Origin: Alphaproteobacteria bacterium
Lineage (GTDB): Bacteria; Pseudomonadota; Alphaproteobacteria; TMED109
Assembly (NCBI GenBank): GCA_022825235.1
Contig: JAJDYI010000064.1
Coordinates: 1 to 64,000 of the forward strand
Reading direction: 5' to 3'
Length of the DNA stretch: 64,000 nt
The notes beneath the pieces were generated by a model that was not told the origin of the DNA, ran no database searches, and saw only the letters and a program-made list of their open reading frames with translations. The position numbers and the translations under genes are program-made. Of the stretch, positions 1 to 64,000 are shown piece by piece; positions within the stretch are counted from its first letter, which is position 1; every line of letters begins with the position of its first letter.

Positions 1-2
1 CC

Positions 3-77
3 GCCCTCCAGGCAAGGGCGTTCGAGCTGCTCGACATCGAACCGAATCAGGATGCTTACATAAGCGTGACACCCTGA
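3..77 (+). CDS. 3' end of a gene entering from the left edge
   Basis: An open frame enters at the left edge and stops at TGA 75-77. It encodes 24 residues ending in DAYISVTP. The composition looks coding, but too little is present to name a family. It converges on the small minus-strand gene that ends at 138. Confidence 0.4.
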   Translation, partial: ALQARAFELLDIEPNQDAYISVTP

Positions 78-137
78 TCCCGGCTACTTCCCTTGCCACG
101 CATGGCCTAATCGCCTTCCTGGCCCATGAAGTTCCGG

Positions 138-317
138 CTAGATGATGCCAAGTTCACGCAGTTTCGACTTATCGCCGGTTGCCCCGAAGTGATCCCAGGC
201 TTCGTCTTCCGGCGTATTCGCGTCCTTGAGTTCACCGGTGCGCATGTTGCGCCACTTCTGTTTCCGCTCGTCGAACACCCACGGATCAAAATCATTCTGT
301 CGTTCTTTTGCACTCAT
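138..317 (-). CDS. Small hypothetical protein (59 aa)
   Basis: A short, charged, soluble-looking protein with no signal peptide or membrane segment. It opens MSAKERQNDFDPWVFDERK and ends in KLRELGII. The frame could start 14 codons further upstream at 359, but those extra residues look non-coding, so I chose the ATG at 317. I do not recognise the family. Tryptophans, acidic clusters and a defined hydrophobic end suggest a real small protein. It lies between the left-edge gene and the transglutaminase operon and is not obviously part of either. Confidence 0.5.
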   Translation of the reverse strand: MSAKERQNDFDPWVFDERKQKWRNMRTGELKDANTPEDEAWDHFGATGDKSKLRELGII

Positions 318-404
318 GTCTGAAACTGTAGCAGGTAGGGCTTGGCTAGATTGGCGCACTTTCCCCCATCTCCGAACCGATGAGATAGCCGATGGCCGGG
401 GCCG

Positions 405-1370
405 TCACTGGTTGGCGCCCGCCGGCTGGGCCAGCGGCGCCCGCGTCACGTCGCGAAGGCTCGAGCGTTCCGGGCGCGGCGCGTAGGCCGGCTCGGGCTC
501 GCCGCCCTCCACCACGGTGACCCGGACGTCGAGCCGGGAATCGCCGCCGCCGACCACGACGCCCCGGGTGGGCGCCGCGTCGGCGTAGTCCCGGCCCACG
601 GCGATGCGGACGTGGCGGTGGTCGGCGAGCGTGTCGTTGGTCGGGTCGAATCCGATCCAGCCCAGGTCCGGCAGCAGGAACTCCGCCCAGGCGTGGCTGG
701 TGCCGGCGGGCGTCTGCTCGCCCGCCTTCCCTTCGAGGTGCAGGTAGCCCGACACGTAGCGGCTCGGGATGCCCCACGAACGGGCGATGGTGATCATCAC
801 GTGGGTGTAGTCCTGGCAGACGCCGCGCCCGGTCTCGAGGATGTCCTCGATGGGCGAGTCGACCGACGTGCTGGCCGGCTCGTAGCGGAACGTCCCGTGC
901 AGCACGGCGGCCAGCTCCAGGAGGGACGCGAGCGGATCGCGCCCCCGGCGGATCGCCCTGGCCTCGGTGAACGCCGCGAGCGCCGGGCTCGGCCGCGCGA
1001 ACCGGCTGGGCCCCATGAACTCCCAGTTGTCCACGGGAGAGGTCGCTTCCCGGAGCGCCTCCCAGGCATCGGACTCTAGGCGTTCCGGGAGCGGCGCCGG
1101 GTCCACGGTCGTGACCTCCGAGCGCGAGCGGACGAGGGTGTGGCGATGCGCCCGGTGGATGTTGAAGAGGTGGCAGCCGTTGCCGAAGGCGTCCGCGAAG
1201 GCGATCGGCGCGGCGGCCGGGTCGATGTCCAGCGCGAAGGCGTGGAGCGCCCGGCCGTTGTCCTCGCGCGGGCGCAGGCGGAGCAACACCAGGCTGCCCT
1301 GGGCCGTCTCCCCGTACCGGAAGTCGGAGACGTGCTCGACCGCGAAGCGCCGCTGGGTCGGCCCGGTCAT
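405..1370 (-). CDS. Bacterial transglutaminase-like protein (321 aa)
   Basis: Transglutaminase-like cysteine peptidase/amidase with an N-terminal bacterial transglutaminase domain (about residues 8-90) and a Transglut_core domain (about 150-250). The catalytic triad is visible: Cys185 in GRGVCQDYTH, His226 in GTSHAWAE and Asp242 in IGFDPTND. No signal peptide is seen, so it is probably cytoplasmic. The ATG at 1370 overlaps the stop of the alpha-E gene as ATGA, so it is the third gene of the ATP-grasp/alpha-E/transglutaminase operon. Such trios are proposed to make or modify a peptide or amide product; the substrate is unknown. The C-terminal tail after about 285 is low complexity. Confidence 0.9.
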   Translation of the reverse strand: MTGPTQRRFAVEHVSDFRYGETAQGSLVLLRLRPREDNGRALHAFALDIDPAAAPIAFADAFGNGCHLFNIHRAHRHTLVRSRSEVTTVDPAPLPERLESDAWEALREATSPVDNWEFMGPSRFARPSPALAAFTEARAIRRGRDPLASLLELAAVLHGTFRYEPASTSVDSPIEDILETGRGVCQDYTHVMITIARSWGIPSRYVSGYLHLEGKAGEQTPAGTSHAWAEFLLPDLGWIGFDPTNDTLADHRHVRIAVGRDYADAAPTRGVVVGGGDSRLDVRVTVVEGGEPEPAYAPRPERSSLRDVTRAPLAQPAGANQ

Positions 1371-2341
1371 GGCGCGTCCTCGATCTCGTAGCGGAAGTAG
1401 GTGGCCGCGATGTCCTCGTGCAGCAGGAGGCACGCGTTGCGGACGCCCTGGAGCGCCGCGCGGGTGGCGGCATCGTCGTCGGGGTCGCGGTTCGGCCAGT
1501 CGTGGTCGATGGCGGAGGCCATCCTGCCCGCGCGCCGCCCGGCCTCGACCGCGAGCGACCGGCCGGAGGAAACGGCGTCGAGGGCTTCCGTGACCCGCGC
1601 CAGCGCATGGCGGACCGAATGGGCGAGCAAGGGATCTGCCACCAGGAAGTCGAGCATGCGGCCGGGCCGGTGGCTGTGCGAGTGCAGGTGGCGGTAGGCG
1701 ACATGGGCCTCGCAGATCCGGAGCAGGGCGCGCCAGTCCGATTCGCTGTGCTGGGCGGCGGTGGGGTACTGCGCGAGGTGGGCGTCGACGAGCCCGGCGA
1801 GGAGCTGCGTCCGCTCCACGAACCAGCCGAGCCACAGGAAGTGCCATCCGTCGTCGCGGTACATGCTGCTGACGGCGATGCCGGTGAAGGTGCGGATGGC
1901 GTCCTCGGTGCGGAGGTAGAACGCGTCCGGCTGGTCGTTCCAGATGGTCTCGATGCCGACGTCGCGGACGTCCAGGTACGCGAGGTTGAGGCAGGACCAC
2001 ATCCGCACGCCCAGGATGTTGCGGACCTGCCGCGCATTCTCGCGCGCGGTCGCGAGGCAGTTGCGGATCGAATCAGGGTTGCCCGGCTCGAAGGTCAGGT
2101 CGTCGGCCATCGTGTAGGCGTCGGCCAGCATGAATTCCTCGTCCTCGTCGCCCGCTGCCAGGAAGCCGCCGAGCGGCGTGCGGTGCATGGCCTGGTAGAG
2201 GCGCCGCCAGCCCTGGTCGATCTCCTCGACCGGCCGGTCCTCCATGGTGGCGAGCTGGTCCGATATGAGACGGCAGCCGTGCCGCGCCCGCTCCAGGTAG
2301 CGGCCGATCCAGTAGAGGCCCTCGGCGTTGCGGGACAGCAT
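1367..2341 (-). CDS. Alpha-E domain protein (DUF403, 324 aa)
   Basis: All-helical alpha-E family protein (DUF403). The family start MLSRNAEGLYWIGRYLERA is clear, and length and the many conserved Trp/Arg helices fit. No enzymatic activity is established; it almost always sits beside a circularly permuted ATP-grasp and a transglutaminase, as here. Its start at 2341 lies 4 bases after the ATP-grasp stop, and its end overlaps the transglutaminase start by four bases, so the three are probably translationally coupled. A role as partner in peptide-bond formation is inferred from context. Confidence 0.93.
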   Translation of the reverse strand: MLSRNAEGLYWIGRYLERARHGCRLISDQLATMEDRPVEEIDQGWRRLYQAMHRTPLGGFLAAGDEDEEFMLADAYTMADDLTFEPGNPDSIRNCLATARENARQVRNILGVRMWSCLNLAYLDVRDVGIETIWNDQPDAFYLRTEDAIRTFTGIAVSSMYRDDGWHFLWLGWFVERTQLLAGLVDAHLAQYPTAAQHSESDWRALLRICEAHVAYRHLHSHSHRPGRMLDFLVADPLLAHSVRHALARVTEALDAVSSGRSLAVEAGRRAGRMASAIDHDWPNRDPDDDAATRAALQGVRNACLLLHEDIAATYFRYEIEDAP

Positions 2342-2345
2342 GCCG

Positions 2346-3842
2346 TCAGGAAGACAGGACCCAGAGGTCCTTGCCGCCGCCTCCCTGGCTCGAATTCACG
2401 ACCAGCGAGCCCTCGACGAGGGCGACCCGGCAGAAGGCGCCCGGGACGAGGCGGGTTTCGCTGCCGCGCAGGACGAAGGGGCGGAGGTCGACGTGCCGCG
2501 GCGACGCCCCGTCCGCCGTGAGGCAGGGTGCGACGGAGAGGTCGAGCACCGGCTGCGAGATGAAGTTGGCCGGGTCCTTGCGGATCTGCTCGGCGTAGGC
2601 CGCGCGCTCGGCGGGCGTCGCGTGGGGGCCGATCAGCATGCCGTAGCCGCCGGATTCGCCCACCATCTTCACGACGAGGGTGTCCAGGTTGTCGAGCGTG
2701 AACGCCAGGCCCTCCGGCTCGCGGCAGAGGTGGGTCTCGACGTTGGCGAGCACCGGCTCCTCGCCCAGGTAGTAGCGGATCATGTCGGGGACGTAGGCGT
2801 AGACGCTCTTGTCGTCGGCGACGCCCGTCCCCGGCGCGTTCGCGATCGTCACGTTGCCGAGCCGGTAGGCGTAGAAGAGCCCGGGCGTGCCGAGCTGTGA
2901 TTCGGCCCGGAACGCCAGCGGGTCGATGAAGTCGTCGTCGACCCGGCGGTAGATCACGTCCACCCGCCGGAGCCCGGTCGTCGTCCGCATGTAGACGAAC
3001 CCGTTGTGGACGAGCAGGTCGCTCCCCTGCACCAGCTCGACGCCCATTTCCCGTGCCAGGAACATGTGCTCGTAGAAGGCCGAGTTGTAGACGCCGGGGG
3101 TCAGCAGGACGATGCAGGGGTCGGCGACGCCGGGCGGCGCGAGTTCGGCGAGGGTCTGGCGGAGCAGCTGGCCGTAGTGCTCGATGCCGCGGACGTGGTG
3201 CCGCCGGAACAGATTGCGGAGGCTGGTCTTCAGCGCCCGGCGGTTGGCCAGCATGTAGGAGACCCCCGATGGCACGCGCAGGTTGTCCTCGAGGACCACG
3301 AAGCCGTCGTGGGTCCGCACGATGTCCGTCCCGCAGAGCGCGACGTAGACGCCGTGCGGCACCTCGAGGCCGCGCATCGCGACCCGGTACTGCGGGCAGC
3401 CGCGCACCAGGTCGACCGGCACCACGCCGTCGGCGATGATCCGCCCCGGCCCGTAGATGTCGGCGAGGAAGAGGTTCAGCGCCTCCAGCCGCTGGCGCAG
3501 CCCGCGCTCCACCACTTCCCAGTCGGCCGCGTCGAGCAGCCTCGGCAGGAAGTCGATCGGGATGATCCGCTCCTGCGCCCCTTCCTCCCCGTACACCGCG
3601 AAGGTGATCCCCTGATGCAGGAAGGAGCGCTCGGCGAGCGCCTGCATGGCGGCAATCTCGTCGGGCTGCATCCGGTCGAGCGCGTCGCAGAGCTCCCGGC
3701 AGTGGACGCGCGGCATGCCGGTGGCCTCGAACATCTCGTCGTAGTACGCCGGGCGCGTCTCGTAGCCGGCGAAGAGATGGCTCTCTTCCGCAGGGGCGCT
3801 GCCGTCGGCTGCCGGTCGCCTGCCAGTTGAATCGCGCTTCAT
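2346..3842 (-). CDS. Circularly permuted ATP-grasp ligase (498 aa)
   Basis: Circularly permuted ATP-grasp family protein (DUF404/DUF407 type), first gene of the operon. Family landmarks include FAGYETRPAYYDEMF near the N-terminus, LEDNLRVPSGVSYML in the middle, and VVKMVGESGGYGMLIGPHA followed by HVDLRPFVL near the end, which form the nucleotide-binding region. These enzymes are predicted to join a carboxylate to an amine using ATP. I chose the ATG at 3842; an ATG at 3902 is possible, and the open frame continues to 4346 without homology. The first 30 residues before FAGYETRP are poorly conserved and no strong Shine-Dalgarno site decides the start. Confidence 0.9.
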   Translation of the reverse strand: MKRDSTGRRPAADGSAPAEESHLFAGYETRPAYYDEMFEATGMPRVHCRELCDALDRMQPDEIAAMQALAERSFLHQGITFAVYGEEGAQERIIPIDFLPRLLDAADWEVVERGLRQRLEALNLFLADIYGPGRIIADGVVPVDLVRGCPQYRVAMRGLEVPHGVYVALCGTDIVRTHDGFVVLEDNLRVPSGVSYMLANRRALKTSLRNLFRRHHVRGIEHYGQLLRQTLAELAPPGVADPCIVLLTPGVYNSAFYEHMFLAREMGVELVQGSDLLVHNGFVYMRTTTGLRRVDVIYRRVDDDFIDPLAFRAESQLGTPGLFYAYRLGNVTIANAPGTGVADDKSVYAYVPDMIRYYLGEEPVLANVETHLCREPEGLAFTLDNLDTLVVKMVGESGGYGMLIGPHATPAERAAYAEQIRKDPANFISQPVLDLSVAPCLTADGASPRHVDLRPFVLRGSETRLVPGAFCRVALVEGSLVVNSSQGGGGKDLWVLSS

Positions 3843-4191
3843 GCGGCCACGCTCGTCGTCTGCCGGACCATCGCCCGATTGTCGTTTGGAATGGCGGGAC
3901 ATGGCAAGCCGCGATCGCCGCGGCCGGCTCGGCGCCCCTGGCCGCAGCGGGACATGCGTTCCCCTGTGGCGGCGTGGCGCAGCAATGGTGGCTGGCGCCG
4001 GGGCCAGCGCGCCTCCGGGTATCCCGACGTCGGAACGCGCACGGCCCGTTTCCTCCGGGCAGGCCGCGCGGGCGGGCTTCGGTTGATTTCGCACAGCCGT
4101 GCGGAGCACCAGCAGCCTTGTTCGCCGGAAGCTGCGACGTCGGCTCCGCGGCCGGGCGGCAGGCGTGCCGCCGGCGGATTGAACGGCCGGC
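3843..4191. other. Intergenic region upstream of the ATP-grasp operon
   Basis: About 350 bases between the MFS stop and the ATP-grasp start, both on the minus strand. It must hold the operon's leader and promoter. I see no convincing promoter boxes and no conserved reading frame; the open frames here are shadows. Confidence 0.4.
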
Positions 4192-5511
4192 TCACCCGCC
4201 AGGCGGCCACCGCCTGTGCAGGTCGTCGATGATGTACGGATGCACATGGTCACCCGTACCGCGCAGATGCGGGTGATCACGGGGGAGGTCGTCATGGCGG
4301 TGCGAGACCGCGACCGGGTCCGCAGACGGCCACAGGCACATCGCAAGCACGGCGCCGCAGGCGGCCACCGCGCTCAATCCCGAGAGCGCCGTGACCGGTC
4401 CGAATGCGGTCATCAGCCAGCCGGCCAGCGGGTAGGTCACCAGCCAGCACGCATGGCTGAGCGTGAACTGCGCCGCAAAGAGTGCCGGCCGGTCTTCGGG
4501 ATGGGAGGACCGCCGCAGGAGACGTCCCGACGGCGTGAGTGCGCCGGAATAGCCGATTCCTACGGCGAACCATGCCCCGAGCAACTGCGGCCAGGTAAGT
4601 CCGGCCGTGGAGACGAGCCAAGCGAGAACGGACAGGCCGGCGATCATCAGCGCCGCGCCGGCCAGCATGGCTGACCGTTCCGGGACGTGTTCCAGCAACC
4701 GTGGGAGGGCCAGCGCGGCCAGCATCGAGCCTCCGCCAAACGCGCACATGGTCCACGCCACGGCGTTCTCGCTAAGTCCCAGCCCGCCTTGTACGAGCAC
4801 GACCGTGTTGACCAGCACCATGGCGCCCGCCGCGGCCACTGCGAGGTTCAGTGCGAGCAGGCCGCGAAGACGGGGGGTGGCGAGATAGATGCGGATTCCG
4901 CGGGTCGTGCGGTCACGGACGTTTCGCGGGGTGGACGTCGCGGGCTTCGGCAGGAGCACGGAGATCACCAGCGCTCCGGAAGCGAGAAAGCCGACCATTG
5001 TTCCCAGAAACAGCGCGTCGTAGGACAGCACCACCAGCAGCAATGCTGCCAGTGTGGGGCTCACCACGTTTTCGAGGTCGTAGGCGAGTCGCGAGAGCGA
5101 CAACGCGCGGGTGTAGCGGGCCTCCTCGGGCAGCACGTCCGGGATCGTTGCCTGGAAGGTGGGCGTGAACGCCGCGGATGCCGATTGCAGCAGGAAGATG
5201 AGCAGGTAGAGCTGCCAGACCTCCGTCACGAAGGGCAGTGTCAGGGCAATGCCCGCACGGACGATATCGAGCGCGACGAGCAGTCTGCGGCGCGGGATCC
5301 GGTGCGCGACGGCGCTGGCGATGGGGGCGACGCTGATGTAGGCCACCATCTTGATGGTGAAGACGGTACCCAGCACCATCCCCGCGTCCCCGCCCGCGAG
5401 ATCGTAGGCAAGGAGGCCCAGCGCAATCGTCGCGAGTCCCGTCCCGACGAGGGCGGTGACCTGTGCGGCGAAGAGATGGCGATACGTGCGGTCGGCCAGA
5501 ATCTCAAGCAT
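4192..5511 (-). CDS. MFS transporter with histidine-rich C-terminal tail (439 aa)
   Basis: Major facilitator superfamily permease with about 12 hydrophobic segments (for example TALVGTGLATIALGLLAYDL and LYLLIFLLQSASAAF). The segment GYSGALTPSGRLLRRSSHPEDRP lies in the second half. After the last membrane helix there is a soluble tail of about 40 residues rich in His and Asp (SHRHDDLPRDHPHLRGTGDH, then HPYIIDDLHRRWP). Such a tail is compatible with metal binding, but the substrate is not known. I chose the ATG at 5511 (MLEILADRTYRHLF), where homology begins; the open frame runs on to 5718 with Arg-rich residues unlike a transporter. Confidence 0.88.
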   Translation of the reverse strand: MLEILADRTYRHLFAAQVTALVGTGLATIALGLLAYDLAGGDAGMVLGTVFTIKMVAYISVAPIASAVAHRIPRRRLLVALDIVRAGIALTLPFVTEVWQLYLLIFLLQSASAAFTPTFQATIPDVLPEEARYTRALSLSRLAYDLENVVSPTLAALLLVVLSYDALFLGTMVGFLASGALVISVLLPKPATSTPRNVRDRTTRGIRIYLATPRLRGLLALNLAVAAAGAMVLVNTVVLVQGGLGLSENAVAWTMCAFGGGSMLAALALPRLLEHVPERSAMLAGAALMIAGLSVLAWLVSTAGLTWPQLLGAWFAVGIGYSGALTPSGRLLRRSSHPEDRPALFAAQFTLSHACWLVTYPLAGWLMTAFGPVTALSGLSAVAACGAVLAMCLWPSADPVAVSHRHDDLPRDHPHLRGTGDHVHPYIIDDLHRRWPPGG

Positions 5512-5692
5512 GAGTGGCCTGAAAGCTCGTGCAGCAACGGTTGGGCGGCCCCAGCCCTGGCGCCTACGATGCGGTTGTAGGGCTACATCCCGAGGCTGCC
5601 ATGGCTTGGACCGAGACCGCTCGGTCGAAGTATAGGCGTCCGTCGCAGCGCGTCGAAAGCGACCTGACCTCGGCGTCTTCGAAGGGCAACCG

Positions 5693-7525
5693 TCAGCCGG
5701 TGGCTCCGTTTGCGGCATGGGGCCGATTGCCGGGAGATGCCGGACGCGTCAACGGGATCATGCCCTCGTCGCACGCCTTGATCTGCAGCGCCAGGTATTT
5801 CGAGTAGATCCGGCACTGGGCGAAGCTCCCCGCGATGAACCAGAGGCCGGGCTGCCCGGTCCGGCTCCACAGGTTGCGGAGTTCCTGCTGCTCCGGGTCG
5901 AAGCCCCAGATGCGACCGACGCGGTCGGCGACGTCATGGCCGAACAGTTTTCGGACGAGATAGTCCTGGCCCTTGAAGCCGGTGGCGAGGACGATCAGGT
6001 CGGCGGGCCGCACGCCGCCGTCACGCATGCGGGCACCGTCGGCGACGAACCGGTCGATGTCGGAGAACTGGATCAGCCCGATCTTGCCTTCGGCGATCAG
6101 GTCCGAGCAGCCGACGTTGAAGTAGTAGCCGCCGCCCCGCTCGAGATACTTGAACTGCCAGCCCGTACCGTCGGTACCGAAGTCGAGCTTGAAGCCCGCG
6201 CGCGTGAGGCCGTCGAGAAGCTCCCGATCCAGCGCCTTGGCCTGCTCGGTGATCTTTTGGTGCGCCTTCCGCATCAACTTCAGGGGGATCGACGTGGTGA
6301 TGAGATCGCAATCCGCGAGAGAAGGCCCCTCGTCGTACAGGGCGTAGGGGAGCTGTGCGCTGGGTTCGATATTGACGATCAGGGTCGGGTTCCGCTGGAC
6401 CAGCGTGACATGCGCGCCGTTCGAATGCAGGTCCTGCGCGATGTCATGACCGCTGTTGCCCGTCCCGATGACCAGGGCCTTGCGGTCTGCCCAGTCGGCC
6501 CCCGCCCCGAATTCGCTGGAATGCTGGACCCTGCCGGCAAAGTCCGCGAGGCTCGGAATCTCCGGCAAGTTGGGGATGTCGCTGACACCGGTCGCCATGA
6601 TGATGTGGCGCGGATGGATCTCCCGGGTCTTGCCGTCCGACAGGCGCAGCTTCGCTGACCATCGTTCGTCCTGCTCGTCGTAGGCGGCGCTCAGGAACTC
6701 GGTGCGCGTCCAGAAATTGAGCTCCATGATGTTGACGTAGGCCTCGAACCAGCCGGCGATCTTGTCCTTGGGGATGTAGGTCGGCCAGTTCGGCGGGAAG
6801 GGAAGGTAGGGAAGGTGGTTGACGTGCACCTGGTTGTGCAGGGTCAGCGCGTGATAGCGGGTGCGCCAGTTGTCCCCGATGCGGTCCTCGCGATCGACGA
6901 TGAGCGTGTCGACGTTCAGTTGCGTGAGGCGGGCGGCGATGGACAGCCCCGCGTGCCCGCCGCCCACCACGAGGACCGCCGGATCCCGGTCGGCGTAGGC
7001 GACGGACGATTGCCTTTCGTCGAACCAGTTCGGTCCCCGGAAATCCCTCGAATAGGACTGGCCGGTCGGCCGGTCCCGTCCAACCGCTTCCTCGAACCCT
7101 TCGATCTCGTTGAGCGCTGTCAGCAGGGTCCACGCCTTGACGACGCCATCGTCACCGTCACGGACCAGGCGAAGGACTCCCTCCGCCGGGCCGGATGCGG
7201 TCGTGAACTTGAAGATGGCCTCGATGCCCGCCGTCCCCGCCCGGGTGACGAGGCGGGGCGGCGTCCGATCCTGATCCGTCTCGAAGTCGTGCGGTTTGGC
7301 GCTTGGACCGTGTTCCTTCAATGCTTCGATGATGTTCGTCAGGCCGCTGACGGTCTGAACGTGCCAGGTGAAGGCGAGGAGATCGCGCCAGTGACTGTCG
7401 TGGAGAAACAGCGATTCGAGAGCCGACGGATCGGGGCCGGAAACGGCCGTCTCGAAATCCGCCAGCCAGCGGTCAACGGCCCGCGACGGGGAGTCCTCCA
7501 ACCTGACCAGCACGCTTTGTTCCAT
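5693..7525 (-). CDS. Flavin-dependent monooxygenase with SnoaL-like N-terminal domain (610 aa)
   Basis: Class B flavoprotein monooxygenase of the FMO/YUCCA type. Residues 1-145 resemble a SnoaL/NTF2-like domain. A Rossmann FAD motif follows at about 185-193 (VLVVGGGHAG), then the NADPH motif VIGTGNSGHDIA near 350. The fingerprint FAGRVQHSSEF is the YUCCA-like variant of FxGxxxH. Another family marker, TLHNQVHVNHLPYLPFP, is present. It should use NADPH and oxygen to oxygenate a small organic substrate; which one cannot be read from the sequence. It starts at ATG 7525 and lies upstream of the MFS gene on the same strand, so the two could share a substrate, but the 180-base gap gives no proof. 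Confidence 0.88.
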   Translation of the reverse strand: MEQSVLVRLEDSPSRAVDRWLADFETAVSGPDPSALESLFLHDSHWRDLLAFTWHVQTVSGLTNIIEALKEHGPSAKPHDFETDQDRTPPRLVTRAGTAGIEAIFKFTTASGPAEGVLRLVRDGDDGVVKAWTLLTALNEIEGFEEAVGRDRPTGQSYSRDFRGPNWFDERQSSVAYADRDPAVLVVGGGHAGLSIAARLTQLNVDTLIVDREDRIGDNWRTRYHALTLHNQVHVNHLPYLPFPPNWPTYIPKDKIAGWFEAYVNIMELNFWTRTEFLSAAYDEQDERWSAKLRLSDGKTREIHPRHIIMATGVSDIPNLPEIPSLADFAGRVQHSSEFGAGADWADRKALVIGTGNSGHDIAQDLHSNGAHVTLVQRNPTLIVNIEPSAQLPYALYDEGPSLADCDLITTSIPLKLMRKAHQKITEQAKALDRELLDGLTRAGFKLDFGTDGTGWQFKYLERGGGYYFNVGCSDLIAEGKIGLIQFSDIDRFVADGARMRDGGVRPADLIVLATGFKGQDYLVRKLFGHDVADRVGRIWGFDPEQQELRNLWSRTGQPGLWFIAGSFAQCRIYSKYLALQIKACDEGMIPLTRPASPGNRPHAANGATG

Positions 7526-7944
7526 GTCCTTGCCGCCAATCTGTTGGCCGTTGCAACCCGGTCGTCATGGACATGCGGAGGATGTCCCACATGCGGATGA
7601 CTTGTTCATCAGATGCAGCTGGGCGGACTGTCTGGGCAGCTGACCAGCCCGAACGAAGGGCGAGGCGGGATGTTAGTGCACCGCGGGTTCCGCGGCCAAA
7701 CCGGCCCGGCGGCGAAGTATCGTGGAGCCGGGTGTTCGGACCGACGACAGGACGGTGCGCGCGCATACGGGCGTCGGCTCTGGCGGGACGGCAGATGCAC
7801 TGTCCCCCGGGCCGGAAAGTCTGATCGGCAGGCGGCCGTGCCGCACTCCGAACCGGCTTCACTTACCTGACAGGGCCATGGTGCCGCTCCGCTCAACCGT
7901 CCGTCAACCCGGCTTTACCCGGACCGGTGCTGTTGATATAAATA
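7526..7944. other. Intergenic region, no gene seen
   Basis: About 420 bases between the divergent monooxygenase and AbiEi genes. It must contain the monooxygenase promoter. The open frames on both strands look random and I recognise nothing else. Confidence 0.4.
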
Positions 7945-7963
7945 CTTGGAATATGTGTCCAAA
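7945..7963 (+). promoter_or_regulatory. Inverted-repeat operator candidate for abiEi-abiEii
   Basis: TTGGA (7946-7950) and TCCAA (7958-7962) form an inverted repeat with a 7-base spacer in an AT-rich patch directly before the AbiEi gene. AbiEi antitoxins are known to repress their own operon by binding inverted repeats, so this is the natural candidate operator. Confidence 0.45.
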
Positions 7964-7982
7964 ATATTATGGTTTTGTATCA

Positions 7983-8600
7983 ATGCCGAAAGCGGGCACG
8001 CAGCGCGACCAGGCGATCGATCTCCTTCGGGTGAAGGGGATGGCGCGGCTGTCCGAATTCAGGGATGCCGGGATCACCGCCGCGACGGTCGGCAGAATGG
8101 TCCGCACCGGTGACGTCAACCGCCTCGCGCGCGGCCTCTACCAGCTGCCCGACGCGCCGCTCGACGCCAATCACAGCCTGGCGGAAGCCGCCAAACGCGT
8201 TCCCAGGGGCGTCGTCTGCCTGGTGTCGGCGCTGGCCTATCACGACCTGACCGACCAGCTTCCGCGTGCGGTCTGGATGGCGATCGGCACCAGGGACTGG
8301 ATGCCGAAGGAGGGCAGGCCGGCGATGCGGATCGTGCGGTTCACGGACGCGCTGCTTTCTGACGACGTCATGACTGTGCACATCGAGAATGTTCCCGTGA
8401 AGGTCTTCGGCGTCGCCAAGACGATTGCCGACTGTTTCCGGCATCGGCGGAAGGTCGGGCGGACGGTTGCGCTGGAGGGCCTGCAGGAGGCGCTCCGGCA
8501 GCGAAAGGCGAGTCCCGCCGAGATCGCCCGGCATGCCGAGCGTGGCGGCGTCGCCACGGTGGTCCGCCCGTATCTCGAGGCGCTCACCGCCAATGCCTGA
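7983..8600 (+). CDS. abiEi: AbiEi-family type IV antitoxin (205 aa)
   Basis: Antitoxin of an AbiE-type system. The N-terminal winged helix (about residues 1-60) has the family pattern AIDLLRVKGMARLSEF ... GLYQLP, followed by the AbiEi C-terminal region with VCLVSALAYHDLTDQLP and KVFGVAKTIADCFRHRRKVG. The N-terminal domain should bind the operator upstream; the C-terminal domain counters the toxin without binding it directly in characterised systems. I chose the ATG at 7983; a start at 7953 would fall inside the inverted repeat. The stop overlaps the toxin start by 8 bases, so the pair is translationally coupled and both genes look intact. Confidence 0.9.
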   Translation: MPKAGTQRDQAIDLLRVKGMARLSEFRDAGITAATVGRMVRTGDVNRLARGLYQLPDAPLDANHSLAEAAKRVPRGVVCLVSALAYHDLTDQLPRAVWMAIGTRDWMPKEGRPAMRIVRFTDALLSDDVMTVHIENVPVKVFGVAKTIADCFRHRRKVGRTVALEGLQEALRQRKASPAEIARHAERGGVATVVRPYLEALTANA

Positions 8601-9477
8601 GGCGGTCAGGAACATCGGCGCCTCGGTCCGGGCCCGTCTCCTCAGGATCAGCAAGGAAAGGGGCCAGAATTTCGATCTGATCCTCACGCACTATGCGATC
8701 GAACGCCTGCTCTATCGCCTCGCGCAATCCCGACACGTCGACCGTTTCGTTCTGAAAGGCGCCATGCTGCTGATGACGTGGTTCGATGAGCCGTTTCGCG
8801 GCACGCGCGATCTCGATCTTCTGGGTTACGGCGATCCGGCGCCGGACGCTGTCTTGGACGTCTTCCGGGAGGTGCTCGGCCAGGAACGGCCGGACGGGGT
8901 TGTGTTCGATGCCGGTGCGGCACGGATCAGCCGTATACGCGAGGAGAACGAGTATGGCGGACTCCGCATCCGGACGACCGCAGACATCGCGGGCGCTCGC
9001 ATTGCCGTCAATGTGGATGTCGGTTTCGGCGATGCGACCGAACCCCCTGCCGAGTGGCTCGACTATCCGGTCCTGCTCGACATGCCGGCGCCGCGGCTGC
9101 GCGGTTACGCCCGGGAGACGGTGGTTGCCGAGAAATTCCAGGCCATGGTGAATCTCGGCATGGCCAACAGCCGGATGAAGGACTATTACGACCTGTGGAT
9201 CATCGGCCGGGCCTTCGAGGTCGATCGATCGCATCTCGCAGGGGCGATATCTGCGACCTTTGCACGGCGTGGCACGGCGATCCCGGACCGGGTTCCGGAC
9301 GGGCTGTCGCTGGCGTTCGCGAACGACGCTGACAAGCGCCAGCAATGGGAGAGATTCAAGCAGGATCTGAGCGTCGACCCCGGGCCGCTCGACAGTGTGG
9401 TCAGTGCGCTCGAGGCCCTTCTGATGCCGGCTGCAGCGGCCGCCCGCGACAGGGGTGGGTCATCGGGCGATCGATAA
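8593..9477 (+). CDS. abiEii: AbiEii-family nucleotidyltransferase toxin (294 aa)
   Basis: Toxin of the AbiE pair, a DUF1814-type nucleotidyltransferase. The family core is clear: FVLKGAMLLMTWF followed by FRGTRDLDLLGYGD, whose DLD carries the catalytic acids. Further on are ETVVAEKFQAMVNLGMANSR and MKDYYDLWII, both typical of the family. AbiEii toxins transfer nucleotides to RNA targets and halt growth, and AbiE systems have been linked to phage resistance. The ATG at 8593 overlaps the antitoxin stop. No lesion is seen. The C-terminal 20 residues are low complexity. Confidence 0.92.
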   Translation: MPEAVRNIGASVRARLLRISKERGQNFDLILTHYAIERLLYRLAQSRHVDRFVLKGAMLLMTWFDEPFRGTRDLDLLGYGDPAPDAVLDVFREVLGQERPDGVVFDAGAARISRIREENEYGGLRIRTTADIAGARIAVNVDVGFGDATEPPAEWLDYPVLLDMPAPRLRGYARETVVAEKFQAMVNLGMANSRMKDYYDLWIIGRAFEVDRSHLAGAISATFARRGTAIPDRVPDGLSLAFANDADKRQQWERFKQDLSVDPGPLDSVVSALEALLMPAAAAARDRGGSSGDR

Positions 9478-9905
9478 CGAGGCTTCGCCGGCTCAAACCC
9501 GAAAATTCCGCAGCGTTGGCCGCGGCAAGGTATGCGTTACTCCTTCGAATGCCGAGAGAACCCCGTCTCGCGCGGTCTGCTGACAGAATTCCGGGAGCCG
9601 CAGCACCTTCTTCGGCATACTGGGCAGGCGACTGGCTTCGTCGGCGAGGCGTTGCAAGGTATGGGCAGACGGCGCCGTCCGCTCCCGGCCGCAAGCTCCG
9701 TAAGGATTGCACCGCTTTGCGGCCGCTTGCAGCAGCCCGGCCCCGGCCTTGTGCCATCGGCCGCACGTCGGTCCCGACGAAATCGGGAGCCTGTAACGGA
9801 TCTGGTCACGACAGGTCGGGAGCCATTGGTCCCGGTGGTTGGGGGCTCCCGAAGCCAGACGACATCCGCTCCGCCGGAGTAGCCGTCCGTGATTCCCGGC
9901 AGGCC
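9478..9905. other. Intergenic region, no gene recognised
   Basis: About 430 bases between the AbiEii stop and the stop of the SnoaL-like gene (convergent). Several random open frames cross it on both strands, none with a recognisable motif. It may be a degraded remnant. Confidence 0.4.
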
Positions 9906-10424
9906 TCAGTCGAGGGACAGCACGGCCTCGGGGTCGTGAATGTGGATGAGCGTGATCACCCACTTGCCGTCCTTCTTCCGGAGCGTGTAGGTGGCGCCTC
10001 CGCGCTGGTAGACCTGCCCGCGTGAATTCACCCGTTCGAACGCGGTGCTGGCGATCGCGGTGCCGTCCGTCAGCCGGTTGACGTTGAGCGCAACCCAGCG
10101 GGAATCCTCGAAACCGCTGTGGATCATGTAGCGCTTCCACTTCTTGATGGTCAGGCGGATGTCCTTCGGCGTGTCGTAGGCGCGCAGGTCCCCGTTGGGC
10201 GCGAGCATGAACAGCGGTGCGTCGTAGTGCGCCACGATGTCCCTGGCGTGGCCGTGGTCGAAGGTGTCGAGGTAGTTCCGCATGAAGGAATCGATCTCGG
10301 GATCGCCCGGGGCGCCCTGCGCCGGAAGCGCCAGCACGACGCACGCCGCCGCGACTGCCGCGAAGGAAGCGAGCCCCGTGCCTAGGCCGCGTCGCAGTGC
10401 TCGCCGGTCGGTTTCACCTGTCAT
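9906..10424 (-). CDS. Exported SnoaL/NTF2-like protein, last gene of the MoxR operon (172 aa)
   Basis: Small exported protein with an Arg-rich start and a hydrophobic stretch ending LALPAQGAPGDPE, which looks like a signal peptide of about 40 residues. The mature part (FMRNYLDTFDHGHARDIVAHY ... KKDGKWVITLIHIHD) has the cone-shaped SnoaL/NTF2-like fold signature. The start is decided by AAGGAG about 8 bases before the ATG at 10424, which lies 4 bases after the MoxR stop, so it is the last gene of that operon. The function is unknown; these domains usually bind a small ligand in their pocket. Confidence 0.75.
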   Translation of the reverse strand: MTGETDRRALRRGLGTGLASFAAVAAACVVLALPAQGAPGDPEIDSFMRNYLDTFDHGHARDIVAHYDAPLFMLAPNGDLRAYDTPKDIRLTIKKWKRYMIHSGFEDSRWVALNVNRLTDGTAIASTAFERVNSRGQVYQRGGATYTLRKKDGKWVITLIHIHDPEAVLSLD

Positions 10425-10428
10425 GGCG

Positions 10429-11457
10429 CTACTCCTTTTGCCCGACGACATCGTCGAGGATGGCGTCGGTTGACATTCCCTCCGCCTCCGCCTCGAAGTT
10501 CAGGATGATCCGGTGGCGAAGGGCGGGGGGGACCATCGCATCGACGTCCTGGAGGCTCACGTTGAACCGACCGTCGAGCAGCGCTCCCACCTTGCCGGCC
10601 AGCACCAGGGCCTGGGCACCGCGCGGGCTGGCGCCGTAACGCACGAACCGCTTGACGCTGGACGGCGCGCCCTCGGTCTCGGGGTGCGTGGCCAGGACCA
10701 GTCGGGACACGCGCTCCTTCACCTCGCTCGGCACCAGCACGTCGCGGACAAGCAACTTGAGGTGCTCCACATGATCGATGTCGGTGACCTGGCTCCCGGC
10801 AGGCTCTTCCCGGCCGGTGGTGCGATCGATGATTTCCGCGATCTCCTCGGCAGCCGGCGCCCCGACGGACAGCTTCAGCATGAAGCGGTCGATCTGCGCT
10901 TCGGGCAACGGGTAGGTGCCGTCGATCTCGATCGGGTTCTGGGTCGCCAGGACGAAGAAGGGCCGCGGGAGCGGATGGCGCTTGCCGCCCACCGTGACCG
11001 CGTGTTCCTGCATCGCCTCCAGCAGGGCGGACTGTGTCTTGGGCGTGGCCCGGTTGATCTCGTCGGCGAGCAGGACCTGTCCGAACACGGGACCGGGCTG
11101 GAACCTGAGCTCGCGGCCGGTCTCCAGGTCCGCGATCACGTCGGATCCGATGATGTCGGCGGGCATCAGGTCGGGCGTGAACTGGATGCGGGCCATTCCG
11201 ACCCCCAGGCACCCGCACAATGCCTGGATCATCCGGGTCTTTCCGAGTCCGGGAAGTCCCTCGATCAGCGCATGGCCTCCCGTGAACAGGCAGATCAGCA
11301 TCTGCTCCACGACGCGATCGTGGCCGACAATGGTGGCACCGATCCCGTCCTTCAGCTTCTCGAACGTCTCGAGGAACTCCCGGGCGCGCTCCGTGCCGTC
11401 GCCGGGCGCCGCCAGGTCGGTGACCGCGGCAGCCTGCGAACGCATCGCTGTCGTCAT
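10429..11457 (-). CDS. MoxR-family AAA+ ATPase (342 aa)
   Basis: AAA+ ATPase of the MoxR group. Walker A is GLPGLGKT at residues 67-74 and Walker B is VLLADEINRA around 128-137, followed by sensor 1 VLATQNPIE. MoxR proteins act as chaperones with VWA-domain partners that bind metal or unfolded protein, and the partners lie directly upstream here. I chose the ATG at 11457, preceded by AAGGAG; it overlaps the stop of the triple-VWA gene. The open frame continues upstream without homology. It probably drives remodelling or maturation of an envelope or metal-enzyme complex, but the client is unknown. Confidence 0.95.
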   Translation of the reverse strand: MTTAMRSQAAAVTDLAAPGDGTERAREFLETFEKLKDGIGATIVGHDRVVEQMLICLFTGGHALIEGLPGLGKTRMIQALCGCLGVGMARIQFTPDLMPADIIGSDVIADLETGRELRFQPGPVFGQVLLADEINRATPKTQSALLEAMQEHAVTVGGKRHPLPRPFFVLATQNPIEIDGTYPLPEAQIDRFMLKLSVGAPAAEEIAEIIDRTTGREEPAGSQVTDIDHVEHLKLLVRDVLVPSEVKERVSRLVLATHPETEGAPSSVKRFVRYGASPRGAQALVLAGKVGALLDGRFNVSLQDVDAMVPPALRHRIILNFEAEAEGMSTDAILDDVVGQKE

Positions 11458-14400
11458 TGCTTCTCCTTCATTCGATTGGCCCGCCACCGGGCGCCGAGAT
11501 CCAGCAGCAGCATGGCGAGTGCGGCTGCGAGCAGCCACTCCCGGATGGGGACGGGATGCGGATACGGCTCGCGTTGCAGCTGGAATACGTCTGTCGCCCG
11601 GGTGAGCACGTGGCCCCCGGTCTGCGTCGCAAGCATATGCAGGAATGTCCGGTCGGGCGGACGATGCCGGAATTCCTCCGGGTAGGAGACCACGGCGCCG
11701 GTGATGGTGGAGACGTCGGTCCCGGGGTCCGGGGCGCGGTCGCGATCATCGTTCGCGGCGAACCCGGCGCCCGCGTCGTGGTCCAGCGAGACGGCGACCA
11801 GGTACGCGCCCTGCCCCGCGGCGGCGACGGTTCCCTGGTGGCGCCCGGGCGCGACCTGGCGGAGCTGCAGCACCCGGCTCTCCCGGTCCGGCCGGACCAC
11901 CTCGGCCTGCACGCGCGCGAAGTTGACCGGGCGCCCGTCTTCGCCCGCCACGTCGACCGTGATGCCCACCTGGTCCGCGTCGACCTCGGTGCGGACGGCC
12001 AGGTCGTCCCGGCGCTCGCTCTTCGCCGCCCAGCGCACGAGCTGCGCAAACAGCGGCCCGAGTGACTCCCACTCGATCCACTGCGCTCCCCAGCGCGGCT
12101 TGATCTCGGACGTGAACACCGCGGTCCTGCCGAGACCGAAGCGCCAGGCCGCAAGGACCGGATCCTGCGCCGGGCTCTCCAGGAGCACGTCCGCGCCGCG
12201 CCGCGCGGTGGTAGCGACATACCCGTCGAGCGCCGGCACGGCATCGAGCACGTTGCCCCTTGCGACCTCGTGGTGGAGCGCCCGTGCTACGGGCCGGAAC
12301 GATTCCTCCACCAGGCCGCTGCGGGTCGCGAGCTGGGTTTCCATGGTGAAGATGCGCGGCAGCTTGGAGGCATCGCTCGTGAAGTAGAACCGGCCCTGGC
12401 CCATCTCGCTGATGCTCTGCAGTTGCGGCCTGCCCGTTTCCGAGCCGATGGTGACAGCGGAGACCGTGATCTTCTTGCCGACCATGCGGCCGAGAAGCTC
12501 CGGAAACTTCGAGGAGTACACCTCGCCGTCCGACAGGATGATCACGTGGCGGATGACGGCGGGGCTGCGGGCGATGGCCCGGTACGCCTTCTGGAGGCCC
12601 CACATGAGCTGCGTGCCCCCGCCGCCGGCGCGCATCGTCGCGATGGTGTCGAGCACCCGGCCCGGTGCCCCGATGGGGCCGATGGGCACGACCCAGTCGG
12701 ACTTCATGTCGAAGGCGAGCACCCCGAGCTCGGTGCGCTGGTCCATCACCCCGACCGCGCGCTGCGCGGCCTCGCGGGCAAGCGCCAGCCGGTGATGGTC
12801 GCCGTCGGCCTGGTTCATGCTCCCGGACCGGTCGATCAGCAGCACGACGGCAGTGGAGGGCGCATCGAGCTTGCGCCGGGCCACCATCCTGACCGGGAGC
12901 GCCTCCTCGACCGGCGTGTGGTAGTACCCGCCCAGACCGAAGCTCCGCTCGCCCCCCAGCATCACCAGTCCACCGCCGCGGTCGCGCACGAAATCGCGGA
13001 GCGCCCGCATCTGCGCATCGCTCAGCGCCAGGGACGAGAGGTTGCTGAGCAGCACCACGTCGAAGCCGGCGAACATCTCCGGTCCGGGCGGGCCGGTGCC
13101 GGCTAGCCCGGCCGCGAACTCGGCCGGGTCCGCATGCACGCTGACATCGATGTTCTGGGTCCTGAGGGCGCGGGCGAGGAACTCCGCTTCGGCCGGCACC
13201 GGATCGAACAGCAGGGCGCGCAGCGCCGGCCGGACCGCCACGACACCGGCCGCGTGGTTGTTGCCCGGCTCCCGGTCTTCAGCGGACTCGACCCGAGCCT
13301 CGAAGATGCCGAACCCCTCGCGGTCCATCACGTCCCGATGGACCAGCGGGTTGTCGCCGCGGCGGACCTGCACCTGGCCGGACTGCACGAGCGCGCCATC
13401 GCGGAACAGTCCGATGCGCGCGGTACCGTCCTGTTCCGCGCGGACCGTGATCCGGATGTCGAACGGCTCGCCGCGCCGGACATCGGCGGGCACGTCGACG
13501 CGCTCCACGGAAATCTCTCCCGGCGCCGGGCCGCCGATCACGACCGGGTGGACCGCGATCCCGCTGCGACGGGCGCTCTGGAGGATCCCGGCCGGGTCGG
13601 AGACCGTGTCGTGACCGTCGGACAGCAGCACCACGCGGCGATCGCCCGTTTCGGGCAGGAGCGTCTGCGCGCGCCGCAACGCCAGGGCCAGGTCGGTCGC
13701 GCCGTGCTCGGGGTCCGGGGTCGACGCCGGCCCCGGGCCGGGTCCGGCCGCGCCGTCGTCAGGCGCAATCACCCTCGCGTTCCCGCTGAAGCCGACGATG
13801 CCGACGGTGTCGTCCGGACCGGCCTGGTCCGTGGCCAGCGCCGCCTCGCCGATCGCCGCATCCGCGGCGGGCGTGCCGATGCTCGCGGACTCGTCGACGA
13901 CGAACACCACGTGGCGTGCCTCGGTGTCCAGCAGCAGGTTGGGCTGCCACAGCGCGACCGCCGCCAGGGACAGGGTGACGAACCGGAGGCCGGTCGCGAG
14001 AGGCGAAGCCTGCCTTCGCCGGCGGCAGAGGTAGAGGGCGAGTTCGGCGCCTCCCGCGGCGAGTGCGACGAAGGCGAGGATCAGCCAGAGCGCCTGCTGG
14101 TGCGGGTAGGTCGGAGGCGGAGGGCCGGCAGCGGCCGCATCTGACGCAGGTGCGGCCCCGCCCGGCGCGATATCGGACTCGGTCGCATCGAGGAGGTTGA
14201 CCGCGATCCGGTGCGGAGAACCGTTGTCGGTGTCACGGCCCGCATGGAGGCCGGCGAGGAGCCCGACGTTGGGACCTTCGCCGGGAACCGCGGCGCCCGT
14301 GCGGTACTGCACCGGCAGCGAGTCCAGCCGGACGGGATGCAGCCACTCCAGCGCGTTGCCGATGAGGAGGGGGAAGGCGACCCGTACCCGGAGGTCCGAC

Positions 14401-15869
14401 TGCAGGGAGCGGAAGCCGAGGAAGACGGCCCGGACGGCCCCGTCGGCGCCCTCTCCCGTCCCCGCTCCCTCGCGGGCACCGCCGTCGTCAGTGCCCGGTC
14501 CGCTCCTCCGGCGGGCCGCATGCCCTTCCGCCCCGTCATCCCAGGCGTACATGAGGAGGGTGTCACTCGACTTCGCGAGGACGGTGCCGCGGCTGTCCGG
14601 CGTCTTCCGGTGCACCGCGAGCGCATCCTCGATCAGCAGGTCCGTGAGGTCCACGTCGCGCATCACCGGATGGGCCTGGTGCCAGCCGGTGACGGCCGGC
14701 CGTTCGACCCGGCCGCCGGCCGCAACGGGCGCATCGGCCGGGAGCCCCCCCAGGAGCAGGTACCGCCCCGGCGGCAGGCGCTCGGGCGCCGTGGCATCGA
14801 TCACCACGACATCGGCCCCGGCGGCGTGGGCAGCGGCAACGGACGGCGCCCGGAACAGCTGGCCCGCACCGTCGGACCGCAGCGCTTCCTCCAGGAACAG
14901 GTCACCTTCACCGACCAGCGCGATCCGTCGCAGGCGCGGCGCGGGCAGCACCGCGTGCACCATGTCGTCCGCGCTCAGCACGTCGCCGCCGTCGATGCGG
15001 GCGGTGAGCACGCCCGCGGCATCGTGGCGGAACGGCAGGACCGCGCCCCTCTGCACCCCCGGCGGCAGCGAGAGTGTCTGCCGGTGGAGCAGGGCGTCCT
15101 CGAACGCGACCTCGAATTCCACGGCGCGCTCGGCATCGTCGAAATTCGCGATGGTGAGGTAGAGCTGGTAGTCGGCCCCGGGCGCGGGGTCCCTTCGAAG
15201 CGCGAATTCGGTGATGCCGGCGTTGGCCGACGACTCGCCGACTAGGTGCCAGACTAGGGGCGTGTCGGGGGCCGGCTCCGCCGACGGCTCGGCGGCGTCG
15301 GTGAACACGTGGATGCGCGCCGCGGGTCCCGCGGCGACGAGACGGCGGGCGACGTCCAGTGCATCGGTCAGCCGGTCCGGCCGGTGGGTCGCGGCGAGGC
15401 CGTCGATCCCGGCCCGGAGGCGGTCCGTGTCCGTGGTGAAGGGAACCACGACCTCCCCGCGGGAGGTCATGAGCATCCCCGACTGGCTCCGATCGAGCGC
15501 CTCGGCGACGCCTCGGGCCATCCGGCGCGCCGCTTCGAACCGCCCTTCGGGGATGTCGGTCGCGTGCATGCTGGCCGAGGTGTCGACGATCATGACCACC
15601 CGGGGCCAGCCGGACTGGGTGGTCGACCAGAGCGGATTGGCAATCGCGAGTGCCGCGGCAATGACCGCGAGGAGCTGAAGCCCGAGCGAGGCGCTGGGGC
15701 GCAGCCGCAGCCAGGCTGGACGCGGCGAGCCGCGGCGATTGTCGACCGCCTCCCACAGCGAAAGTGTCGTTACCCGGACCTCCCGGCGTCGCACGCGGTA
15801 CATGTGCAGCGCCAGGACGAGGGGAACGGCAGCGAGCAGCCAGAGCGCGGCGGGGTTGGCGAGGCTCAT
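11454..15869 (-). CDS. Giant membrane protein with three VWA domains (1471 aa)
   Basis: A fusion of two protein types usually encoded separately. Residues 1-80 are a BatA-type aerotolerance N-terminus with two membrane helices. VWA 1 has its MIDAS motif DTSAS at Asp96. A membrane helix follows at about 594-612 and another near 630. VWA 2 has DESAS at Asp659. An amidotransferase-like region with GGGLVMLGGERSFGLGGYYH (about 965-985) leads into VWA 3, with DRSGS at Asp1013. A final helix near residue 1455 anchors the C-terminus. Homologues are usually two genes, a BatA-like and a glutamine amidotransferase/VWA protein. It starts at ATG 15869, overlapping the DUF58 stop, and is probably the MoxR partner at the membrane. 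Confidence 0.93.
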   Translation of the reverse strand: MSLANPAALWLLAAVPLVLALHMYRVRRREVRVTTLSLWEAVDNRRGSPRPAWLRLRPSASLGLQLLAVIAAALAIANPLWSTTQSGWPRVVMIVDTSASMHATDIPEGRFEAARRMARGVAEALDRSQSGMLMTSRGEVVVPFTTDTDRLRAGIDGLAATHRPDRLTDALDVARRLVAAGPAARIHVFTDAAEPSAEPAPDTPLVWHLVGESSANAGITEFALRRDPAPGADYQLYLTIANFDDAERAVEFEVAFEDALLHRQTLSLPPGVQRGAVLPFRHDAAGVLTARIDGGDVLSADDMVHAVLPAPRLRRIALVGEGDLFLEEALRSDGAGQLFRAPSVAAAHAAGADVVVIDATAPERLPPGRYLLLGGLPADAPVAAGGRVERPAVTGWHQAHPVMRDVDLTDLLIEDALAVHRKTPDSRGTVLAKSSDTLLMYAWDDGAEGHAARRRSGPGTDDGGAREGAGTGEGADGAVRAVFLGFRSLQSDLRVRVAFPLLIGNALEWLHPVRLDSLPVQYRTGAAVPGEGPNVGLLAGLHAGRDTDNGSPHRIAVNLLDATESDIAPGGAAPASDAAAAGPPPPTYPHQQALWLILAFVALAAGGAELALYLCRRRRQASPLATGLRFVTLSLAAVALWQPNLLLDTEARHVVFVVDESASIGTPAADAAIGEAALATDQAGPDDTVGIVGFSGNARVIAPDDGAAGPGPGPASTPDPEHGATDLALALRRAQTLLPETGDRRVVLLSDGHDTVSDPAGILQSARRSGIAVHPVVIGGPAPGEISVERVDVPADVRRGEPFDIRITVRAEQDGTARIGLFRDGALVQSGQVQVRRGDNPLVHRDVMDREGFGIFEARVESAEDREPGNNHAAGVVAVRPALRALLFDPVPAEAEFLARALRTQNIDVSVHADPAEFAAGLAGTGPPGPEMFAGFDVVLLSNLSSLALSDAQMRALRDFVRDRGGGLVMLGGERSFGLGGYYHTPVEEALPVRMVARRKLDAPSTAVVLLIDRSGSMNQADGDHHRLALAREAAQRAVGVMDQRTELGVLAFDMKSDWVVPIGPIGAPGRVLDTIATMRAGGGGTQLMWGLQKAYRAIARSPAVIRHVIILSDGEVYSSKFPELLGRMVGKKITVSAVTIGSETGRPQLQSISEMGQGRFYFTSDASKLPRIFTMETQLATRSGLVEESFRPVARALHHEVARGNVLDAVPALDGYVATTARRGADVLLESPAQDPVLAAWRFGLGRTAVFTSEIKPRWGAQWIEWESLGPLFAQLVRWAAKSERRDDLAVRTEVDADQVGITVDVAGEDGRPVNFARVQAEVVRPDRESRVLQLRQVAPGRHQGTVAAAGQGAYLVAVSLDHDAGAGFAANDDRDRAPDPGTDVSTITGAVVSYPEEFRHRPPDRTFLHMLATQTGGHVLTRATDVFQLQREPYPHPVPIREWLLAAALAMLLLDLGARWRANRMKEKQ

Positions 15870-16762
15870 GCGAGGAAGCCTGCCGCGCGAAGCTGCTGGA
15901 GGAGCTGGACGTCGGACGTGCCGGTGCCGGCGAGACGCAGGTACGGGATCTGGAGCTGCCGGCACAGCGTCACCCGCTCGTCGAGGAAACGGGCGAGATT
16001 CTGCTGGTAACGCCTGTGGGTCGCGCGCTCGGCGGTCAGTCTCTTCGCCGTTGCCCGCGAGGGTTCCTCGACGTCGAGGAGTTCCACGTCGCCGTCGATG
16101 TCAGGCGACATTTCGTCGTCTGCCAGCACATGCACCACGCGCAGGTCGAGCCCGCGCGCCAGCAGTGCCCGGAGGCCTGGCTCGATGCGGGTCACCGGCT
16201 CGATGAGGTCGGAGATGACGACCGCCACACCGGGCGGGAGCGATGCACGGGCGTGTCCGGCCAGGGCGTCGCCGAGGCGGGTGCGCCCACCCACCCGGAT
16301 GGTGCCGAGCAGGTCGAGGAGGCGCGCCATCTGACGGTGGCCCCGGCGCGGCGTCAGCGTGCGATGCGCGTCGTCGGCGAGCAGTCCCACGGAGACGCGT
16401 TCGTGGTTGGCGAGCGCCACGCAGGCGAGCACGGCCCCTGCGCGCAGGCCGTGGTCGAGCTTGGATGGCGTGCCGACTCCCATCGACGCGCTGGTGTCGA
16501 CGAGGAGATGCAGGCAGAGATCGCGGTGTTCGCGAAAGCGCTTGACGACGATCCGGTCCAGCCGGCGGTAGACGTTCCAGTCCACGTAGCGCGTGTCGTC
16601 CCCCGGCACGTAGGGCCGGACGTCGACGAACTCGAGGCTCGCGCCGTAGCGCGGGCTGCGTCGTTCTCCGGGAATGCGTCCATCGAAGAGACGTGCGGAA
16701 TCCAGCCGCAATCTGGCAAGCCGGTAGAGGAAGGCCGCGTCAAAGCGTTCTGCGAGGCTCAT
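15866..16762 (-). CDS. DUF58 domain protein (298 aa)
   Basis: DUF58 protein, a VWA-like fold normally found between MoxR and BatA-type genes. The family block EFVDVRPYVPGDDTRYVDWN is intact, followed by the MIDAS-type LVDTSASMG and VVISDLIEP. No transmembrane segment is seen, so it should sit in the cytoplasm or at the inner face of the membrane. Start (16762) and stop both overlap neighbours by ATGA, giving strict coupling between the upstream membrane protein and the triple-VWA gene. Its expected role is as a MoxR partner. Confidence 0.95.
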   Translation of the reverse strand: MSLAERFDAAFLYRLARLRLDSARLFDGRIPGERRSPRYGASLEFVDVRPYVPGDDTRYVDWNVYRRLDRIVVKRFREHRDLCLHLLVDTSASMGVGTPSKLDHGLRAGAVLACVALANHERVSVGLLADDAHRTLTPRRGHRQMARLLDLLGTIRVGGRTRLGDALAGHARASLPPGVAVVISDLIEPVTRIEPGLRALLARGLDLRVVHVLADDEMSPDIDGDVELLDVEEPSRATAKRLTAERATHRRYQQNLARFLDERVTLCRQLQIPYLRLAGTGTSDVQLLQQLRAAGFLA

Positions 16763-18246
16763 CGTCGCGTTTGAATGGCCTGGAAGTACCGCTTGATGTG
16801 GCTTCTGGCATCGAGCGGAACCCACTCCTCGTTCAGCGCCTGCTCGGCGCGCCGCGTGAACCGCGCCCGCATGTCCTGCATGGGGCGCCGGGCCTGCCCT
16901 CGTGCGACCTGTCCCGCCGAATCGGCGGCGAAGGATCGATGTGCGCCGTCCTGGCGAAGGCCCGCGAGCTCGACTTCCGGTGCCTGCTCCGTGTCGATGC
17001 GGTCCGCAATCGAGCCGGGCGGCAGGACGGAGAAACCGGTGCCGGGTTCCCCGGCGTTTCGTCCGGTGCCTTCCTCGTCTCTCGGGCTGTCGTCGTCGAT
17101 GCCCTCGCCGGGCCCGTGTTTGGGCCACGGAGGCACGTCGCTGGTCGCGGCGTCGGTCGATTCGGGAAGGCTCGCGAAGCGGTCGCTCTGCGGGGTCAGG
17201 CGCTCCTCGTCGGGAAAGAGCGGCATGGTCTCGGGCGGGTCGTCCGCCGAGGGTTCGCGCTGCACCGGCTCGCCCCCCTCCGGCTGACTGGCGGGGCCGC
17301 CCTCCTCGGGGCGTTCCCGCACGACCTCCAGCGGCGGCGGCCGGGTCGTGTCCCGTTGCCGCGCGCCGCCCCACAGGGATTCCAGCTCGCCGAGGGCCGC
17401 GTCCGCCTCGGCCCGCGAGTAGCGCCGGGCGGACAGTTCGGTGTCGGGCCGGGAGACGGCGTCGGCCGGGAGCGGCAGGACGCTTCCCGGCGCTCCCCCG
17501 ACCCGCAGGCTGGGCAGGCGATCGTCGAGGTCGCGGAACGGATGGCGGTCGTCGGCGAGCCGGAGCGATTGCTCAAGGCTCTCGGGATCGGTCTCCAGCG
17601 GCGAGTCCCGGAACTCGACGGCAAGCGGTTCGCGGACGGGTGCCCGGGGCGGGCGCCGCAGGGGAGGGATCGGGGACGTCGCCGCGTGAAACTCCGCAGG
17701 TGTCGTCTCCACGGCCGGTCTTGGGTCGGGCGCCGCATGGACGGATGCAGGTGAGACGAGGGGGAGGGGAGGAAGCCAGACGAGGAGGGCGGAGACCGCA
17801 AGGGCGGCGACGGCGCCTCGGGTTGGCCGGGAAGGCGGCGCCAACGGGACGGCCGTCGCGACCGAGAGCCTCCTGGCATGGGCGGCGGCGTCGGCAACGA
17901 GCGGCGCCACCAGCGGCAGATGGGTGCTCGCTTCGAACTCGAGGGCGGCGGTCAGTCGCTCGTCCAAGTCCAGGTTCCGGTCCAGGGTCCGGGCGGCCTG
18001 TCGAAGCGGAACCGGCACGAGGAGGCCGACCAACGCCCCGAACGTGGTCGCCGCGACGACCGCGAGCACGTATTCGGACCCGCCGATGGGCCACACGGAT
18101 TTCAGCACCAGCCACGGCACCAGGACGCCATGCACGGCAAGCGTGCCGAGAACCGCTCCGGCAATGCCTCTTGCCAGGCGGATACGGCGTCCCGCCCGAC
18201 GCAGGGTCGAGCGGAGGCCGGCACGTTCCGAAACGTTTCCCGTCAC
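16759..18246 (-). CDS. Membrane-anchored proline-rich protein, first gene of the MoxR operon (495 aa)
   Basis: First gene of the five-gene MoxR operon. Two hydrophobic segments near the N-terminus (around residues 27-50 and 60-80) are followed by a soluble helical stretch and a third hydrophobic segment near 145-165. The rest is a Pro/Glu/Arg-rich, largely disordered region, closing with a helical end (FTRRAEQALNEEWVPLDARS). The arrangement resembles DUF4175-like proteins that accompany MoxR/VWA operons, but similarity is weak and the function is unknown. It ends in an ATGA overlap with the DUF58 gene. Confidence 0.75.
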   Translation of the reverse strand: MTGNVSERAGLRSTLRRAGRRIRLARGIAGAVLGTLAVHGVLVPWLVLKSVWPIGGSEYVLAVVAATTFGALVGLLVPVPLRQAARTLDRNLDLDERLTAALEFEASTHLPLVAPLVADAAAHARRLSVATAVPLAPPSRPTRGAVAALAVSALLVWLPPLPLVSPASVHAAPDPRPAVETTPAEFHAATSPIPPLRRPPRAPVREPLAVEFRDSPLETDPESLEQSLRLADDRHPFRDLDDRLPSLRVGGAPGSVLPLPADAVSRPDTELSARRYSRAEADAALGELESLWGGARQRDTTRPPPLEVVRERPEEGGPASQPEGGEPVQREPSADDPPETMPLFPDEERLTPQSDRFASLPESTDAATSDVPPWPKHGPGEGIDDDSPRDEEGTGRNAGEPGTGFSVLPPGSIADRIDTEQAPEVELAGLRQDGAHRSFAADSAGQVARGQARRPMQDMRARFTRRAEQALNEEWVPLDARSHIKRYFQAIQTRR

Positions 18247-18998
18247 CGCTTGCGTCCAACCTGAGTGATGCAGATCAAGACATCATCCGGGCGTCGAAGC
18301 CGCGACGGTGCGAAGCCGGCCGGGCTAGGGAGGGAGCCGAAGCGCTCCACACGAACGACGGGCACGGTCTCGATCCGCCTCCATGGGGCGGGATTTCGAG
18401 CGTGCGCCTGGCGTGCGCACCGGGTTCCGGGGCGCAACCGTCGGTCTGGCGATGCGATAACGGCATGGCGGCTCTGACGGGGTGACATCGAGGATCGATC
18501 ATTCCTGCCCGGCGTCCCGTTGACAACGTCAAACTTGAAATCCCCCGGGTTCGCGTCGTCGCTGCTGCGGCCTCCGAGGCACGTGGCTCACAAACCGGGC
18601 CAGAGGGACGTCGCGCTCGCAGCCGGTCGCACGGGACACGGGATCACGGCCACAGGGATACCGGGATCCCGGTCGCCGAAGCGGGCCGGCAGCACAAAAT
18701 ACACGGGGGGCGGCACGTCGTCGGGAACGGCTTGTCGCCTCGGACGTACCGGCGATGGATTCCGCTGACTGCGAATTCAGCTGACTCGTGGCGGCGGTCG
18801 TCCTGCCGGAAAGGAACCCGAAGCTGGTCTTCGTGGCGCCGAGAGTGTCATCAATAGGGAAATGGTGCTCCGGTGACTCCCGGGTCAACGTGTCGTCATG
18901 AGTTTGGTTGGATGCGGGTGGAACAATTCCGTTATGATGGGTCCCGCCACATGAACGTGCGATGAGTCCGTCAGGTCAGAGGGGGAGACGCGAATCCG
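18247..18998. other. Divergent intergenic region between MoxR operon and Rieske gene
   Basis: About 750 bases without a convincing gene. It must hold the promoters of both flanking operons. The only clear structure is the perfect palindrome TTGAC-AAC-GTCAA at 18520-18532. Open frames on both strands look random. Confidence 0.4.
18520..18532. promoter_or_regulatory. 13-base palindrome, possible operator
   Basis: TTGAC and GTCAA arms separated by AAC form a perfect inverted repeat in the divergent gap. The left arm also resembles a -35 box. No regulator can be named. Confidence 0.25.
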
Positions 18999-19601
18999 AT
19001 GAAGGCATTCAGGCCTGTGAGAAGCCGCGGTAACCGCTGGAATCGTCGTCATATCGTACAGGGCGTCCTTGGTCTGGGAATCGCGGGAGGATTGGCTTCT
19101 CCCGACGCCTGGGTAGCGGACGCCGAAGCACAGGAGATCGCGCGTCAACGTCCGCAGGACGGCGATCAGCTGACGTTCTTCGGCGGCGACCGCGATGGCG
19201 AAGTCATCGTGCCCGCCGATCTCACGCTGGGGGAGCAGCCATTCATTGCTTACCCTCGCGATCCGTCTTCCGGCGTGATTCGGGATGGATCACGCCTCAA
19301 CCAGATCACGTTGCTGCGGGTTGATCCCAACCGATTCGACGACCGGACCCGACCGGGCACCGTGGACGGGATCATTGCCTTCTCAGCTACCTGCACGCAC
19401 CAGCAGTGTCCGGTGACCGCGTGGGACGTTGAGGCCGAGGCGCTGTTCTGCTTCTGTCATCGGTCCCGCTTCGATCCGTGGAATGCGGGCAAGGTCGTGA
19501 ATGGACCGGCCACGCGGAAGCTTCCGACACTGCCCTTGCGATTGGCGGGCGAAAACGACCTTAGAATTGCGGGCGGCTTCAGCGGACGGGTCGGAAACTG
19601 A
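18999..19601 (+). CDS. Rieske [2Fe-2S] protein, exported (200 aa)
   Basis: Rieske-type iron-sulfur protein. The two ligand boxes are CTHQQC (about residue 131) and CFCHRSRF (about 151). They keep both Cys/His pairs and also the extra cysteines that form the disulfide in bc1-type Rieske proteins. The N-terminus has NRRHIVQGVLGLGIAGG, an Arg-pair plus hydrophobic stretch compatible with Tat export. No cytochrome b gene is nearby, so it is not an obvious bc1 subunit. It lies 115 bases before a PQQ dehydrogenase gene on the same strand and could accept electrons in that pathway; this is inference. Confidence 0.85.
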   Translation: MKAFRPVRSRGNRWNRRHIVQGVLGLGIAGGLASPDAWVADAEAQEIARQRPQDGDQLTFFGGDRDGEVIVPADLTLGEQPFIAYPRDPSSGVIRDGSRLNQITLLRVDPNRFDDRTRPGTVDGIIAFSATCTHQQCPVTAWDVEAEALFCFCHRSRFDPWNAGKVVNGPATRKLPTLPLRLAGENDLRIAGGFSGRVGN

Positions 19602-19701
19602 TGCCGCAACCTGAATGTCGGGTGTGTCTCCGTGGGAAGAGACGCCCGGGGGGTGCTTCGGCACCCCGTTCACCATCCAACCGATCCCACGACAGACAAC
19701 C

Positions 19702-19716
19702 ATTAGGGAGGTCCAA
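19702..19716 (+). promoter_or_regulatory. Strong ribosome binding site deciding the PQQ dehydrogenase start
   Basis: AGGGAGG followed by a short spacer lies directly before the ATG at 19717. It rules out the upstream in-frame start at 19615. Confidence 0.7.
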
Positions 19717-21456
19717 ATGAGGAGTCTACTGACGGGCAAGGCGGTCGCGGCCGCACTTCTCGCCCTGATGGTGAGCAGCGCGACCAGCGCCAACGCCATC
19801 GAGAACTACAACCCGGTCACCGAAGATCGACTGGACAATCCCGAGCCGCACAACTGGCTTCAGGTGCGGGGCAACCGGGAGGGATGGGGGTACAGCCCAC
19901 TCGACCAGATCAACGCCGCGAATGTCGGATCCCTGCAGCCGGCCTGGCTGTTCTCGACCGGCGTTCAGGAAGGACACCAGTCTCCGCCGCTGATCAACGA
20001 CGGCGTGATGTATGTCACCACGCCGATGAACCAGGTCCTGGCACTCGACGCAGCCACGGGCAAGCGGCTGTGGCGCTATCAGAGAGAGCTGCCGGAAGAC
20101 CTCTTCCAGCTGCACCCCACCAACCGTGGGCCGGCGCTGCTCGGCGACAGGCTCTACGTGGCGCTCACCGACTGCTTCCTGGTCGCGCTCGATGCCCGGA
20201 CCGGCGAGGTGATCTGGGAGACCGCCGTCGACGACTACCAGTCCGGCTACTACATGACGCTCGCTCCGCTGGCTGCCAAGGGCAAGATCATGGTGGGTGT
20301 GTCCGGCGGTGAGTACGGCATCCGCGGTTACATCGCGGCCTACGACGCGGAGTCCGGTGAAGAGGCGTGGCGCACCTACACGGTGCCGGCGCCGGGCGAG
20401 CCGGGAGCGGACACCTGGCCGGATGACGACGCCTGGAAGACCGGCGGCGGATCGGTGTGGCTGACGGGGAATTACGACCCCGACACGGGAATTTCCTATT
20501 GGGGCATCGGCAACGCGGCACCCTGGATGGGCGACACCCGCGGCGGCATGGACAACCTCTACACCACGTCCGTCATGGCGGTGAATGTCGAGACCGGGGC
20601 GCTCGTGGGACACCACCAGTACCACTGGAACGATTCCTGGGACTGGGATGAGGTATCACCCCCGCTCATCTACGACGTCACCCGTGACGGGGAGACCTTC
20701 AAGGCTCTCGTCAACGTGGCCCGCAACGGTCACATCTACCTTCTCAAGCCGACCGCCGACGGACCGATCGAGTTCGTCGACGCGTGGAACTACGTCTACA
20801 GCAACGTGATCACCGCGTTCGATCCCGACACGGGCCGCGTGTCGTATGACGACAACCACTGGCCGGGCACCGGGAAGGCCGCTCTGTTCTGTCCGTCGCT
20901 CTGGGGCGGCAAGGACTGGCCGTATTCGGCCTACAGCCCGGACACGGGCCTGCTCTACATTCCGGCGAACGAGAACCTCTGCAGCACCCTGGAAGGCGCT
21001 GAAGAGAAGTACGTGCCGGGCGAGCTGTACATCGGGGTGCCGATCCCGGTGATCCTTGGCGGGTTCAGCCTCCGTGAGGGGTGGGACCACATCGGGGAAA
21101 TCCAGGCCTGGAACGTCGACAGTGGCGAGGAAGTCTGGAGCAAGAACTTCAAGCACCAGAACTGGGGTCCGATTCTCGCGACCGCAGGCGGTGTGCTGTT
21201 CTCCGGCGGCACCAACGACCACATGTTCCGTGCGCATGACGCGACGACCGGCGAAACGCTGTGGGAATACCCGACCAACTCGGGTGTGACCGCTTCGCCG
21301 AGCACCTACAGCGTCGACGGCAAGCAGTACGTTGCCGTGCAGTCGGGCTGGGGTGTGGACGCTGAGCGCAAGCAGGACGTCCTGCGCGGCATCATTCCCG
21401 GGTATGACGTGCACGTACCGCAGGGTGGCGTGATCTGGGTATTCGCGCTTCCGTAG
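19717..21456 (+). CDS. PQQ-dependent alcohol dehydrogenase, lanthanide type (579 aa)
   Basis: Periplasmic quinoprotein dehydrogenase with an eight-bladed propeller fold. A signal peptide covers about residues 1-27 and is cleaved after ATSANA. Metal and catalytic residues align with the MxaF/XoxF family: Glu199 in GVSGGEYGIRGY, Asn266 in GIGNAAPW, catalytic Asp309 in WDWD, and Asp311 two residues on. Asp at that +2 position is the mark of lanthanide-dependent enzymes, whereas calcium enzymes have Ala there. The vicinal Cys-Cys pair of methanol dehydrogenases is absent (QLHPTNRG occupies the place). No cytochrome c or xoxJ gene is adjacent; a Rieske gene precedes it. The substrate is probably an alcohol. 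Confidence 0.93.
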   Translation: MRSLLTGKAVAAALLALMVSSATSANAIENYNPVTEDRLDNPEPHNWLQVRGNREGWGYSPLDQINAANVGSLQPAWLFSTGVQEGHQSPPLINDGVMYVTTPMNQVLALDAATGKRLWRYQRELPEDLFQLHPTNRGPALLGDRLYVALTDCFLVALDARTGEVIWETAVDDYQSGYYMTLAPLAAKGKIMVGVSGGEYGIRGYIAAYDAESGEEAWRTYTVPAPGEPGADTWPDDDAWKTGGGSVWLTGNYDPDTGISYWGIGNAAPWMGDTRGGMDNLYTTSVMAVNVETGALVGHHQYHWNDSWDWDEVSPPLIYDVTRDGETFKALVNVARNGHIYLLKPTADGPIEFVDAWNYVYSNVITAFDPDTGRVSYDDNHWPGTGKAALFCPSLWGGKDWPYSAYSPDTGLLYIPANENLCSTLEGAEEKYVPGELYIGVPIPVILGGFSLREGWDHIGEIQAWNVDSGEEVWSKNFKHQNWGPILATAGGVLFSGGTNDHMFRAHDATTGETLWEYPTNSGVTASPSTYSVDGKQYVAVQSGWGVDAERKQDVLRGIIPGYDVHVPQGGVIWVFALP

Positions 21457-21537
21457 GGCTTGCAGAAGGGTTGGGGGCGGCGCTGCGGATGCGAGCGCTG
21501 CCCCCGACAGCCCGACCCTGAACACGGGAAATGTTCA

Positions 21538-21571
21538 CGACCGGAGTCCGCTGATCGGACTCCGGTCGTTT
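21538..21571 (+). terminator. Intrinsic terminator after the PQQ dehydrogenase
   Basis: A perfect 12-base stem (CGACCGGAGTCC with GGACTCCGGTCG) with a 7-base loop, followed by a short T run. It lies 80 bases after the dehydrogenase stop. The T tract is weak, so it may also work as a bidirectional terminator. Confidence 0.7.
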
Positions 21572-21791
21572 GCGGTCTTATGACCGTGCGTGGGTGCTCC
21601 CGCATCGACGGCGTTCAGGGAGTTCGAACAACCTGTCAGGGCGTCAATCGTCGGTTCGTCGCGGAACTTGGCCCGCGAGGCCCGGCCGTCATTCCGCCGA
21701 CTACGGTCTGAGAGGTCTTCCGGCCTCCCGCGCCCGCGCAGCCGCCAAGATTCGGATATCTGGCGATCGAACTGGCCGGCGGATACTGGCT

Positions 21792-22262
21792 TCAATCCCC
21801 CGCAAACGCGATCAGTCGCCCGCAGACGAGTGCTCCCAGCCAGCAAGCCATCGAGAGGATGGCGTGGCCGACCAGGCTCGCGCGCGGGGCGTCCTTGAGC
21901 AGGAACCCGTGGGTCCGGCACAGAGCGAGTGCAGACAGTACCCCGACCGTGATGAAGGCCAGCTTGAGCTGCAGGAAGCCGACGTCGCTGTATTCCCGCG
22001 CCCGGACCGAGAACAGCAGCGGTCCCGTGATCAGGGCAAGGGCCAGCCCGCTTGCCGCAACGGGCGCGAGCACCCGCACCACCGCTTCGCGCGGGATACC
22101 GCGCCACACGCCAAGCAGCCGCAGATTGAGCGGGACGACGGACCCGACCAGCAAGGCGATCGCGAAGATGTGCGCGGCGTTGACGCCGGCATAGATCCAG
22201 CGCGAGCCCCGCAGGGTCTGCGCCAGGGCCGTCCCCTCGAGCGCCGCGAACAGGGCCTCCAA
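21792..22262 (-). CDS. DUF6644-like membrane protein (156 aa)
   Basis: Small integral membrane protein with about four or five helices. The family start EALFAALEGTALAQTLRGSR is followed by the segment AHIFAIALLVGSVVPLNLRL, both typical of DUF6644. The likely start is TTG at 22262, because no ATG lies near the conserved beginning. It starts four bases after the DUF6152 stop, so the two are coupled. The function is unknown; in this layout it may be a membrane partner of the exported DUF6152 protein. Confidence 0.75.
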   Translation of the reverse strand: MEALFAALEGTALAQTLRGSRWIYAGVNAAHIFAIALLVGSVVPLNLRLLGVWRGIPREAVVRVLAPVAASGLALALITGPLLFSVRAREYSDVGFLQLKLAFITVGVLSALALCRTHGFLLKDAPRASLVGHAILSMACWLGALVCGRLIAFAGD

Positions 22263-22266
22263 GGCC

Positions 22267-22632
22267 TCAGTCGCGATTGGGGTAGAGGATGTACTCCCGT
22301 GTGCCGAGGAAGAACCGTTCCGCCTTCACCAGTTTCTTCGACAGATCCGCCGCCGGCTCGCCGATCACCCGGATCTCGACCCCTTCGGCCAGGTCACCGT
22401 CCTTGAGGCCGGCGCGTTCGTTGCGCCAGGGCTGACCGACCTCGGCCGTCCACTCCTCGCCCTCCACGTCGATCTTCAGGATGCCGTGGGGGTTGCCCAG
22501 GCTGACGGCCTTGATGATGCCCGTCAGGTCGATGTTGCCGCCGGTCGTCCACGACCAGCCGTGATGAGCCAGAGCCCCGACCATCGGAGCCGTGAGCCCC
22601 AAGGCCAGGACCGTGCTGAACAAGAGCCTCAT
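22267..22632 (-). CDS. Exported DUF6152 protein (121 aa)
   Basis: Periplasmic protein of the DUF6152 family. A signal peptide ends about ALAHHGW, with the family hallmark HHGWSW right after it. The body has IKAVSLGNPHGILKIDVEG and the closing FLGTREYILYPNRD. I chose ATG 22632 because GGAGG lies about 10 bases before it; an ATG at 22655 is possible. The family is thought to bind ligands through an OB-like fold, but its role is not established. It pairs with the following DUF6644 gene and converges on the PQQ dehydrogenase. Confidence 0.82.
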   Translation of the reverse strand: MRLLFSTVLALGLTAPMVGALAHHGWSWTTGGNIDLTGIIKAVSLGNPHGILKIDVEGEEWTAEVGQPWRNERAGLKDGDLAEGVEIRVIGEPAADLSKKLVKAERFFLGTREYILYPNRD

Positions 22633-22869
22633 TTCCGTGCGCCTCCGTTGCTTCATGTGCCACCGGGAAGGCTCCGTCACACGACCGGACATGCAAGCCG
22701 GCGCTTCCGGGACGACCTTCCGGTTCATGGCGATCATACCGTTGGAAAAACGATGACCGGGCGCTCAAGGGAGGCCTGTCCACGCGGCAGTAGCTCAAGC
22801 CGCCTTCCGAGAATGGGAACTGGCAAACCCGCTGGCCGACCAACCACGCGCACGAGGTTTCGGTACGGG

Positions 22870-22945
22870 TCAGGCGTTGCTGAGGACCTCGAAGCCCCGT
22901 AGATCATGCGCTTGCCATCGAAGGGCATGGGGATCGAGGCCTCAC
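22870..22945 (-). pseudogene. 3' remnant of a DUF1428 gene
   Basis: The minus strand encodes EASIPMPFDGKRMIYG and then, after a one-base deletion, FEVLSNA and a stop. This matches the very conserved C-terminal end of DUF1428 (YbaA-like) proteins, which read MPFDGKRM-YGGFEV. Nothing upstream up to the enoyl-CoA hydratase resembles the rest of the family, so only the tail of a lost gene is left. Confidence 0.65.
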
Positions 22946-23157
22946 TGGGCCGCGCGGCAAGCGTCGAACGCGTTGAGACCGTGATGCCCGGTGTTGACCG
23001 TTCACGTTCATCGCAGGCCGCCCTCGCCCGACACTTGCCGGACCTGGTATGAGACGGATCGCGCTTCGCCGCGTTCGGGTGTCGGATGCGGGCTGCTACG
23101 GTCTCTCCGGCGTGCACCCCGGCACGAAGCCACAGCGAGCGATTCGGGAAGAGATAC

Positions 23158-23913
23158 ATGAAGTTCATTGACGTTCGCGATGAAGACGGGATCCGGACCA
23201 TCGCGTTGAACCGGCCCCGGGCGCGCAATGCCAGTCATGCCGATATGCGAGCCGAGGTCCTGACGGCGCTTGCCCCGGTGAACGGCGATTCCCGGATTCG
23301 CGCCGTCATCGTCACCGGTGCAGGAGACAAGGCGTTCTGCGCCGGCAACGACCTTGCGGAGACAGCCGGTTTGAACGAACGAACCAGCGGGACCTGGGTG
23401 GCGGACCTTCGGCGCCACCACGACGCCTTCCGCAACCTCGACAAGCCCTGTGTTGCGGCGATCAATGGCGTGGCTGCCGGCGCCGGGCTCCAGATCGCCC
23501 TCCTCTGCGATCTCCGGATCGGTCATCCGGGCGCCCGCATCGGCCAGCCGGAGGTCAATGTCGGCCTTGCGAGCGTCATTGGCGTGCAGCTGATGGAACT
23601 GGCGCTGGGGCATAGCCGGACGCGGGATCTTGCCCTGACCGGACGCCTGGTGAAGGCTGAGGAAGCCCTGCGAATCGGGCTCCTCGATCGACTGGTCGGT
23701 GTGGAAGAGTTGATGGTGGAGGCACTGCGCGAGGCCCGCATGCTGGCCGAAAAGCCGCCCAACGCATTTCGGCTTTCGAAGCTCAGGCTGAGAGAGATGA
23801 CCCAGGCCGCTTGGGACTCCGCGTTCGAGGCCGCGAATCGGTTGCAGCCCATGGCCTACGCGAGCGGTGAGCCGCAGGCGGCCATGGCCCGGTTTCTCGA
23901 CCGGAGTGACTGA
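23158..23913 (+). CDS. Enoyl-CoA hydratase/isomerase family protein (251 aa)
   Basis: Crotonase-fold enzyme acting on acyl-CoA thioesters. The oxyanion-hole segments AFCAGNDL and AAINGVAAGAGLQIALLCDL are intact, followed by IGQPEVNVGLA. The catalytic glutamates of classic hydratases are not all obvious, so isomerase or other crotonase chemistry cannot be excluded. The ATG at 23158 is preceded by GGGAAGAG. It stands alone, so the pathway is unclear. Confidence 0.88.
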   Translation: MKFIDVRDEDGIRTIALNRPRARNASHADMRAEVLTALAPVNGDSRIRAVIVTGAGDKAFCAGNDLAETAGLNERTSGTWVADLRRHHDAFRNLDKPCVAAINGVAAGAGLQIALLCDLRIGHPGARIGQPEVNVGLASVIGVQLMELALGHSRTRDLALTGRLVKAEEALRIGLLDRLVGVEELMVEALREARMLAEKPPNAFRLSKLRLREMTQAAWDSAFEAANRLQPMAYASGEPQAAMARFLDRSD

Positions 23914-24297
23914 CCTGCCCCCATGAACGGGTCCGGCATCCGGGCAGCAAGTCGGTTCCGTGGCTCGGTCGCGACCCGGTCACCATATCGGTCCAGCGTC
24001 AGTGGCCGAGACGGACACCGCATGGCACCCGTGGAGCAGACCTCCGGGCCGGGACCGCCGACCTGCGGAGAGACAGGAACAGGTGCGCAATAGACGGTAT
24101 TCTCCCCAATGGGTAGACGCTGTCTGGCAACCTTCCACGCAGGTCCTTTCAGCGGGCCATCGAATCGACGTGGGTCGGGACGAACCAGCGGATCGCATCC
24201 CTCTTGGCGCCGCCGACCTCTGGTGGAACGCGGAGTTGAACACCATCTGAATGTCGGGAGCCGGACCGATGTTGGAGCCGGTTACGAGGAGCCAGAC
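23914..24297. other. Intergenic region, no gene seen
   Basis: About 380 bases between the enoyl-CoA hydratase and the universal stress protein. I see no conserved frame or repeat; it should hold the stress-protein promoter. Confidence 0.4.
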
Positions 24298-25134
24298 ATG
24301 ACGTACAAGGACGTTCTGTTGGTAGCGGATGACACGCCGGAAGGCGGCAAGCGGGCGCAGTACGCGATCCGACTCGCTGCGCGGCACGAAGCCCACGTGA
24401 TGGGGATGATGCTCCGCGCTGACTTGTCTTTCGCAGGCTATGCGGGCGCGGACGTCTTCTCCGCCAATCTCGATGCGCAACGAGAGGCGGAGAACGGAGC
24501 GCATGCGCGGGTGCGCGAAGGGTTCGAGAAGCGTGCGAAGGCAGAGGGAGTCCCGCACGAGTGGCATTCCACGGAAGGGGATCCGGTCAGGACGGTGTCC
24601 CTCTTCAGCAGGCACGCGGACGTCGCCGTCATCGGACAGAGCGGCCGCGATGGCGCTGCCTTTGGCACATCGCGGGATCTCGCCGAGCACGTCGTCCTCG
24701 CGAGCGGGCGCCCGGTTATCGTGGTCCCCCGCTTCGGCGAGTTTCCGAAGGCCGGCGAGCGCGTGATGGTGGCGTGGGACGCCAGCCGGGAGGCCGCGCG
24801 GGCGGTGGCTGACGCGCTGCCGGTCCTGCAGCGCGCCGAGCAGGTCCTGACCTTTTCGGTCGACCCGGAGGAGCGTGGCGATCGGCACGGACCCATCCCC
24901 GGCGCGGATCTCGCCAGGCATCTCGCACGGCACGGCGTCAACGTGAAGGTGGAAAAGCTGAACGCGCCCGACGTGCCGATCTCCGACCTGATCCTGAACC
25001 GGATCTCGGACGAGGGAATCGATCTCCTGGTGATGGGGGCGTACGGCCATGCGCGGGTGCGCGAACTCTGGTTCGGAGGAGTCACGCGGGACCTCATGCA
25101 GAGGATGACGGTGCCCGTGCTCCTGTCGCACTGA
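24298..25134 (+). CDS. Universal stress protein, tandem UspA domains (278 aa)
   Basis: Two UspA-like domains in one chain. The first begins DVLLVADDTPEGGKRAQYAI and the second RVMVAWDASREAARAVADAL. The ATP-binding style motif GAYGHARVRELWFGG lies near the C-terminus of the second domain (G-2x-G-9x-G pattern), while the first has a degenerate version (GQSGRDGAAFG). Such proteins bind ATP or small ligands and are induced by stress. I chose ATG 24298, preceded by GAGGAG; the open frame from 24109 has no homology. Confidence 0.9.
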   Translation: MTYKDVLLVADDTPEGGKRAQYAIRLAARHEAHVMGMMLRADLSFAGYAGADVFSANLDAQREAENGAHARVREGFEKRAKAEGVPHEWHSTEGDPVRTVSLFSRHADVAVIGQSGRDGAAFGTSRDLAEHVVLASGRPVIVVPRFGEFPKAGERVMVAWDASREAARAVADALPVLQRAEQVLTFSVDPEERGDRHGPIPGADLARHLARHGVNVKVEKLNAPDVPISDLILNRISDEGIDLLVMGAYGHARVRELWFGGVTRDLMQRMTVPVLLSH

Positions 25135-25361
25135 TTGTGCCGGGCCCGACGGCCCGACGCTGCGGAGTCGCGATCTTCCTGTAGTGGAACCATCCCTGTT
25201 GGGCGTGGTTCGCGGCAGGCCGAATTCGCAGTGTCGGCCGGGCCCGTGTGTTGTAGAGGTCTACGGGACTTGATGACCTTGCGGGATCACCGACCACGCA
25301 GGGTTCGACGATTTCGCTTCGGGACAGCGTTTCTCCACCGTGCCGGTGGTCGAGGAGAGCT

Positions 25362-25808
25362 TCACATACCTCCGTATGCCTTGACCGCGCCACTCCGATT
25401 GATGCCGGCTACGAATGGCGGTTGCGTTGCTGTCACGAACCGAAGGATGCGCCGTCTTCCTTTCACGAGCAGTTCGGCGATGTCCGACCCGGTCGCATTC
25501 TTCGTCCGGACAACGATGACCCTTGCCGAAAATCTCTGAATTGCCTGAAGCTCGGCAGCTCGCTAACGGACGTTCTTGTCTTTCGTGATTGCCACCCAGC
25601 GCCTGCGCCCGACGAGGGCGATCCAATCCTCCTCCGGCGCATCCGGTGCAAGATGGTCGTCATGGACCTCGACTTTCATTCCTTCCGAGCGAAGCCGCTC
25701 TGCGATGATGTGTTTTCCGAGGTTGCGGTCGAGGAAGAGCGTCGGTTCAGGCAGCGGCCTGAAGTTCGCACCGGATAGCTTCTTCGATTTCCTCATTGTC
25801 ACGCTCAT
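25362..25808 (-). pseudogene. PIN-like toxin (DUF5615) interrupted by an amber codon
   Basis: The N-terminal half reads PEPTLFLDRNLGKHIIAERL and then DAPEEDWIALVGRRRW and VAITKDKNVR before a TAG at 25563-25565. The same frame continues for 66 codons to TGA at 25362 as RAAELQAIQRFSARVIVV and, later, RRILRFVTATQPPFVA, which is the expected second half of a PIN-like DUF5615 toxin. A single nonsense mutation therefore splits the gene. It follows and overlaps the DUF433 antitoxin gene. TAG is used as a real stop in other genes of this window, so readthrough is not expected. Confidence 0.75.
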
Positions 25809-26425
25809 AGTCGTACGCGAGGTCGCTGATCGATTCGCCTGCCTTGTAGCGCTCGGCGATGAGTTGGGTGGCGAGTCCCGTGCCGTTGATGACGGGGCGT
25901 CCAGCGGAGAGCGCTGGGTCGATGACGACCATCATGGGGGTGTCACCGATGGCGGCCCGGGTAAACGGATAGAGTTTGATCGGTACGCTGGCGGGATCTC
26001 GATCGATCCGGCGTAGCGCTGCACTGATGATCTCCCGCATGGCGGTTTGGCCTGCTCGGCTGATATTGATCAGCTGCCCGTATTGCTCGATGAACAGGTC
26101 CAGTCCATCTGTTTCCAGTGCGCGGCTGATCATGCGGATGGTGTTTGTCCATCGCTTGTCCGGCACACGCCGCCGAGTACTTTATCGCCCTTCGAATACT
26201 CGGCATCTTTAGTTCGTGCTTACGCCGAATGGCGGCGAGAACGTGCAGTTCCGTGAGATTGATGAAGGACAGCAAAATCGGTACGTGTTTGGGCACGTTG
26301 ATGAGTGGGGCGTAATCGCCACGGCCCACCGACCAATAGCGAATGGTCGCTGCGGGAACCGCGAGGTAATGGGCAGCTTCCGTGATCGTGTAGGCAGGGA
26401 GTTCTCGAGGGTCGTTCGCCTGCAT
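25747..26425 (-). pseudogene. DUF433 antitoxin with MerR-like N-terminus, frameshifted
   Basis: The N-terminal part from ATG 26425 reads AYTITEAAHYLAVPAATIRY and LLSFINLTELHVLAAIRRKH, a MerR-like helix-turn-helix followed by the conserved linker. The C-terminal part in another frame reads RALETDGLDLFIEQYGQLIN and then the DUF433 domain (INGTGLATQLIAERYKAGES). The frames meet at about 26134-26138, where HHP should continue into MISRALETDG; one extra base separates them. Intact homologues carry both parts in one frame. Downstream is its PIN-like toxin, also broken. Confidence 0.78.
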
Positions 26426-26984
26426 TGGAAGTCTGGCCGTGGGATTTCCTCCAGGATCCAAGTGAGTAACTTTTGAGTTAAAAGTTGCTTTACCTTGACC
26501 GTCGCCGACAGTCCATTCGAGCCGTGACGGTTGCGGAGACCTGTTTGGTAGGCGTGGATTTGACCGAACAATGCTACATATGGGCGGTTTGGAGAACGTT
26601 CGGCGAAACCTTCCTGCCAATTTCAAGCGTAGCAAAGATATCCCTCAGCGAGCATCTTGGCTGCTGCCTGTGCCCGGGGTAACGAATCCGTTTGCTGCGA
26701 GTGGGTCCGGTTACCGCTGACAGCAGATCGAGGACGCTGGTGCAAGGCAAGCACCGGAAAGACGTCCGAAAGGTTGCGATGCATTTGAAGGCGTATCGCT
26801 GCACCGGCTTGGTGTCGATGGGCCTTGAGGGAAATGAGCGCGTGGGCTCAATCGGGGCAGTGCGCGTCGATCACTGAACTTCCTACGCGTGGCGCGTGGA
26901 CAGCGGTGGGTTGCGTGCAGCGCCTGTCGAGTTCGACGTCTTGGCCAAATGTCCCGAGGCTTCTCGTTCAGCGGACTGGGGCGG
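26426..26984. other. Intergenic stretch beside an IS remnant, no gene seen
   Basis: About 560 bases, lower in GC than the surroundings in its first 200 bases. No recognisable protein on either strand. It probably contains further degraded insertion sequence or island DNA next to the IS3 remnant. Confidence 0.35.
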
Positions 26985-27175
26985 GTCGTCCAGGCGACGG
27001 TCGATCGGCCGGAACTATGCCTGGCTGTGCCGTGTTGTCACTGTGCCGCCAGACCTCGATCAGGATCCGAGTCTTTCGCGGTGACGTGAAGTTGTTCTGT
27101 TTGAGCAGCTCGTAACGGAAGCCGGGCGTTGAGGCTCTCGACGCAGCCGTATTCCCACGCGAAATCGGGCTCGGG
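26985..27175 (-). mobile_element. IS3-family transposase remnant, 3' end, frameshifted
   Basis: The minus strand reads PDFAWEYGCVESLNARL and then, one base out of frame, FRYELLKQNNFTSPRKTRIL and IEVWRHSDNTAQP. This matches the end of the IS3-family integrase domain (consensus SPWENGY-ESFNARLRDELL ... IEEWRRHYNTVRPH). Only the last part is present and it is frameshifted, so the element is dead. No terminal inverted repeats were found. It abuts the end of the exported protein gene at 27187. Confidence 0.7.
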
Positions 27176-27186
27176 AAATGCCACCA

Positions 27187-27831
27187 TCAATGCCGGTGCG
27201 GAACTTCGACTTCTTCAGAGGCGTCGGCTTCCAGGTCGTCCGGGAGTGGCGGCATCGGCTCTCCCGCCAGGGCCAGCTCGACGCCCGTGTGCACGGGGAC
27301 TGGCAAGTCGGTCGGTTGCCCGGCCCGATCATGCTCCGCAAACGTCCAGGCCAGGATCCATGCGTGCGCGTCCGGAAACTCGGTGCGCGCACAGAGCACA
27401 TGGTCGCCGAAGCGGGCGAGCGTCCGAAGGTCGGGGACGGCGTAGGCGAATGGATCGTCGCCCCGCATCAGCGCTTCGGCGTCGCCAAGCGACAGCAGGA
27501 GAACCCTGAGCTGGTCGGTGGCGATCAGGTCGGCCAGGCGCTGCAGCGTCCGCGCGCGCGCAACCCGCGCACTGGCGTCCGGCAGGTGCTCCTCCAGGAA
27601 CGCTTGGAGTTCCTTGGCCTTGGGATAACTCTCGGCGTCTTCCCGCGACGCGCCGATCACGAGGTGGCGTTGGCGGTAGACCTGCCACTGCCGGTAGGGC
27701 GTGTGGGCCCATGCCGGGACGGCCACGGCCCCGAGCATGCCGGCGAGCAAGGCTCCGAGGAGCACGCGCCGGGTGGCGCGCGCTCCCCGGGAGCAAGTGA
27801 TCTCAGTTCCGGTACTTGTCGAAGACGTCAA
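27187..27831 (-). CDS. Exported protein of unknown function beside the formamidase (214 aa)
   Basis: An N-terminal stretch RRVLLGALLAGMLGAVAVPA ending AWA looks like a signal peptide. The mature part starts HTPYRQWQVYRQRHLVIGAS and has an alpha/beta look (LADLIATDQLRVLLLSLGDA). It may be a substrate-binding-like periplasmic protein, but I cannot place it in a family. The first 10 codons overlap the end of the formamidase gene, so it is the second gene of a two-gene operon. The C-terminus is acidic and ends in PHRH. Confidence 0.7.
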   Translation of the reverse strand: MTSSTSTGTEITCSRGARATRRVLLGALLAGMLGAVAVPAWAHTPYRQWQVYRQRHLVIGASREDAESYPKAKELQAFLEEHLPDASARVARARTLQRLADLIATDQLRVLLLSLGDAEALMRGDDPFAYAVPDLRTLARFGDHVLCARTEFPDAHAWILAWTFAEHDRAGQPTDLPVPVHTGVELALAGEPMPPLPDDLEADASEEVEVPHRH

Positions 27832-29071
27832 GGTTCAGGACTGCAGTGACCACGTAGTTCGGCACGTCGACGACTTGGCCGACGCGGAGGTCGACCGCAA
27901 CGCTTGCCAGGATGTACGCCTGCTCGCGTGTCAGCCCGTGCTCGGCCTGGATGTAGTCGATCATCTGGATCAGCGCGTGCCGGGCCGCGAGGGTCAGGTC
28001 CTCGCTCAGGTTCTCGAGCGCCCCGATCTTCTCCGATTCGAGGTAGGTCACGTAGATCGGGACCTCTCCGGCCGCCTTGAGGGGCAGGCCGACCGTCTGG
28101 TGGAACCGGGTCGGCTCGATGTCGCGGATCTCGTCGTTGCCGGAGACCTGCGGGGCCACCATGCCGGCGCCACCACCTTCGATGATGCTGGCCCGCACCG
28201 TCACGACGGCGCCGATCTCGATCGCCGTGCCGGAGACCTCGCCGTCACCCTGGGCGTAGTGAACGTCACCGATGAACAGGCCGCAGCCGTCCACGAAGCA
28301 GGGGAAGATCAGCGTGGTGCCCACCTGCATCTGCTGGACGTCCATGTTGCCGCCGTTCTCGCGGGGCGGGATGGTCCGGAGGCAGTCCGCGGCGTGGCTT
28401 CCCTCGGGGCCGCACACCGCGGCCGGGAGCCCGCCGATCGGCTGGGGTGCCAGCGCGATGCCGCCGGCTTCGGCGAGCGCCGCCTCGCGCGCCTTCCAGG
28501 CCTGTACTTCGGGTTCGCCAGGCAGCACGCCGATCGAGCCGGGGAATGCCTCGTAGGGCACCGTGATGCCCGGCATCTGGTCGGACACCGCGCCCCGCGC
28601 GGTCAGCTTCCAGTTCACGATGTAGGACTCGGTGTAGAGGTCGCGCAGGAACCCGAAACCGGGGACGATCAGCGTGTAGCCGTACTGGTCGGGATCGATC
28701 GCGAGCAGCTCGACCGCGAGTGCGTCGCCACGCTTGGCCCCGTTGATGTGCACGGGTCCGGTCATCGGATGCACGAGGTTGAGATCGAGTGCCGCCATGT
28801 CGTCGGCAATCGAGTCCAGGGTCAGGTCGGAATCGAGCGCATCACGCGTGCCCATCGTGATGATGTCGCCGGGATTCGCATGGGCCACCGGCGGGATCGC
28901 CGGGTGGAGCCGATTCATGCAGCTCGGGTCGTCGGCGCAGTGGTCGCCCTGCTTGGCGATCACGACCTCCGTCGCCCACTTGGAATCGGTGGTGTCGGCC
29001 CGGGCCGTGAAGGCGGCAGCGAGCGCGATGGTAAGGATCAACGGGAGCAAGGCCCGGAATGTCGTTGGCAA
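27803..29071 (-). CDS. Exported acetamidase/formamidase family protein (422 aa)
   Basis: Acetamidase/formamidase (FmdA_AmdA) family. Family markers include AKRGDALAVELLAIDPDQYG, FPGSIGVLPG and DVHYAQGDGEVSGTAIE. These enzymes hydrolyse formamide or short amides to ammonia and the acid. Unlike the usual cytoplasmic members, it begins with a clear signal peptide (LLPLILTIALAAAFTARA). The start is TTG at 29071, supported by GGGAGG 5 bases before it. Cysteine pairs (HCADDPSC and CFVDGC) fit a periplasmic protein with disulfides. It is followed by an overlapping gene for another exported protein. Confidence 0.85.
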   Translation of the reverse strand: MPTTFRALLPLILTIALAAAFTARADTTDSKWATEVVIAKQGDHCADDPSCMNRLHPAIPPVAHANPGDIITMGTRDALDSDLTLDSIADDMAALDLNLVHPMTGPVHINGAKRGDALAVELLAIDPDQYGYTLIVPGFGFLRDLYTESYIVNWKLTARGAVSDQMPGITVPYEAFPGSIGVLPGEPEVQAWKAREAALAEAGGIALAPQPIGGLPAAVCGPEGSHAADCLRTIPPRENGGNMDVQQMQVGTTLIFPCFVDGCGLFIGDVHYAQGDGEVSGTAIEIGAVVTVRASIIEGGGAGMVAPQVSGNDEIRDIEPTRFHQTVGLPLKAAGEVPIYVTYLESEKIGALENLSEDLTLAARHALIQMIDYIQAEHGLTREQAYILASVAVDLRVGQVVDVPNYVVTAVLNLDVFDKYRN

Positions 29072-29256
29072 TTCAGCCTCCCAGGCGCCGCCCGGGCGGC
29101 GCGTTCAAGTCCCGCAACGCCCGCGGCGAGAGGGTGTCCAGCCCATTGCGCCCGCACGTGGCGGGGCAAACATGCACCTGCCGGGCAGTTCAACGACGGA
29201 CCCGGCTTACTCGCACCCGACCGTTGCAATGCCGGACCTTATCACACCGGCCGGCA

Positions 29257-29280
29257 ATAGTTGACTCAATTGGTCTTGAT
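29257..29280 (+). promoter_or_regulatory. IscR-like operator and promoter of the suf operon
   Basis: ATAGTTGACTCAATTGGTC followed by TTGAT resembles the IscR type 1 site (ATA-SYY-GACT-n4-5-AGTC) known for Fe-S regulators. TTGACT inside it also makes a good -35 box. It lies about 45 bases before the start of the Rrf2 regulator, which is likely to control its own operon through it. Confidence 0.6.
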
Positions 29281-29325
29281 TACTAAGTGTTGCGTGTCGA
29301 CCCACCGGAGGGGGAGGAGGATCCC

Positions 29326-29784
29326 ATGCTCCGTGTCAGTCGGCTCGCGGACTACGCCGTTCTGCTAGCAGGGCGTATGGCCCGCGAGCCTGCACGCACC
29401 TTCACTGCAGCGGCGCTCGCCCGGGAGACCCATCTTCCGGCGCCGACCGTCACCAAGGTACTGGCGGCGCTGACGCGCGCAGGCCTCATCCTGTCGCAAC
29501 GCGGCCCCGGCGGCGGCTACCGGAGCACCCGGTCCGCGGCCGACATCTCGGTCGGTGACGTGATCGCCGCCATCGACGGCCCGGTCGCGCTCACCATCTG
29601 CGCGGAAGGAAGCGACGCCTGCGACCTGATGGAAATCTGTCCGTCGGCGGCCAACTGGCAGCGCATCAACGACGCGATCCGATCCACCCTCGAGGGGATC
29701 TCGCTGCAGGAGCTGACCGGCGAGCACGCTGTCTTCCCGTTGCCCGCCCCGCGCGCCGCCGCGGCACCGGAGCTCGCTCCGTGA
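29326..29784 (+). CDS. Rrf2-family Fe-S regulator of the suf operon (152 aa)
   Basis: Rrf2-type repressor, first gene of the suf operon. The winged helix-turn-helix (residues 1-60) has [20 protein letters not shown]. Three cysteines in [14 protein letters not shown] are spaced as in IscR/SufR Fe-S ligands, so it should sense cluster status. I chose ATG 29326, preceded by GGAGGAGG; the start at 29287 is less likely. Its stop overlaps the GTG start of sufB (GTGA). Confidence 0.9.
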
Positions 29785-31259
29785 GCCCGCTTCGCGAGAC
29801 CGTCGAGACGGTCGAACGCGCCTCCGGCGAGTACCGATACGGCTTCGTCACCGAGATCGACGAGGACCGGGCCCCGACGGGCCTCAACGAGGAGATCGTC
29901 CGCTTCATCTCGGCCAAGAAGGACGAGCCCGACTGGCTCCTCGAGTGGCGTCTCAAGGCGTTCCGCATGTGGCTCGGCCTCGAGGACCGCGAACCCCGCT
30001 GGGCCAACGTCCACTTCCCCAAGATCGACTTCCAGGACGCCTGCTACTACGCCGCGCCGAAGCAGGAGGGCGACGGCCCGGCGAGCCTCGACGAGGTCGA
30101 CCCCGAGCTCCTCCGGACGTACGAGAAGCTGGGCATCCCGCTCAGGGAGCAGGAGGTCCTGGCCGGCGTGGCCGGCGCCGGGAACGTGGCCGTCGACGCG
30201 GTGTTCGACAGCGTCTCGGTCGCGACCACCTTCCAGGACAAGCTGGCCGAGATGGGGGTCATCTTCTGCCCGATCTCGGAAGCCGTCCGCGACCATCCCG
30301 AGCTCGTCCGGAAGTACCTGGGGAGCGTCGTTCCCCAGGGCGACAACTTCTACGCGGCGCTGAACTCCGCCGTCTTCAGCGACGGCTCGTTCGTCTACGT
30401 CCCCAAGGGCGTCCACTGCCCGATGGAGCTCAGCACCTACTTCCGGATCAATGCCCGTGGCACAGGCCAGTTCGAGCGCACGCTCATCATCGCGGACGAG
30501 GGCAGCCGGGTCTCGTACCTCGAAGGGTGCACGGCCCCGCAGCGCGACGAGAACCAGCTGCACGCGGCCGTCGTCGAACTCGTCGCGCTGAAGGACGCCG
30601 AGATCAAGTACTCGACCGTCCAGAACTGGTACCCGGGCGACGCCGACGGCAAGGGCGGGATCTACAACTTCGTCACCAAGCGGGGCGCCTGCCGGGGAGC
30701 CGATTCGAAGATCTCCTGGACCCAGGTCGAGACCGGTTCAGCCATCACCTGGAAGTACCCGAGCGTGCTCCTGCAGGGCGACCGGTCGATCGGCGAGTTC
30801 TACTCGGTCGCGATCTCGAACCTCCGCCAGCAGGCCGATACCGGCACCAAGATGATCCACCTCGGCCGCGACACCCGGAGCACGATCATCTCGAAGGGGA
30901 TCTCGGCGGGGCGCGGCCAGCAGACCTACCGCGGCCTGGTGCGCGTGCAGCCGAAGGCCGACGGCGCCCGCAACTTCACGCAGTGCGATTCGCTCCTGAT
31001 CGGCGATACCTGCGGCGGTCACACGGTGCCCTATATCGACGTGCGGCATCCCGGCGCCGAGGTTGCCCACGAGGCCACCACCTCGCGGATCAGCGACGCC
31101 CAGCTCTTCTACTGCCGCCAGCGTGGGCTCGACCCCGAGGAGGCGGTATCCCTGATCGTGAACGGCTTCTGCCGGGAGGTGCTGCAGCAGCTTCCCATGG
31201 AGTTCGCGGTCGAAGCCCAGAAACTGCTCGGCATCAGCCTGGAGGGTGCGGTCGGATGA
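29781..31259 (+). CDS. sufB: Fe-S cluster assembly scaffold SufB (492 aa)
   Basis: Scaffold subunit of the SufBC2D complex. It has the SufB beta-helix core with [20 protein letters not shown] and the C-terminal family block [20 protein letters not shown]. Length fits the family. The start is GTG 29781, overlapping the regulator stop; translation is probably coupled. Its stop overlaps the sufC start as ATGA. Confidence 0.97.
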
Positions 31260-32011
31260 GCGAACCCCTGCTCCGGATCCGGAACCTCAGGGCCAGCGTC
31301 GACGGCCAGGAGGTGCTCAAGGGCATCGACCTCGCGGTGGCGGCCGGCGAGGTCGCCGCCATCATGGGCCCGAACGGTTCGGGCAAGTCCACCCTGTCCA
31401 ACGTGCTGGCCGGCCGGGACGGCTACGAGGTCACCGACGGCGAGGTGCGGTACGACGGTAGGGACCTGCTCGACATGGAGCCCGAGGAGCGCGCGGCGGC
31501 CGGGGTCTTCATGGCGTTCCAGTACCCGGTCGAGATTCCGGGCGTCGTCAACGCGACCTTCACCCGCACAGCGCTCAATGCCCAGCGGCAGGCGCGGGGC
31601 GAATCCCCGATCGACGCGATCGATTTCCTGAAGCGTGCCCGCGAGACGCTGGGCCGGCTCGAGATGGACGAGGCGTTCCTCCGGCGTGACGTCAACGCCG
31701 GCTTCTCCGGCGGCGAGAAGAAGCGGAACGAGATCTTCCAGATGGCCATGCTGGAACCCCGGCTCGCGATTCTCGACGAGACCGATTCCGGCCTCGACAT
31801 CGACGCCCTCCGGATCGTGGCGATGGGCGTGAATGCAATGCGTGACGGCCGGCGTGCGCTCGTGGTGATCACGCACTACCAGCGGCTGCTGGAGTACGTG
31901 GTGCCGGATTCGGTGCACGTGCTCGCCGACGGGCGCATTGCCCGCTCCGGCGACCGCGAACTGGCACTCGAACTGGAACGGGCCGGTTATGCGGCCTTCC
32001 AGCCGGCCTGA
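31256..32011 (+). CDS. sufC: Fe-S assembly ATPase SufC (251 aa)
   Basis: ABC-type ATPase of the SufBC2D complex, soluble. Walker A is GPNGSGKST, the signature is [11 protein letters not shown], and Walker B is [17 protein letters not shown], all canonical for SufC, including the D-loop variant. ATP hydrolysis is thought to open the SufB/SufD interface for cluster assembly. It starts in an ATGA overlap with sufB and is followed five bases later by sufD. Confidence 0.97.
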
Positions 32012-32015
32012 CCCC

Positions 32016-33368
32016 ATGACCGAGAATTGGTTGGCAGGACAGCGCGCGGCGTTTGCCGCCTGTCGCGGCGCATTGCCCGGTGCCGGGACGCCGTGGGTCG
32101 ATGCGCTCCGCGCGCAGGCCTTCCGCCAGTTCGAGGAAGACGGCCCGCCCTCCCCGAAGGTCGAGGAGTGGCGGTCCGGACCGACCGCCGCCCTGACCAG
32201 GCAGGTCTTCGCACCCGCCGTACCCGCCGGCCCGCACCCGGCACCGGTGCCCGCTCCCTATCTCGCCGGACCGCGCCACCGGCTGGTCTTCGTGGACGGC
32301 CGCTACAGCGCGGAGCATTCCGATCCCGGTGAACTGCCCGCGGGCGCCCGCCTTACCTCGCTCGGCGCCCTGCTGGCGGAGGATCCGTCCGCGGCCCGCG
32401 AGCTCGTCGGGGACCCGGAGGCGTTTGCCGAGGAACGCCTGTCGCTGGTGACCGACCGCCGGCCCCAGGCGCTGGTGGCGCTCAACACGGCGCTGGTCTC
32501 CGACGGCGCCGTCCTGATCGTCGACAACGGTGTCGCGCTCGCGCACCCGGTCGAGGTGGTGTACCTCGCAGGGGCGGCGACCGTCCCGTCCGCCCATCAC
32601 CTCCGCACGTTGATCGCGCTCGGTGCCGGTGCCCGGGCCAGCATGGTCGAGGTCCACGCGGGCGGCAGCGGCAGCGTCTGGACCAACCACGTGACCGAGA
32701 TCGCGCTCGACGCCAGCGCCCGCCTCGAGCATGTCCGGGCGGACGCGGGCACGCGGAGCGCCGTTCGGGTCGACGTGGCCCACGCCCGCTTGCAAGCCGG
32801 CACGGCCTACGCCGGCTTCGTGATGGCGGGCAATACCGGCGCCGTGCGAACCGAGACGCGCCTGGTGCTGGAGGGAGCTGGCGCCGATGGGGAGATCAAC
32901 GGACTGTGCCTCGCCGGCGGTTCGGGCCACATCGATGCGCTGACCCGCCTCGATCATTGCGCCCGCGAGGGCACGAGCCGCCAGCTCTGGCGGGGGGTGT
33001 TCGGCGACCAGGCGCGGGGTGCCTTTCAGGGACGGATCCGGGTGCTGGCCGGCGCCTCCGGCACCAACGCGGCCCTCGACAACCGCAACCTGCTGCTGGG
33101 CACCGGCGCTCGCGCGGAAAGCAAGCCGGAACTCGAGATCCTGACCGATGACGTCGCCTGCAGCCACGCCTCCGCGACCGGCCAGCTCGATGAGGATGCG
33201 CTCTTCTACCTCCGCTCGCGCGGCCTGTCGGAGCAGACGGCCAGGGCCGTGCTGATGGCGGCCTTCACCGGGTCGGTGGCCGACCGCATCGCCGACGGGG
33301 ACGTGCGCGCCTTCGTCCGGCACCTGGTCGACGACCGGCTGAACGCGCTGGGGAGTGCCGCATCATGA
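32016..33368 (+). CDS. sufD: Fe-S assembly protein SufD (450 aa)
   Basis: Partner of SufB in the SufBC2D scaffold. The C-terminal half aligns with SufB-type repeats (TGARAESKPELEILTDDVAC and DALFYLRSRGLSEQTARAVL). The N-terminal 100 residues are variable, with KVEEWRSGP being the typical start motif. I chose ATG 32016, four bases after the sufC stop. Its stop overlaps the sufS ATG. Confidence 0.95.
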   Translation: MTENWLAGQRAAFAACRGALPGAGTPWVDALRAQAFRQFEEDGPPSPKVEEWRSGPTAALTRQVFAPAVPAGPHPAPVPAPYLAGPRHRLVFVDGRYSAEHSDPGELPAGARLTSLGALLAEDPSAARELVGDPEAFAEERLSLVTDRRPQALVALNTALVSDGAVLIVDNGVALAHPVEVVYLAGAATVPSAHHLRTLIALGAGARASMVEVHAGGSGSVWTNHVTEIALDASARLEHVRADAGTRSAVRVDVAHARLQAGTAYAGFVMAGNTGAVRTETRLVLEGAGADGEINGLCLAGGSGHIDALTRLDHCAREGTSRQLWRGVFGDQARGAFQGRIRVLAGASGTNAALDNRNLLLGTGARAESKPELEILTDDVACSHASATGQLDEDALFYLRSRGLSEQTARAVLMAAFTGSVADRIADGDVRAFVRHLVDDRLNALGSAAS

Positions 33369-34606
33369 ACGCGCCCGCCGGCCAGAACCCGGAAGTCCTT
33401 TCGGCCCGGGCCGACTTCCCGCTGCTGGCGCGCCCGATGCATGGCCGTCCGCTCGCGTTCCTCGACAGTGCCGCCAGCGCCCAGAAACCGCACGTGGTGC
33501 TGGATTCGCTCCGCGACTTCTACGAGTCGGAATACGCCAACGTGCACCGCGGGGTCTATCTCCTCTCGGCGCAGGCGACGGACCGGTACGAGGCGGCGCG
33601 CGAGACCGTGCAGCGCTTCCTCAACGCGTCCCGGTCCGAAGAGATCGTGTTCACTCGGGGGGCGACCGAGGCGATCAACCTGGTCGCCGAGAGCCTCGGC
33701 CGGAGCGGCCGCTTCGAACCGGGTGACGAAGTCGTGCTCACCGTGCTCGAACACCACTCCAATATCGTGCCGTGGCAGCTGATGCGCGATGCGACCGGCG
33801 TGCGGATCCGCGCCGCCGCCGACGCGGCCGGCAACGTCGACGTGGACGCAGTGTTTCGCGAGGTCAGCGACCGGACCCGGCTCATCGCGTTCTCGCACGT
33901 CTCCAACACGACGGGCACCGTCCTGCCCGCCAGGGAGATCTGCCGCCGGGCCCGCGAGCGGGGAATTCTCACCCTGGTTGACGGCTGCCAGGCCGTCCCG
34001 CACGCGGCGGTCGACGTGCAGGACCTTGCCTGCGACTTCTACACGTTCTCCGGACACAAGCTGTACGGACCGTCGGGCATCGGCGCGCTCTTCGGACGCC
34101 ACGACCTCCTGGCGTCGCTCCCGCCCTGGCAGGGCGGTGGCTCCATGATCGAGGAGGTGACGTTCGAGCGGACGACGTATGCGCCGCCGCCGGCGCGCTA
34201 CGAGGCCGGCACGCCGAACATCGCGGGCGCGGTGGGGCTGGCGGCCGCCATCGATTACGTCCGGGGGTTCGGGAGCGAGGCCATCCGCCGCCACGAGGAT
34301 GCCGTGCTCAAGTACGGGGTCGACCGCCTGGACGCGGTGGACGAAGTGCGCCTGATCGGCACCCCCGCCGAGCGGGCCGGCTCGATCTCGTTCGTGGTCG
34401 ACGGCGTGCATCCGCACGACGTGGGGACCGTGCTCGACACGGAAGGTGTTGCCGTGCGGGTGGGGCATCACTGCGCCCAGCCCGCGATGCGGCATTTCGG
34501 CGTGCCGGCGACCATTCGCGCCTCGCTCGGCATCTATACGCACGTCGCTGATTTCGATGCCCTGGCCGACGGCCTTGGCAAGGTGAGGGAGCTTTTCCGA
34601 CTGTGA
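33365..34606 (+). CDS. sufS: Cysteine desulfurase SufS (413 aa)
   Basis: PLP-dependent class II cysteine desulfurase delivering sulfur to the scaffold. The PLP lysine lies in FYTFSGHKLYGPSGIGAL and the active-site cysteine in VRVGHHCAQPAMRHFG. The early motif FLDSAASAQKPHVVLDSL is typical for SufS. ATG 33365 overlaps the sufD stop, and its own stop overlaps the GTG of sufU. Confidence 0.97.
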   Translation: MNAPAGQNPEVLSARADFPLLARPMHGRPLAFLDSAASAQKPHVVLDSLRDFYESEYANVHRGVYLLSAQATDRYEAARETVQRFLNASRSEEIVFTRGATEAINLVAESLGRSGRFEPGDEVVLTVLEHHSNIVPWQLMRDATGVRIRAAADAAGNVDVDAVFREVSDRTRLIAFSHVSNTTGTVLPAREICRRARERGILTLVDGCQAVPHAAVDVQDLACDFYTFSGHKLYGPSGIGALFGRHDLLASLPPWQGGGSMIEEVTFERTTYAPPPARYEAGTPNIAGAVGLAAAIDYVRGFGSEAIRRHEDAVLKYGVDRLDAVDEVRLIGTPAERAGSISFVVDGVHPHDVGTVLDTEGVAVRVGHHCAQPAMRHFGVPATIRASLGIYTHVADFDALADGLGKVRELFRL

Positions 34607-35046
34607 ACGATCTTCGGGATCTCTACCAGGAGGTCATCCTCGACCACAGCCGGAACCCGCGGAATGCCGGGCGGCTCGAGGAGCCCAGCGGCACCGCCAA
34701 GGGGCACAATCCGCTTTGCGGCGACCTGATCACCCTCGATGTCCTGGTCGAGGACGGGACGATTCGCGACGTGTCATTCGATGCCAGGGGCTGCGCGATC
34801 TCGGTGGCTACGGCTTCCATCATGTCCGACATGCTGAAGGGAAGGAGCCTCGCCGAGGCGCACGACCTCTTCCAGCGGTTTCAGGACATGCTGACCGGCC
34901 CCACGGCGGCGGCCGAGGGGCTCGACAAGCTCGAGGTGCTGGCGGGCGTGCGCGAGTTTCCGATGCGCGTGAAATGCGCCACGCTGCCGTTCCACACGTT
35001 GCGGGCGGCACTTGACAACGAATCCGGAACGGTCCAGACGGAATAG
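34603..35046 (+). CDS. sufU: SufU-type sulfur acceptor/scaffold (147 aa)
   Basis: IscU/SufU-family protein. The three conserved cysteines are in NPLCGD, ARGCAIS and VKCATLP. In SufU proteins this site holds zinc and takes sulfur from SufS. The insertion between the second and third cysteines is that of SufU rather than IscU. It starts with GTG at 34603, overlapping the sufS stop. Confidence 0.93.
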   Translation: MNDLRDLYQEVILDHSRNPRNAGRLEEPSGTAKGHNPLCGDLITLDVLVEDGTIRDVSFDARGCAISVATASIMSDMLKGRSLAEAHDLFQRFQDMLTGPTAAAEGLDKLEVLAGVREFPMRVKCATLPFHTLRAALDNESGTVQTE

Positions 35047-35048
35047 CC

Positions 35049-35405
35049 ATGGCGTACGACCTACCCCCACAGCCCGGCGCCGTCACGCCCGACGAGCGCG
35101 CGGAGGCGCTTCGTCCCGCCGTCGTGGCTGCCATAGGTACGGTGTACGACCCCGAAATCCCGGTGAGCATCTGGGAACTGGGGCTCGTCTACGACGTGGC
35201 CATCCGGAACGGTCGCGACATCGACGTCACGATGACGCTGACCACGCCGCACTGTCCGGAGGCCCAGTACATCCCGGGCCGCGTGGAGGAGGCCGTCCGG
35301 GAGGTGGCGGGCGTGGGCGACGTGCGCGTCGACATCGTCTGGGAGCCGCCGTGGACGCCCGACCGCATGAGCGAGGCCGCACGCCTCGAACTCGGCTATT
35401 TCTAG
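35049..35405 (+). CDS. sufT: SUF system DUF59 protein SufT (118 aa)
   Basis: MIP18/DUF59-family Fe-S maturation protein. The family block DPEIPVSIWELGLVYDVAI is followed by MTLTTPHCPEAQYIPG with the conserved cysteine. It is involved in late steps of Fe-S protein maturation. It starts two bases after the sufU stop and ends with TAG, confirming that TAG is a true stop here. Confidence 0.92.
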   Translation: MAYDLPPQPGAVTPDERAEALRPAVVAAIGTVYDPEIPVSIWELGLVYDVAIRNGRDIDVTMTLTTPHCPEAQYIPGRVEEAVREVAGVGDVRVDIVWEPPWTPDRMSEAARLELGYF

Positions 35406-35415
35406 AGGAACCGCG

Positions 35416-35778
35416 ATGACCGATGCGCCGAAGCTCCTGACCCTGACCGATGCGGCCGCCGAGCGGGCGCGAGCCATGATCGCCGCCCACGGCGAGGCCG
35501 CGCGAGGACTCCGCATCGCGCTCAAGACCGGCGGCTGTTCCGGCATGGCCTACGACGTTGAATTCGCCGACGAGATCCGGCCGACCGACGAGGTGGTCGA
35601 AGACCGTGGGGTCAAGGTGTTCATCGATCCCGCGGCGGTGCTGTTTCTTGCAGGCAGCCGGATCGGCTGGGAGGAAAGCATCCTGCAGTCGCGGTTCACG
35701 TTCGAGAATCCGAACGAGGTCGCGCGGTGCGGGTGCGGCGAATCGGTGTCCTTTGGAGGGCCTGGCGGCCAAGGGTGA
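35416..35778 (+). CDS. sufA: A-type Fe-S carrier SufA (120 aa)
   Basis: HesB/IscA-family carrier. The three ligand cysteines are in LKTGGCSGMAYDVEF and CGCGESVSF. It should hold and pass on [2Fe-2S] or [4Fe-4S] clusters made by SufBCD. Last gene of the suf operon; no clear terminator follows. Confidence 0.95.
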   Translation: MTDAPKLLTLTDAAAERARAMIAAHGEAARGLRIALKTGGCSGMAYDVEFADEIRPTDEVVEDRGVKVFIDPAAVLFLAGSRIGWEESILQSRFTFENPNEVARCGCGESVSFGGPGGQG

Positions 35779-36039
35779 GGCCGCTTGCCATTGACCATTC
35801 TGTAGCGCCGCCGCGCCACCGAGGACGTGTCCGTTCGGGTTTCGCCGATTTTCCCAGTGGGCAGGAGTGCCCGCAGTTCCACGTTTGAGCGCGGCCTGAA
35901 GCGCCGCTGCAGCCGGTTAGCGTGACCGCGGACTCAAGATCACATTGAGTTTGTTCGTGTGGAACTTCTGTCGTGTCCGTCAAGAACGATGGGCCGCGTT
36001 GTTTCGTCTGGCGGACACCGACAAAGGGAATATGCGGTC

Positions 36040-36306
36040 ATGAAGATTACGGTAGAGATTCCCGACGCCATGTTCCGGCGGGCAAAGGCCTAGGCAGCCG
36101 TTAACGGTATGAGTTTGAACCAGTTCTTTCGCGAGGCACTCGAGAAGAAGCTTCGAAGTTGCGTGGATGAGCCGGCTGCCGGTCAAGTGGTTCCACCGTG
36201 GATGGCGGGCTTCGGTGCACTCGCCGACCTTTCGGAGGAGAACCGCCGGGTCTTGGACCTCGTCGACGGTGAATTTGAGAAGATCGATCCCGAAGACGCG
36301 GCGTGA
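36040..36306 (+). pseudogene. VapB-like RHH antitoxin with internal amber codon
   Basis: ATG 36040 opens MKITVEIPDAMFRRAKA, then TAG at 36091-36093, then in the same frame AAVNGMSLNQFFREALEKKL and on to TGA at 36306. The whole is a ribbon-helix-helix antitoxin of the VapB type, whose homologues carry an amino acid (often aromatic) where the TAG lies. The second part could restart at the ATG of 36109, but it would lack the DNA-binding strand. The VapC start overlaps its stop. Confidence 0.72.
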
Positions 36307-36419
36307 CATTCGACGCCAATGCGTTACCGGCGTGCCGGCTGGGGTCTTGCCAGATGCCTCGGAAGTGGAGCGCCGGTACACGGGGCCGCCATGTCCAACG
36401 CCCGGCATCACGCCTCTAG
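36303..36419 (+). pseudogene. VapC PIN toxin stub
   Basis: A GTG at 36303 overlaps the antitoxin stop and opens MTFDANALP, the usual first strand of a PIN-domain VapC, with its first acidic residue. After that similarity is lost and the frame closes at 36419 after 38 codons. It looks like the truncated start of the cognate toxin gene. Confidence 0.5.
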
Positions 36420-36574
36420 TCCGGTCAACAGCTTCTCGCTTCCAGCGCCGCCCTCTCAAATCCGTGTGATCGGCTCGGGAACATCCAGGCAATAGCGTGT
36501 GCGTGCATCATTGTCGGTTGATAAGTTGGCTAATATCGGTTACGGACTGATGTATCGTCAATTGCAAACATGAA

Positions 36575-37750
36575 ATGATCATGCTGCTCACCTATCGCGT
36601 ACTCGACGACGAAGAAAAACGGGTGGAGGAAGCCACGGCAGCTATCCGTGACCGCCTACGCCAGTTCGTCGCGACGGAGCCACGTCGCTGGACAGGTCTG
36701 CTCGCCCGCATGACCCGGGCCCGCGCCTTGGTCGGGTCAAACAGCGTGGAGGGAATCAACGTATCCGAGGATGACGCCATTGCCGCAATCGACCAGGAAG
36801 ATCCGGCGACCACCGACCGGAGCACTTGGCGGGCTGTCGTTGGCTACCGCGAGGCGATGGACTACATCCTCCAGCGCCGCCTGAGCCCATCCTTCAGAAT
36901 CACGGAAGATGTGCTTCTGGCTGTCCACTTCATGATCTGCCAGTCCGACCTTGCGGCCAATCCAGGTCAGTACCGGCCGGGGTGGGTTGGAGTTCGAAAT
37001 GCCCAGACCGGGGAACTCGTACATGAGGGGGTGGATCGCGATGACCTGGAAGCCCTCGTGCACGAGCTGTTGGACTACGTGAACAATGGCCCGGTGGGGT
37101 CAGTGTTTCTACGCGCGGCCATGGCCCATTTGAACCTGGCGATCCTGCACCCGTTCACGGACGGAAACGGTCGTACTGCCAGATGTATCCAGACCGCAGT
37201 GTTGGCAAGCGACGGCATTATTGCGCCGGCATTCTCCTCGATTGAGGAGTACATTGGTCGCAATCAACGCGCGTACTACGACGTATTGGGAGAAGTAGGC
37301 GGGGGCACCTGGGATCCAAGGCGTAACCCCAAGCCGTGGGTTCGCTTCTGCCTAAGCGGTCACTACCTGCAGGCGCAGACCATCCTTCGGCGGATGCGTG
37401 AGGTGGAGCGGGTTTACGGCGAGCTCTCGGAACTAGTTCAAACCAGCGGAGCCCCTGATCGCACGGCTTTGGCTCTCGTCCAGGCTGCCTTTGGCGGCAA
37501 GGTGCGGAATTCGTCCTACCGGGTAAGTGCGGACGTGTCGAAGAATGTTGCCAGCCGTGATCTGAAGGTGCTCGTGGACGCCAAGTTCCTCGTTCCGGAG
37601 GGGGAAAAGCGTGGTCGCTCGTACGTAGCCGCTCCCGTAGTACAAACAATTCGTCAGCGGTTGCGGCTTCCCAAGATCGTCGAAGATCCATTTGCTGAGG
37701 GAGGGCCAGCGCTGCCGCGTCAGGAAAGCCTGTTTCCCGAGATCGCCTAG
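36575..37750 (+). CDS. Fic-family protein, class II self-inhibited (391 aa)
   Basis: Fic-domain AMP-transferase. The active-site loop HPFTDGNGRTAR is intact. An N-terminal inhibitory helix carries GSNSVEGI (S-x3-EG), the class II pattern that blocks the ATP site in cis. C-terminally there is a winged-helix-like region (RNSSYRVSADVSKNVASRDL). Such proteins usually AMPylate a target protein; the target is unknown. The ATG is at 36575 with a second at 36581. It follows the broken VapBC pair. Confidence 0.92.
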   Translation: MIMLLTYRVLDDEEKRVEEATAAIRDRLRQFVATEPRRWTGLLARMTRARALVGSNSVEGINVSEDDAIAAIDQEDPATTDRSTWRAVVGYREAMDYILQRRLSPSFRITEDVLLAVHFMICQSDLAANPGQYRPGWVGVRNAQTGELVHEGVDRDDLEALVHELLDYVNNGPVGSVFLRAAMAHLNLAILHPFTDGNGRTARCIQTAVLASDGIIAPAFSSIEEYIGRNQRAYYDVLGEVGGGTWDPRRNPKPWVRFCLSGHYLQAQTILRRMREVERVYGELSELVQTSGAPDRTALALVQAAFGGKVRNSSYRVSADVSKNVASRDLKVLVDAKFLVPEGEKRGRSYVAAPVVQTIRQRLRLPKIVEDPFAEGGPALPRQESLFPEIA

Positions 37751-37980
37751 CCTCGAATTGTTCCAAGAGGTTCCTTGCCGTATGCCCAGCGGGCGGCGAC
37801 CTACGCGGCGCAGTTGTCGGAGCATGCTGGCTCGGCCTGCGAACCTTGCACGAGACTGCGCCGGGTCGAGGGGCGCTTCCGTACGTGGCGCCCGGATCGC
37901 ACGTAATCGCGTGTCTGGCGGCAGCGCCGATCAGCTTGCGAGGCCCGAATCAAGAGGGATGACAGGCCGGGCTAAATCGA

Positions 37981-38024
37981 CAAAAGTCCCTTATTTGCTT
38001 TCTTATTCCTGCAAAGGTCCCTAA
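37981..38024 (+). promoter_or_regulatory. Paired 13-base direct repeat before the AbiEi-Fic gene
   Basis: CAAAAGTCCCTTA (37981-37993) and CAAAGGTCCCTAA (38012-38024) match in 11 of 13 positions, 31 bases apart (about three helical turns). The AT-rich stretch between them looks like a promoter. The N-terminal winged helix of the downstream protein is a candidate binder. Confidence 0.45.
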
Positions 38025-38046
38025 TCTCGCGGAGGAGGGATCGCTA

Positions 38047-39558
38047 ATGCCGGGAATGTCCGTCGCCAAATCGCTGCATCAGATGCCCGAGGCGTTCGTG
38101 TCGGACAAGGCGATCACGCGGCAGGTGTCCCGGATGGTCAAGGCCGGCAAGCTGCGCAAGCTGGCCTCGCGACTTTATACCCGCGACCTGACCGACCGGC
38201 CCGAGGCGGTCGTCGCCCGCAACCTGTGGCAGATCGTTGCCGGCTTTTTCCCCGGCGCGCTGATCGCCGACCGCACGGCACTGGAAAACGCCCCGGCGAG
38301 CGATGGTTCGGTCTGCCTGGTTGCCGATCGCGGAAGAGACATTCACCTGCCCGGCCACGTCCTCCGGCCACGGCGAGGCGCGGGGCCGCTTCCTTCGGAC
38401 CGGCCCTTCCTCGCTGAACTGTTCCTGAGCGCGACGGCGCGCGCCTATCTGGAAAACATGCGCCCATCGCGCGCACGGGGAGGCTTGGTTGCGCGCACCC
38501 TCGGACGGGCGGAGATTGAGGAACGGCTTGACGCTCTGATCCGCCGTTCGGGTGAAGAAGCCGCCAACCGTCTTCGTGACGAAATCCGCGCCACGGCACC
38601 AAGTCTCGGCCTCGGAGCGGAAGCTGCGGCGCTTGATGCCCTGATTGGCGCCCTGCTCGGCACCCGTACGGCAGCGTTGACCGCGCCCGCCGCCATGGCG
38701 CGGCGGCATGGCCGCCCCTTCGATCCGGCCCGGCTCGCGCTGTTCGGAACCCTGCACGCGGCGCTGCGCGATCATCCCCCGCTTTCGCGTATCGCTCCGG
38801 ACCGCACGACCGAGGGTTCCGCGACGCTCGCCTTCTTCGATGCCTACTTCTCGAATTTCATCGAGGGTACCGAATTCGATGTCGGGGAGGCCGCCGACAT
38901 CGTCTTCCGCGGCTACATCCCCAACGAGCGACCGGAAGACGCGCACGACGTGCTCGGCACGTGGCGGATCGTCTCCGATGACCGGGAAATGCGCCGCACA
39001 CCAACCAACGCCGCCACACTCGAAGCGCTCCTCAAGTCCCGCCACGCGACCATCATGGAAGGCCGCCCCGACCGGCGACCAGGGTCTTTCAAGCAGGCGG
39101 AGAACCGGGCCGGGGCCACCGTCTTCGTCGCGCCGGAACTGGTCGCGGGTACCCTGTCTCATGGCCTGGAACTTTGCCGAAGCCTGGAGACACCGTTCCA
39201 GCGCGCAGCCTTCATGATGTTTCTCATTACCGAGGTCCACCCCTTTGCCGACGGCAACGGGCGAACCGCGCGGATCATGATGAACGCCGAGCTGGTGGCA
39301 GCGGGCGAGGAACGGATCATCGTGCCCAGCGTGTACCGCGCAAACTACCTGTCGGCGCTGCGAGCGCTGTCCCGGACGGGTCGGCCGGAGCCGATGATCC
39401 GCATGCTCGATTATGCGCAGAAATGGACGGCGGCCGTCGACTGGCGCTCCGTGGAGGAGACCCGGCGCGAGCTCGACGCCTGCGACGCATTCCTTGACGC
39501 CTCGGTCGCCGAGGAAGAGGGGAAGCGGCTCAGGATGCCGGGACTGTCGGCGGGTTGA
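38047..39558 (+). CDS. AbiEi-like winged helix fused to a Fic domain (503 aa)
   Basis: A two-module protein. Residues 1-130 look like an AbiEi-type antitoxin region: KAITRQVSRMVKAGKLRKLA, RLYTRDLTDRPEAVVARNLW and ALIADRTALENAP. Residues about 230-490 form a Fic domain with the active loop HPFADGNGRTAR and an inhibitory motif FSNFIEGTEF (S-x3-EG) upstream, so self-inhibition is expected. The start at 38047 is preceded by GGAGGAGGG. A second ATG at 38056 is possible. It could act as an autoregulated Fic AMP-transferase that binds its own promoter; both parts are seen, but the joint role is inferred. Confidence 0.88.
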   Translation: MPGMSVAKSLHQMPEAFVSDKAITRQVSRMVKAGKLRKLASRLYTRDLTDRPEAVVARNLWQIVAGFFPGALIADRTALENAPASDGSVCLVADRGRDIHLPGHVLRPRRGAGPLPSDRPFLAELFLSATARAYLENMRPSRARGGLVARTLGRAEIEERLDALIRRSGEEAANRLRDEIRATAPSLGLGAEAAALDALIGALLGTRTAALTAPAAMARRHGRPFDPARLALFGTLHAALRDHPPLSRIAPDRTTEGSATLAFFDAYFSNFIEGTEFDVGEAADIVFRGYIPNERPEDAHDVLGTWRIVSDDREMRRTPTNAATLEALLKSRHATIMEGRPDRRPGSFKQAENRAGATVFVAPELVAGTLSHGLELCRSLETPFQRAAFMMFLITEVHPFADGNGRTARIMMNAELVAAGEERIIVPSVYRANYLSALRALSRTGRPEPMIRMLDYAQKWTAAVDWRSVEETRRELDACDAFLDASVAEEEGKRLRMPGLSAG

Positions 39559-39912
39559 CGGTATCCCGTGCGCGCATCCGGCCGGTCAGATGTCAAGGAA
39601 CGGCAACGAATCTGCGGCACGCCTCAGGCCCGCCGCCCGGGCCTGGACTGCGTCCTGGTCGCCCGGACGCTGTCGTTCACCCTGGTCACGCGGCCCTTCG
39701 CCACCCGGTGCCGCGCTGCGGGACCGGTCGCGAAGCGCTGAGAACCGTACACAGCCTGAACCCGCAAACCCCTTGTCGGTCGAGGGGCTGCCGTCTTCCT
39801 GTCCGGGGATTTCGGATTGGGGAACCTGGGTCCGGTCATCGCCTTCGCCCGCGCTCGAAGCCGGGCGATGCCGCAGCTATCATCGAACGTCGCTTACGCT
39901 GCGGGGGATCCG
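39559..39912. other. Intergenic region, no gene seen
   Basis: About 350 bases between the Fic fusion and the DUF4864 gene. Open frames are short and unremarkable. A promoter for the downstream gene should lie near the end; no boxes stand out. Confidence 0.35.
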
Positions 39913-40416
39913 ATGATGACCTCACCGATGCGAAGCCTGATCCCGTCAATGCTCCTTTGCCTCGCGCTTCTGCCGGCGGCAGCGCCTGCGCAGGAAGCCG
40001 GGCCCCGTGACGCGGATCCCCTGAGCGAGGACCTCGTTCCGGCACCGGTATTGTCGCCCGGCGAAGTCGTCCGCATCCAGCTTGAGGCGCTGCGGCGCAA
40101 CGACGAGCGCGACCTGGGCATCGAGGTCGCGTTTCGCTTTGCCTCGCCCGCCAACCGTGCCCACACCGGCCCCCTGTGGCGCTTCATTCGCATGATCCGC
40201 AACGGCCCCTATGCGCTCATGCTGGATTTCCACGCTGCGAGCTACGGGCCCGTGGAGGCGAGCGGCAACCAGGCGCGCCAGCGGGTGGTCCTGGCGGACG
40301 CGACGACGAGCGTGACCTACTGGTTCTATCTCTCCCGGCAGACCGACACCCCCTACGCCGACTGCTGGATGACCGACGCCGTGTTCATCGAACCCGTCGA
40401 GGGGCACGCGGCGTGA
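39913..40416 (+). CDS. Exported DUF4864 protein (167 aa)
   Basis: A signal peptide ends about PAAAPAQEAG. The mature part has VRIQLEALRRNDERDLGIEV and FRFASPANRAHTGPLWRFIR, and a closing CWMTDAVFIEP, which fit the DUF4864 family of periplasmic proteins. The function is unknown; the fold resembles NTF2-like proteins. The start is ATG at 39913 or 39916. Confidence 0.8.
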   Translation: MMTSPMRSLIPSMLLCLALLPAAAPAQEAGPRDADPLSEDLVPAPVLSPGEVVRIQLEALRRNDERDLGIEVAFRFASPANRAHTGPLWRFIRMIRNGPYALMLDFHAASYGPVEASGNQARQRVVLADATTSVTYWFYLSRQTDTPYADCWMTDAVFIEPVEGHAA

Positions 40417-40592
40417 GCTCGCTGTCGTTCCGGTCCCGGCCATCCGGACTTACGGAGGATCAGCGGGCGAACTGAGGACGAGCGGCCCGCGGCTCGTGGA
40501 CGTGCGTCAGGTCGCGGGCGCCACCCGCCAGGCCGGTCAGCGATCTTCCCGGCCGGACGGGGCGAGGTGCGGGCTCCCTCCGGAACCCGGCG

Positions 40593-41354
40593 CTACTGGC
40601 GAAGCCGGAAGTCGTTCTCGCCCGACTCGTCGATGCCCCGGACGAGGAACACGGTCCGGTTCGCGTGGTCGCTCACGCCCTTTTCGGCGGCGAGGCGGCG
40701 GGCGAAGTCCCGATCGAAGACCGTGCTGGTCGGCATGTAGCGGAGGGTCATGCCGCGGCGCGACCGATCGGAACGATTGGCCCTGGAGCCGTGGGTCAGG
40801 TAGACGTCATGCAGCGAAATCTGGCCGGGTTCGAGCTCCAGGTTGACCGCTTCGGCGAGGTCGATCTGGTCGTCGTCGATCTCCTGGTGCAGGGTCAGTT
40901 CCGGGTCGGCGTTGGTGTGGTGCGAACGGAGTCTCCTCGCCTTGTGGCTGCCCCGGATCACCTGGAGGCAGCCGTTCTCGGCGTTCGCCGCATCGACCGC
41001 GATCCAGACCGTGCACGTCGCCAGCGGCCGGAGCGGCCAGTACTCCCCGTCCTGATGCCACGGCGTCTCGTAACCGTCGCGCGCGGGCTTGGCGAAGAAG
41101 CTCGAATTCCAGAGTGCGATGTTCGGCCCCAGCACCTGTTCGACCATGTCGAGGATGTCGGGATTCCTGGCATAGTTCAGGAAGGCCAGGTCGTACGCCA
41201 GGAGCGACGGGCAGTAGTTTCGGAAGTCGGGATACCGGGCGACGAGGCGGTCGTGATGACCGCGGATGTCGGCCAGGTCCTCGTCGGGCAGACGGTAATC
41301 GGGGATCACGTAGCCGTCTTCACGGTATTGCCCGAGCTGCTCGGCAGTCAGCAT
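40593..41354 (-). CDS. Phytanoyl-CoA dioxygenase (PhyH) family protein (253 aa)
   Basis: Non-heme iron, 2-oxoglutarate-dependent oxygenase of the PhyH family. The iron ligands are His and Asp in TPWHQDGEYWPL and the distal His in HDVYLTHGS; an arginine in RRGMTLRYMP should hold 2-oxoglutarate. Members hydroxylate varied small molecules, so the substrate is open. It starts at ATG 41354 and diverges from nsrR; a link to nitrogen oxide stress is not shown. Confidence 0.88.
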   Translation of the reverse strand: MLTAEQLGQYREDGYVIPDYRLPDEDLADIRGHHDRLVARYPDFRNYCPSLLAYDLAFLNYARNPDILDMVEQVLGPNIALWNSSFFAKPARDGYETPWHQDGEYWPLRPLATCTVWIAVDAANAENGCLQVIRGSHKARRLRSHHTNADPELTLHQEIDDDQIDLAEAVNLELEPGQISLHDVYLTHGSRANRSDRSRRGMTLRYMPTSTVFDRDFARRLAAEKGVSDHANRTVFLVRGIDESGENDFRLRQ

Positions 41355-41790
41355 GGCACGCCTTCGTACGGAGATTTCGGGGAGCGGGCGGGGATGGTCT
41401 CACGCGCCGTGTCCCGATGCAACGCTCTCGGCCAGCCCGGTGCCGGCCGGCGAGGGGTCGGACCCGGCCTCGGCAATGCGCCGGGTCGCGTGGAAGTCCC
41501 TGAATCTCTCCCGCGGCACCGATTGCGCTTGCGGTGGGTGGCTCTGCGTAGGAAAATGCTGCCTGTGTCTATGGGCCCCGGCCGACCGGGTCGTCGCGGC
41601 TCCCCGGTGGCGGCCGATCACGCGGCAGGATGCAGCCGGCCTGCCGTCTGCGTGCCCGTTCCGTGCGCGCCTGCCTGATGGCGCGATTCCTCGAAGCCCG
41701 GATGGAATCCCGATGCGCCATGTCGGCGGACCGGTGTTTCGCCAGCCCGCTGATTCCTGCACGCCGCGGAACGCCTGTTGGAGAGATGTC
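41355..41790. other. Divergent intergenic region between phyH and nsrR
   Basis: About 435 bases with no convincing gene. It must carry promoters for both flanking genes. I found no clear operator. Confidence 0.35.
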
Positions 41791-42303
41791 ATGCAGCTGA
41801 AGCGATACAGCGACTATTCCCTGCGGGCGCTCATCTATCTCGGGCTCCACCCCGACCGGCGGTGCACGATCCGCGAGATCGCCGGTGCCTACGGCATTTC
41901 CCAGAATCATCTCATGAAGCTGACCCATCGCCTGGGTCAGGAGGGGTTCATCGAGACGTCGCGCGGCAGAAACGGCGGTCTGAAGCTCGCGAGGCCGGCC
42001 AGCGAGATCAGGCTGGGCGACGTGTTCCGGGTGACCGAAGGCGACGTGCATCTGGTGGAGTGCTTCCGGGACCCGGCCGGCAACACGTGTCCGATCGCGG
42101 GGCCGTGCGTGCTGACGAACGTGCTGGACTCGGCCCTTGCCGCGTTCATCAACGTTCTCGACCGGCACACGCTGCAGGATCTGCTGGCGCCGTCGCAGGC
42201 GCTCCATGCCATCTTCTCGGCGCGGCGCGAGCATACGGCCGCGCACCGGCTGGCCGGCCCAGGCGCGGCCGTGACGAAGCCCGCGAACGCAGCCGGCTGC
42301 TGA
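41791..42303 (+). CDS. nsrR: NsrR-like Rrf2 nitric oxide sensor (170 aa)
   Basis: Rrf2-family repressor. The helix-turn-helix is ICEIAGAYGIS-like (TIREIAGAYGISQNHLMKLT), followed by GFIETSRGRNGGLKLA. Cysteines in VECFRDPAGNTCPIAGPCVL match the C-x8-C-x5-C ligand spacing of NsrR, which holds an NO-sensitive Fe-S cluster. The start is ATG 41791. It converges on nirV, and nirK and the NO reductase are its probable targets. Confidence 0.88.
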   Translation: MQLKRYSDYSLRALIYLGLHPDRRCTIREIAGAYGISQNHLMKLTHRLGQEGFIETSRGRNGGLKLARPASEIRLGDVFRVTEGDVHLVECFRDPAGNTCPIAGPCVLTNVLDSALAAFINVLDRHTLQDLLAPSQALHAIFSARREHTAAHRLAGPGAAVTKPANAAGC

Positions 42304-42354
42304 ACCCCGGCGCTCGGGGATGCAGGCGGCGCCCTCCGGGCCGGTCGCCGACGC

Positions 42355-43191
42355 CTACGATTCCAACAGGACCCGGAAACCGAAGTTGCCGGGCATGGGT
42401 TTCACCGAGCAGCCGCCGGAGCCGATTTCGCGAAGAAAGGTCTGCATGAAGCTCCGGTGCTCCCCCTGCAGGATCCGGATCCCGCAGTTCTCCCTGAAGA
42501 CGCTGCCCTGCTCGCTCGCGTAGGTGCGCTGCCAGCAGGAATCGGTCCACTCCCACACGTTGCCCCCGGTCCCGAAGACGCCGAACGCGTTGCCGTCGTC
42601 AGACCCGACCGGGCTGGTCTTGCGGGTCGGCCGGGGAACCAGCGCATAGTCCGAGGCCCAGGCCAGCCGCTTGTCCGTAAAGAGTTGCGGTCGTTCGAAC
42701 GGCTGGCCCGAGCCTGCCCGCGCGGCATACTCCCATTCGTACTCCGTCGGCAGCCGGTACCGATGGCCGGTGGCATCGGACAGCCACTGCAGGTACTGCG
42801 CAATGTCATCCCAGCTCACGTTGATCACGGGCCGGTCACCGCGTCCCCAGCCGTTGTCGGGCGGGCGATGGGCGCAGGCCCCGACCGCATGGCAGTAGTC
42901 CCACTGCGCAAAGGTCACCTCGAACTTGCCGATGTAGAAGGGCCGCTCGAACACCATGCGGCGCTCGTCGCCGCCGGCCGGGCCGGGTGCCTTGTCAGTC
43001 CCCGACACGGTCATCATGTCCCCGGCCGGGACCCGGACCAGCTCCGGCAGGAACGCGCCGGGGATCGGCGTCTCGGTCGGGCGGACTCCGGCGAACACGC
43101 CGACAAGCGTGCTAACCGCTGCCACCGCCACGACCGCCGCCACGAGGCCGGCGCGCCGGCCCAGCGGCAACCTGGGCATCCCGCGTGTCAT
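42355..43191 (-). CDS. nirV: NirV-like formylglycine-generating-enzyme family protein (278 aa)
   Basis: Sulfatase-modifying-factor fold protein. It has an N-terminal membrane helix (LVAAVVAVAAVSTLVGVFAG) and the family blocks VRVPAGDMM, YRLPTEYEWEYAARAG and GNVWEWTDSCW. It lies directly after nirK on the same strand, as nirV does in Rhodobacter-type denitrifiers, hence the name. The role of NirV is not firmly known; it may help maturation of the copper nitrite reductase. Several cysteines (CHAVGAC, ENCG, GGC) suggest disulfides in the periplasm. Confidence 0.82.
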   Translation of the reverse strand: MTRGMPRLPLGRRAGLVAAVVAVAAVSTLVGVFAGVRPTETPIPGAFLPELVRVPAGDMMTVSGTDKAPGPAGGDERRMVFERPFYIGKFEVTFAQWDYCHAVGACAHRPPDNGWGRGDRPVINVSWDDIAQYLQWLSDATGHRYRLPTEYEWEYAARAGSGQPFERPQLFTDKRLAWASDYALVPRPTRKTSPVGSDDGNAFGVFGTGGNVWEWTDSCWQRTYASEQGSVFRENCGIRILQGEHRSFMQTFLREIGSGGCSVKPMPGNFGFRVLLES

Positions 43192-43268
43192 CGGGTCTTC
43201 CTCCTTGGCGGCTTACCGGGCCGGGGGCCGGCCGCTCCCGGCATCCCCGGCCCGGTTTCCGTGCGTGC

Positions 43269-44390
43269 CTAGGCGGTAATCGGGCCCGGGGCCTGGACCT
43301 GCGTCATCAGGTCGTCGTTCCATTCACCCTCGACGACCACGGTCGCCAGCGCGCCGAGCTCCACCGCCTCGATCAGGTTGTGCGACAGGTAGACGTACAC
43401 CCCTGGCTGCAGGAACCGGTACAGGGCCGCGCCGGCCGAGCCGCCACGGATGAACCAGGTTTCCAGCCCCTCTGCCGGCGGGTCGGCGAACGATCCCTGC
43501 TCCCAGACGTAGTCTCCATGCCCGCCGATCAGATGCGGCCGCGAATCGCGGTTGGCCTGCGAATGGATGAACAGCACCGATTCACCGACGTTCGCGGTCA
43601 TGGTGTTGTCGCCCGTGAGCCCGCCGACGCGCCCGTTCATCACCACGTGGGTCGGGGTCAGCGTCCGCATGACCTCGAGCGTCTCCACCATGGCGTCGGC
43701 ATGCGAGTCGTAGGACTTGAAGTTGCCGTCGGCGTCACGCGGTACGTAGAAGTCCTGTTCGCCGACGTAGTAGGCCTTGTCGTAGCGGAGAGAGTTGCCG
43801 TGCCGGTCCTTGAGGCCGTCGCGCGGCAGCACCATGACGGCGCCGTTCATCCCCGAGACCACGTGGTAGGGGATCATCTGCCCGCCCGGTGCGCAGTGGT
43901 AGATGTAGGTTCCGGGCTTGGTCGCCTTCCAGCGGAGCACCACCTGTTCGCCCGGCTGCACGAGTGTGAGGCCGCCGCCTCCGAGCGCTCCGGTCGATGC
44001 ATGGAAGTCGATGTTGTGGGCGAAGATGTTGTCTTCGGGGTTCTTCAGCGTGAGCTCGATGTAGTCGCCCTCGTGGCAGACCATCAGCGGGCCCGGGATT
44101 GATCCGTTGAACGAGAGCGCGTTGATGACGGTTCCGTTGTCGTCGATTTCGCGCTGGTCCTCGGTGGCCGTGAGCTCCACCTCGATGATCTTCGGGCCGT
44201 CCGTCGCCACCTGATCGTGGGACGGGGCATGCGGGGGCGCGATGAGTTCCTGCTTCACACGGGGCAGGTCGCTCATCTCCGCCGCGTGCGCCTCGGTTAC
44301 AGCGGGCAGAATCATCGGGTTCCCGGTCGAGAAGGCGCCCAGCGCGCCGCCGCCAGCCCACATCAGCTGACGTCTGTTCATGTCCAGCAT
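43269..44390 (-). CDS. nirK: Copper-containing nitrite reductase NirK (373 aa)
   Basis: Reduces nitrite to nitric oxide in the periplasm. It opens [16 protein letters not shown], a Tat-type signal. Two cupredoxin domains follow. Type 1 copper ligands lie in [20 protein letters not shown] (Cys, His, Met), with His in AHNIDFHAS. Type 2 copper histidines are in DFHAS, YHCAP and [10 protein letters not shown]; the catalytic Asp is in NIDFHA. The ATG at 44390 is preceded by AAGGAGG. It forms an operon with nirV and diverges from the NO reductase. Confidence 0.95.
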
Positions 44391-44928
44391 GGCTGATTCC
44401 TCCTTTTGGTTGTTGCCTCATCGCGAGGATTCGACGCGGCCCAAATGCAGATCAGCCCTGTGACTTCGACTCCTTGCAGAGACAATCAACGATGTCGATA
44501 AGAAGTATTCTAGATGCATGTTTAGGTACGGCAAGCGCATGGGAAGCCTGCCGGTTCCAGGATCCGTTTGATCGCTGCGGCTCGTGCGGACCGGGGGCAG
44601 CGAAGTGCGGGGTTGCGGGTGACCGGCTGGCCAGGCCCGCGTCCACCGGACGTCAGGCGCTGGCCCCGGTGGCGCGTTGCAAGCTCGTGTCAGCCCGGTA
44701 CCCTCTCGCCCGGAGCCCCATAGCCTGACGCTCGCAAAGGCTGGCATGCCATAGAGGTCGGGTAGGTCCGGGGTGTTCGCGCCGTCGCGTGATGCGGATT
44801 CCCGGCTGGCTGGCCGGCTCTGGCCGGGACACGGACCCGCGCTGCAGCGTTCGTTCCCTGCAGCCGAGGCCACGCGCTTCCACGACGTTCTCTGCGGCCG
44901 GCCCAGGCACGCTGGCGCGGAGGCCCGC
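44391..44928. promoter_or_regulatory. Divergent promoter region of nirK and the NO reductase
   Basis: About 540 bases separate nirK from the NO reductase start. A local AT-rich patch at 44480-44530 stands out in otherwise GC-rich sequence, and the nirK side ends in a strong ribosome site. The rest shows nothing convincing. Confidence 0.5.
44503..44523. promoter_or_regulatory. Candidate NsrR-type operator
   Basis: AAGTATTC and GATGCATGTTT around a CTA centre give an imperfect palindrome resembling NsrR half-sites (AAGNATTT/ATGCAT type). It lies in the nirK/NO reductase divergent gap, and an nsrR gene is nearby. The match is partial. Confidence 0.35.
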
Positions 44929-47232
44929 ATGAATTACCGCGAATTCTTCACCATCCCGAGGCTGTGGACGATGTTCGCCGTCCTGATGGTCGTGATGTTC
45001 GGAGCCCTGCTCCTGGTCGGCAGCCGGGCGTTCCACGAGGCACCGCCCGTGCCGTCCGCGGTCGTCATGGTGGACGGCGCGGATTCGGCCGAGCTGTTCA
45101 CGCGCGCGGACATCCACCGGGGACGGGACGTCTGGCGCCGGCTCGGCGGCATGGAGCTGGGCTCGGTCTGGGGGCACGGGGCCTATCTGGCGCCCGACTG
45201 GACGGCCGACCTGCTGCACCGGGAAGCCATGGCCATGCTGGACGGCGACGGCGCCTTCGACGGCCTCTCCGAGCCGGAACGCGCCGCCCGGATCGCCGGC
45301 TTCGCCGCCCGGATCCGTGTCAATACCTATGATCCCGCCACCGGCCGCATCGTGGTGTCGCCCGAGCGTGCGGCGGCGCTCGATGCCGTCACCGCGCACT
45401 ACACGGCGCTCTTCGGCGGCACCGGCGACGGGCCCGACGCCCGGGCGCTCCGCGAGGCCTACGCCATCCCGAACGCGCCGCTCGGCCCGGCGCCGGACGA
45501 GGACATCCGGGCGCTGGTCTCGTGGTGGTGGTGGACCGCGTGGGCGGCGACGACGCTGCGCCCCGGCGACACGGTCACCTACACCAACAACTGGCCCCAC
45601 GAGCCGCTGGTCGGAAACCGCCCGAGCGCCGCGACCTTCATCTGGACCTTCGTGTCCATCGTGCTGCTGATCGCCGGTGTTGGCGCGCTGTGCTGGTTCT
45701 TCCTGCGGGAGCGGGAGGAATGGCAAAAGGACACCGAGCCCCTGGACGGCTATCCGGACGCCAACCCGATCGCCGCGGCCGACCCGAGCGCCTCGATGCG
45801 CGGCGTGGGCAAGTACGTCTGGATCGTCGTGCTCCTGCTCGGCCTCCAGATCCTCCTGGGCGCGGTCACGGCGCACTACGCGGTCGAGGGCCACGAGTTC
45901 TACGGCCTGCCGCTCGCCGACATCGCACCGTATGCGCTGACCAGGACCTGGCACGTCCAGCTCGCCGTCCTCTGGATCGCGACGGCCTGGCTGGGCGCCG
46001 GGCTGTACCTCGCGCCGATGATCGCCGGCTTCGAGCCGCGGTACCAGCGCCTGGGGGTTGATGCCCTCTGGGCCGCCCTGGTGGTGGCCGTCGTGGGATC
46101 GCTGGCCGGCGAGTGGCTCGCGCTGACCGGCCGAATGACCGATCCGGCGCTGGTCTACTGGTTCGGCCATCAGGGGTACGAGTACCTCGACATGGGGCGC
46201 TTCTGGCAGCTCCTCATCTTCGCCGGCCTGCTGATCTGGCTCGGCCTCATGATGCGCTGCCTGGTGCCGGCAATCCGGCGGGCGGGGCCGGACCGGAACC
46301 TCCTGATCCTGCTGCTGCTGTCCTCGGCCGGGATCGGCCTCCTGTTCGGAGCGGGGTTCCTGTACGAGCGCGACACGCACCTCACCATCGCCGAGTACTG
46401 GCGGTGGTGGGTGGTGCACCTGTGGGTCGAGGGCGTCTTCGAGGTGTTCGCGACGGCGTGGGTCGCCTGGGTGTTTGTCCACATGCGGCTGCTCCGGGCC
46501 TCCACGGCCGCGATCTACGTGATGTTCTCGGCCATGATCTTCCTGGGCGGCGGCGTGCTCGGCACGTTCCATCACCTGTACTTCGCCGGCACGCCGGAGG
46601 CGGTGCTCGCGCTGGGCGCCGTGTTCTCGGCGCTGGAGGTCGTGCCGCTGGCGCTGATCGCCTTCGAGGCGCATGACCACTGGCGGGCGGAACGCCAGGC
46701 CCCCTGGGTCCGGCGGTACCGCCTGCCGCTCATGTTCTTCCTGGCAGTCGCGTTCTGGAACCTGGTCGGCGCCGGCGTGCTCGGCTTCCTGATCAATCCG
46801 CCGCTCGCCCTCTACTACCTGCAGGGCCTGCTGACGACGCCCACCCACGGGCACGCGGCGCTGTTCGGCGTCTACGGCATGCTGGGAATCGGACTCCTGC
46901 TGCTGTGCCGCCGCGACCTCCCGCGGACGGCAGCCTGGTCCGACCGGACCCTCCGCTGGGTGTTCTGGCTGTTCAACGGCGGCCTCGCGCTCATGGTGTT
47001 CGGCTCGTTGCTGCCCCAGGGCATCGTGCAGGCGCTCGTGTCCTTCGAGCAGAGCTACTGGCATGCGCGGACGCCGGAACTGCTGCATTCACCGCTGATG
47101 GAGACACTGGTGTGGCTCCGCGTTCCGGGGGATGTCGTGTTTGCGCTCGGGGCCCTGTTGCTGCTGGTGTTCCTGGTGCGCCTCGAATTCGGCTCGCGCG
47201 AACGGAATACGACCGCGCCGGAAACGGCGTGA
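44929..47232 (+). CDS. norB: Quinol-dependent nitric oxide reductase (767 aa)
   Basis: Single-subunit qNOR, reducing NO to nitrous oxide with electrons from quinol. An N-terminal helix and periplasmic cytochrome-like domain without heme (about 1-220) precede a heme-copper oxidase-type core of about 12 helices. FeB ligands are seen in HLWVEGVFEVFA and GTFHHLYFAG, keeping both adjacent His and the Glu. The quinol-site pattern H-x3-E-x3-F is present in AHYAVEGHEF. These residues argue against NO dismutase. I chose the ATG at 44929 (MNYREFFTIPRLW); the frame upstream has no homology. Confidence 0.95.
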   Translation: MNYREFFTIPRLWTMFAVLMVVMFGALLLVGSRAFHEAPPVPSAVVMVDGADSAELFTRADIHRGRDVWRRLGGMELGSVWGHGAYLAPDWTADLLHREAMAMLDGDGAFDGLSEPERAARIAGFAARIRVNTYDPATGRIVVSPERAAALDAVTAHYTALFGGTGDGPDARALREAYAIPNAPLGPAPDEDIRALVSWWWWTAWAATTLRPGDTVTYTNNWPHEPLVGNRPSAATFIWTFVSIVLLIAGVGALCWFFLREREEWQKDTEPLDGYPDANPIAAADPSASMRGVGKYVWIVVLLLGLQILLGAVTAHYAVEGHEFYGLPLADIAPYALTRTWHVQLAVLWIATAWLGAGLYLAPMIAGFEPRYQRLGVDALWAALVVAVVGSLAGEWLALTGRMTDPALVYWFGHQGYEYLDMGRFWQLLIFAGLLIWLGLMMRCLVPAIRRAGPDRNLLILLLLSSAGIGLLFGAGFLYERDTHLTIAEYWRWWVVHLWVEGVFEVFATAWVAWVFVHMRLLRASTAAIYVMFSAMIFLGGGVLGTFHHLYFAGTPEAVLALGAVFSALEVVPLALIAFEAHDHWRAERQAPWVRRYRLPLMFFLAVAFWNLVGAGVLGFLINPPLALYYLQGLLTTPTHGHAALFGVYGMLGIGLLLLCRRDLPRTAAWSDRTLRWVFWLFNGGLALMVFGSLLPQGIVQALVSFEQSYWHARTPELLHSPLMETLVWLRVPGDVVFALGALLLLVFLVRLEFGSRERNTTAPETA

Positions 47233-47244
47233 CCGGAGGGTCGG

Positions 47245-47763
47245 TCAGGCGGCGGGCAGGCTGATCGAGGGCGCCAGGCGGCGCAGGACGGCCCGGGCGT
47301 CATACGTCTCGGGCTGGCCGGGCGGCTTGGCGCCCCGCCGGAGCACGATGTTGGCGTAGCCGGTGTAGCGGTCGGCCGGCCGCGCCGTGGCCGAGCCGAA
47401 GGCGCCGTAGGGGTCGCCGAAGACATCGTACCGGCCGAAGCCGAAGGCGCCGCCGACCCCGATCATGGTCGAGAAGTACGTGGTGCTGCGCTCGATCTCC
47501 CAGTCGGCGACGACGAAGTGGTCGAAACCGCGCGCCACGGTGATCTCGGCGGCACGGTAGAGTAGGTAGTTCTCGACCGTCTCGCGGGCGGTGAGGCGGT
47601 TGCCGCTGAAGGTGACACGGAACCGGTCGTCCTCGAGTTGCAGCTCGGCGTAACCCTGGCCGTCGACCGCCGGCTGGTACGGCGTCGCCGCGCCGCAGGC
47701 CGCGAGGCCGAGCACCCCGGCGATGGCGAGAACCGGTGTGATGCGCTGGGTCCGTCGGGTCAT
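47245..47763 (-). CDS. CC0125/CC1285-type lipoprotein (172 aa)
   Basis: Lipoprotein with signal peptide and lipobox LAAC (GVLGLAACGAATPYQP). The body shows the family order GQGYAELQLEDDRFRVTFSG, then TVENYLLYRAAEITVARGFD and HFVVAD. These proteins are common in alphaproteobacteria and of unknown function. ATG 47763 has AGGGAGG 6 bases before it, which decides the start. It converges on the NO reductase. Confidence 0.85.
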   Translation of the reverse strand: MTRRTQRITPVLAIAGVLGLAACGAATPYQPAVDGQGYAELQLEDDRFRVTFSGNRLTARETVENYLLYRAAEITVARGFDHFVVADWEIERSTTYFSTMIGVGGAFGFGRYDVFGDPYGAFGSATARPADRYTGYANIVLRRGAKPPGQPETYDARAVLRRLAPSISLPAA

Positions 47764-48025
47764 CGCGGCCTCCCTGCTGGCGCTCCTCCAAGGGTGATAT
47801 GGGCCGGCGGGAAGGCCCGGACAACGGCGCCCCGCGGCCCCTTGGAATTGGGTCGATGGTAGCGCGCCCGTCTGCGGGAGCGGCTTCGCACCCGCATCGG
47901 GAGGGCGTATCCTGCCGCGGTTCCGTTGCACCTGGATTCACGCTGGCCGGGCCGGATGCCCCCCGAAACCGGGTGCCGCCGCGCCACCCGGGCGCCCATC
48001 CAACCTTCCCCGTGCGAGTTCCGCC

Positions 48026-48676
48026 ATGACCACGCCGCCGCTCAGCGACCGGGTCCGCCTCCGCCGCCGCCATGACCGCGGCGGCTACGACGCGACGACC
48101 CTGTATCCGATCCTCGACGCCATGCCGATGTGCTCGGTGGGCTACGTCTTCGATGGACACCCCTACGTGACCCCGACCCTGCAATGGCGCGAGGGCGGTG
48201 ACGTGTTCTGGCACGGGTCCTCGGCCAGCCGGATGCTGCAGGCGGTGGACACGGCGGAGGTCTGCCTGACCGTTGCGATCCTGGACGGCTTCGTCATGGC
48301 GCGCTCCGGCTTCCATCACTCGACCAACTACCGGTCGGTGATGCTGCTGGGGACCGCCCGCAAGGTGTCTGATCCGGACGAGAAGGAAGCCCGGCTGAAG
48401 GCCTTCGTCGACGGTAATTTCCCGGGCCGCTGGGACATCCTGCGCCCGCCGCTGGCGCAGGAGATGAAGGGGACCACGGTCCTGACCATGCCGATCCGGG
48501 AGGCGTCGTCGAAGGTGCGCACCGGGCCGCCGAAGGATGACGACGAGGACTACGCCCTGCCGATCTGGGCGGGAGTCATCCCGGTCCGCATGGAAGTGCT
48601 CGACCCGGTCCCGGACCCGCGCAACCTCGAGGGAGTCGAGCCGCCGGAGCACATCCTGAACTTCCGGCTGGATTGA
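48026..48676 (+). CDS. Pyridoxamine 5'-phosphate oxidase-fold flavoprotein (216 aa)
   Basis: PPOX-fold protein of the Pyridox_ox_2 (flavin-nucleotide-binding) group. Landmarks are MCSVGYVFDGHPYVTPTLQW, VFWHGSSASRMLQA and FHHSTNYRSVMLLGTARKV, which form the FMN site. Members bind FMN or heme; the substrate is unknown. It stands alone between the lipoprotein and the symporter. Confidence 0.88.
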   Translation: MTTPPLSDRVRLRRRHDRGGYDATTLYPILDAMPMCSVGYVFDGHPYVTPTLQWREGGDVFWHGSSASRMLQAVDTAEVCLTVAILDGFVMARSGFHHSTNYRSVMLLGTARKVSDPDEKEARLKAFVDGNFPGRWDILRPPLAQEMKGTTVLTMPIREASSKVRTGPPKDDDEDYALPIWAGVIPVRMEVLDPVPDPRNLEGVEPPEHILNFRLD

Positions 48677-48834
48677 GCGGGCCGCACCGCCGGGACGCCG
48701 GCTCCGGCACCGCAGAGGCCCTGGCCGGGGGGTGCCGCCGCGTCCGTGCTCCGGGCGCTCGCGACTGCGATACCCGGCGCACCGGCTCGCGCTAGACTCC
48801 TCTCCTGCGAATCTCTTGCGGGGGGAGCGGCACC

Positions 48835-50214
48835 ATGGAACGGCTGAACACGGTCATCGATTCGGTCAACGCGTTCGCCTGGGGGCCGCCCATGCTGGGC
48901 ATCCTCGGGGTCACCGGCGTCCTGCTGACCCTCGGGCTCGTCTTCATGCCCTGGCGCCGGGTGGGGTACGGCTTCCAGCTGCTGTTCGACCGCAGCGCCC
49001 CCGAGGGCGAGGGGGAGGTCAAACCCTTCAACGCCCTGATGACGGCGCTGTCGGCGACGGTCGGCACCGGGAACATCGCCGGCGTCGCCACGGCCATCGC
49101 GCTCGGCGGGCCGGGCGCCATCTTCTACATGTGGCTCATCGCCCTGTTCGGCATGGCGACGAAGTACGCGGAGGCCGTGTGCGCCGTCACCTACCGCGAG
49201 GTCGACCGGTCGGGCAACTACGTCGGTGGCCCGATGTACTACCTGCGGAACGGCGTCGGAGCCTTCGCGCCTGAGCTCGGCAAATGGCTGGGGCTGGCGT
49301 TCGCGATCTTCGGGGCGATCGCGGCGTTCGGGATCGGCAACGCGGTCCAGGTCAACTCCATGGCCGCCGCACTGGTGTCGAGCTTCGGGGTGCCGCCCTG
49401 GCACACGGGCGTGATCGTCGCGGCGCTTGTGGGCGTGGTCGTCATCGGTGGCATCCGGCGGATCGCGGAGGTCGCCGGCCGGCTCGTGCCGGCGATGATC
49501 GTGCTGTACCTCGGCGCGGCGCTGCTGATCATCCTCATCAACATCGCGGCGGTGCCGGCGGCGATCGGGCTGATCTTCACCCACGCCTTCACGCCGGCGG
49601 CGGCGACCGGCGGCTTCGCCGGCGCGGCGGTGGCCGCGGCCATCCGCTTCGGGGTTGCGCGCGGGGTGTTCTCCAATGAATCGGGGCTGGGTTCGGCCGC
49701 GATCGCCCACGCGGCGGCCCAGACGAACAGTCCGGTCCGCCAGGGCGTCATCGCCATGCTCGGGACCTTCATCGACACCCTCGTCGTGTGCACGCTGACC
49801 GCCCTGGTGATCCTCACCTCCGGTGCGTGGACCATGACGGGCGCGGACGGCGGCGGGCTGACGGGCGCGGTGCTGACCTCGGCGGGCTTCCAGAACTCGA
49901 TCGCCGGCGGCCAGTACATCGTCACCGTCGCCCTGGCGGTGTTCGCCTTCACCACCATTCTCGGGTGGTCGTACTACGGGGAGCGGTGCTGGCAGTACCT
50001 GTTCAGCGAACGGAGCCTGCTGGTCTACCGCGCGCTCTGGGTCCTGGCGGCGCTCACCTTCGCCAACGTGAAGGTCAACCTGGTCTGGAACCTGGCCGAC
50101 ACCCTCAACGGGCTGATGGCGATTCCGAACCTGATCGGGCTGCTGCTGCTGGCGCCGATGGTGTTCAAGGTGACCCGCGAGTACTTCGAATCCATCGGTC
50201 GGCCGCTCGCCTGA
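48835..50214 (+). CDS. Sodium:alanine/glycine symporter, AGCS family (459 aa)
   Basis: Inner-membrane amino acid:sodium symporter. The family signature ALSATVGTGNIAGVATAIAL is intact, followed by GGPGAIFYMWLIALFGMATK. About 11 hydrophobic segments are seen, with VFSNESGLGSAAIAHAAA in the middle. ATG 48835 is preceded by GGGGGAG. Alanine or glycine is the likely substrate. Confidence 0.95.
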   Translation: MERLNTVIDSVNAFAWGPPMLGILGVTGVLLTLGLVFMPWRRVGYGFQLLFDRSAPEGEGEVKPFNALMTALSATVGTGNIAGVATAIALGGPGAIFYMWLIALFGMATKYAEAVCAVTYREVDRSGNYVGGPMYYLRNGVGAFAPELGKWLGLAFAIFGAIAAFGIGNAVQVNSMAAALVSSFGVPPWHTGVIVAALVGVVVIGGIRRIAEVAGRLVPAMIVLYLGAALLIILINIAAVPAAIGLIFTHAFTPAAATGGFAGAAVAAAIRFGVARGVFSNESGLGSAAIAHAAAQTNSPVRQGVIAMLGTFIDTLVVCTLTALVILTSGAWTMTGADGGGLTGAVLTSAGFQNSIAGGQYIVTVALAVFAFTTILGWSYYGERCWQYLFSERSLLVYRALWVLAALTFANVKVNLVWNLADTLNGLMAIPNLIGLLLLAPMVFKVTREYFESIGRPLA

Positions 50215-50271
50215 TCGCCATCGGCGAGCGGCGCCGGGTGGCACCGGCCTTCCGGTATCAGGCGGGACGGC

Positions 50272-50721
50272 TCACGCCGGCGGCGCCACGCGCAAGGTGA
50301 ACGTCACCGGGCCGTCGTTGGTCAGCGAGACCTGCATGTAGGCGCCGAAGCGCCCGGTCCGGACCAGCGGGTGCAGCGCCTGCGCTCGGCTGACGACGTG
50401 CTCGAACAGGCGTTGCCCCTCGGCCGGCGGCGCGGCGCTGGACAGGCTCGGACGAGCGCCCTTGCGCGTGTCGGCGGGCAGCGTGAATTGCGGGACGAGC
50501 AGAAGTCCGCCGCCGATGTCGGCCACGCTGAGGTTCATCTTCCCGTCGTCGTCGGGAAACACGCGGTACCCCACGAGACGCTCGACGAGACGGTCCCCCG
50601 TGCGCTCGGTGTCGCCCCGTTCCACGCCGATGAGCACCATCAGGCCCGCGCCGATGGCCCCGACGGTGTCGGGCCCGATGTCCACCCGCGCGCTGGAGAC
50701 GCGCTGGAGCAGCCCGATCAA
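50272..50721 (-). CDS. dtd: D-aminoacyl-tRNA deacylase (149 aa)
   Basis: Removes D-amino acids from tRNA. The family start [14 protein letters not shown] is present and [20 protein letters not shown] is the catalytic SQF-type block (here PQF). The Gly-Pro dipeptide in NDGPVTF near the C-terminus is the chiral gate. The likely start is TTG at 50721, since no ATG sits near the conserved beginning. The substitution of the usual Ser by Pro in the SQF block is worth noting. Confidence 0.92.
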
Positions 50722-50857
50722 GGCGGAACCGCGGGCGCCGGACGATCGCTGCCGGCCCGGGCCGCGCGGCTCGCGCCGACCTCGCCTGGTTCCCGATTCA
50801 TTCGGGGCGGATGGGGCAGGGGCGGTCTGCTTCCCGCACCGTTCATCGCCCCGCGGC

Positions 50858-51265
50858 TCAGGCGGCGGCTTCGCGCGGGGCCTCCACGACCCGGGTCCCG
50901 AAATCGGCCGGCGAGACCACCTCCAGCACCTCGTAGTCGTCCGAGCACGCGATCTCGCGGTGCTTGATCCGCGGCGGCTGGAGGATGCAATCGCCCTTCT
51001 CGAGGCGGTGTACTCCCTCCCCCTCGTACTCGAACTCGGCCCAGCCGTTGAGCACCAGCACGAACTGGAAGTCGCAGTCATGCACGTGCCAGTCCTGAAC
51101 TGCGTCCTCCACTCGCTTGCCGTTGGCCTTGATGATGTGCGCGATGTAGTCGCCCTTGGTGCCGTCCTTAACACCGAGGTCGCGGTAGTCGAAGATCTCG
51201 CGCAGTCCGGGCGTCCAGGCGGCATCGCCTGCCTTCGCGTGGACGAATTCCCATTGCTTTGCCAT
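50858..51265 (-). CDS. Cupin-domain protein (135 aa)
   Basis: Single-domain cupin. Metal-binding style residues appear in [20 protein letters not shown] (two His, then Gln rather than Glu) and PPRIKHREI (His). The family is of unknown substrate. ATG 51265 is used. An 8-base tandem repeat lies just upstream, in its promoter or leader. Confidence 0.85.
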
Positions 51266-51281
51266 GTCGTGTCCTCACTTT

Positions 51282-51313
51282 CACTGGATCACTGGATCAC
51301 TGGATCACTGGAG
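51282..51313. repeat. Four tandem 8-base repeats
   Basis: CACTGGAT is repeated three times and then once as CACTGGAG, 17 bases upstream of the cupin start codon. Such short repeats can vary in copy number by slippage and would change the spacing of promoter elements. Confidence 0.85.
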
Positions 51314-51782
51314 CGCGGGGTGCCGATGATGGCATGAAGAGCGGGTGCCGTCTCGCCGGCGCGCACTGGGGCCGGTGCGTTGGGTCGGACCCGTGCACTT
51401 CAAGCAAGATCAGGTGGCGTTGTGCTTCCCGTACCCGCTCGGTAAGCAAGGGACGCTGAAGACCACCGCCATTACCGCCCGCCGCATCGCCCGCGCCGGG
51501 TAATCGTACGCTCCGGACGCGGCGAGCCTTCGTCCGCGCCACAACGATCAGGTGCGCCCGCGTAGTTTCGGCAAGCGAGCGGGCGACAGTCCCATGAACC
51601 TTGGCTTGGTCACCATGTTGCTTTCCCGAACGCGCCGGCGTCAAACCTGCCCTTGTATCCCTCTTCATCAAGTAAGGCTGCCGGCAAAGCGTACCAACTT
51701 AGAGGAATATGAAGTATGCAAAAGTTCTCTTTTCGTATTATATTTGATCATTCTTCCTGCGATGTAACCGGATGACCTGATC
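51314..51782. other. Intergenic region at the edge of an AT-rich insert
   Basis: About 470 bases without a recognised gene. GC content falls sharply after about 51660, marking the left edge of the TcmP insert. The last 60 bases have TATTATATTTGATC-like AT-rich sequence fit for a promoter. Confidence 0.4.
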
Positions 51783-52914
51783 TTGCGTGCAACTGAGCGT
51801 TTTTTCGAAGAGCGTCTGGAACAGTCTGAAGCGAAAGCTCGGATCGTCACCAAGTATTTCTCCGCCTGGGCGAATGTCATTATGCGCTCGGTGCAGCGAC
51901 GAGGTGGAAAGCTCGCTTACGTAGACCTGTATGCCGGTCCCGGACGCTACAAGGATGGCGCCGCCTCGACCCCATTGCTCGTCCTTCAGTCTGCGATAAC
52001 GCATCCACAGATTTCTCAGATGCTCGTTTCCTTCTTCAATGATTCCGACCAGAACAATACGGCCACTCTCATACAGGAAATTCGAAGGCTCCCACATGTA
52101 GACAGGCTCAAGTATTCGCCTGTTGTTCGCTGTGGCGAGATCGACGATGAGGCTGAGCGATACTTCAGCGAGACACGAATGATACCAGCGTTTTCGTTTG
52201 TAGACCCGTTTGGCTACAGGGGGCTTTCTCTGAAGATCGTAAAGGGCGTGATTAAGGATTGGGGTTGCGACTGTGTCTTCTTTTTCAACTACAATCGAAT
52301 AAATGCCGGAATTACGAACCCGTACGTAGCGTCGCACATCGACGCTTTGTTTGGCAAAGCGGGCGCCGACAAATTGAGAGGTTTGTTGCCAGGGCTTGCG
52401 CCCGAGCTTCGTGAAGCTGCAATTCTGGAGGCACTCGCGAACGAAATAAAGAATCTCGGCGGTAGGTATGTTCTTCCCTTTACCTTCAAGAACACGACTG
52501 GTACTCGCACTTCACACAAACTAGTTTTCGTCTCCAAGAGCTTTAAGGGCTACGAAATCATGAAGGACATCATGGCGAAAGAAAGCTCCACGAGAGACGA
52601 AGGAGTCCCATCATTCACGGTATTCGCCGGCGGACGCATCGATGCCGCTGCTGTTCTCTCTCGCCCAACCCATGAGCCATTTACGAGACAGTCTCCTGCA
52701 GGAATTTGCGGGGCAGCAATTGACTCTCGATCAGATCTACAAATCACATAGCGTCGGTCGGCCATACGTAAAGACGAACTACCGCGCGGCCATCAGGAAA
52801 CTAGAAGAAGACGGCATTGTGACGGCATACTCGTCGAAAGGGCAGCGGCGTGGCCTTACCTATCCTACTCATGTCCTCGTAAAATTCCCGGAGAATGCGG
52901 CCTGTGGCGACTAA
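51783..52914 (+). pseudogene. tcmP: Three-Cys-motif partner protein TcmP, frameshifted
   Basis: TcmP family protein, always found beside a three-Cys-motif (Gp37/Gp68) gene. Markers are FFEERLEQSEAKARIVTKYF, YVDLYAGPGRYKDG and SFVDPFGYRGLSLK. In one frame the protein reads to DEGVPSF. The expected continuation YSPADASMPLLFSLAQP and the C-terminal winged helix LTLDQIYKSHSVGRPYVK lie one base over, with the shift at about 52617-52621. Start is TTG 51783 or a nearby codon. Either the gene is broken or the assembly has an indel; nothing suggests programmed frameshifting. Confidence 0.8.
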
Positions 52915-53686
52915 TTCTGCCATTGAATGGACGGAGGCCACTTGGAACCCGGTGGTCGGGTGCACAGTTGTGTCTCCAGGATGTACCAATTGTTATGCCA
53001 TGCGAATGGCACATCGGCTAGCAGCAATGGGGCAGCCGAAATATGCAGGGACGACCCGCGTATCAGGCGACCGACCCAAGTGGAACGGCGTCGTTCGCGT
53101 CGATGCACGAAGTGCGGACCTGCCGCATTCATGGAAAGCTGGCCGCATCATCTTCGTAAATTCAATGTCTGATCTTTTTCATGACAAAGTACCGGTGGCC
53201 TTCGTCCATCGCATTTTCTCAACGATGCGTGCTACCCCTCGTCATATCTATCAAATACTGACAAAACGGTCGGATCGTTTAGATGCTTTGTCTGCTGAAA
53301 TCGATTGGCCGAAGAATGTTTGGATGGGCGTTAGCGTCGAAAACAAGGACTACCTGCACAGAGTTGATGACCTTCGAAATTGCGGTGCGTTCGTCAAGTT
53401 CCTAAGCCTTGAACCTCTCTTGGGGCCCCTTGATCAGATCGATCTTTCGGGGATCGACTGGGTGATTGCCGGTGGCGAAAGCGGACCCGGAGCCCGCCCG
53501 ATTGATCCCTCGTGGGTTCGAGATATTCGTGATCGGTGCATCAGTGCGGGCATTGCCTTCCATTTCAAACAATGGGGTGGGACCAACAAGAGGAGGACTG
53601 GCCGCATGCTGGATGGCCGCACGTGGGACGAGTTTCCCAAATATGGAGATGCAGCAGCGGCGTGGCCGCCCACCGATGCGCTGTGA
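52895..53686 (+). CDS. Phage Gp37/Gp68-family three-Cys-motif protein (263 aa)
   Basis: DUF5131-type protein. The three-Cys motif is at CTVVSPGCTNCYA (C-x6-C-x2-C), preceded by IEWTEATWNPVVGC. Further motifs are LTKRSDRLDAL, WMGVSVENKDYLHRVDDLR and GGESGPGARPID. The cluster of cysteines recalls radical SAM enzymes, but the activity is not established. It overlaps the end of tcmP; ATG 52895 or GTG 52904 is the start. It is AT-richer than its neighbours, which suggests transfer by phage or another mobile element. Confidence 0.88.
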   Translation: MRPVATNSAIEWTEATWNPVVGCTVVSPGCTNCYAMRMAHRLAAMGQPKYAGTTRVSGDRPKWNGVVRVDARSADLPHSWKAGRIIFVNSMSDLFHDKVPVAFVHRIFSTMRATPRHIYQILTKRSDRLDALSAEIDWPKNVWMGVSVENKDYLHRVDDLRNCGAFVKFLSLEPLLGPLDQIDLSGIDWVIAGGESGPGARPIDPSWVRDIRDRCISAGIAFHFKQWGGTNKRRTGRMLDGRTWDEFPKYGDAAAAWPPTDAL

Positions 53687-54447
53687 AGTCATGACAATCC
53701 GATCTGGGAAGTGAACGTCGATTTTGCATACGTCCGCATTCATCACCCGAGATACGGGACACCCTGCAGCCTAAGTCATTCGACCAATCCGCCACAGGAC
53801 AGAGGGTTGTATGGGTGCCGCCATACCAATTTTCACGGCCGGGAACTCTTGGCCGCTCTCGAATGATCGGGCATCAGGACAGCAGCCCGAGGCGACAAAA
53901 CCGGGATTTGAGTAAATTCAGCCTGTTTCCGGTTTCGAAGGGATCAACGCCGAACACATGACCTGAAGTCGCAAACGAAAGTCCACGCTTCCGTGACCAC
54001 GCATACGTTAGTGCACAGATCGCGATCGCTGAGGAGAAGGGGCGTGTGTCCGACGCGCGTGGAAAACGGCGCACCCGTGCAACATGGACAATCGGTTGGA
54101 CGGCGTTAGCGTCTTGCCATGGCGACGCGCTGCCCCCTAGACGGCAACGCGTCGGCGCAAGGGCTTGTCCCCGACGGTCCAGAACGGCACGGTCGCGAAC
54201 AACCGGTTGCCGACATGGCGTGTTGCCTGTTTCCTATCGCTGTTGCTCGAAAGTTTTCCGACCGCAGGCAGGGCGGCTCGGCACTTCCTCGCGAACACCG
54301 GCGCCAATTCACGATCAGCAAGCGCGCCCGGCAACAAGCGTCCGCTCCGCGCCGGTTGACGACACGCGGCGCGGCACGCATGTTGCAGTCTGCCGGTGTC
54401 CGCCGGTTCCCCTTTCTGATGACCTGACCGCGCCCCCGGATACCGGC
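53687..54447. other. Intergenic region before tkt, with one unidentified open stretch
   Basis: About 760 bases. Base composition returns to GC-rich near 54050. On the minus strand around 54137-54320 a frame reads RKQATRHVGNRLFATVPFW and TVGDKPLRRRVAV with coding-like composition, but no start or family is visible. It may be the tail of a lost gene. The tkt promoter must lie here too. Confidence 0.35.
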
Positions 54448-56442
54448 TTGTCCGAGACGTTTTCGCCTGCCACGTACCGCAACATGGCCAATGCGGTGCG
54501 TGCCCTCGCCATGGACGCGGTCGAACGCGCCGCCTCCGGCCATCCGGGCATGCCGATGGGCATGGCCGATGTCGCCACGGTGCTTTTCGCACGGCACCTC
54601 AAGTTCGATTCCGAGCACCCGGAATGGCCGGACCGTGACCGGTTCGTGCTGTCGGCCGGCCACGGCTCGATGCTGCTGTACGCGCTGCTGCACCTCACGG
54701 GCTACGCCGACTTCCCGCTCGAGCAGCTCAAGCGCTTCCGGCAACTGGGCAGCCGCACGGCCGGCCATCCCGAGTACGGCCATGGCCGGGGCATCGAGAC
54801 CACCACGGGCCCGCTCGGGCAGGGACTGGCCAACGCGGTCGGCATGGCGCTCGCGGAGCGGATGCTGAACGCGCGCTTCGGCGACGATCTGGTCAGTCAT
54901 CGCACGTGGGTGATCGCCGGCGACGGTTGCATGATGGAGGGGATCAGCCACGAGGCGGCCAGCCTGGCCGGCCACCTCCGGCTCGGACGGCTCACGGTGC
55001 TGCTGGACGACAACGGGATCTCGATCGACGGGCCGACCAGCCTCGCGATGTCGGACGACTACCCGGCCCGGTTCGCCGCGCTCGGCTGGCACACCCAGTC
55101 CGTCGACGGCCACGACGTGGAGGCGGTCGATCGAGCGCTGGCGGCGGTCGCGGAGGACCCGCGTCCCTCGCTGATCTGTTGCCGCACGACCATCGGGATG
55201 GGTGCCCCCACGAAGGCAGGCACCGCCGGCGCCCACGGCGCGCCGCTCGGTGCGGACGAGATCGTGGGTGCCCGCGAAGCCCTCGACTGGCCGCATGCGC
55301 CGTTCGAGATCCCCGGTGATGTCGCTGGATGCTGGCAGGCGGTCGGCGGGCGCGGGCGGGAGGAGCGTGCGGCCTGGGAGGCCCGGCACGCCGCTGCCGG
55401 GGACCGGGCGCACAACCTGTCCAACGCGCTGGCCGGCGAACTCCCGGAGGCGCTGGAGACGGCGGTGGCCGGGCTGGTCCGCAAGTTCTCGGAGTCGGCG
55501 CCCAAGTGGGCGACCCGGAAGGCCAGCCAGGAGGTCTTGAACGAGCTGGCGCAGGTGGTCCCGGACCTCGTGGGCGGCTCGGCCGACCTCACGGGATCCA
55601 ACAACACGCGGGCGTCCACGCAGGAACCGGTCACGCCGGGGAACTACGCCGGCCGCTACCTCTACTGGGGCGTGCGCGAGCTCGGCATGGCGGCCTGCAT
55701 GAACGGGATGGCGCTGCACGGCGGGCTCATCCCGTACGGCGGCACCTTCCTCGTGTTCTCGGACTACGCGCGCTCGGCGATCCGCCTGGCGGCGCTCATG
55801 GGCGTCCGGGTCATTCACGTGGCGACCCATGATTCGATTGGTCTCGGGGAGGACGGCCCGACCCACCAGCCGGTCGAACACCTGGCCGCGCTCCGCGCGA
55901 TTCCCAACCTCCTGGTCCTCCGGCCGGCAGACGCCGTGGAGACGGCAGAGTGCTGGCAGCTCGCGCTCGAGCACGTCGATGGCCCTTCCGTCATCGCGCT
56001 CACCCGCCAGGGCGTGCCGACGGTGCGGACGACGACGGACCCGGACTGCACGGCGCGTCGCGGCGGGTACGTGCTGCGCGATGCGCCGGCTGCGCAGGCC
56101 GTCCTGATTGCCTCGGGCTCTGAAGTGGCGGTGGCCCTGGGCGCGGCGGACCTCCTCGCCGGCGACGGCATCGCCGCCCGGGTCGTCTCCCTGCCGTCAT
56201 GGCAGCTGTTCGGAGCCCAGGACGAGGCGTACCGCGAGCGCGTGCTCGGGGGTGATACGTTGCGGGTCGGCATCGAGGCGGCGACGCGGTTCGGCTGGAC
56301 GCGCTGGCTCGGCGCCGACGGGGAATTCGTCGGCATGACCGGCTTCGGAGCGTCGGCGCCAGGCGCTGATCTGTTCCGGCACTTCGGCATTACGGCCGAT
56401 GCCGTTGCCGAGCGGGTACGCGCTCGGCTCGGCCACGGTTGA
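54448..56442 (+). CDS. tkt: Transketolase (664 aa)
   Basis: Thiamine-diphosphate enzyme of the pentose phosphate and Calvin-type pathways. It has the family start region MANAVRALAMDAV and HPGMPMGMADVATVLFARHL, the ThDP site GDGCMMEGISHEAASLAGHL, and the pyrimidine domain with THDSIGLGEDGPTHQPVEHL. Length fits the family. The conserved part begins at 54484; I chose TTG 54448 to include the usual short lead, but ATG 54484 is possible. First gene of tkt-gap-pgk-fba-thiE. Confidence 0.92.
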   Translation: MSETFSPATYRNMANAVRALAMDAVERAASGHPGMPMGMADVATVLFARHLKFDSEHPEWPDRDRFVLSAGHGSMLLYALLHLTGYADFPLEQLKRFRQLGSRTAGHPEYGHGRGIETTTGPLGQGLANAVGMALAERMLNARFGDDLVSHRTWVIAGDGCMMEGISHEAASLAGHLRLGRLTVLLDDNGISIDGPTSLAMSDDYPARFAALGWHTQSVDGHDVEAVDRALAAVAEDPRPSLICCRTTIGMGAPTKAGTAGAHGAPLGADEIVGAREALDWPHAPFEIPGDVAGCWQAVGGRGREERAAWEARHAAAGDRAHNLSNALAGELPEALETAVAGLVRKFSESAPKWATRKASQEVLNELAQVVPDLVGGSADLTGSNNTRASTQEPVTPGNYAGRYLYWGVRELGMAACMNGMALHGGLIPYGGTFLVFSDYARSAIRLAALMGVRVIHVATHDSIGLGEDGPTHQPVEHLAALRAIPNLLVLRPADAVETAECWQLALEHVDGPSVIALTRQGVPTVRTTTDPDCTARRGGYVLRDAPAAQAVLIASGSEVAVALGAADLLAGDGIAARVVSLPSWQLFGAQDEAYRERVLGGDTLRVGIEAATRFGWTRWLGADGEFVGMTGFGASAPGADLFRHFGITADAVAERVRARLGHG

Positions 56443-56456
56443 GGAGGCAGAGTTCG

Positions 56457-57476
56457 ATGGCTGCACGACTGGCGATAAACGGTTTCGGCCGGATCGGCCG
56501 GCTGGTGTTCCGGGCCATCCGGGAATCCGGCCGCGAGGATGTGGAGGTGGTCGCCGTGAACGACCTCGCTCCCCCCGAGACCTCCGCCCACCTGCTGCAG
56601 TTCGATTCGGTGCACGGCCGGTTCCCGGGCGCGGTCACCCTTGCGGACGGACGGCTGGATGCCGGCGGCGTCAGCGTCGCCGTGCTGGCGGAGCCCGATC
56701 CGCAGAAACTCCCCTGGGGCGATCTGGACGTCGATGTCGTGCTGGAATGTACCGGCCGGCTGGTCGACCGGGCGGCCGCCGCCCAGCACCTGGACGCCGG
56801 AGCCACGCGGGTGCTGGTGTCGGCCCCTGCCAGGGACGTCGACCGGACGATCGTGATGGGCGTCAACGACGCGATGCTGCAGGCGGGCGACCGTGTGGTG
56901 TCGAATGCATCGTGCACGACCAACTGCCTTGCCCCGGTGGCCAAGGTGCTCCACGCGCTGGTAGGTCTCGAGCGCGGTTACATGACGACCGTGCACGCGT
57001 ACACGGCCGATCAGCGCCTTCAGGACACGATGCACGGCGACCTTCGCCGGGCACGGGCGGCGGCCCTGTCGCTGATCCCGACCTCGACAGGGGCGGCCCG
57101 GGCCGTCGGACTGGTCCTGCCCGACCTCGCCGGCAGGCTCGACGGCTGCGCCATCCGGGTGCCGACCGCGAATGTCTCGCTGGTGGACCTGGTGTTCGAT
57201 GCCGCCCGCCCGACCAGTACGGATGAGGTCAATGCCGCGATGGCCGCGGCGGCGGCCGGGGAACTGCAGGGTGTGCTCGCGTACACCGAGGCGCCGCTGG
57301 TCTCGTGCGACTTCAACCATGTCCCCGCCAGCGCCACGTTCGATGCCACGCAGACGCAGGTGGTCGACGGGCGTTTGGTCCGTGTGCTGGCCTGGTACGA
57401 CAACGAGTGGGGATTTTCCAACCGGATGGCCGATACGGCCGCCCGCATGGCCGCGTTCGGCGGACCGGACGGGTGA
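56457..57476 (+). CDS. gap: Glyceraldehyde-3-phosphate dehydrogenase (339 aa)
   Basis: Glycolytic NAD(P)-dependent enzyme. The Rossmann start INGFGRIGRLVFRA is intact; the catalytic Cys is in SNASCTTNCLAPVAKVL, with the partner His in HAYTADQRL. The C-terminal block WYDNEWGFSNRM is canonical. ATG 56457 is preceded by GAGGAGG. Its stop overlaps the GTG of pgk. Confidence 0.96.
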   Translation: MAARLAINGFGRIGRLVFRAIRESGREDVEVVAVNDLAPPETSAHLLQFDSVHGRFPGAVTLADGRLDAGGVSVAVLAEPDPQKLPWGDLDVDVVLECTGRLVDRAAAAQHLDAGATRVLVSAPARDVDRTIVMGVNDAMLQAGDRVVSNASCTTNCLAPVAKVLHALVGLERGYMTTVHAYTADQRLQDTMHGDLRRARAAALSLIPTSTGAARAVGLVLPDLAGRLDGCAIRVPTANVSLVDLVFDAARPTSTDEVNAAMAAAAAGELQGVLAYTEAPLVSCDFNHVPASATFDATQTQVVDGRLVRVLAWYDNEWGFSNRMADTAARMAAFGGPDG

Positions 57477-58669
57477 AGCTCCGGTCCCTCGATTCGGTTC
57501 CCTGGGAGGGGCGGCGGGCGCTCGTCCGCTGCGACCTCAACGTTGCGTTCCTCCCGGACGGCTCGCCGTCGGACCTCGCGCGGATCGAGCGCCTGAAGCC
57601 CACCGTCGCCGAACTCATGGGGCGAGGGGCCAAGGTCGTGCTGGCCTCGCATCTCGGCCGACCCGGCGGGGCGGTGGCCCCGGATCTCTCGCTCACGCAG
57701 GTGGTCGAACCCCTGGGCGAAACGCTCGGGGCGGAGGAAATCGCACTGCTCGGCGACTGCGTGGGAGACACGATCGAAGCCATCACGCAGGACCTGCAGC
57801 CGGGTGGCATCGCCTTGCTGGAGAACCTTCGGTTCCATCCCGGCGAGGAAGCCAACGACCCGGAGTTCGCCGCCGCTCTCGCGCGCCTCGGGGACGTCTA
57901 CGTGAACGACGCGTTTTCCGTGGCCCACCGCGAGCATGCCTCCGTCGTCGGGGTTCCCCGGCACCTTGAAGCGGTCGCCGGGCGGGCGTTCGAGGCCGAG
58001 GTTGGGATGCTGGGGCGGGTGCTCGACGCCGGCGACGGCAGCGTGATGGCGATCGTGGGCGGATCCAAGGTGTCCTCCAAGATCGTCGCTCTCCGCAATC
58101 TCGTGGCGCACGTCGACGCCGTGGCCGTGGGCGGCGCAATGGCCAATACCTTCCTTGCCGCGCAGGGCCTGGATCTCGGCGAGTCGCTGGTCGAGCCCGA
58201 GATGCTCGACGAGGCCCGCGCGATCATCGAGGCCGCGTCGGGGGCAGGCTGCGAACTGATGCTCCCGGTCGACGTCGTGGTGGCAGAGGATGTCGGCGGA
58301 GACGCGGAGCCCCAGGTCGTGCGGGTGGACGAGGTGCCGGCGGGGCAGCGGGTGTTCGATATCGGGCCCGAGACCTGCGACGTCTACGGCAATCGGTTGA
58401 CGACCGTGCAGACCTTGCTCTGGAGCGGCCCGCTGGGGTTGTACGAGGTGCCGCCGTTCGACCAGGGCACGGCAGTTGTCGCGCGCACCGCGGCCATGCT
58501 GACCCGAGGCGGCGTCCTCACGTCGGTTGCCGGCGGCGGCGACACCGCGGCCGCCCTGAGCCGGCTGTCGCTGGGCGGCGGCTTCAGCTACGTGTCGGTC
58601 GCCGGCACCGCCTTCCTCCGTTGGGTCGAGGGTCGAAGCCTGCCGGGCCTCCTGCCGCTTGCCGCCTGA
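57473..58669 (+). CDS. pgk: Phosphoglycerate kinase (398 aa)
   Basis: Makes ATP from 1,3-bisphosphoglycerate. Conserved blocks are VRCDLNVAF, ASHLGRPGGA, LLENLRFHPGEEAND, GGSKVSSKIVAL, WSGPLGLYE and GGGDTAAAL. Two blocks differ a little from the textbook pattern (NVAF for NVP, WSGPLG for WNGPMG), and the length is normal. The start is GTG 57473, overlapping the gap stop (GTGA), so translation is coupled. Confidence 0.96.
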   Translation: MKLRSLDSVPWEGRRALVRCDLNVAFLPDGSPSDLARIERLKPTVAELMGRGAKVVLASHLGRPGGAVAPDLSLTQVVEPLGETLGAEEIALLGDCVGDTIEAITQDLQPGGIALLENLRFHPGEEANDPEFAAALARLGDVYVNDAFSVAHREHASVVGVPRHLEAVAGRAFEAEVGMLGRVLDAGDGSVMAIVGGSKVSSKIVALRNLVAHVDAVAVGGAMANTFLAAQGLDLGESLVEPEMLDEARAIIEAASGAGCELMLPVDVVVAEDVGGDAEPQVVRVDEVPAGQRVFDIGPETCDVYGNRLTTVQTLLWSGPLGLYEVPPFDQGTAVVARTAAMLTRGGVLTSVAGGGDTAAALSRLSLGGGFSYVSVAGTAFLRWVEGRSLPGLLPLAA

Positions 58670-58698
58670 CCCCGCTTCCCGGAAAAGGATTCCAGAGC

Positions 58699-59619
58699 AT
58701 GCACGCAACGCCTGAAGTCAAACGCATCCTCGGTTACTACGAGGGAGAGGCGTCGGCACTGCTCGCGAACCTCGGCCGGATCCTCATGCACGGGGCGCTC
58801 GGCGGCACGGGCCGTGTGCTGATCCTGCCGGTCGACCAGGGATTCGAGCACGGGCCCGGTCGGTCGTTCGCTCCCAATCCGGACGGGTACGACCCCCATT
58901 ACCACTACCGTCTGGCGCTCGACGCCGACCTGAGCGCGTTCGCGGCGCCGATCGGGCTGCTCCAGGCGGGAATCGACACGTTTGCCGGGCGTGTGCCCCT
59001 CATCCTGAAGCTGAACAGCGGCATGAGCTGGTCGACCGTGAAGGATCAGGCCGTGACAGCGACCGTGAGCGATGCGCTGCGGCTGGGGTGCGCGGCGGTG
59101 GGGTTCACGATGTACCCGGGCGCGGACGCCCAGTACGGCATGATGGAAGAGTTGCGCGAGATCATCCGCGAGGCGCGGGCGGCCGGTCTTCCGACCGTCG
59201 TCTGGTCGTATCCGCGCGGCGGCGCCCTGGCCAAGGAAGACGAGACGGCGCTCGACGTGACCGCCTATGCGGCGCATCTGGCCGCCCTGGTCGGCGCCCA
59301 CGTGATCAAGGTGAAACCGCCGACGGCGCATCTCGCCCAGAAGGAGGCTGCGGCCGTGTATGCCGAGCAGGGCATTGCTGCCGATACCCTGTCCGAACGG
59401 GTCCGCCACGTGATGCAGGCTGCCTTCGACGGCCGTCGGATCGTCGTGTTCTCCGGCGGCTCGGCGAAGGGGCAGGACGCGGTCCTGGCGGAGGTGGGAG
59501 AGGTCGCCCGCGGCGGCGGCCATGGATCGATCATCGGCCGCAACAGCTTCCAGCGACGGAAACCCGATGCGATCGCACTCCTGAGTTCGATCATCGACAT
59601 CTACCGGAATGCAGGCTGA
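58699..59619 (+). CDS. fbaB: Class I fructose-bisphosphate aldolase, DhnA type (306 aa)
   Basis: Cleaves or forms fructose-1,6-bisphosphate through a Schiff base. The phosphate-binding start LPVDQGFEHGPGRSFAPN and the lysine region AHVIKVKPPTAHL match the DhnA/archaeal-type class I aldolases. The closing GGGHGSIIGRNSFQR binds the second phosphate. ATG 58699 has AAGGA upstream. It follows pgk and overlaps thiE by 11 bases. Confidence 0.92.
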   Translation: MHATPEVKRILGYYEGEASALLANLGRILMHGALGGTGRVLILPVDQGFEHGPGRSFAPNPDGYDPHYHYRLALDADLSAFAAPIGLLQAGIDTFAGRVPLILKLNSGMSWSTVKDQAVTATVSDALRLGCAAVGFTMYPGADAQYGMMEELREIIREARAAGLPTVVWSYPRGGALAKEDETALDVTAYAAHLAALVGAHVIKVKPPTAHLAQKEAAAVYAEQGIAADTLSERVRHVMQAAFDGRRIVVFSGGSAKGQDAVLAEVGEVARGGGHGSIIGRNSFQRRKPDAIALLSSIIDIYRNAG

Positions 59620-60298
59620 CCTCCCGCCGTCCGAGGAGCACGGATCGGACTGCCGGCTGTACCTGATCACGCCGTCGGTCTTCGACCTCGACGGGTTTGT
59701 GCGGCAATTCGAGGATGCGCTGGCGGGCGGACCGGTGGGCTGCGTGCAGCTGCGGATGAAGGAGGCGGACGACGCTGCGATCGTGGCGGCGATGGCCGAA
59801 CTCCTGCCCAGGTGCCGGGCGCGGGGCGTGCCGCTGGTGCTGAATGACCGGGCCCACCTCGTGGACGTGACGGACGCCGACGGCCTGCATGTGGGCGCCG
59901 AGGACCTGCCGGCCGTGGCGGCCCGCGAACGGATCGGAGCCGATCGGATTCTGGGCGTGAGCTGCTACGACTCCAAGCATGCCGCGATCGAGGCGGCCGC
60001 TCGGGCGGATGCAGACTACGTGGCCTTCGGCGCGTTCTTCCCCACGACCACCAAGACGCCGCGGGCCCGTCCGGGCATTTCCCTGCTCGAGGAGTGGGAC
60101 GCTGTCACGGTGGTGCCGGCAGTCGCGATCGGCGGGATCACGCCGGACAACTGCGGTGCCCTGGCCGAGGCTGGCGCGGCCTTCGTGGCCGTGGTGTCAG
60201 CGGTATGGGACCACCCCGAGGGGCCGGGGGCGGCCGTGGCCGCGTTCAGCCGGGCCCTGGGTACGACTGCCGGCCGGCAGTCGGGCAGTCAGCAGTAA
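59609..60298 (+). CDS. thiE: Thiamine phosphate synthase ThiE (229 aa)
   Basis: TIM-barrel enzyme joining the pyrimidine and thiazole parts of thiamine. Family motifs are VQLRMKEADD, LVLNDRAHLVDVTDADGLHV, FGAFFPTTTKT and VAIGGITPDN. The start ATG 59609 lies inside the end of the aldolase gene, so it is the last gene of the operon. Thiamine is the cofactor of the transketolase at the head of the operon, which may explain the linkage. Confidence 0.93.
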   Translation: MQADLPPSEEHGSDCRLYLITPSVFDLDGFVRQFEDALAGGPVGCVQLRMKEADDAAIVAAMAELLPRCRARGVPLVLNDRAHLVDVTDADGLHVGAEDLPAVAARERIGADRILGVSCYDSKHAAIEAAARADADYVAFGAFFPTTTKTPRARPGISLLEEWDAVTVVPAVAIGGITPDNCGALAEAGAAFVAVVSAVWDHPEGPGAAVAAFSRALGTTAGRQSGSQQ

Positions 60299-60337
60299 CA
60301 GCCAGGAAGCGCAACGCTCCCCCGGCGGCGGGAGTGG

Positions 60338-60538
60338 TCAGGCTTCGCGGGCAGCGCGCTTCCGCTGCAGCTTCCGCCAGCGGCGCACGGCTTCCGATTT
60401 TTCGCGAGCCCTTCGTTCGGAGGGTTTCTCGTAGGCCCTCCGCTTCTTCATTTCCCGGTACAGGCCTTCACGCTGAAGCTTTTTCTTCAGCGCCTTCAGG
60501 GCCTGATCGACATTGTTGTCTCGTACGACGACCTGCAA
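60338..60538 (-). CDS. rpsU: 30S ribosomal protein S21 (66 aa)
   Basis: Small basic ribosomal protein. It begins [20 protein letters not shown] and goes on with [20 protein letters not shown], typical of S21 in alphaproteobacteria. The start is TTG 60538; no ATG is present near the conserved N-terminus. It converges on thiE. Confidence 0.92.
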
Positions 60539-60717
60539 TGGATGCTCTCTCTCGTGAACGCAACTGCGTGAATTCCCGTCGGGGCGGTTGCTTTCTATAG
60601 CACAGGCCCAGATACCATGGGAAGGCGTCAGTTGCGACACAAGATCATTTCACCCTGCCGGAACTCCGGCGATTCGGTCATGTACGACCGTTGGCGTATC
60701 TTGCCGTCCATCGAGTC

Positions 60718-60815
60718 AAAAAAAATAACTAAACCGGAAATCTCGGGAACCAATTTCCTTTTTTGTTCTGAAAAGATAACTAAATTGTCCATTCGGATGT
60801 ATAGTTAATTTTTTG
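60718..60815 (+). promoter_or_regulatory. Three TAACTA-type operator repeats before the AlbA_2 regulator
   Basis: AATAACTAAA occurs around 60724-60733, ATAACTAAAT around 60776-60785 (51 bases later), and an inverted version (ATAGTTAATT) around 60801-60810. They lie in an AT-rich leader and are probably binding sites for an autoregulator. Confidence 0.55.
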
Positions 60816-60839
60816 AAACGGCCCCGGAGGGCGCCGGTC

Positions 60840-62600
60840 ATGGCTTTGAGAGCGTTTGGGCGGGGCCCGATTGACAACCTCGTCGAGCAGGCACTGCGTC
60901 GATTGGCGCAGGGAGAGTCGCCGTCCCGAATCGCGACGGAGCGGCTGGATGTGAAGGAAGAGCCGGGCCGTCGAGGGGCCGGCGGGACCGTTTCTCCCGG
61001 CGAGAAAACCAACGAGGAGGCCGCCGACTTCCTGGCGGCGGAACTGGCCTGCATGGCAAACACGTCTGGGGGTGGTGCGCTCATCGTCGGCGTCGCTGAC
61101 GACGGTTCCCGGATCGGCACTAGGCTCGATCCGGATTGGCTGCGCCATCGCATATGGGAGTGCACCTCCGGACAACTCACCATCGCAGCCCGCGAGGGAC
61201 ATCTCGATGGCTGCCGTATCCTGATCCTGACCTGCGTGGAGGCGCTCGCCCCCGTCAGGTACCGCGGGAAGCTGCGATGGCGTGTCGGGACCAACTGTGT
61301 CGAGGTCGACCCCATTGTCTGGCAATCGAGGATGCTGGAGCGGGTCGGCTTCGACTGGTCGGACGAGCCGTCCGGCCACACGCTGAACGATGCGAGCCCG
61401 GTCGCCTGCGAGGTTGCGCGCGGCTACCTGCGTGAATCCAACGGCGATGATGCCGGTTCCGGGTTGGTCGATGCGACCGACGCCGATCTCCTCCGCCGCC
61501 TCAACCTGGTCAAGGATTCGCAACGGCTCACGAACGCGGGGTCACTGTTGTTCGTGGAGACCCCTTGGCCGGCCATCGACTACATTCGCCGCGACATGCC
61601 GGGGGGCGACAGCACCCTGCGCATCCACGGTGCCGGACCCCTGCTCGCGCAAGTGCATCAGGTCGAGCAGGCCGGAGCGGTGGCCAACCGAGTGACACAC
61701 GCCGCCGAGGGCTTTGCGCGCAGCAGCATCCGGGCCATCCCCCCGCGGACGCTGCGTGAAGCGATCGTCAACGGGATCGTCCACCGTGACTGGCAGTCGC
61801 CACTGCCGACCACCATCGAGCACGTCGGCGACACGTTGACCGTGACTTCACCTGGCGGATTCTTGGGAGGGGTGAATCCCGGCAACATCATCACCCACCC
61901 CGCGGTACCTCGCTATCGAAGCCTTTCCGAGGCCATGGCAACACTGGGCTTGGCGGAACGTGAGGGGATCGGCGTCGACAGGATGGTGCGGGACATGCTG
62001 GCCATTGGGCGACCCGCGCCGGCCATCTCCGAGGTCGACGGTCCATACGTCCGCGTCGTGCTGCTGGGAGGGGCCCCGGATGAAGCCACCACCGCCTTGG
62101 TGGCTGCGCTTGTTCCTCCCCGTGCAGGCAGCGTGGATTCGCTCCTGCTGATCGAGCACTTGACTCGCCATGGCTGGGTAGACGCGGCTTCGGCCATTCC
62201 GGTTCTGCAACGCTCCTCCCAGGCGGAAACCGAGGAGGCAATCCGTCGGCTGGCGGACGCTCGTCTGGGACCGGGCGAGGCTGTGCCCGTGATTGCGCGG
62301 GTGCGTGGAATGCCCGCTCATCCCCCCGAAGCATTTCGGCTCTCCGACGTGGCGCGCAGCCGACTCTCCCATCGGTGTGCTCACCTTCGCACCCCCAAGG
62401 GACGCGAAGCGTTCGTTCTCGACTGGAGCCGCGGGCGTGGGCGAGTCTCCACGACCGAGGTGGCTGATGTGACGGGGCTCAGCACGGTAACCGCCGGAAA
62501 GCTGCTGACCGGTCTCGCCGAGGCTGGTCATCTCGAGGGGGGGCGGCCCGGGCGGAGAGGCCGCGGCTACTACTACGTTCCAGTCGACACGGAACACTGA
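60840..62600 (+). CDS. AlbA_2/Schlafen-type putative transcriptional regulator (586 aa)
   Basis: An AlbA_2 (Schlafen-like, DUF4062-adjacent) domain at about 30-130 (RLDVKEEP, then DFLAAELACMANTSGGGALI and VGVADDGSRIG). An HATPase_c_4-type region follows with PPRTLREAIVNGIVHRDW and FLGGVNPGNIITHPAVPRYR. The C-terminus is a winged helix (STTEVADVTGLSTVTAGKLL). It is the layout of RecG-like putative regulators. ATG 60840 has GGAGG about 10 bases before. Such genes are common in islands, and the repeats upstream suggest autoregulation. Confidence 0.85.
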   Translation: MALRAFGRGPIDNLVEQALRRLAQGESPSRIATERLDVKEEPGRRGAGGTVSPGEKTNEEAADFLAAELACMANTSGGGALIVGVADDGSRIGTRLDPDWLRHRIWECTSGQLTIAAREGHLDGCRILILTCVEALAPVRYRGKLRWRVGTNCVEVDPIVWQSRMLERVGFDWSDEPSGHTLNDASPVACEVARGYLRESNGDDAGSGLVDATDADLLRRLNLVKDSQRLTNAGSLLFVETPWPAIDYIRRDMPGGDSTLRIHGAGPLLAQVHQVEQAGAVANRVTHAAEGFARSSIRAIPPRTLREAIVNGIVHRDWQSPLPTTIEHVGDTLTVTSPGGFLGGVNPGNIITHPAVPRYRSLSEAMATLGLAEREGIGVDRMVRDMLAIGRPAPAISEVDGPYVRVVLLGGAPDEATTALVAALVPPRAGSVDSLLLIEHLTRHGWVDAASAIPVLQRSSQAETEEAIRRLADARLGPGEAVPVIARVRGMPAHPPEAFRLSDVARSRLSHRCAHLRTPKGREAFVLDWSRGRGRVSTTEVADVTGLSTVTAGKLLTGLAEAGHLEGGRPGRRGRGYYYVPVDTEH

Positions 62601-62865
62601 GGCTCTCGTCTGGTTGCCGCGGAAGGTTGTGTCCGGCCCTCCCATCGCCAGCGGGGGGCGTCATACGCTGCGGGGCTTGTCTGCAGGTCGCGGCTCCGTG
62701 CGCAGCGTGGAGACGCCCTGTTGCAACCCACAAACTGTCGAGGGAACCCGTAGCCGGTTGCGGCGCGGGATGGCGATAGGGCAACGCCAGTAGGTCAAGT
62801 CCCAGCAACGTTCCTGCGCCCGGCCAGGGGTGCGGTCGTGGCGTAGGGTGTTCCTGCCGAACGGA

Positions 62866-63294
62866 TCAGATGACGGTGAGGGATTCGGCGGTCGCCCGCC
62901 GGACAGCGCCCAGGGGTACGGACCTCTCGAGGGTGACGAAGCGGGCGCCGTGCGCGACGGCAAGCGCCAGCAGGTAGACGTCCGTCAGTTGGCGGGGGAC
63001 CAGCAGCTGGTGGCGGTCGACGGCATGATCGTCAAGCAAGCTGACATCATCCGGCAGGAATCGATGCCACGGCGTGGACACCGCAATCCGCAGCCGCATG
63101 ACCGCCTCGGCCGCGCCCAGGACGTTCGGGTATCGAGGCTGCGACAGGATCCGCACGCATCCGTTTTGCGTGAGTGGGCACGATGCCCATCCGTGCTCGA
63201 TGTTGGCCTCGAACCATTCCGAAGCCGTTGTGTGCTGGGCGTGATTCTCGTCAAGCAGCGCGATCAGGACATTGACGTCGAGCAGGGCCCGCAT
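62866..63294 (-). CDS. vapC: VapC-family PIN ribonuclease toxin (142 aa)
   Basis: PIN-domain toxin. Acidic residues are seen in MRALLDVNVLIALLDENH and in the block RQLTDVYLLALAVAHGARFV. The last conserved Asp appears as Glu in VTLERS. VapC toxins cut tRNA or rRNA. The gene follows the RHH antitoxin by 3 bases and looks intact. Confidence 0.9.
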   Translation of the reverse strand: MRALLDVNVLIALLDENHAQHTTASEWFEANIEHGWASCPLTQNGCVRILSQPRYPNVLGAAEAVMRLRIAVSTPWHRFLPDDVSLLDDHAVDRHQLLVPRQLTDVYLLALAVAHGARFVTLERSVPLGAVRRATAESLTVI

Positions 63295-63297
63295 GAA

Positions 63298-63543
63298 CTA
63301 GACCTCCAGTTCGTCCCGGAGCGTGTCCACGAGCTCATTGGTGACGACTTCACCCCCCGACGGGATGGGCTTGAAGCCGTAGACGTCGCGCCGCGAACGC
63401 CTCGGACCTGCGGAACCGGCCCGGGCGCGCAATGCCTCGCGCAACAGGTTGGAGACATACTCGCCGGTGGTCGTCTGCTCCCGCTTGGCCAGTTCCTTCA
63501 CGGCAGACAGGACATCGCCATCGATGTTCAGTGTGGTACGCAT
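63298..63543 (-). CDS. RHH antitoxin of the VapC pair (81 aa)
   Basis: Ribbon-helix-helix antitoxin. The N-terminal strand MRTTLNIDGDVLSAVKELAK and the helix TTTGEYVSNLLREAL are typical. The C-terminal part (GFKPIPSGGEVVTNELVDTL) should block the toxin active site. I chose the ATG at 63543. It is the first gene of an intact VapBC-like pair. Confidence 0.88.
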   Translation of the reverse strand: MRTTLNIDGDVLSAVKELAKREQTTTGEYVSNLLREALRARAGSAGPRRSRRDVYGFKPIPSGGEVVTNELVDTLRDELEV

Positions 63544-64000
63544 GCGGCGGCCCTCCCGGCCGGTCGGCACGCATGGTAGTGCGAAGCGCGGCTGCATCCA
63601 ACATCAGGCATCTGCCATCACCTTCCCCGTCCGACGGATGACGCGCTTCGCAGCCACAGCCGCGCTGCACCGCTGTCCAGCGGAGCGGTATCGGCCGGGA
63701 AACCGCGCCCACGGGAACCCCAGCGGGACGGCCAATCGGCCCGTCGTCGCGAGAACCATGCGACGGCATCGGGCTTGACGCATATACTTGACATTCTGAT
63801 GCACAACTTGACTTACGCATGGTAGCGCCACTCGCGACGTCCCGATCGAGGCGCGGCCGTTGCCGGGTTCCCCTGGCTGCCTCACCGGACCAACACGTAC
63901 GTGTCGCAGTGCTGACAGGAGCACGACCTGTCGCGCTATAGCCGAGCCGTTCGAGCGGTTCCCCTCGTGGTGGTGGGGTCGTGCATCTTCGCTTGGGGCG
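63544..64000. other. Right-edge region, no gene recognised
   Basis: About 460 bases to the window edge. It holds the promoter of the RHH/VapC pair. Around 63787-63812 there are two TTGAC-type boxes about 20 bases apart, but no gene start fits them. Open frames look random. Confidence 0.35.

Follow-up and report, generated by a model that had tools for sequence, protein, structure and literature searches.

The window, a 64,000-nucleotide stretch of contig JAJDYI010000064.1 from an alphaproteobacterium, carries a gene for a PQQ-dependent alcohol dehydrogenase preceded on the same strand by a gene for a Rieske [2Fe-2S] protein. The original prediction, which concerned the dehydrogenase, did not mention the Rieske gene at 18999-19601. 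The features of the two genes are as follows.

18999..19601, + strand: Rieske [2Fe-2S] protein (PF00355), Tat-exported as judged from its signal sequence, proposed electron acceptor; 115 bp upstream of the dehydrogenase
19044..19049, + strand: Arg16-Arg17, the twin-arginine pair in the Tat-type signal peptide of the Rieske protein (in 46 family members Arg17 is invariant and Arg16 reaches at least 90%)
19392..19460, + strand: Rieske cluster region, Cys132-x-His134-x-x-Cys137 ... Cys151-x-Cys153-His154 (six residues invariant in 46 aligned family members)
19717..21456, + strand: PQQ-dependent alcohol dehydrogenase with lanthanide-type ligands and without the vicinal disulfide, probably PQQ-ADH type 6a (TIGR03075, AlphaFold2 model)
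20113..20121, + strand: codons of His133-Pro134-Thr135, the motif that replaces Cys-Cys-Asp-x-x before Asn-Arg-Gly (His133 and Thr135 in 84/84, Pro134 in 83/84 of the close clade)
20311..20313, + strand: codon of metal ligand Glu199 (84/84 in the close clade; aligns with the Glu of PedH and XoxF)
20512..20514, + strand: codon of metal ligand Asn266 (84/84 in the close clade)
20641..20649, + strand: codons of Asp309-Trp310-Asp311, with the catalytic Asp first and the additional Asp of the lanthanide-type site last (Asp309 84/84, Asp311 83/84 in the close clade)

The dehydrogenase and its metal site

The dehydrogenase frame starts at Met 19717, is uninterrupted up to its stop at 21456 and encodes 579 aa with a Sec-type leader. 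The sequence just upstream of this Met is AGGGAGGT, and a longer start is offered by an ATG at 19615. The protein belongs to the PQQ-dependent methanol/ethanol dehydrogenases of TIGR03075 (545.4 bits against a cut-off of 480.05). Its AlphaFold2 model has a mean pLDDT of 91.9, and the closest solved fold is that of PedH (6zcw; VIA-align Z 52.5, rmsd 1.7 over 528 residues), which is also the best solved relative by sequence.

Glu199, Asn266, Asp309 and Asp311 had been named as the metal ligands. This numbering holds, the four positions correspond in the alignment to metal ligands in PedH and XoxF, and Asp311 itself falls at the ligand position of the metal site in both proteins. The dehydrogenase has the Glu/Asn/Asp/Asp set of lanthanide-type ligands found in XoxF, and among 84 close-clade members the sole exception at Asp311 is L016, which has D-x-A. 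D-x-D is also present in 42/42 other PQQ dehydrogenases collected, including families of untested metal use, and therefore Asp311 alone is not distinctive of this enzyme. What is distinctive is the loss of Cys-Cys together with a Rieske neighbour. Judged by its ligands, the metal site appears to be of the lanthanide type, and lanthanide use would be expected.

The missing Cys-Cys motif

The reported absence of the Cys-Cys pair was borne out. The enzyme reads FQLHPTNRG at the position of CCDxxNRG in others, so that Q-L stands for Cys-Cys and is followed by an invariant His. In the alignment CC is present in XoxF, MxaF, PedH and the type II references. It is replaced in all 84 close-clade proteins, nearly all of which have HPTNRG. 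In the whole clade of Rieske-paired enzymes without Cys-Cys the replacement is His-Pro-Thr or, in a few, His-x-Thr. Some members of types 6a, 2a and 2b have been noted as lacking Cys-Cys (PMC8561711).

Two other groups of PQQ dehydrogenases without Cys-Cys were seen (IPHNRG; FFQPYNRG/FFTPYTRG), and neither has an adjacent Rieske gene (L046:4234-5952, L077:333-2162, L080:1620-3335, L092:9876-11561, L080:13471-15249 and L030). The disulfide was therefore lost more than once among PQQ dehydrogenases. A single genome encodes two near-identical, highly divergent PQQ dehydrogenases with FAHTRG and no Cys-Cys (L006, G000:C24; L007, G000:C9).

Surroundings of the gene pair

No CXXCH-containing ORF was found at 9000-32000 of the window, around the dehydrogenase, and no xoxG or xoxJ adjoins it, in agreement with the original prediction. 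The genome encodes eight PQQ dehydrogenases. One of them is a canonical XoxF on another contig, which has Cys-Cys and lies beside a cytochrome-like ORF and the xoxJ homologue of this genome (an xoxF-G-J set). The genome also has pqqE, and a viral-contig scan gave no match. Downstream of the dehydrogenase, on the - strand at 21792-22737, lies a pair of genes for a DUF6644-like protein (weak match) and a DUF6152 protein.

The Rieske protein

The protein at 18999-19601 matches PF00355 with 40.6 bits (cut-off 20.3). Across the aligned family there is no variation in the four cluster ligands (two Cys, two His) or in the two bridging cysteines. Its model has a mean pLDDT of 90, and the closest solved fold is the Rieske protein of T. 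thermophilus (1nyk; TM 0.91 by target length), followed by QcrA of bc1 and then by the small subunit of arsenite oxidase. It scored 59 bits against TIGR02694 (arsenite oxidase small subunit), below the cut-off of 95.65. AioB and the bc1-type Rieske protein 1nyk share with it the fold and the [2Fe-2S] ligands, but they go with a molybdenum enzyme or with cytochrome b, whereas this protein neighbours a PQQ dehydrogenase.

A second Rieske protein, bc1-like by eye, is encoded elsewhere in the genome (L126), and the copy at 18999-19601 is therefore probably a dedicated one. That it could be the Rieske subunit of the bc1 complex itself is unlikely, because that separate bc1-like protein exists, the Tat signal appears cleavable and no cytochrome b gene lies beside it.

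Conservation of the dehydrogenase–Rieske pair

A genome contig scan gave 80 matches to the dehydrogenase at 57-97% identity, which together with same-genus relatives made 84 proteins. These close relatives come from Proteobacteria, Rokubacteria, Acidobacteriota, Myxococcota and Tectimicrobiota. Two of the loci (L053, L105) are in records titled as Klebsiella pneumoniae MAGs, and these titles are probably wrong. The 42 controls were further PQQ dehydrogenases of the same loci and genomes, with flanks of mostly about 1.3 kb and less in a few. A Rieske gene lies at most 600 bp away in 77/84 close-clade loci versus 0/42 controls (Fisher p about 2e-26, a value that is overstated because the loci are related). 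The seven exceptions comprise one locus with a Rieske gene 952 bp off, one with a fragment and five with none in the stretch. In four of these five, the same Rieske family is encoded at another place in the genome (216-261 bits), and the fifth (L104) gave only a weak match to it.

The reverse search gave the same picture. A profile of the Rieske family matched 12 of 398 genomes in the phylum (E below 1e-25), and 12/12 matches adjoin a homologue of the dehydrogenase, 49-57% identical to it outside its own genome. We therefore reject the reading of the Rieske gene as a chance neighbour, on the control comparison and this reciprocal search. Gene order varies, the Rieske gene being downstream of the dehydrogenase in G025, Alteromonas and Paracoccus, so the link does not reflect inherited order alone. 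The named isolates in which the pair occurs are Roseomonas marmotae, Azoarcus sp. KH32C, Alteromonas macleodii, Paracoccus alcaliphilus, Deinococcus aetherius and Methylobacterium aquaticum 22A. In relatives that have Cys-Cys, cytochrome genes are found instead, as in Caballeronia and in the XoxF locus of the same genome.

Over all 89 pairs, the distance matrices of the dehydrogenase and the Rieske protein are correlated (r 0.84). In 18 diverse pairs the correlation was not significant (r 0.33, best permutation 0.45), and because the signal fades there, co-divergence was set aside as evidence.

In Entotheonella (L179 3708-5599, L180) the Rieske gene stands apart from the type-6a dehydrogenase, and the gene after it on the same strand encodes a 422-aa CXXCH protein. 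About 2.7 kb away is another PQQ dehydrogenase (36% identical). G025 has a small cytochrome gene, then the PQQ dehydrogenase, then the Rieske gene.

Phylogeny

The IQ-TREE tree was built without the Cys-Cys and metal columns. The Rieske-paired enzymes without Cys-Cys formed one clade (support 100/99). Within it a D-x-A branch (100/100), which has the calcium signature and the same Rieske partner, stands beside the D-x-D enzymes (90/83), which include the dehydrogenase of the window. M. aquaticum 22A has one member of each branch, and G025, which belongs to the same genus as the window, is of the D-x-A type. XoxF and MxaF form a separate clade (100/100) that does not include our enzyme, and on this tree and the missing Cys-Cys we reject its identity as an ordinary XoxF. 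PedH also falls outside the clade, so there is no grouping with PQQ-ADH type 2b (PedH/ExaF), and the position of PedH near other long branches is poorly fixed. The divergence that had been predicted is thus found as a well-supported clade, separate from XoxF/MxaF and PedH even with the Cys-Cys and metal columns left out. The description as a lanthanide clade holds for part of it: the site of our enzyme is of the lanthanide type by sequence, but the mark is not universal, since one branch with the same Rieske partner has D-x-A.

The sister of the clade is the enzyme of Deinococcus aetherius (92/91), which has both Cys-Cys and a Rieske neighbour. Rieske pairing therefore probably came before the loss of Cys-Cys, a first step that rests on one genome. 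The simplest history is Rieske pairing, then loss of Cys-Cys, then, in one branch, replacement of D-x-D by D-x-A. The Deinococcus gene lies on a plasmid (L156 3314-5608), is followed by ABC transporter genes and may be an intermediate.

Discussion

Most soluble PQQ dehydrogenases are known to pass their electrons to c-type cytochromes. For PQQ alcohol dehydrogenases, the acceptors known to us comprise c-type cytochromes, attached haem domains, cupredoxins and quinones, with no Rieske protein among them. Our data suggest, with a probability of roughly two in three, that this periplasmic PQQ alcohol dehydrogenase with a lanthanide-type site works with the product of the neighbouring gene, a dedicated soluble Rieske [2Fe-2S] protein exported by the Tat route. 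Alcohol would be oxidised at PQQ bound to a lanthanide ion held by Glu199, Asn266, Asp309 and Asp311. The reduced PQQ would then give its electrons singly to the Rieske cluster, from which they may pass to a c-type cytochrome and a terminal oxidase. The CXXCH gene after the Entotheonella Rieske gene and the cytochrome gene before the G025 pair suggest a cytochrome as the next carrier. The substrates are presumably alcohols. Aldehyde dehydrogenase genes lie near the pairs of some relatives, which fits alcohol oxidation.

In ExaA the vicinal disulfide has been linked, with reference to earlier work, to the passage of electrons from PQQ to cytochrome c550 (PMC12997753). In our clade this disulfide is gone, and a probably dedicated one-electron protein is kept instead. 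A strict coupling of the two traits is rejected: Deinococcus aetherius has both the disulfide and the Rieske partner, and no Rieske gene adjoins the Rokubacteria paralogues without Cys-Cys. The loss of the disulfide and the coupling to a Rieske protein are thus not tied one to one, and the absence of Cys-Cys alone does not predict the electron route. The original prediction of a different electron route gains a concrete candidate in the conserved Rieske neighbour.

The acceptor could also be a soluble cytochrome c encoded elsewhere, as for PedH and XoxF, with the Rieske neighbour serving in maturation, oxygen protection or regulation. Cytochromes are the usual acceptors of such enzymes, one is encoded in the xoxF cluster of the same genome, and Deinococcus keeps Cys-Cys beside its Rieske gene. 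This reading is nevertheless unlikely, given an association that is two-way and independent of gene order across several phyla, with the Rieske protein kept even when unlinked. The full invariance of the cluster-binding residues is as expected for electron transfer, and no cytochrome gene lies within about 10 kb. A stable two-subunit enzyme, with the Rieske protein built in and not a mobile carrier, would be a sub-case of the dedicated Rieske partnership. One of the closest solved Rieske relatives is AioB, which likewise acts for a periplasmic oxidoreductase separate from itself, and the two genes are adjacent with a similar spread. AioA, however, relies on its Rieske subunit for Tat export, unlike the PQQ protein with its own Sec-type leader, and gene order and linkage are not fixed; an AioAB-like complex is rather unlikely. 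As to the metal, the site might be loaded with calcium in vivo and Asp311 be only a marker of descent. The sister branch with the same partner and the calcium signature would fit this, as would D-x-D in all the other PQQ dehydrogenases collected. The retention of Asp311 in all close-clade members except the D-x-A member speaks against it, and we consider it quite improbable.

The dedicated Rieske partnership may extend beyond this locus. We lean towards a class of periplasmic alcohol dehydrogenases that is widespread, has a lanthanide and a calcium branch, and wires PQQ to a dedicated Rieske protein, as carrier or subunit, and not directly to cytochrome c or quinone. The clade is divergent, as predicted, and very probably corresponds to PQQ-ADH type 6a, which is uncharacterised rather than unknown. 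Type 6a is reportedly a class in the classification of Keltjens et al. 2014. The assignment comes from plasmid 1p of M. aquaticum 22A, on which two family members are found, one at 144 and one at 449 kb, each beside a Rieske gene. Two genes of 1p, Adh4 and Adh6, were placed in type 6a, and the type was called uncharacterised (PMC7356819). The two family members are likely to be these genes, judging from the plasmid and the spacing (305 kb fits the locus tags). The clade described here differs in also holding the D-x-A branch. In deep ocean water, transcripts of type 6a have been listed with the dominant ones of PQQ dehydrogenases (PMC11996626).

Among characterised enzymes, PedH of Pseudomonas putida KT2440 (type 2b) has the same four ligand positions, but it is 36-38% identical, has Cys-Cys and lies on a separate branch. 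XoxF shares the fold and the D-x-D site; unlike our enzyme, it has Cys-Cys and, in the same genome, an adjacent cytochrome gene and xoxJ. The literature searched, mostly outside subscription papers, gave no mention of a Rieske partner for PQQ dehydrogenases or for type 6a. What is new here, as far as we found, is such a partner for a clade that very probably has a name and whose lack of Cys-Cys had been noticed earlier.

If the proposed partnership is correct, a lanthanide site and an iron-sulfur cluster would be joined in one electron chain, and it would be explained how the clade manages without the vicinal disulfide. A specific Rieske partner would also be a reason why standard cytochrome tests might miss type 6a activity. 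The family allows lanthanide and calcium sites to be compared naturally within one partner system, and it is an evolutionary test case for the role of the disulfide.

Other genes of the window

On the - strand at 11454-15965 a 1503-aa ORF looks like a single-frame fusion of two BatA-type VWA membrane proteins. Two nearby ORFs at 36575-37750 and 38047-39558 have weak matches to Fic-type protein adenylyltransferases.
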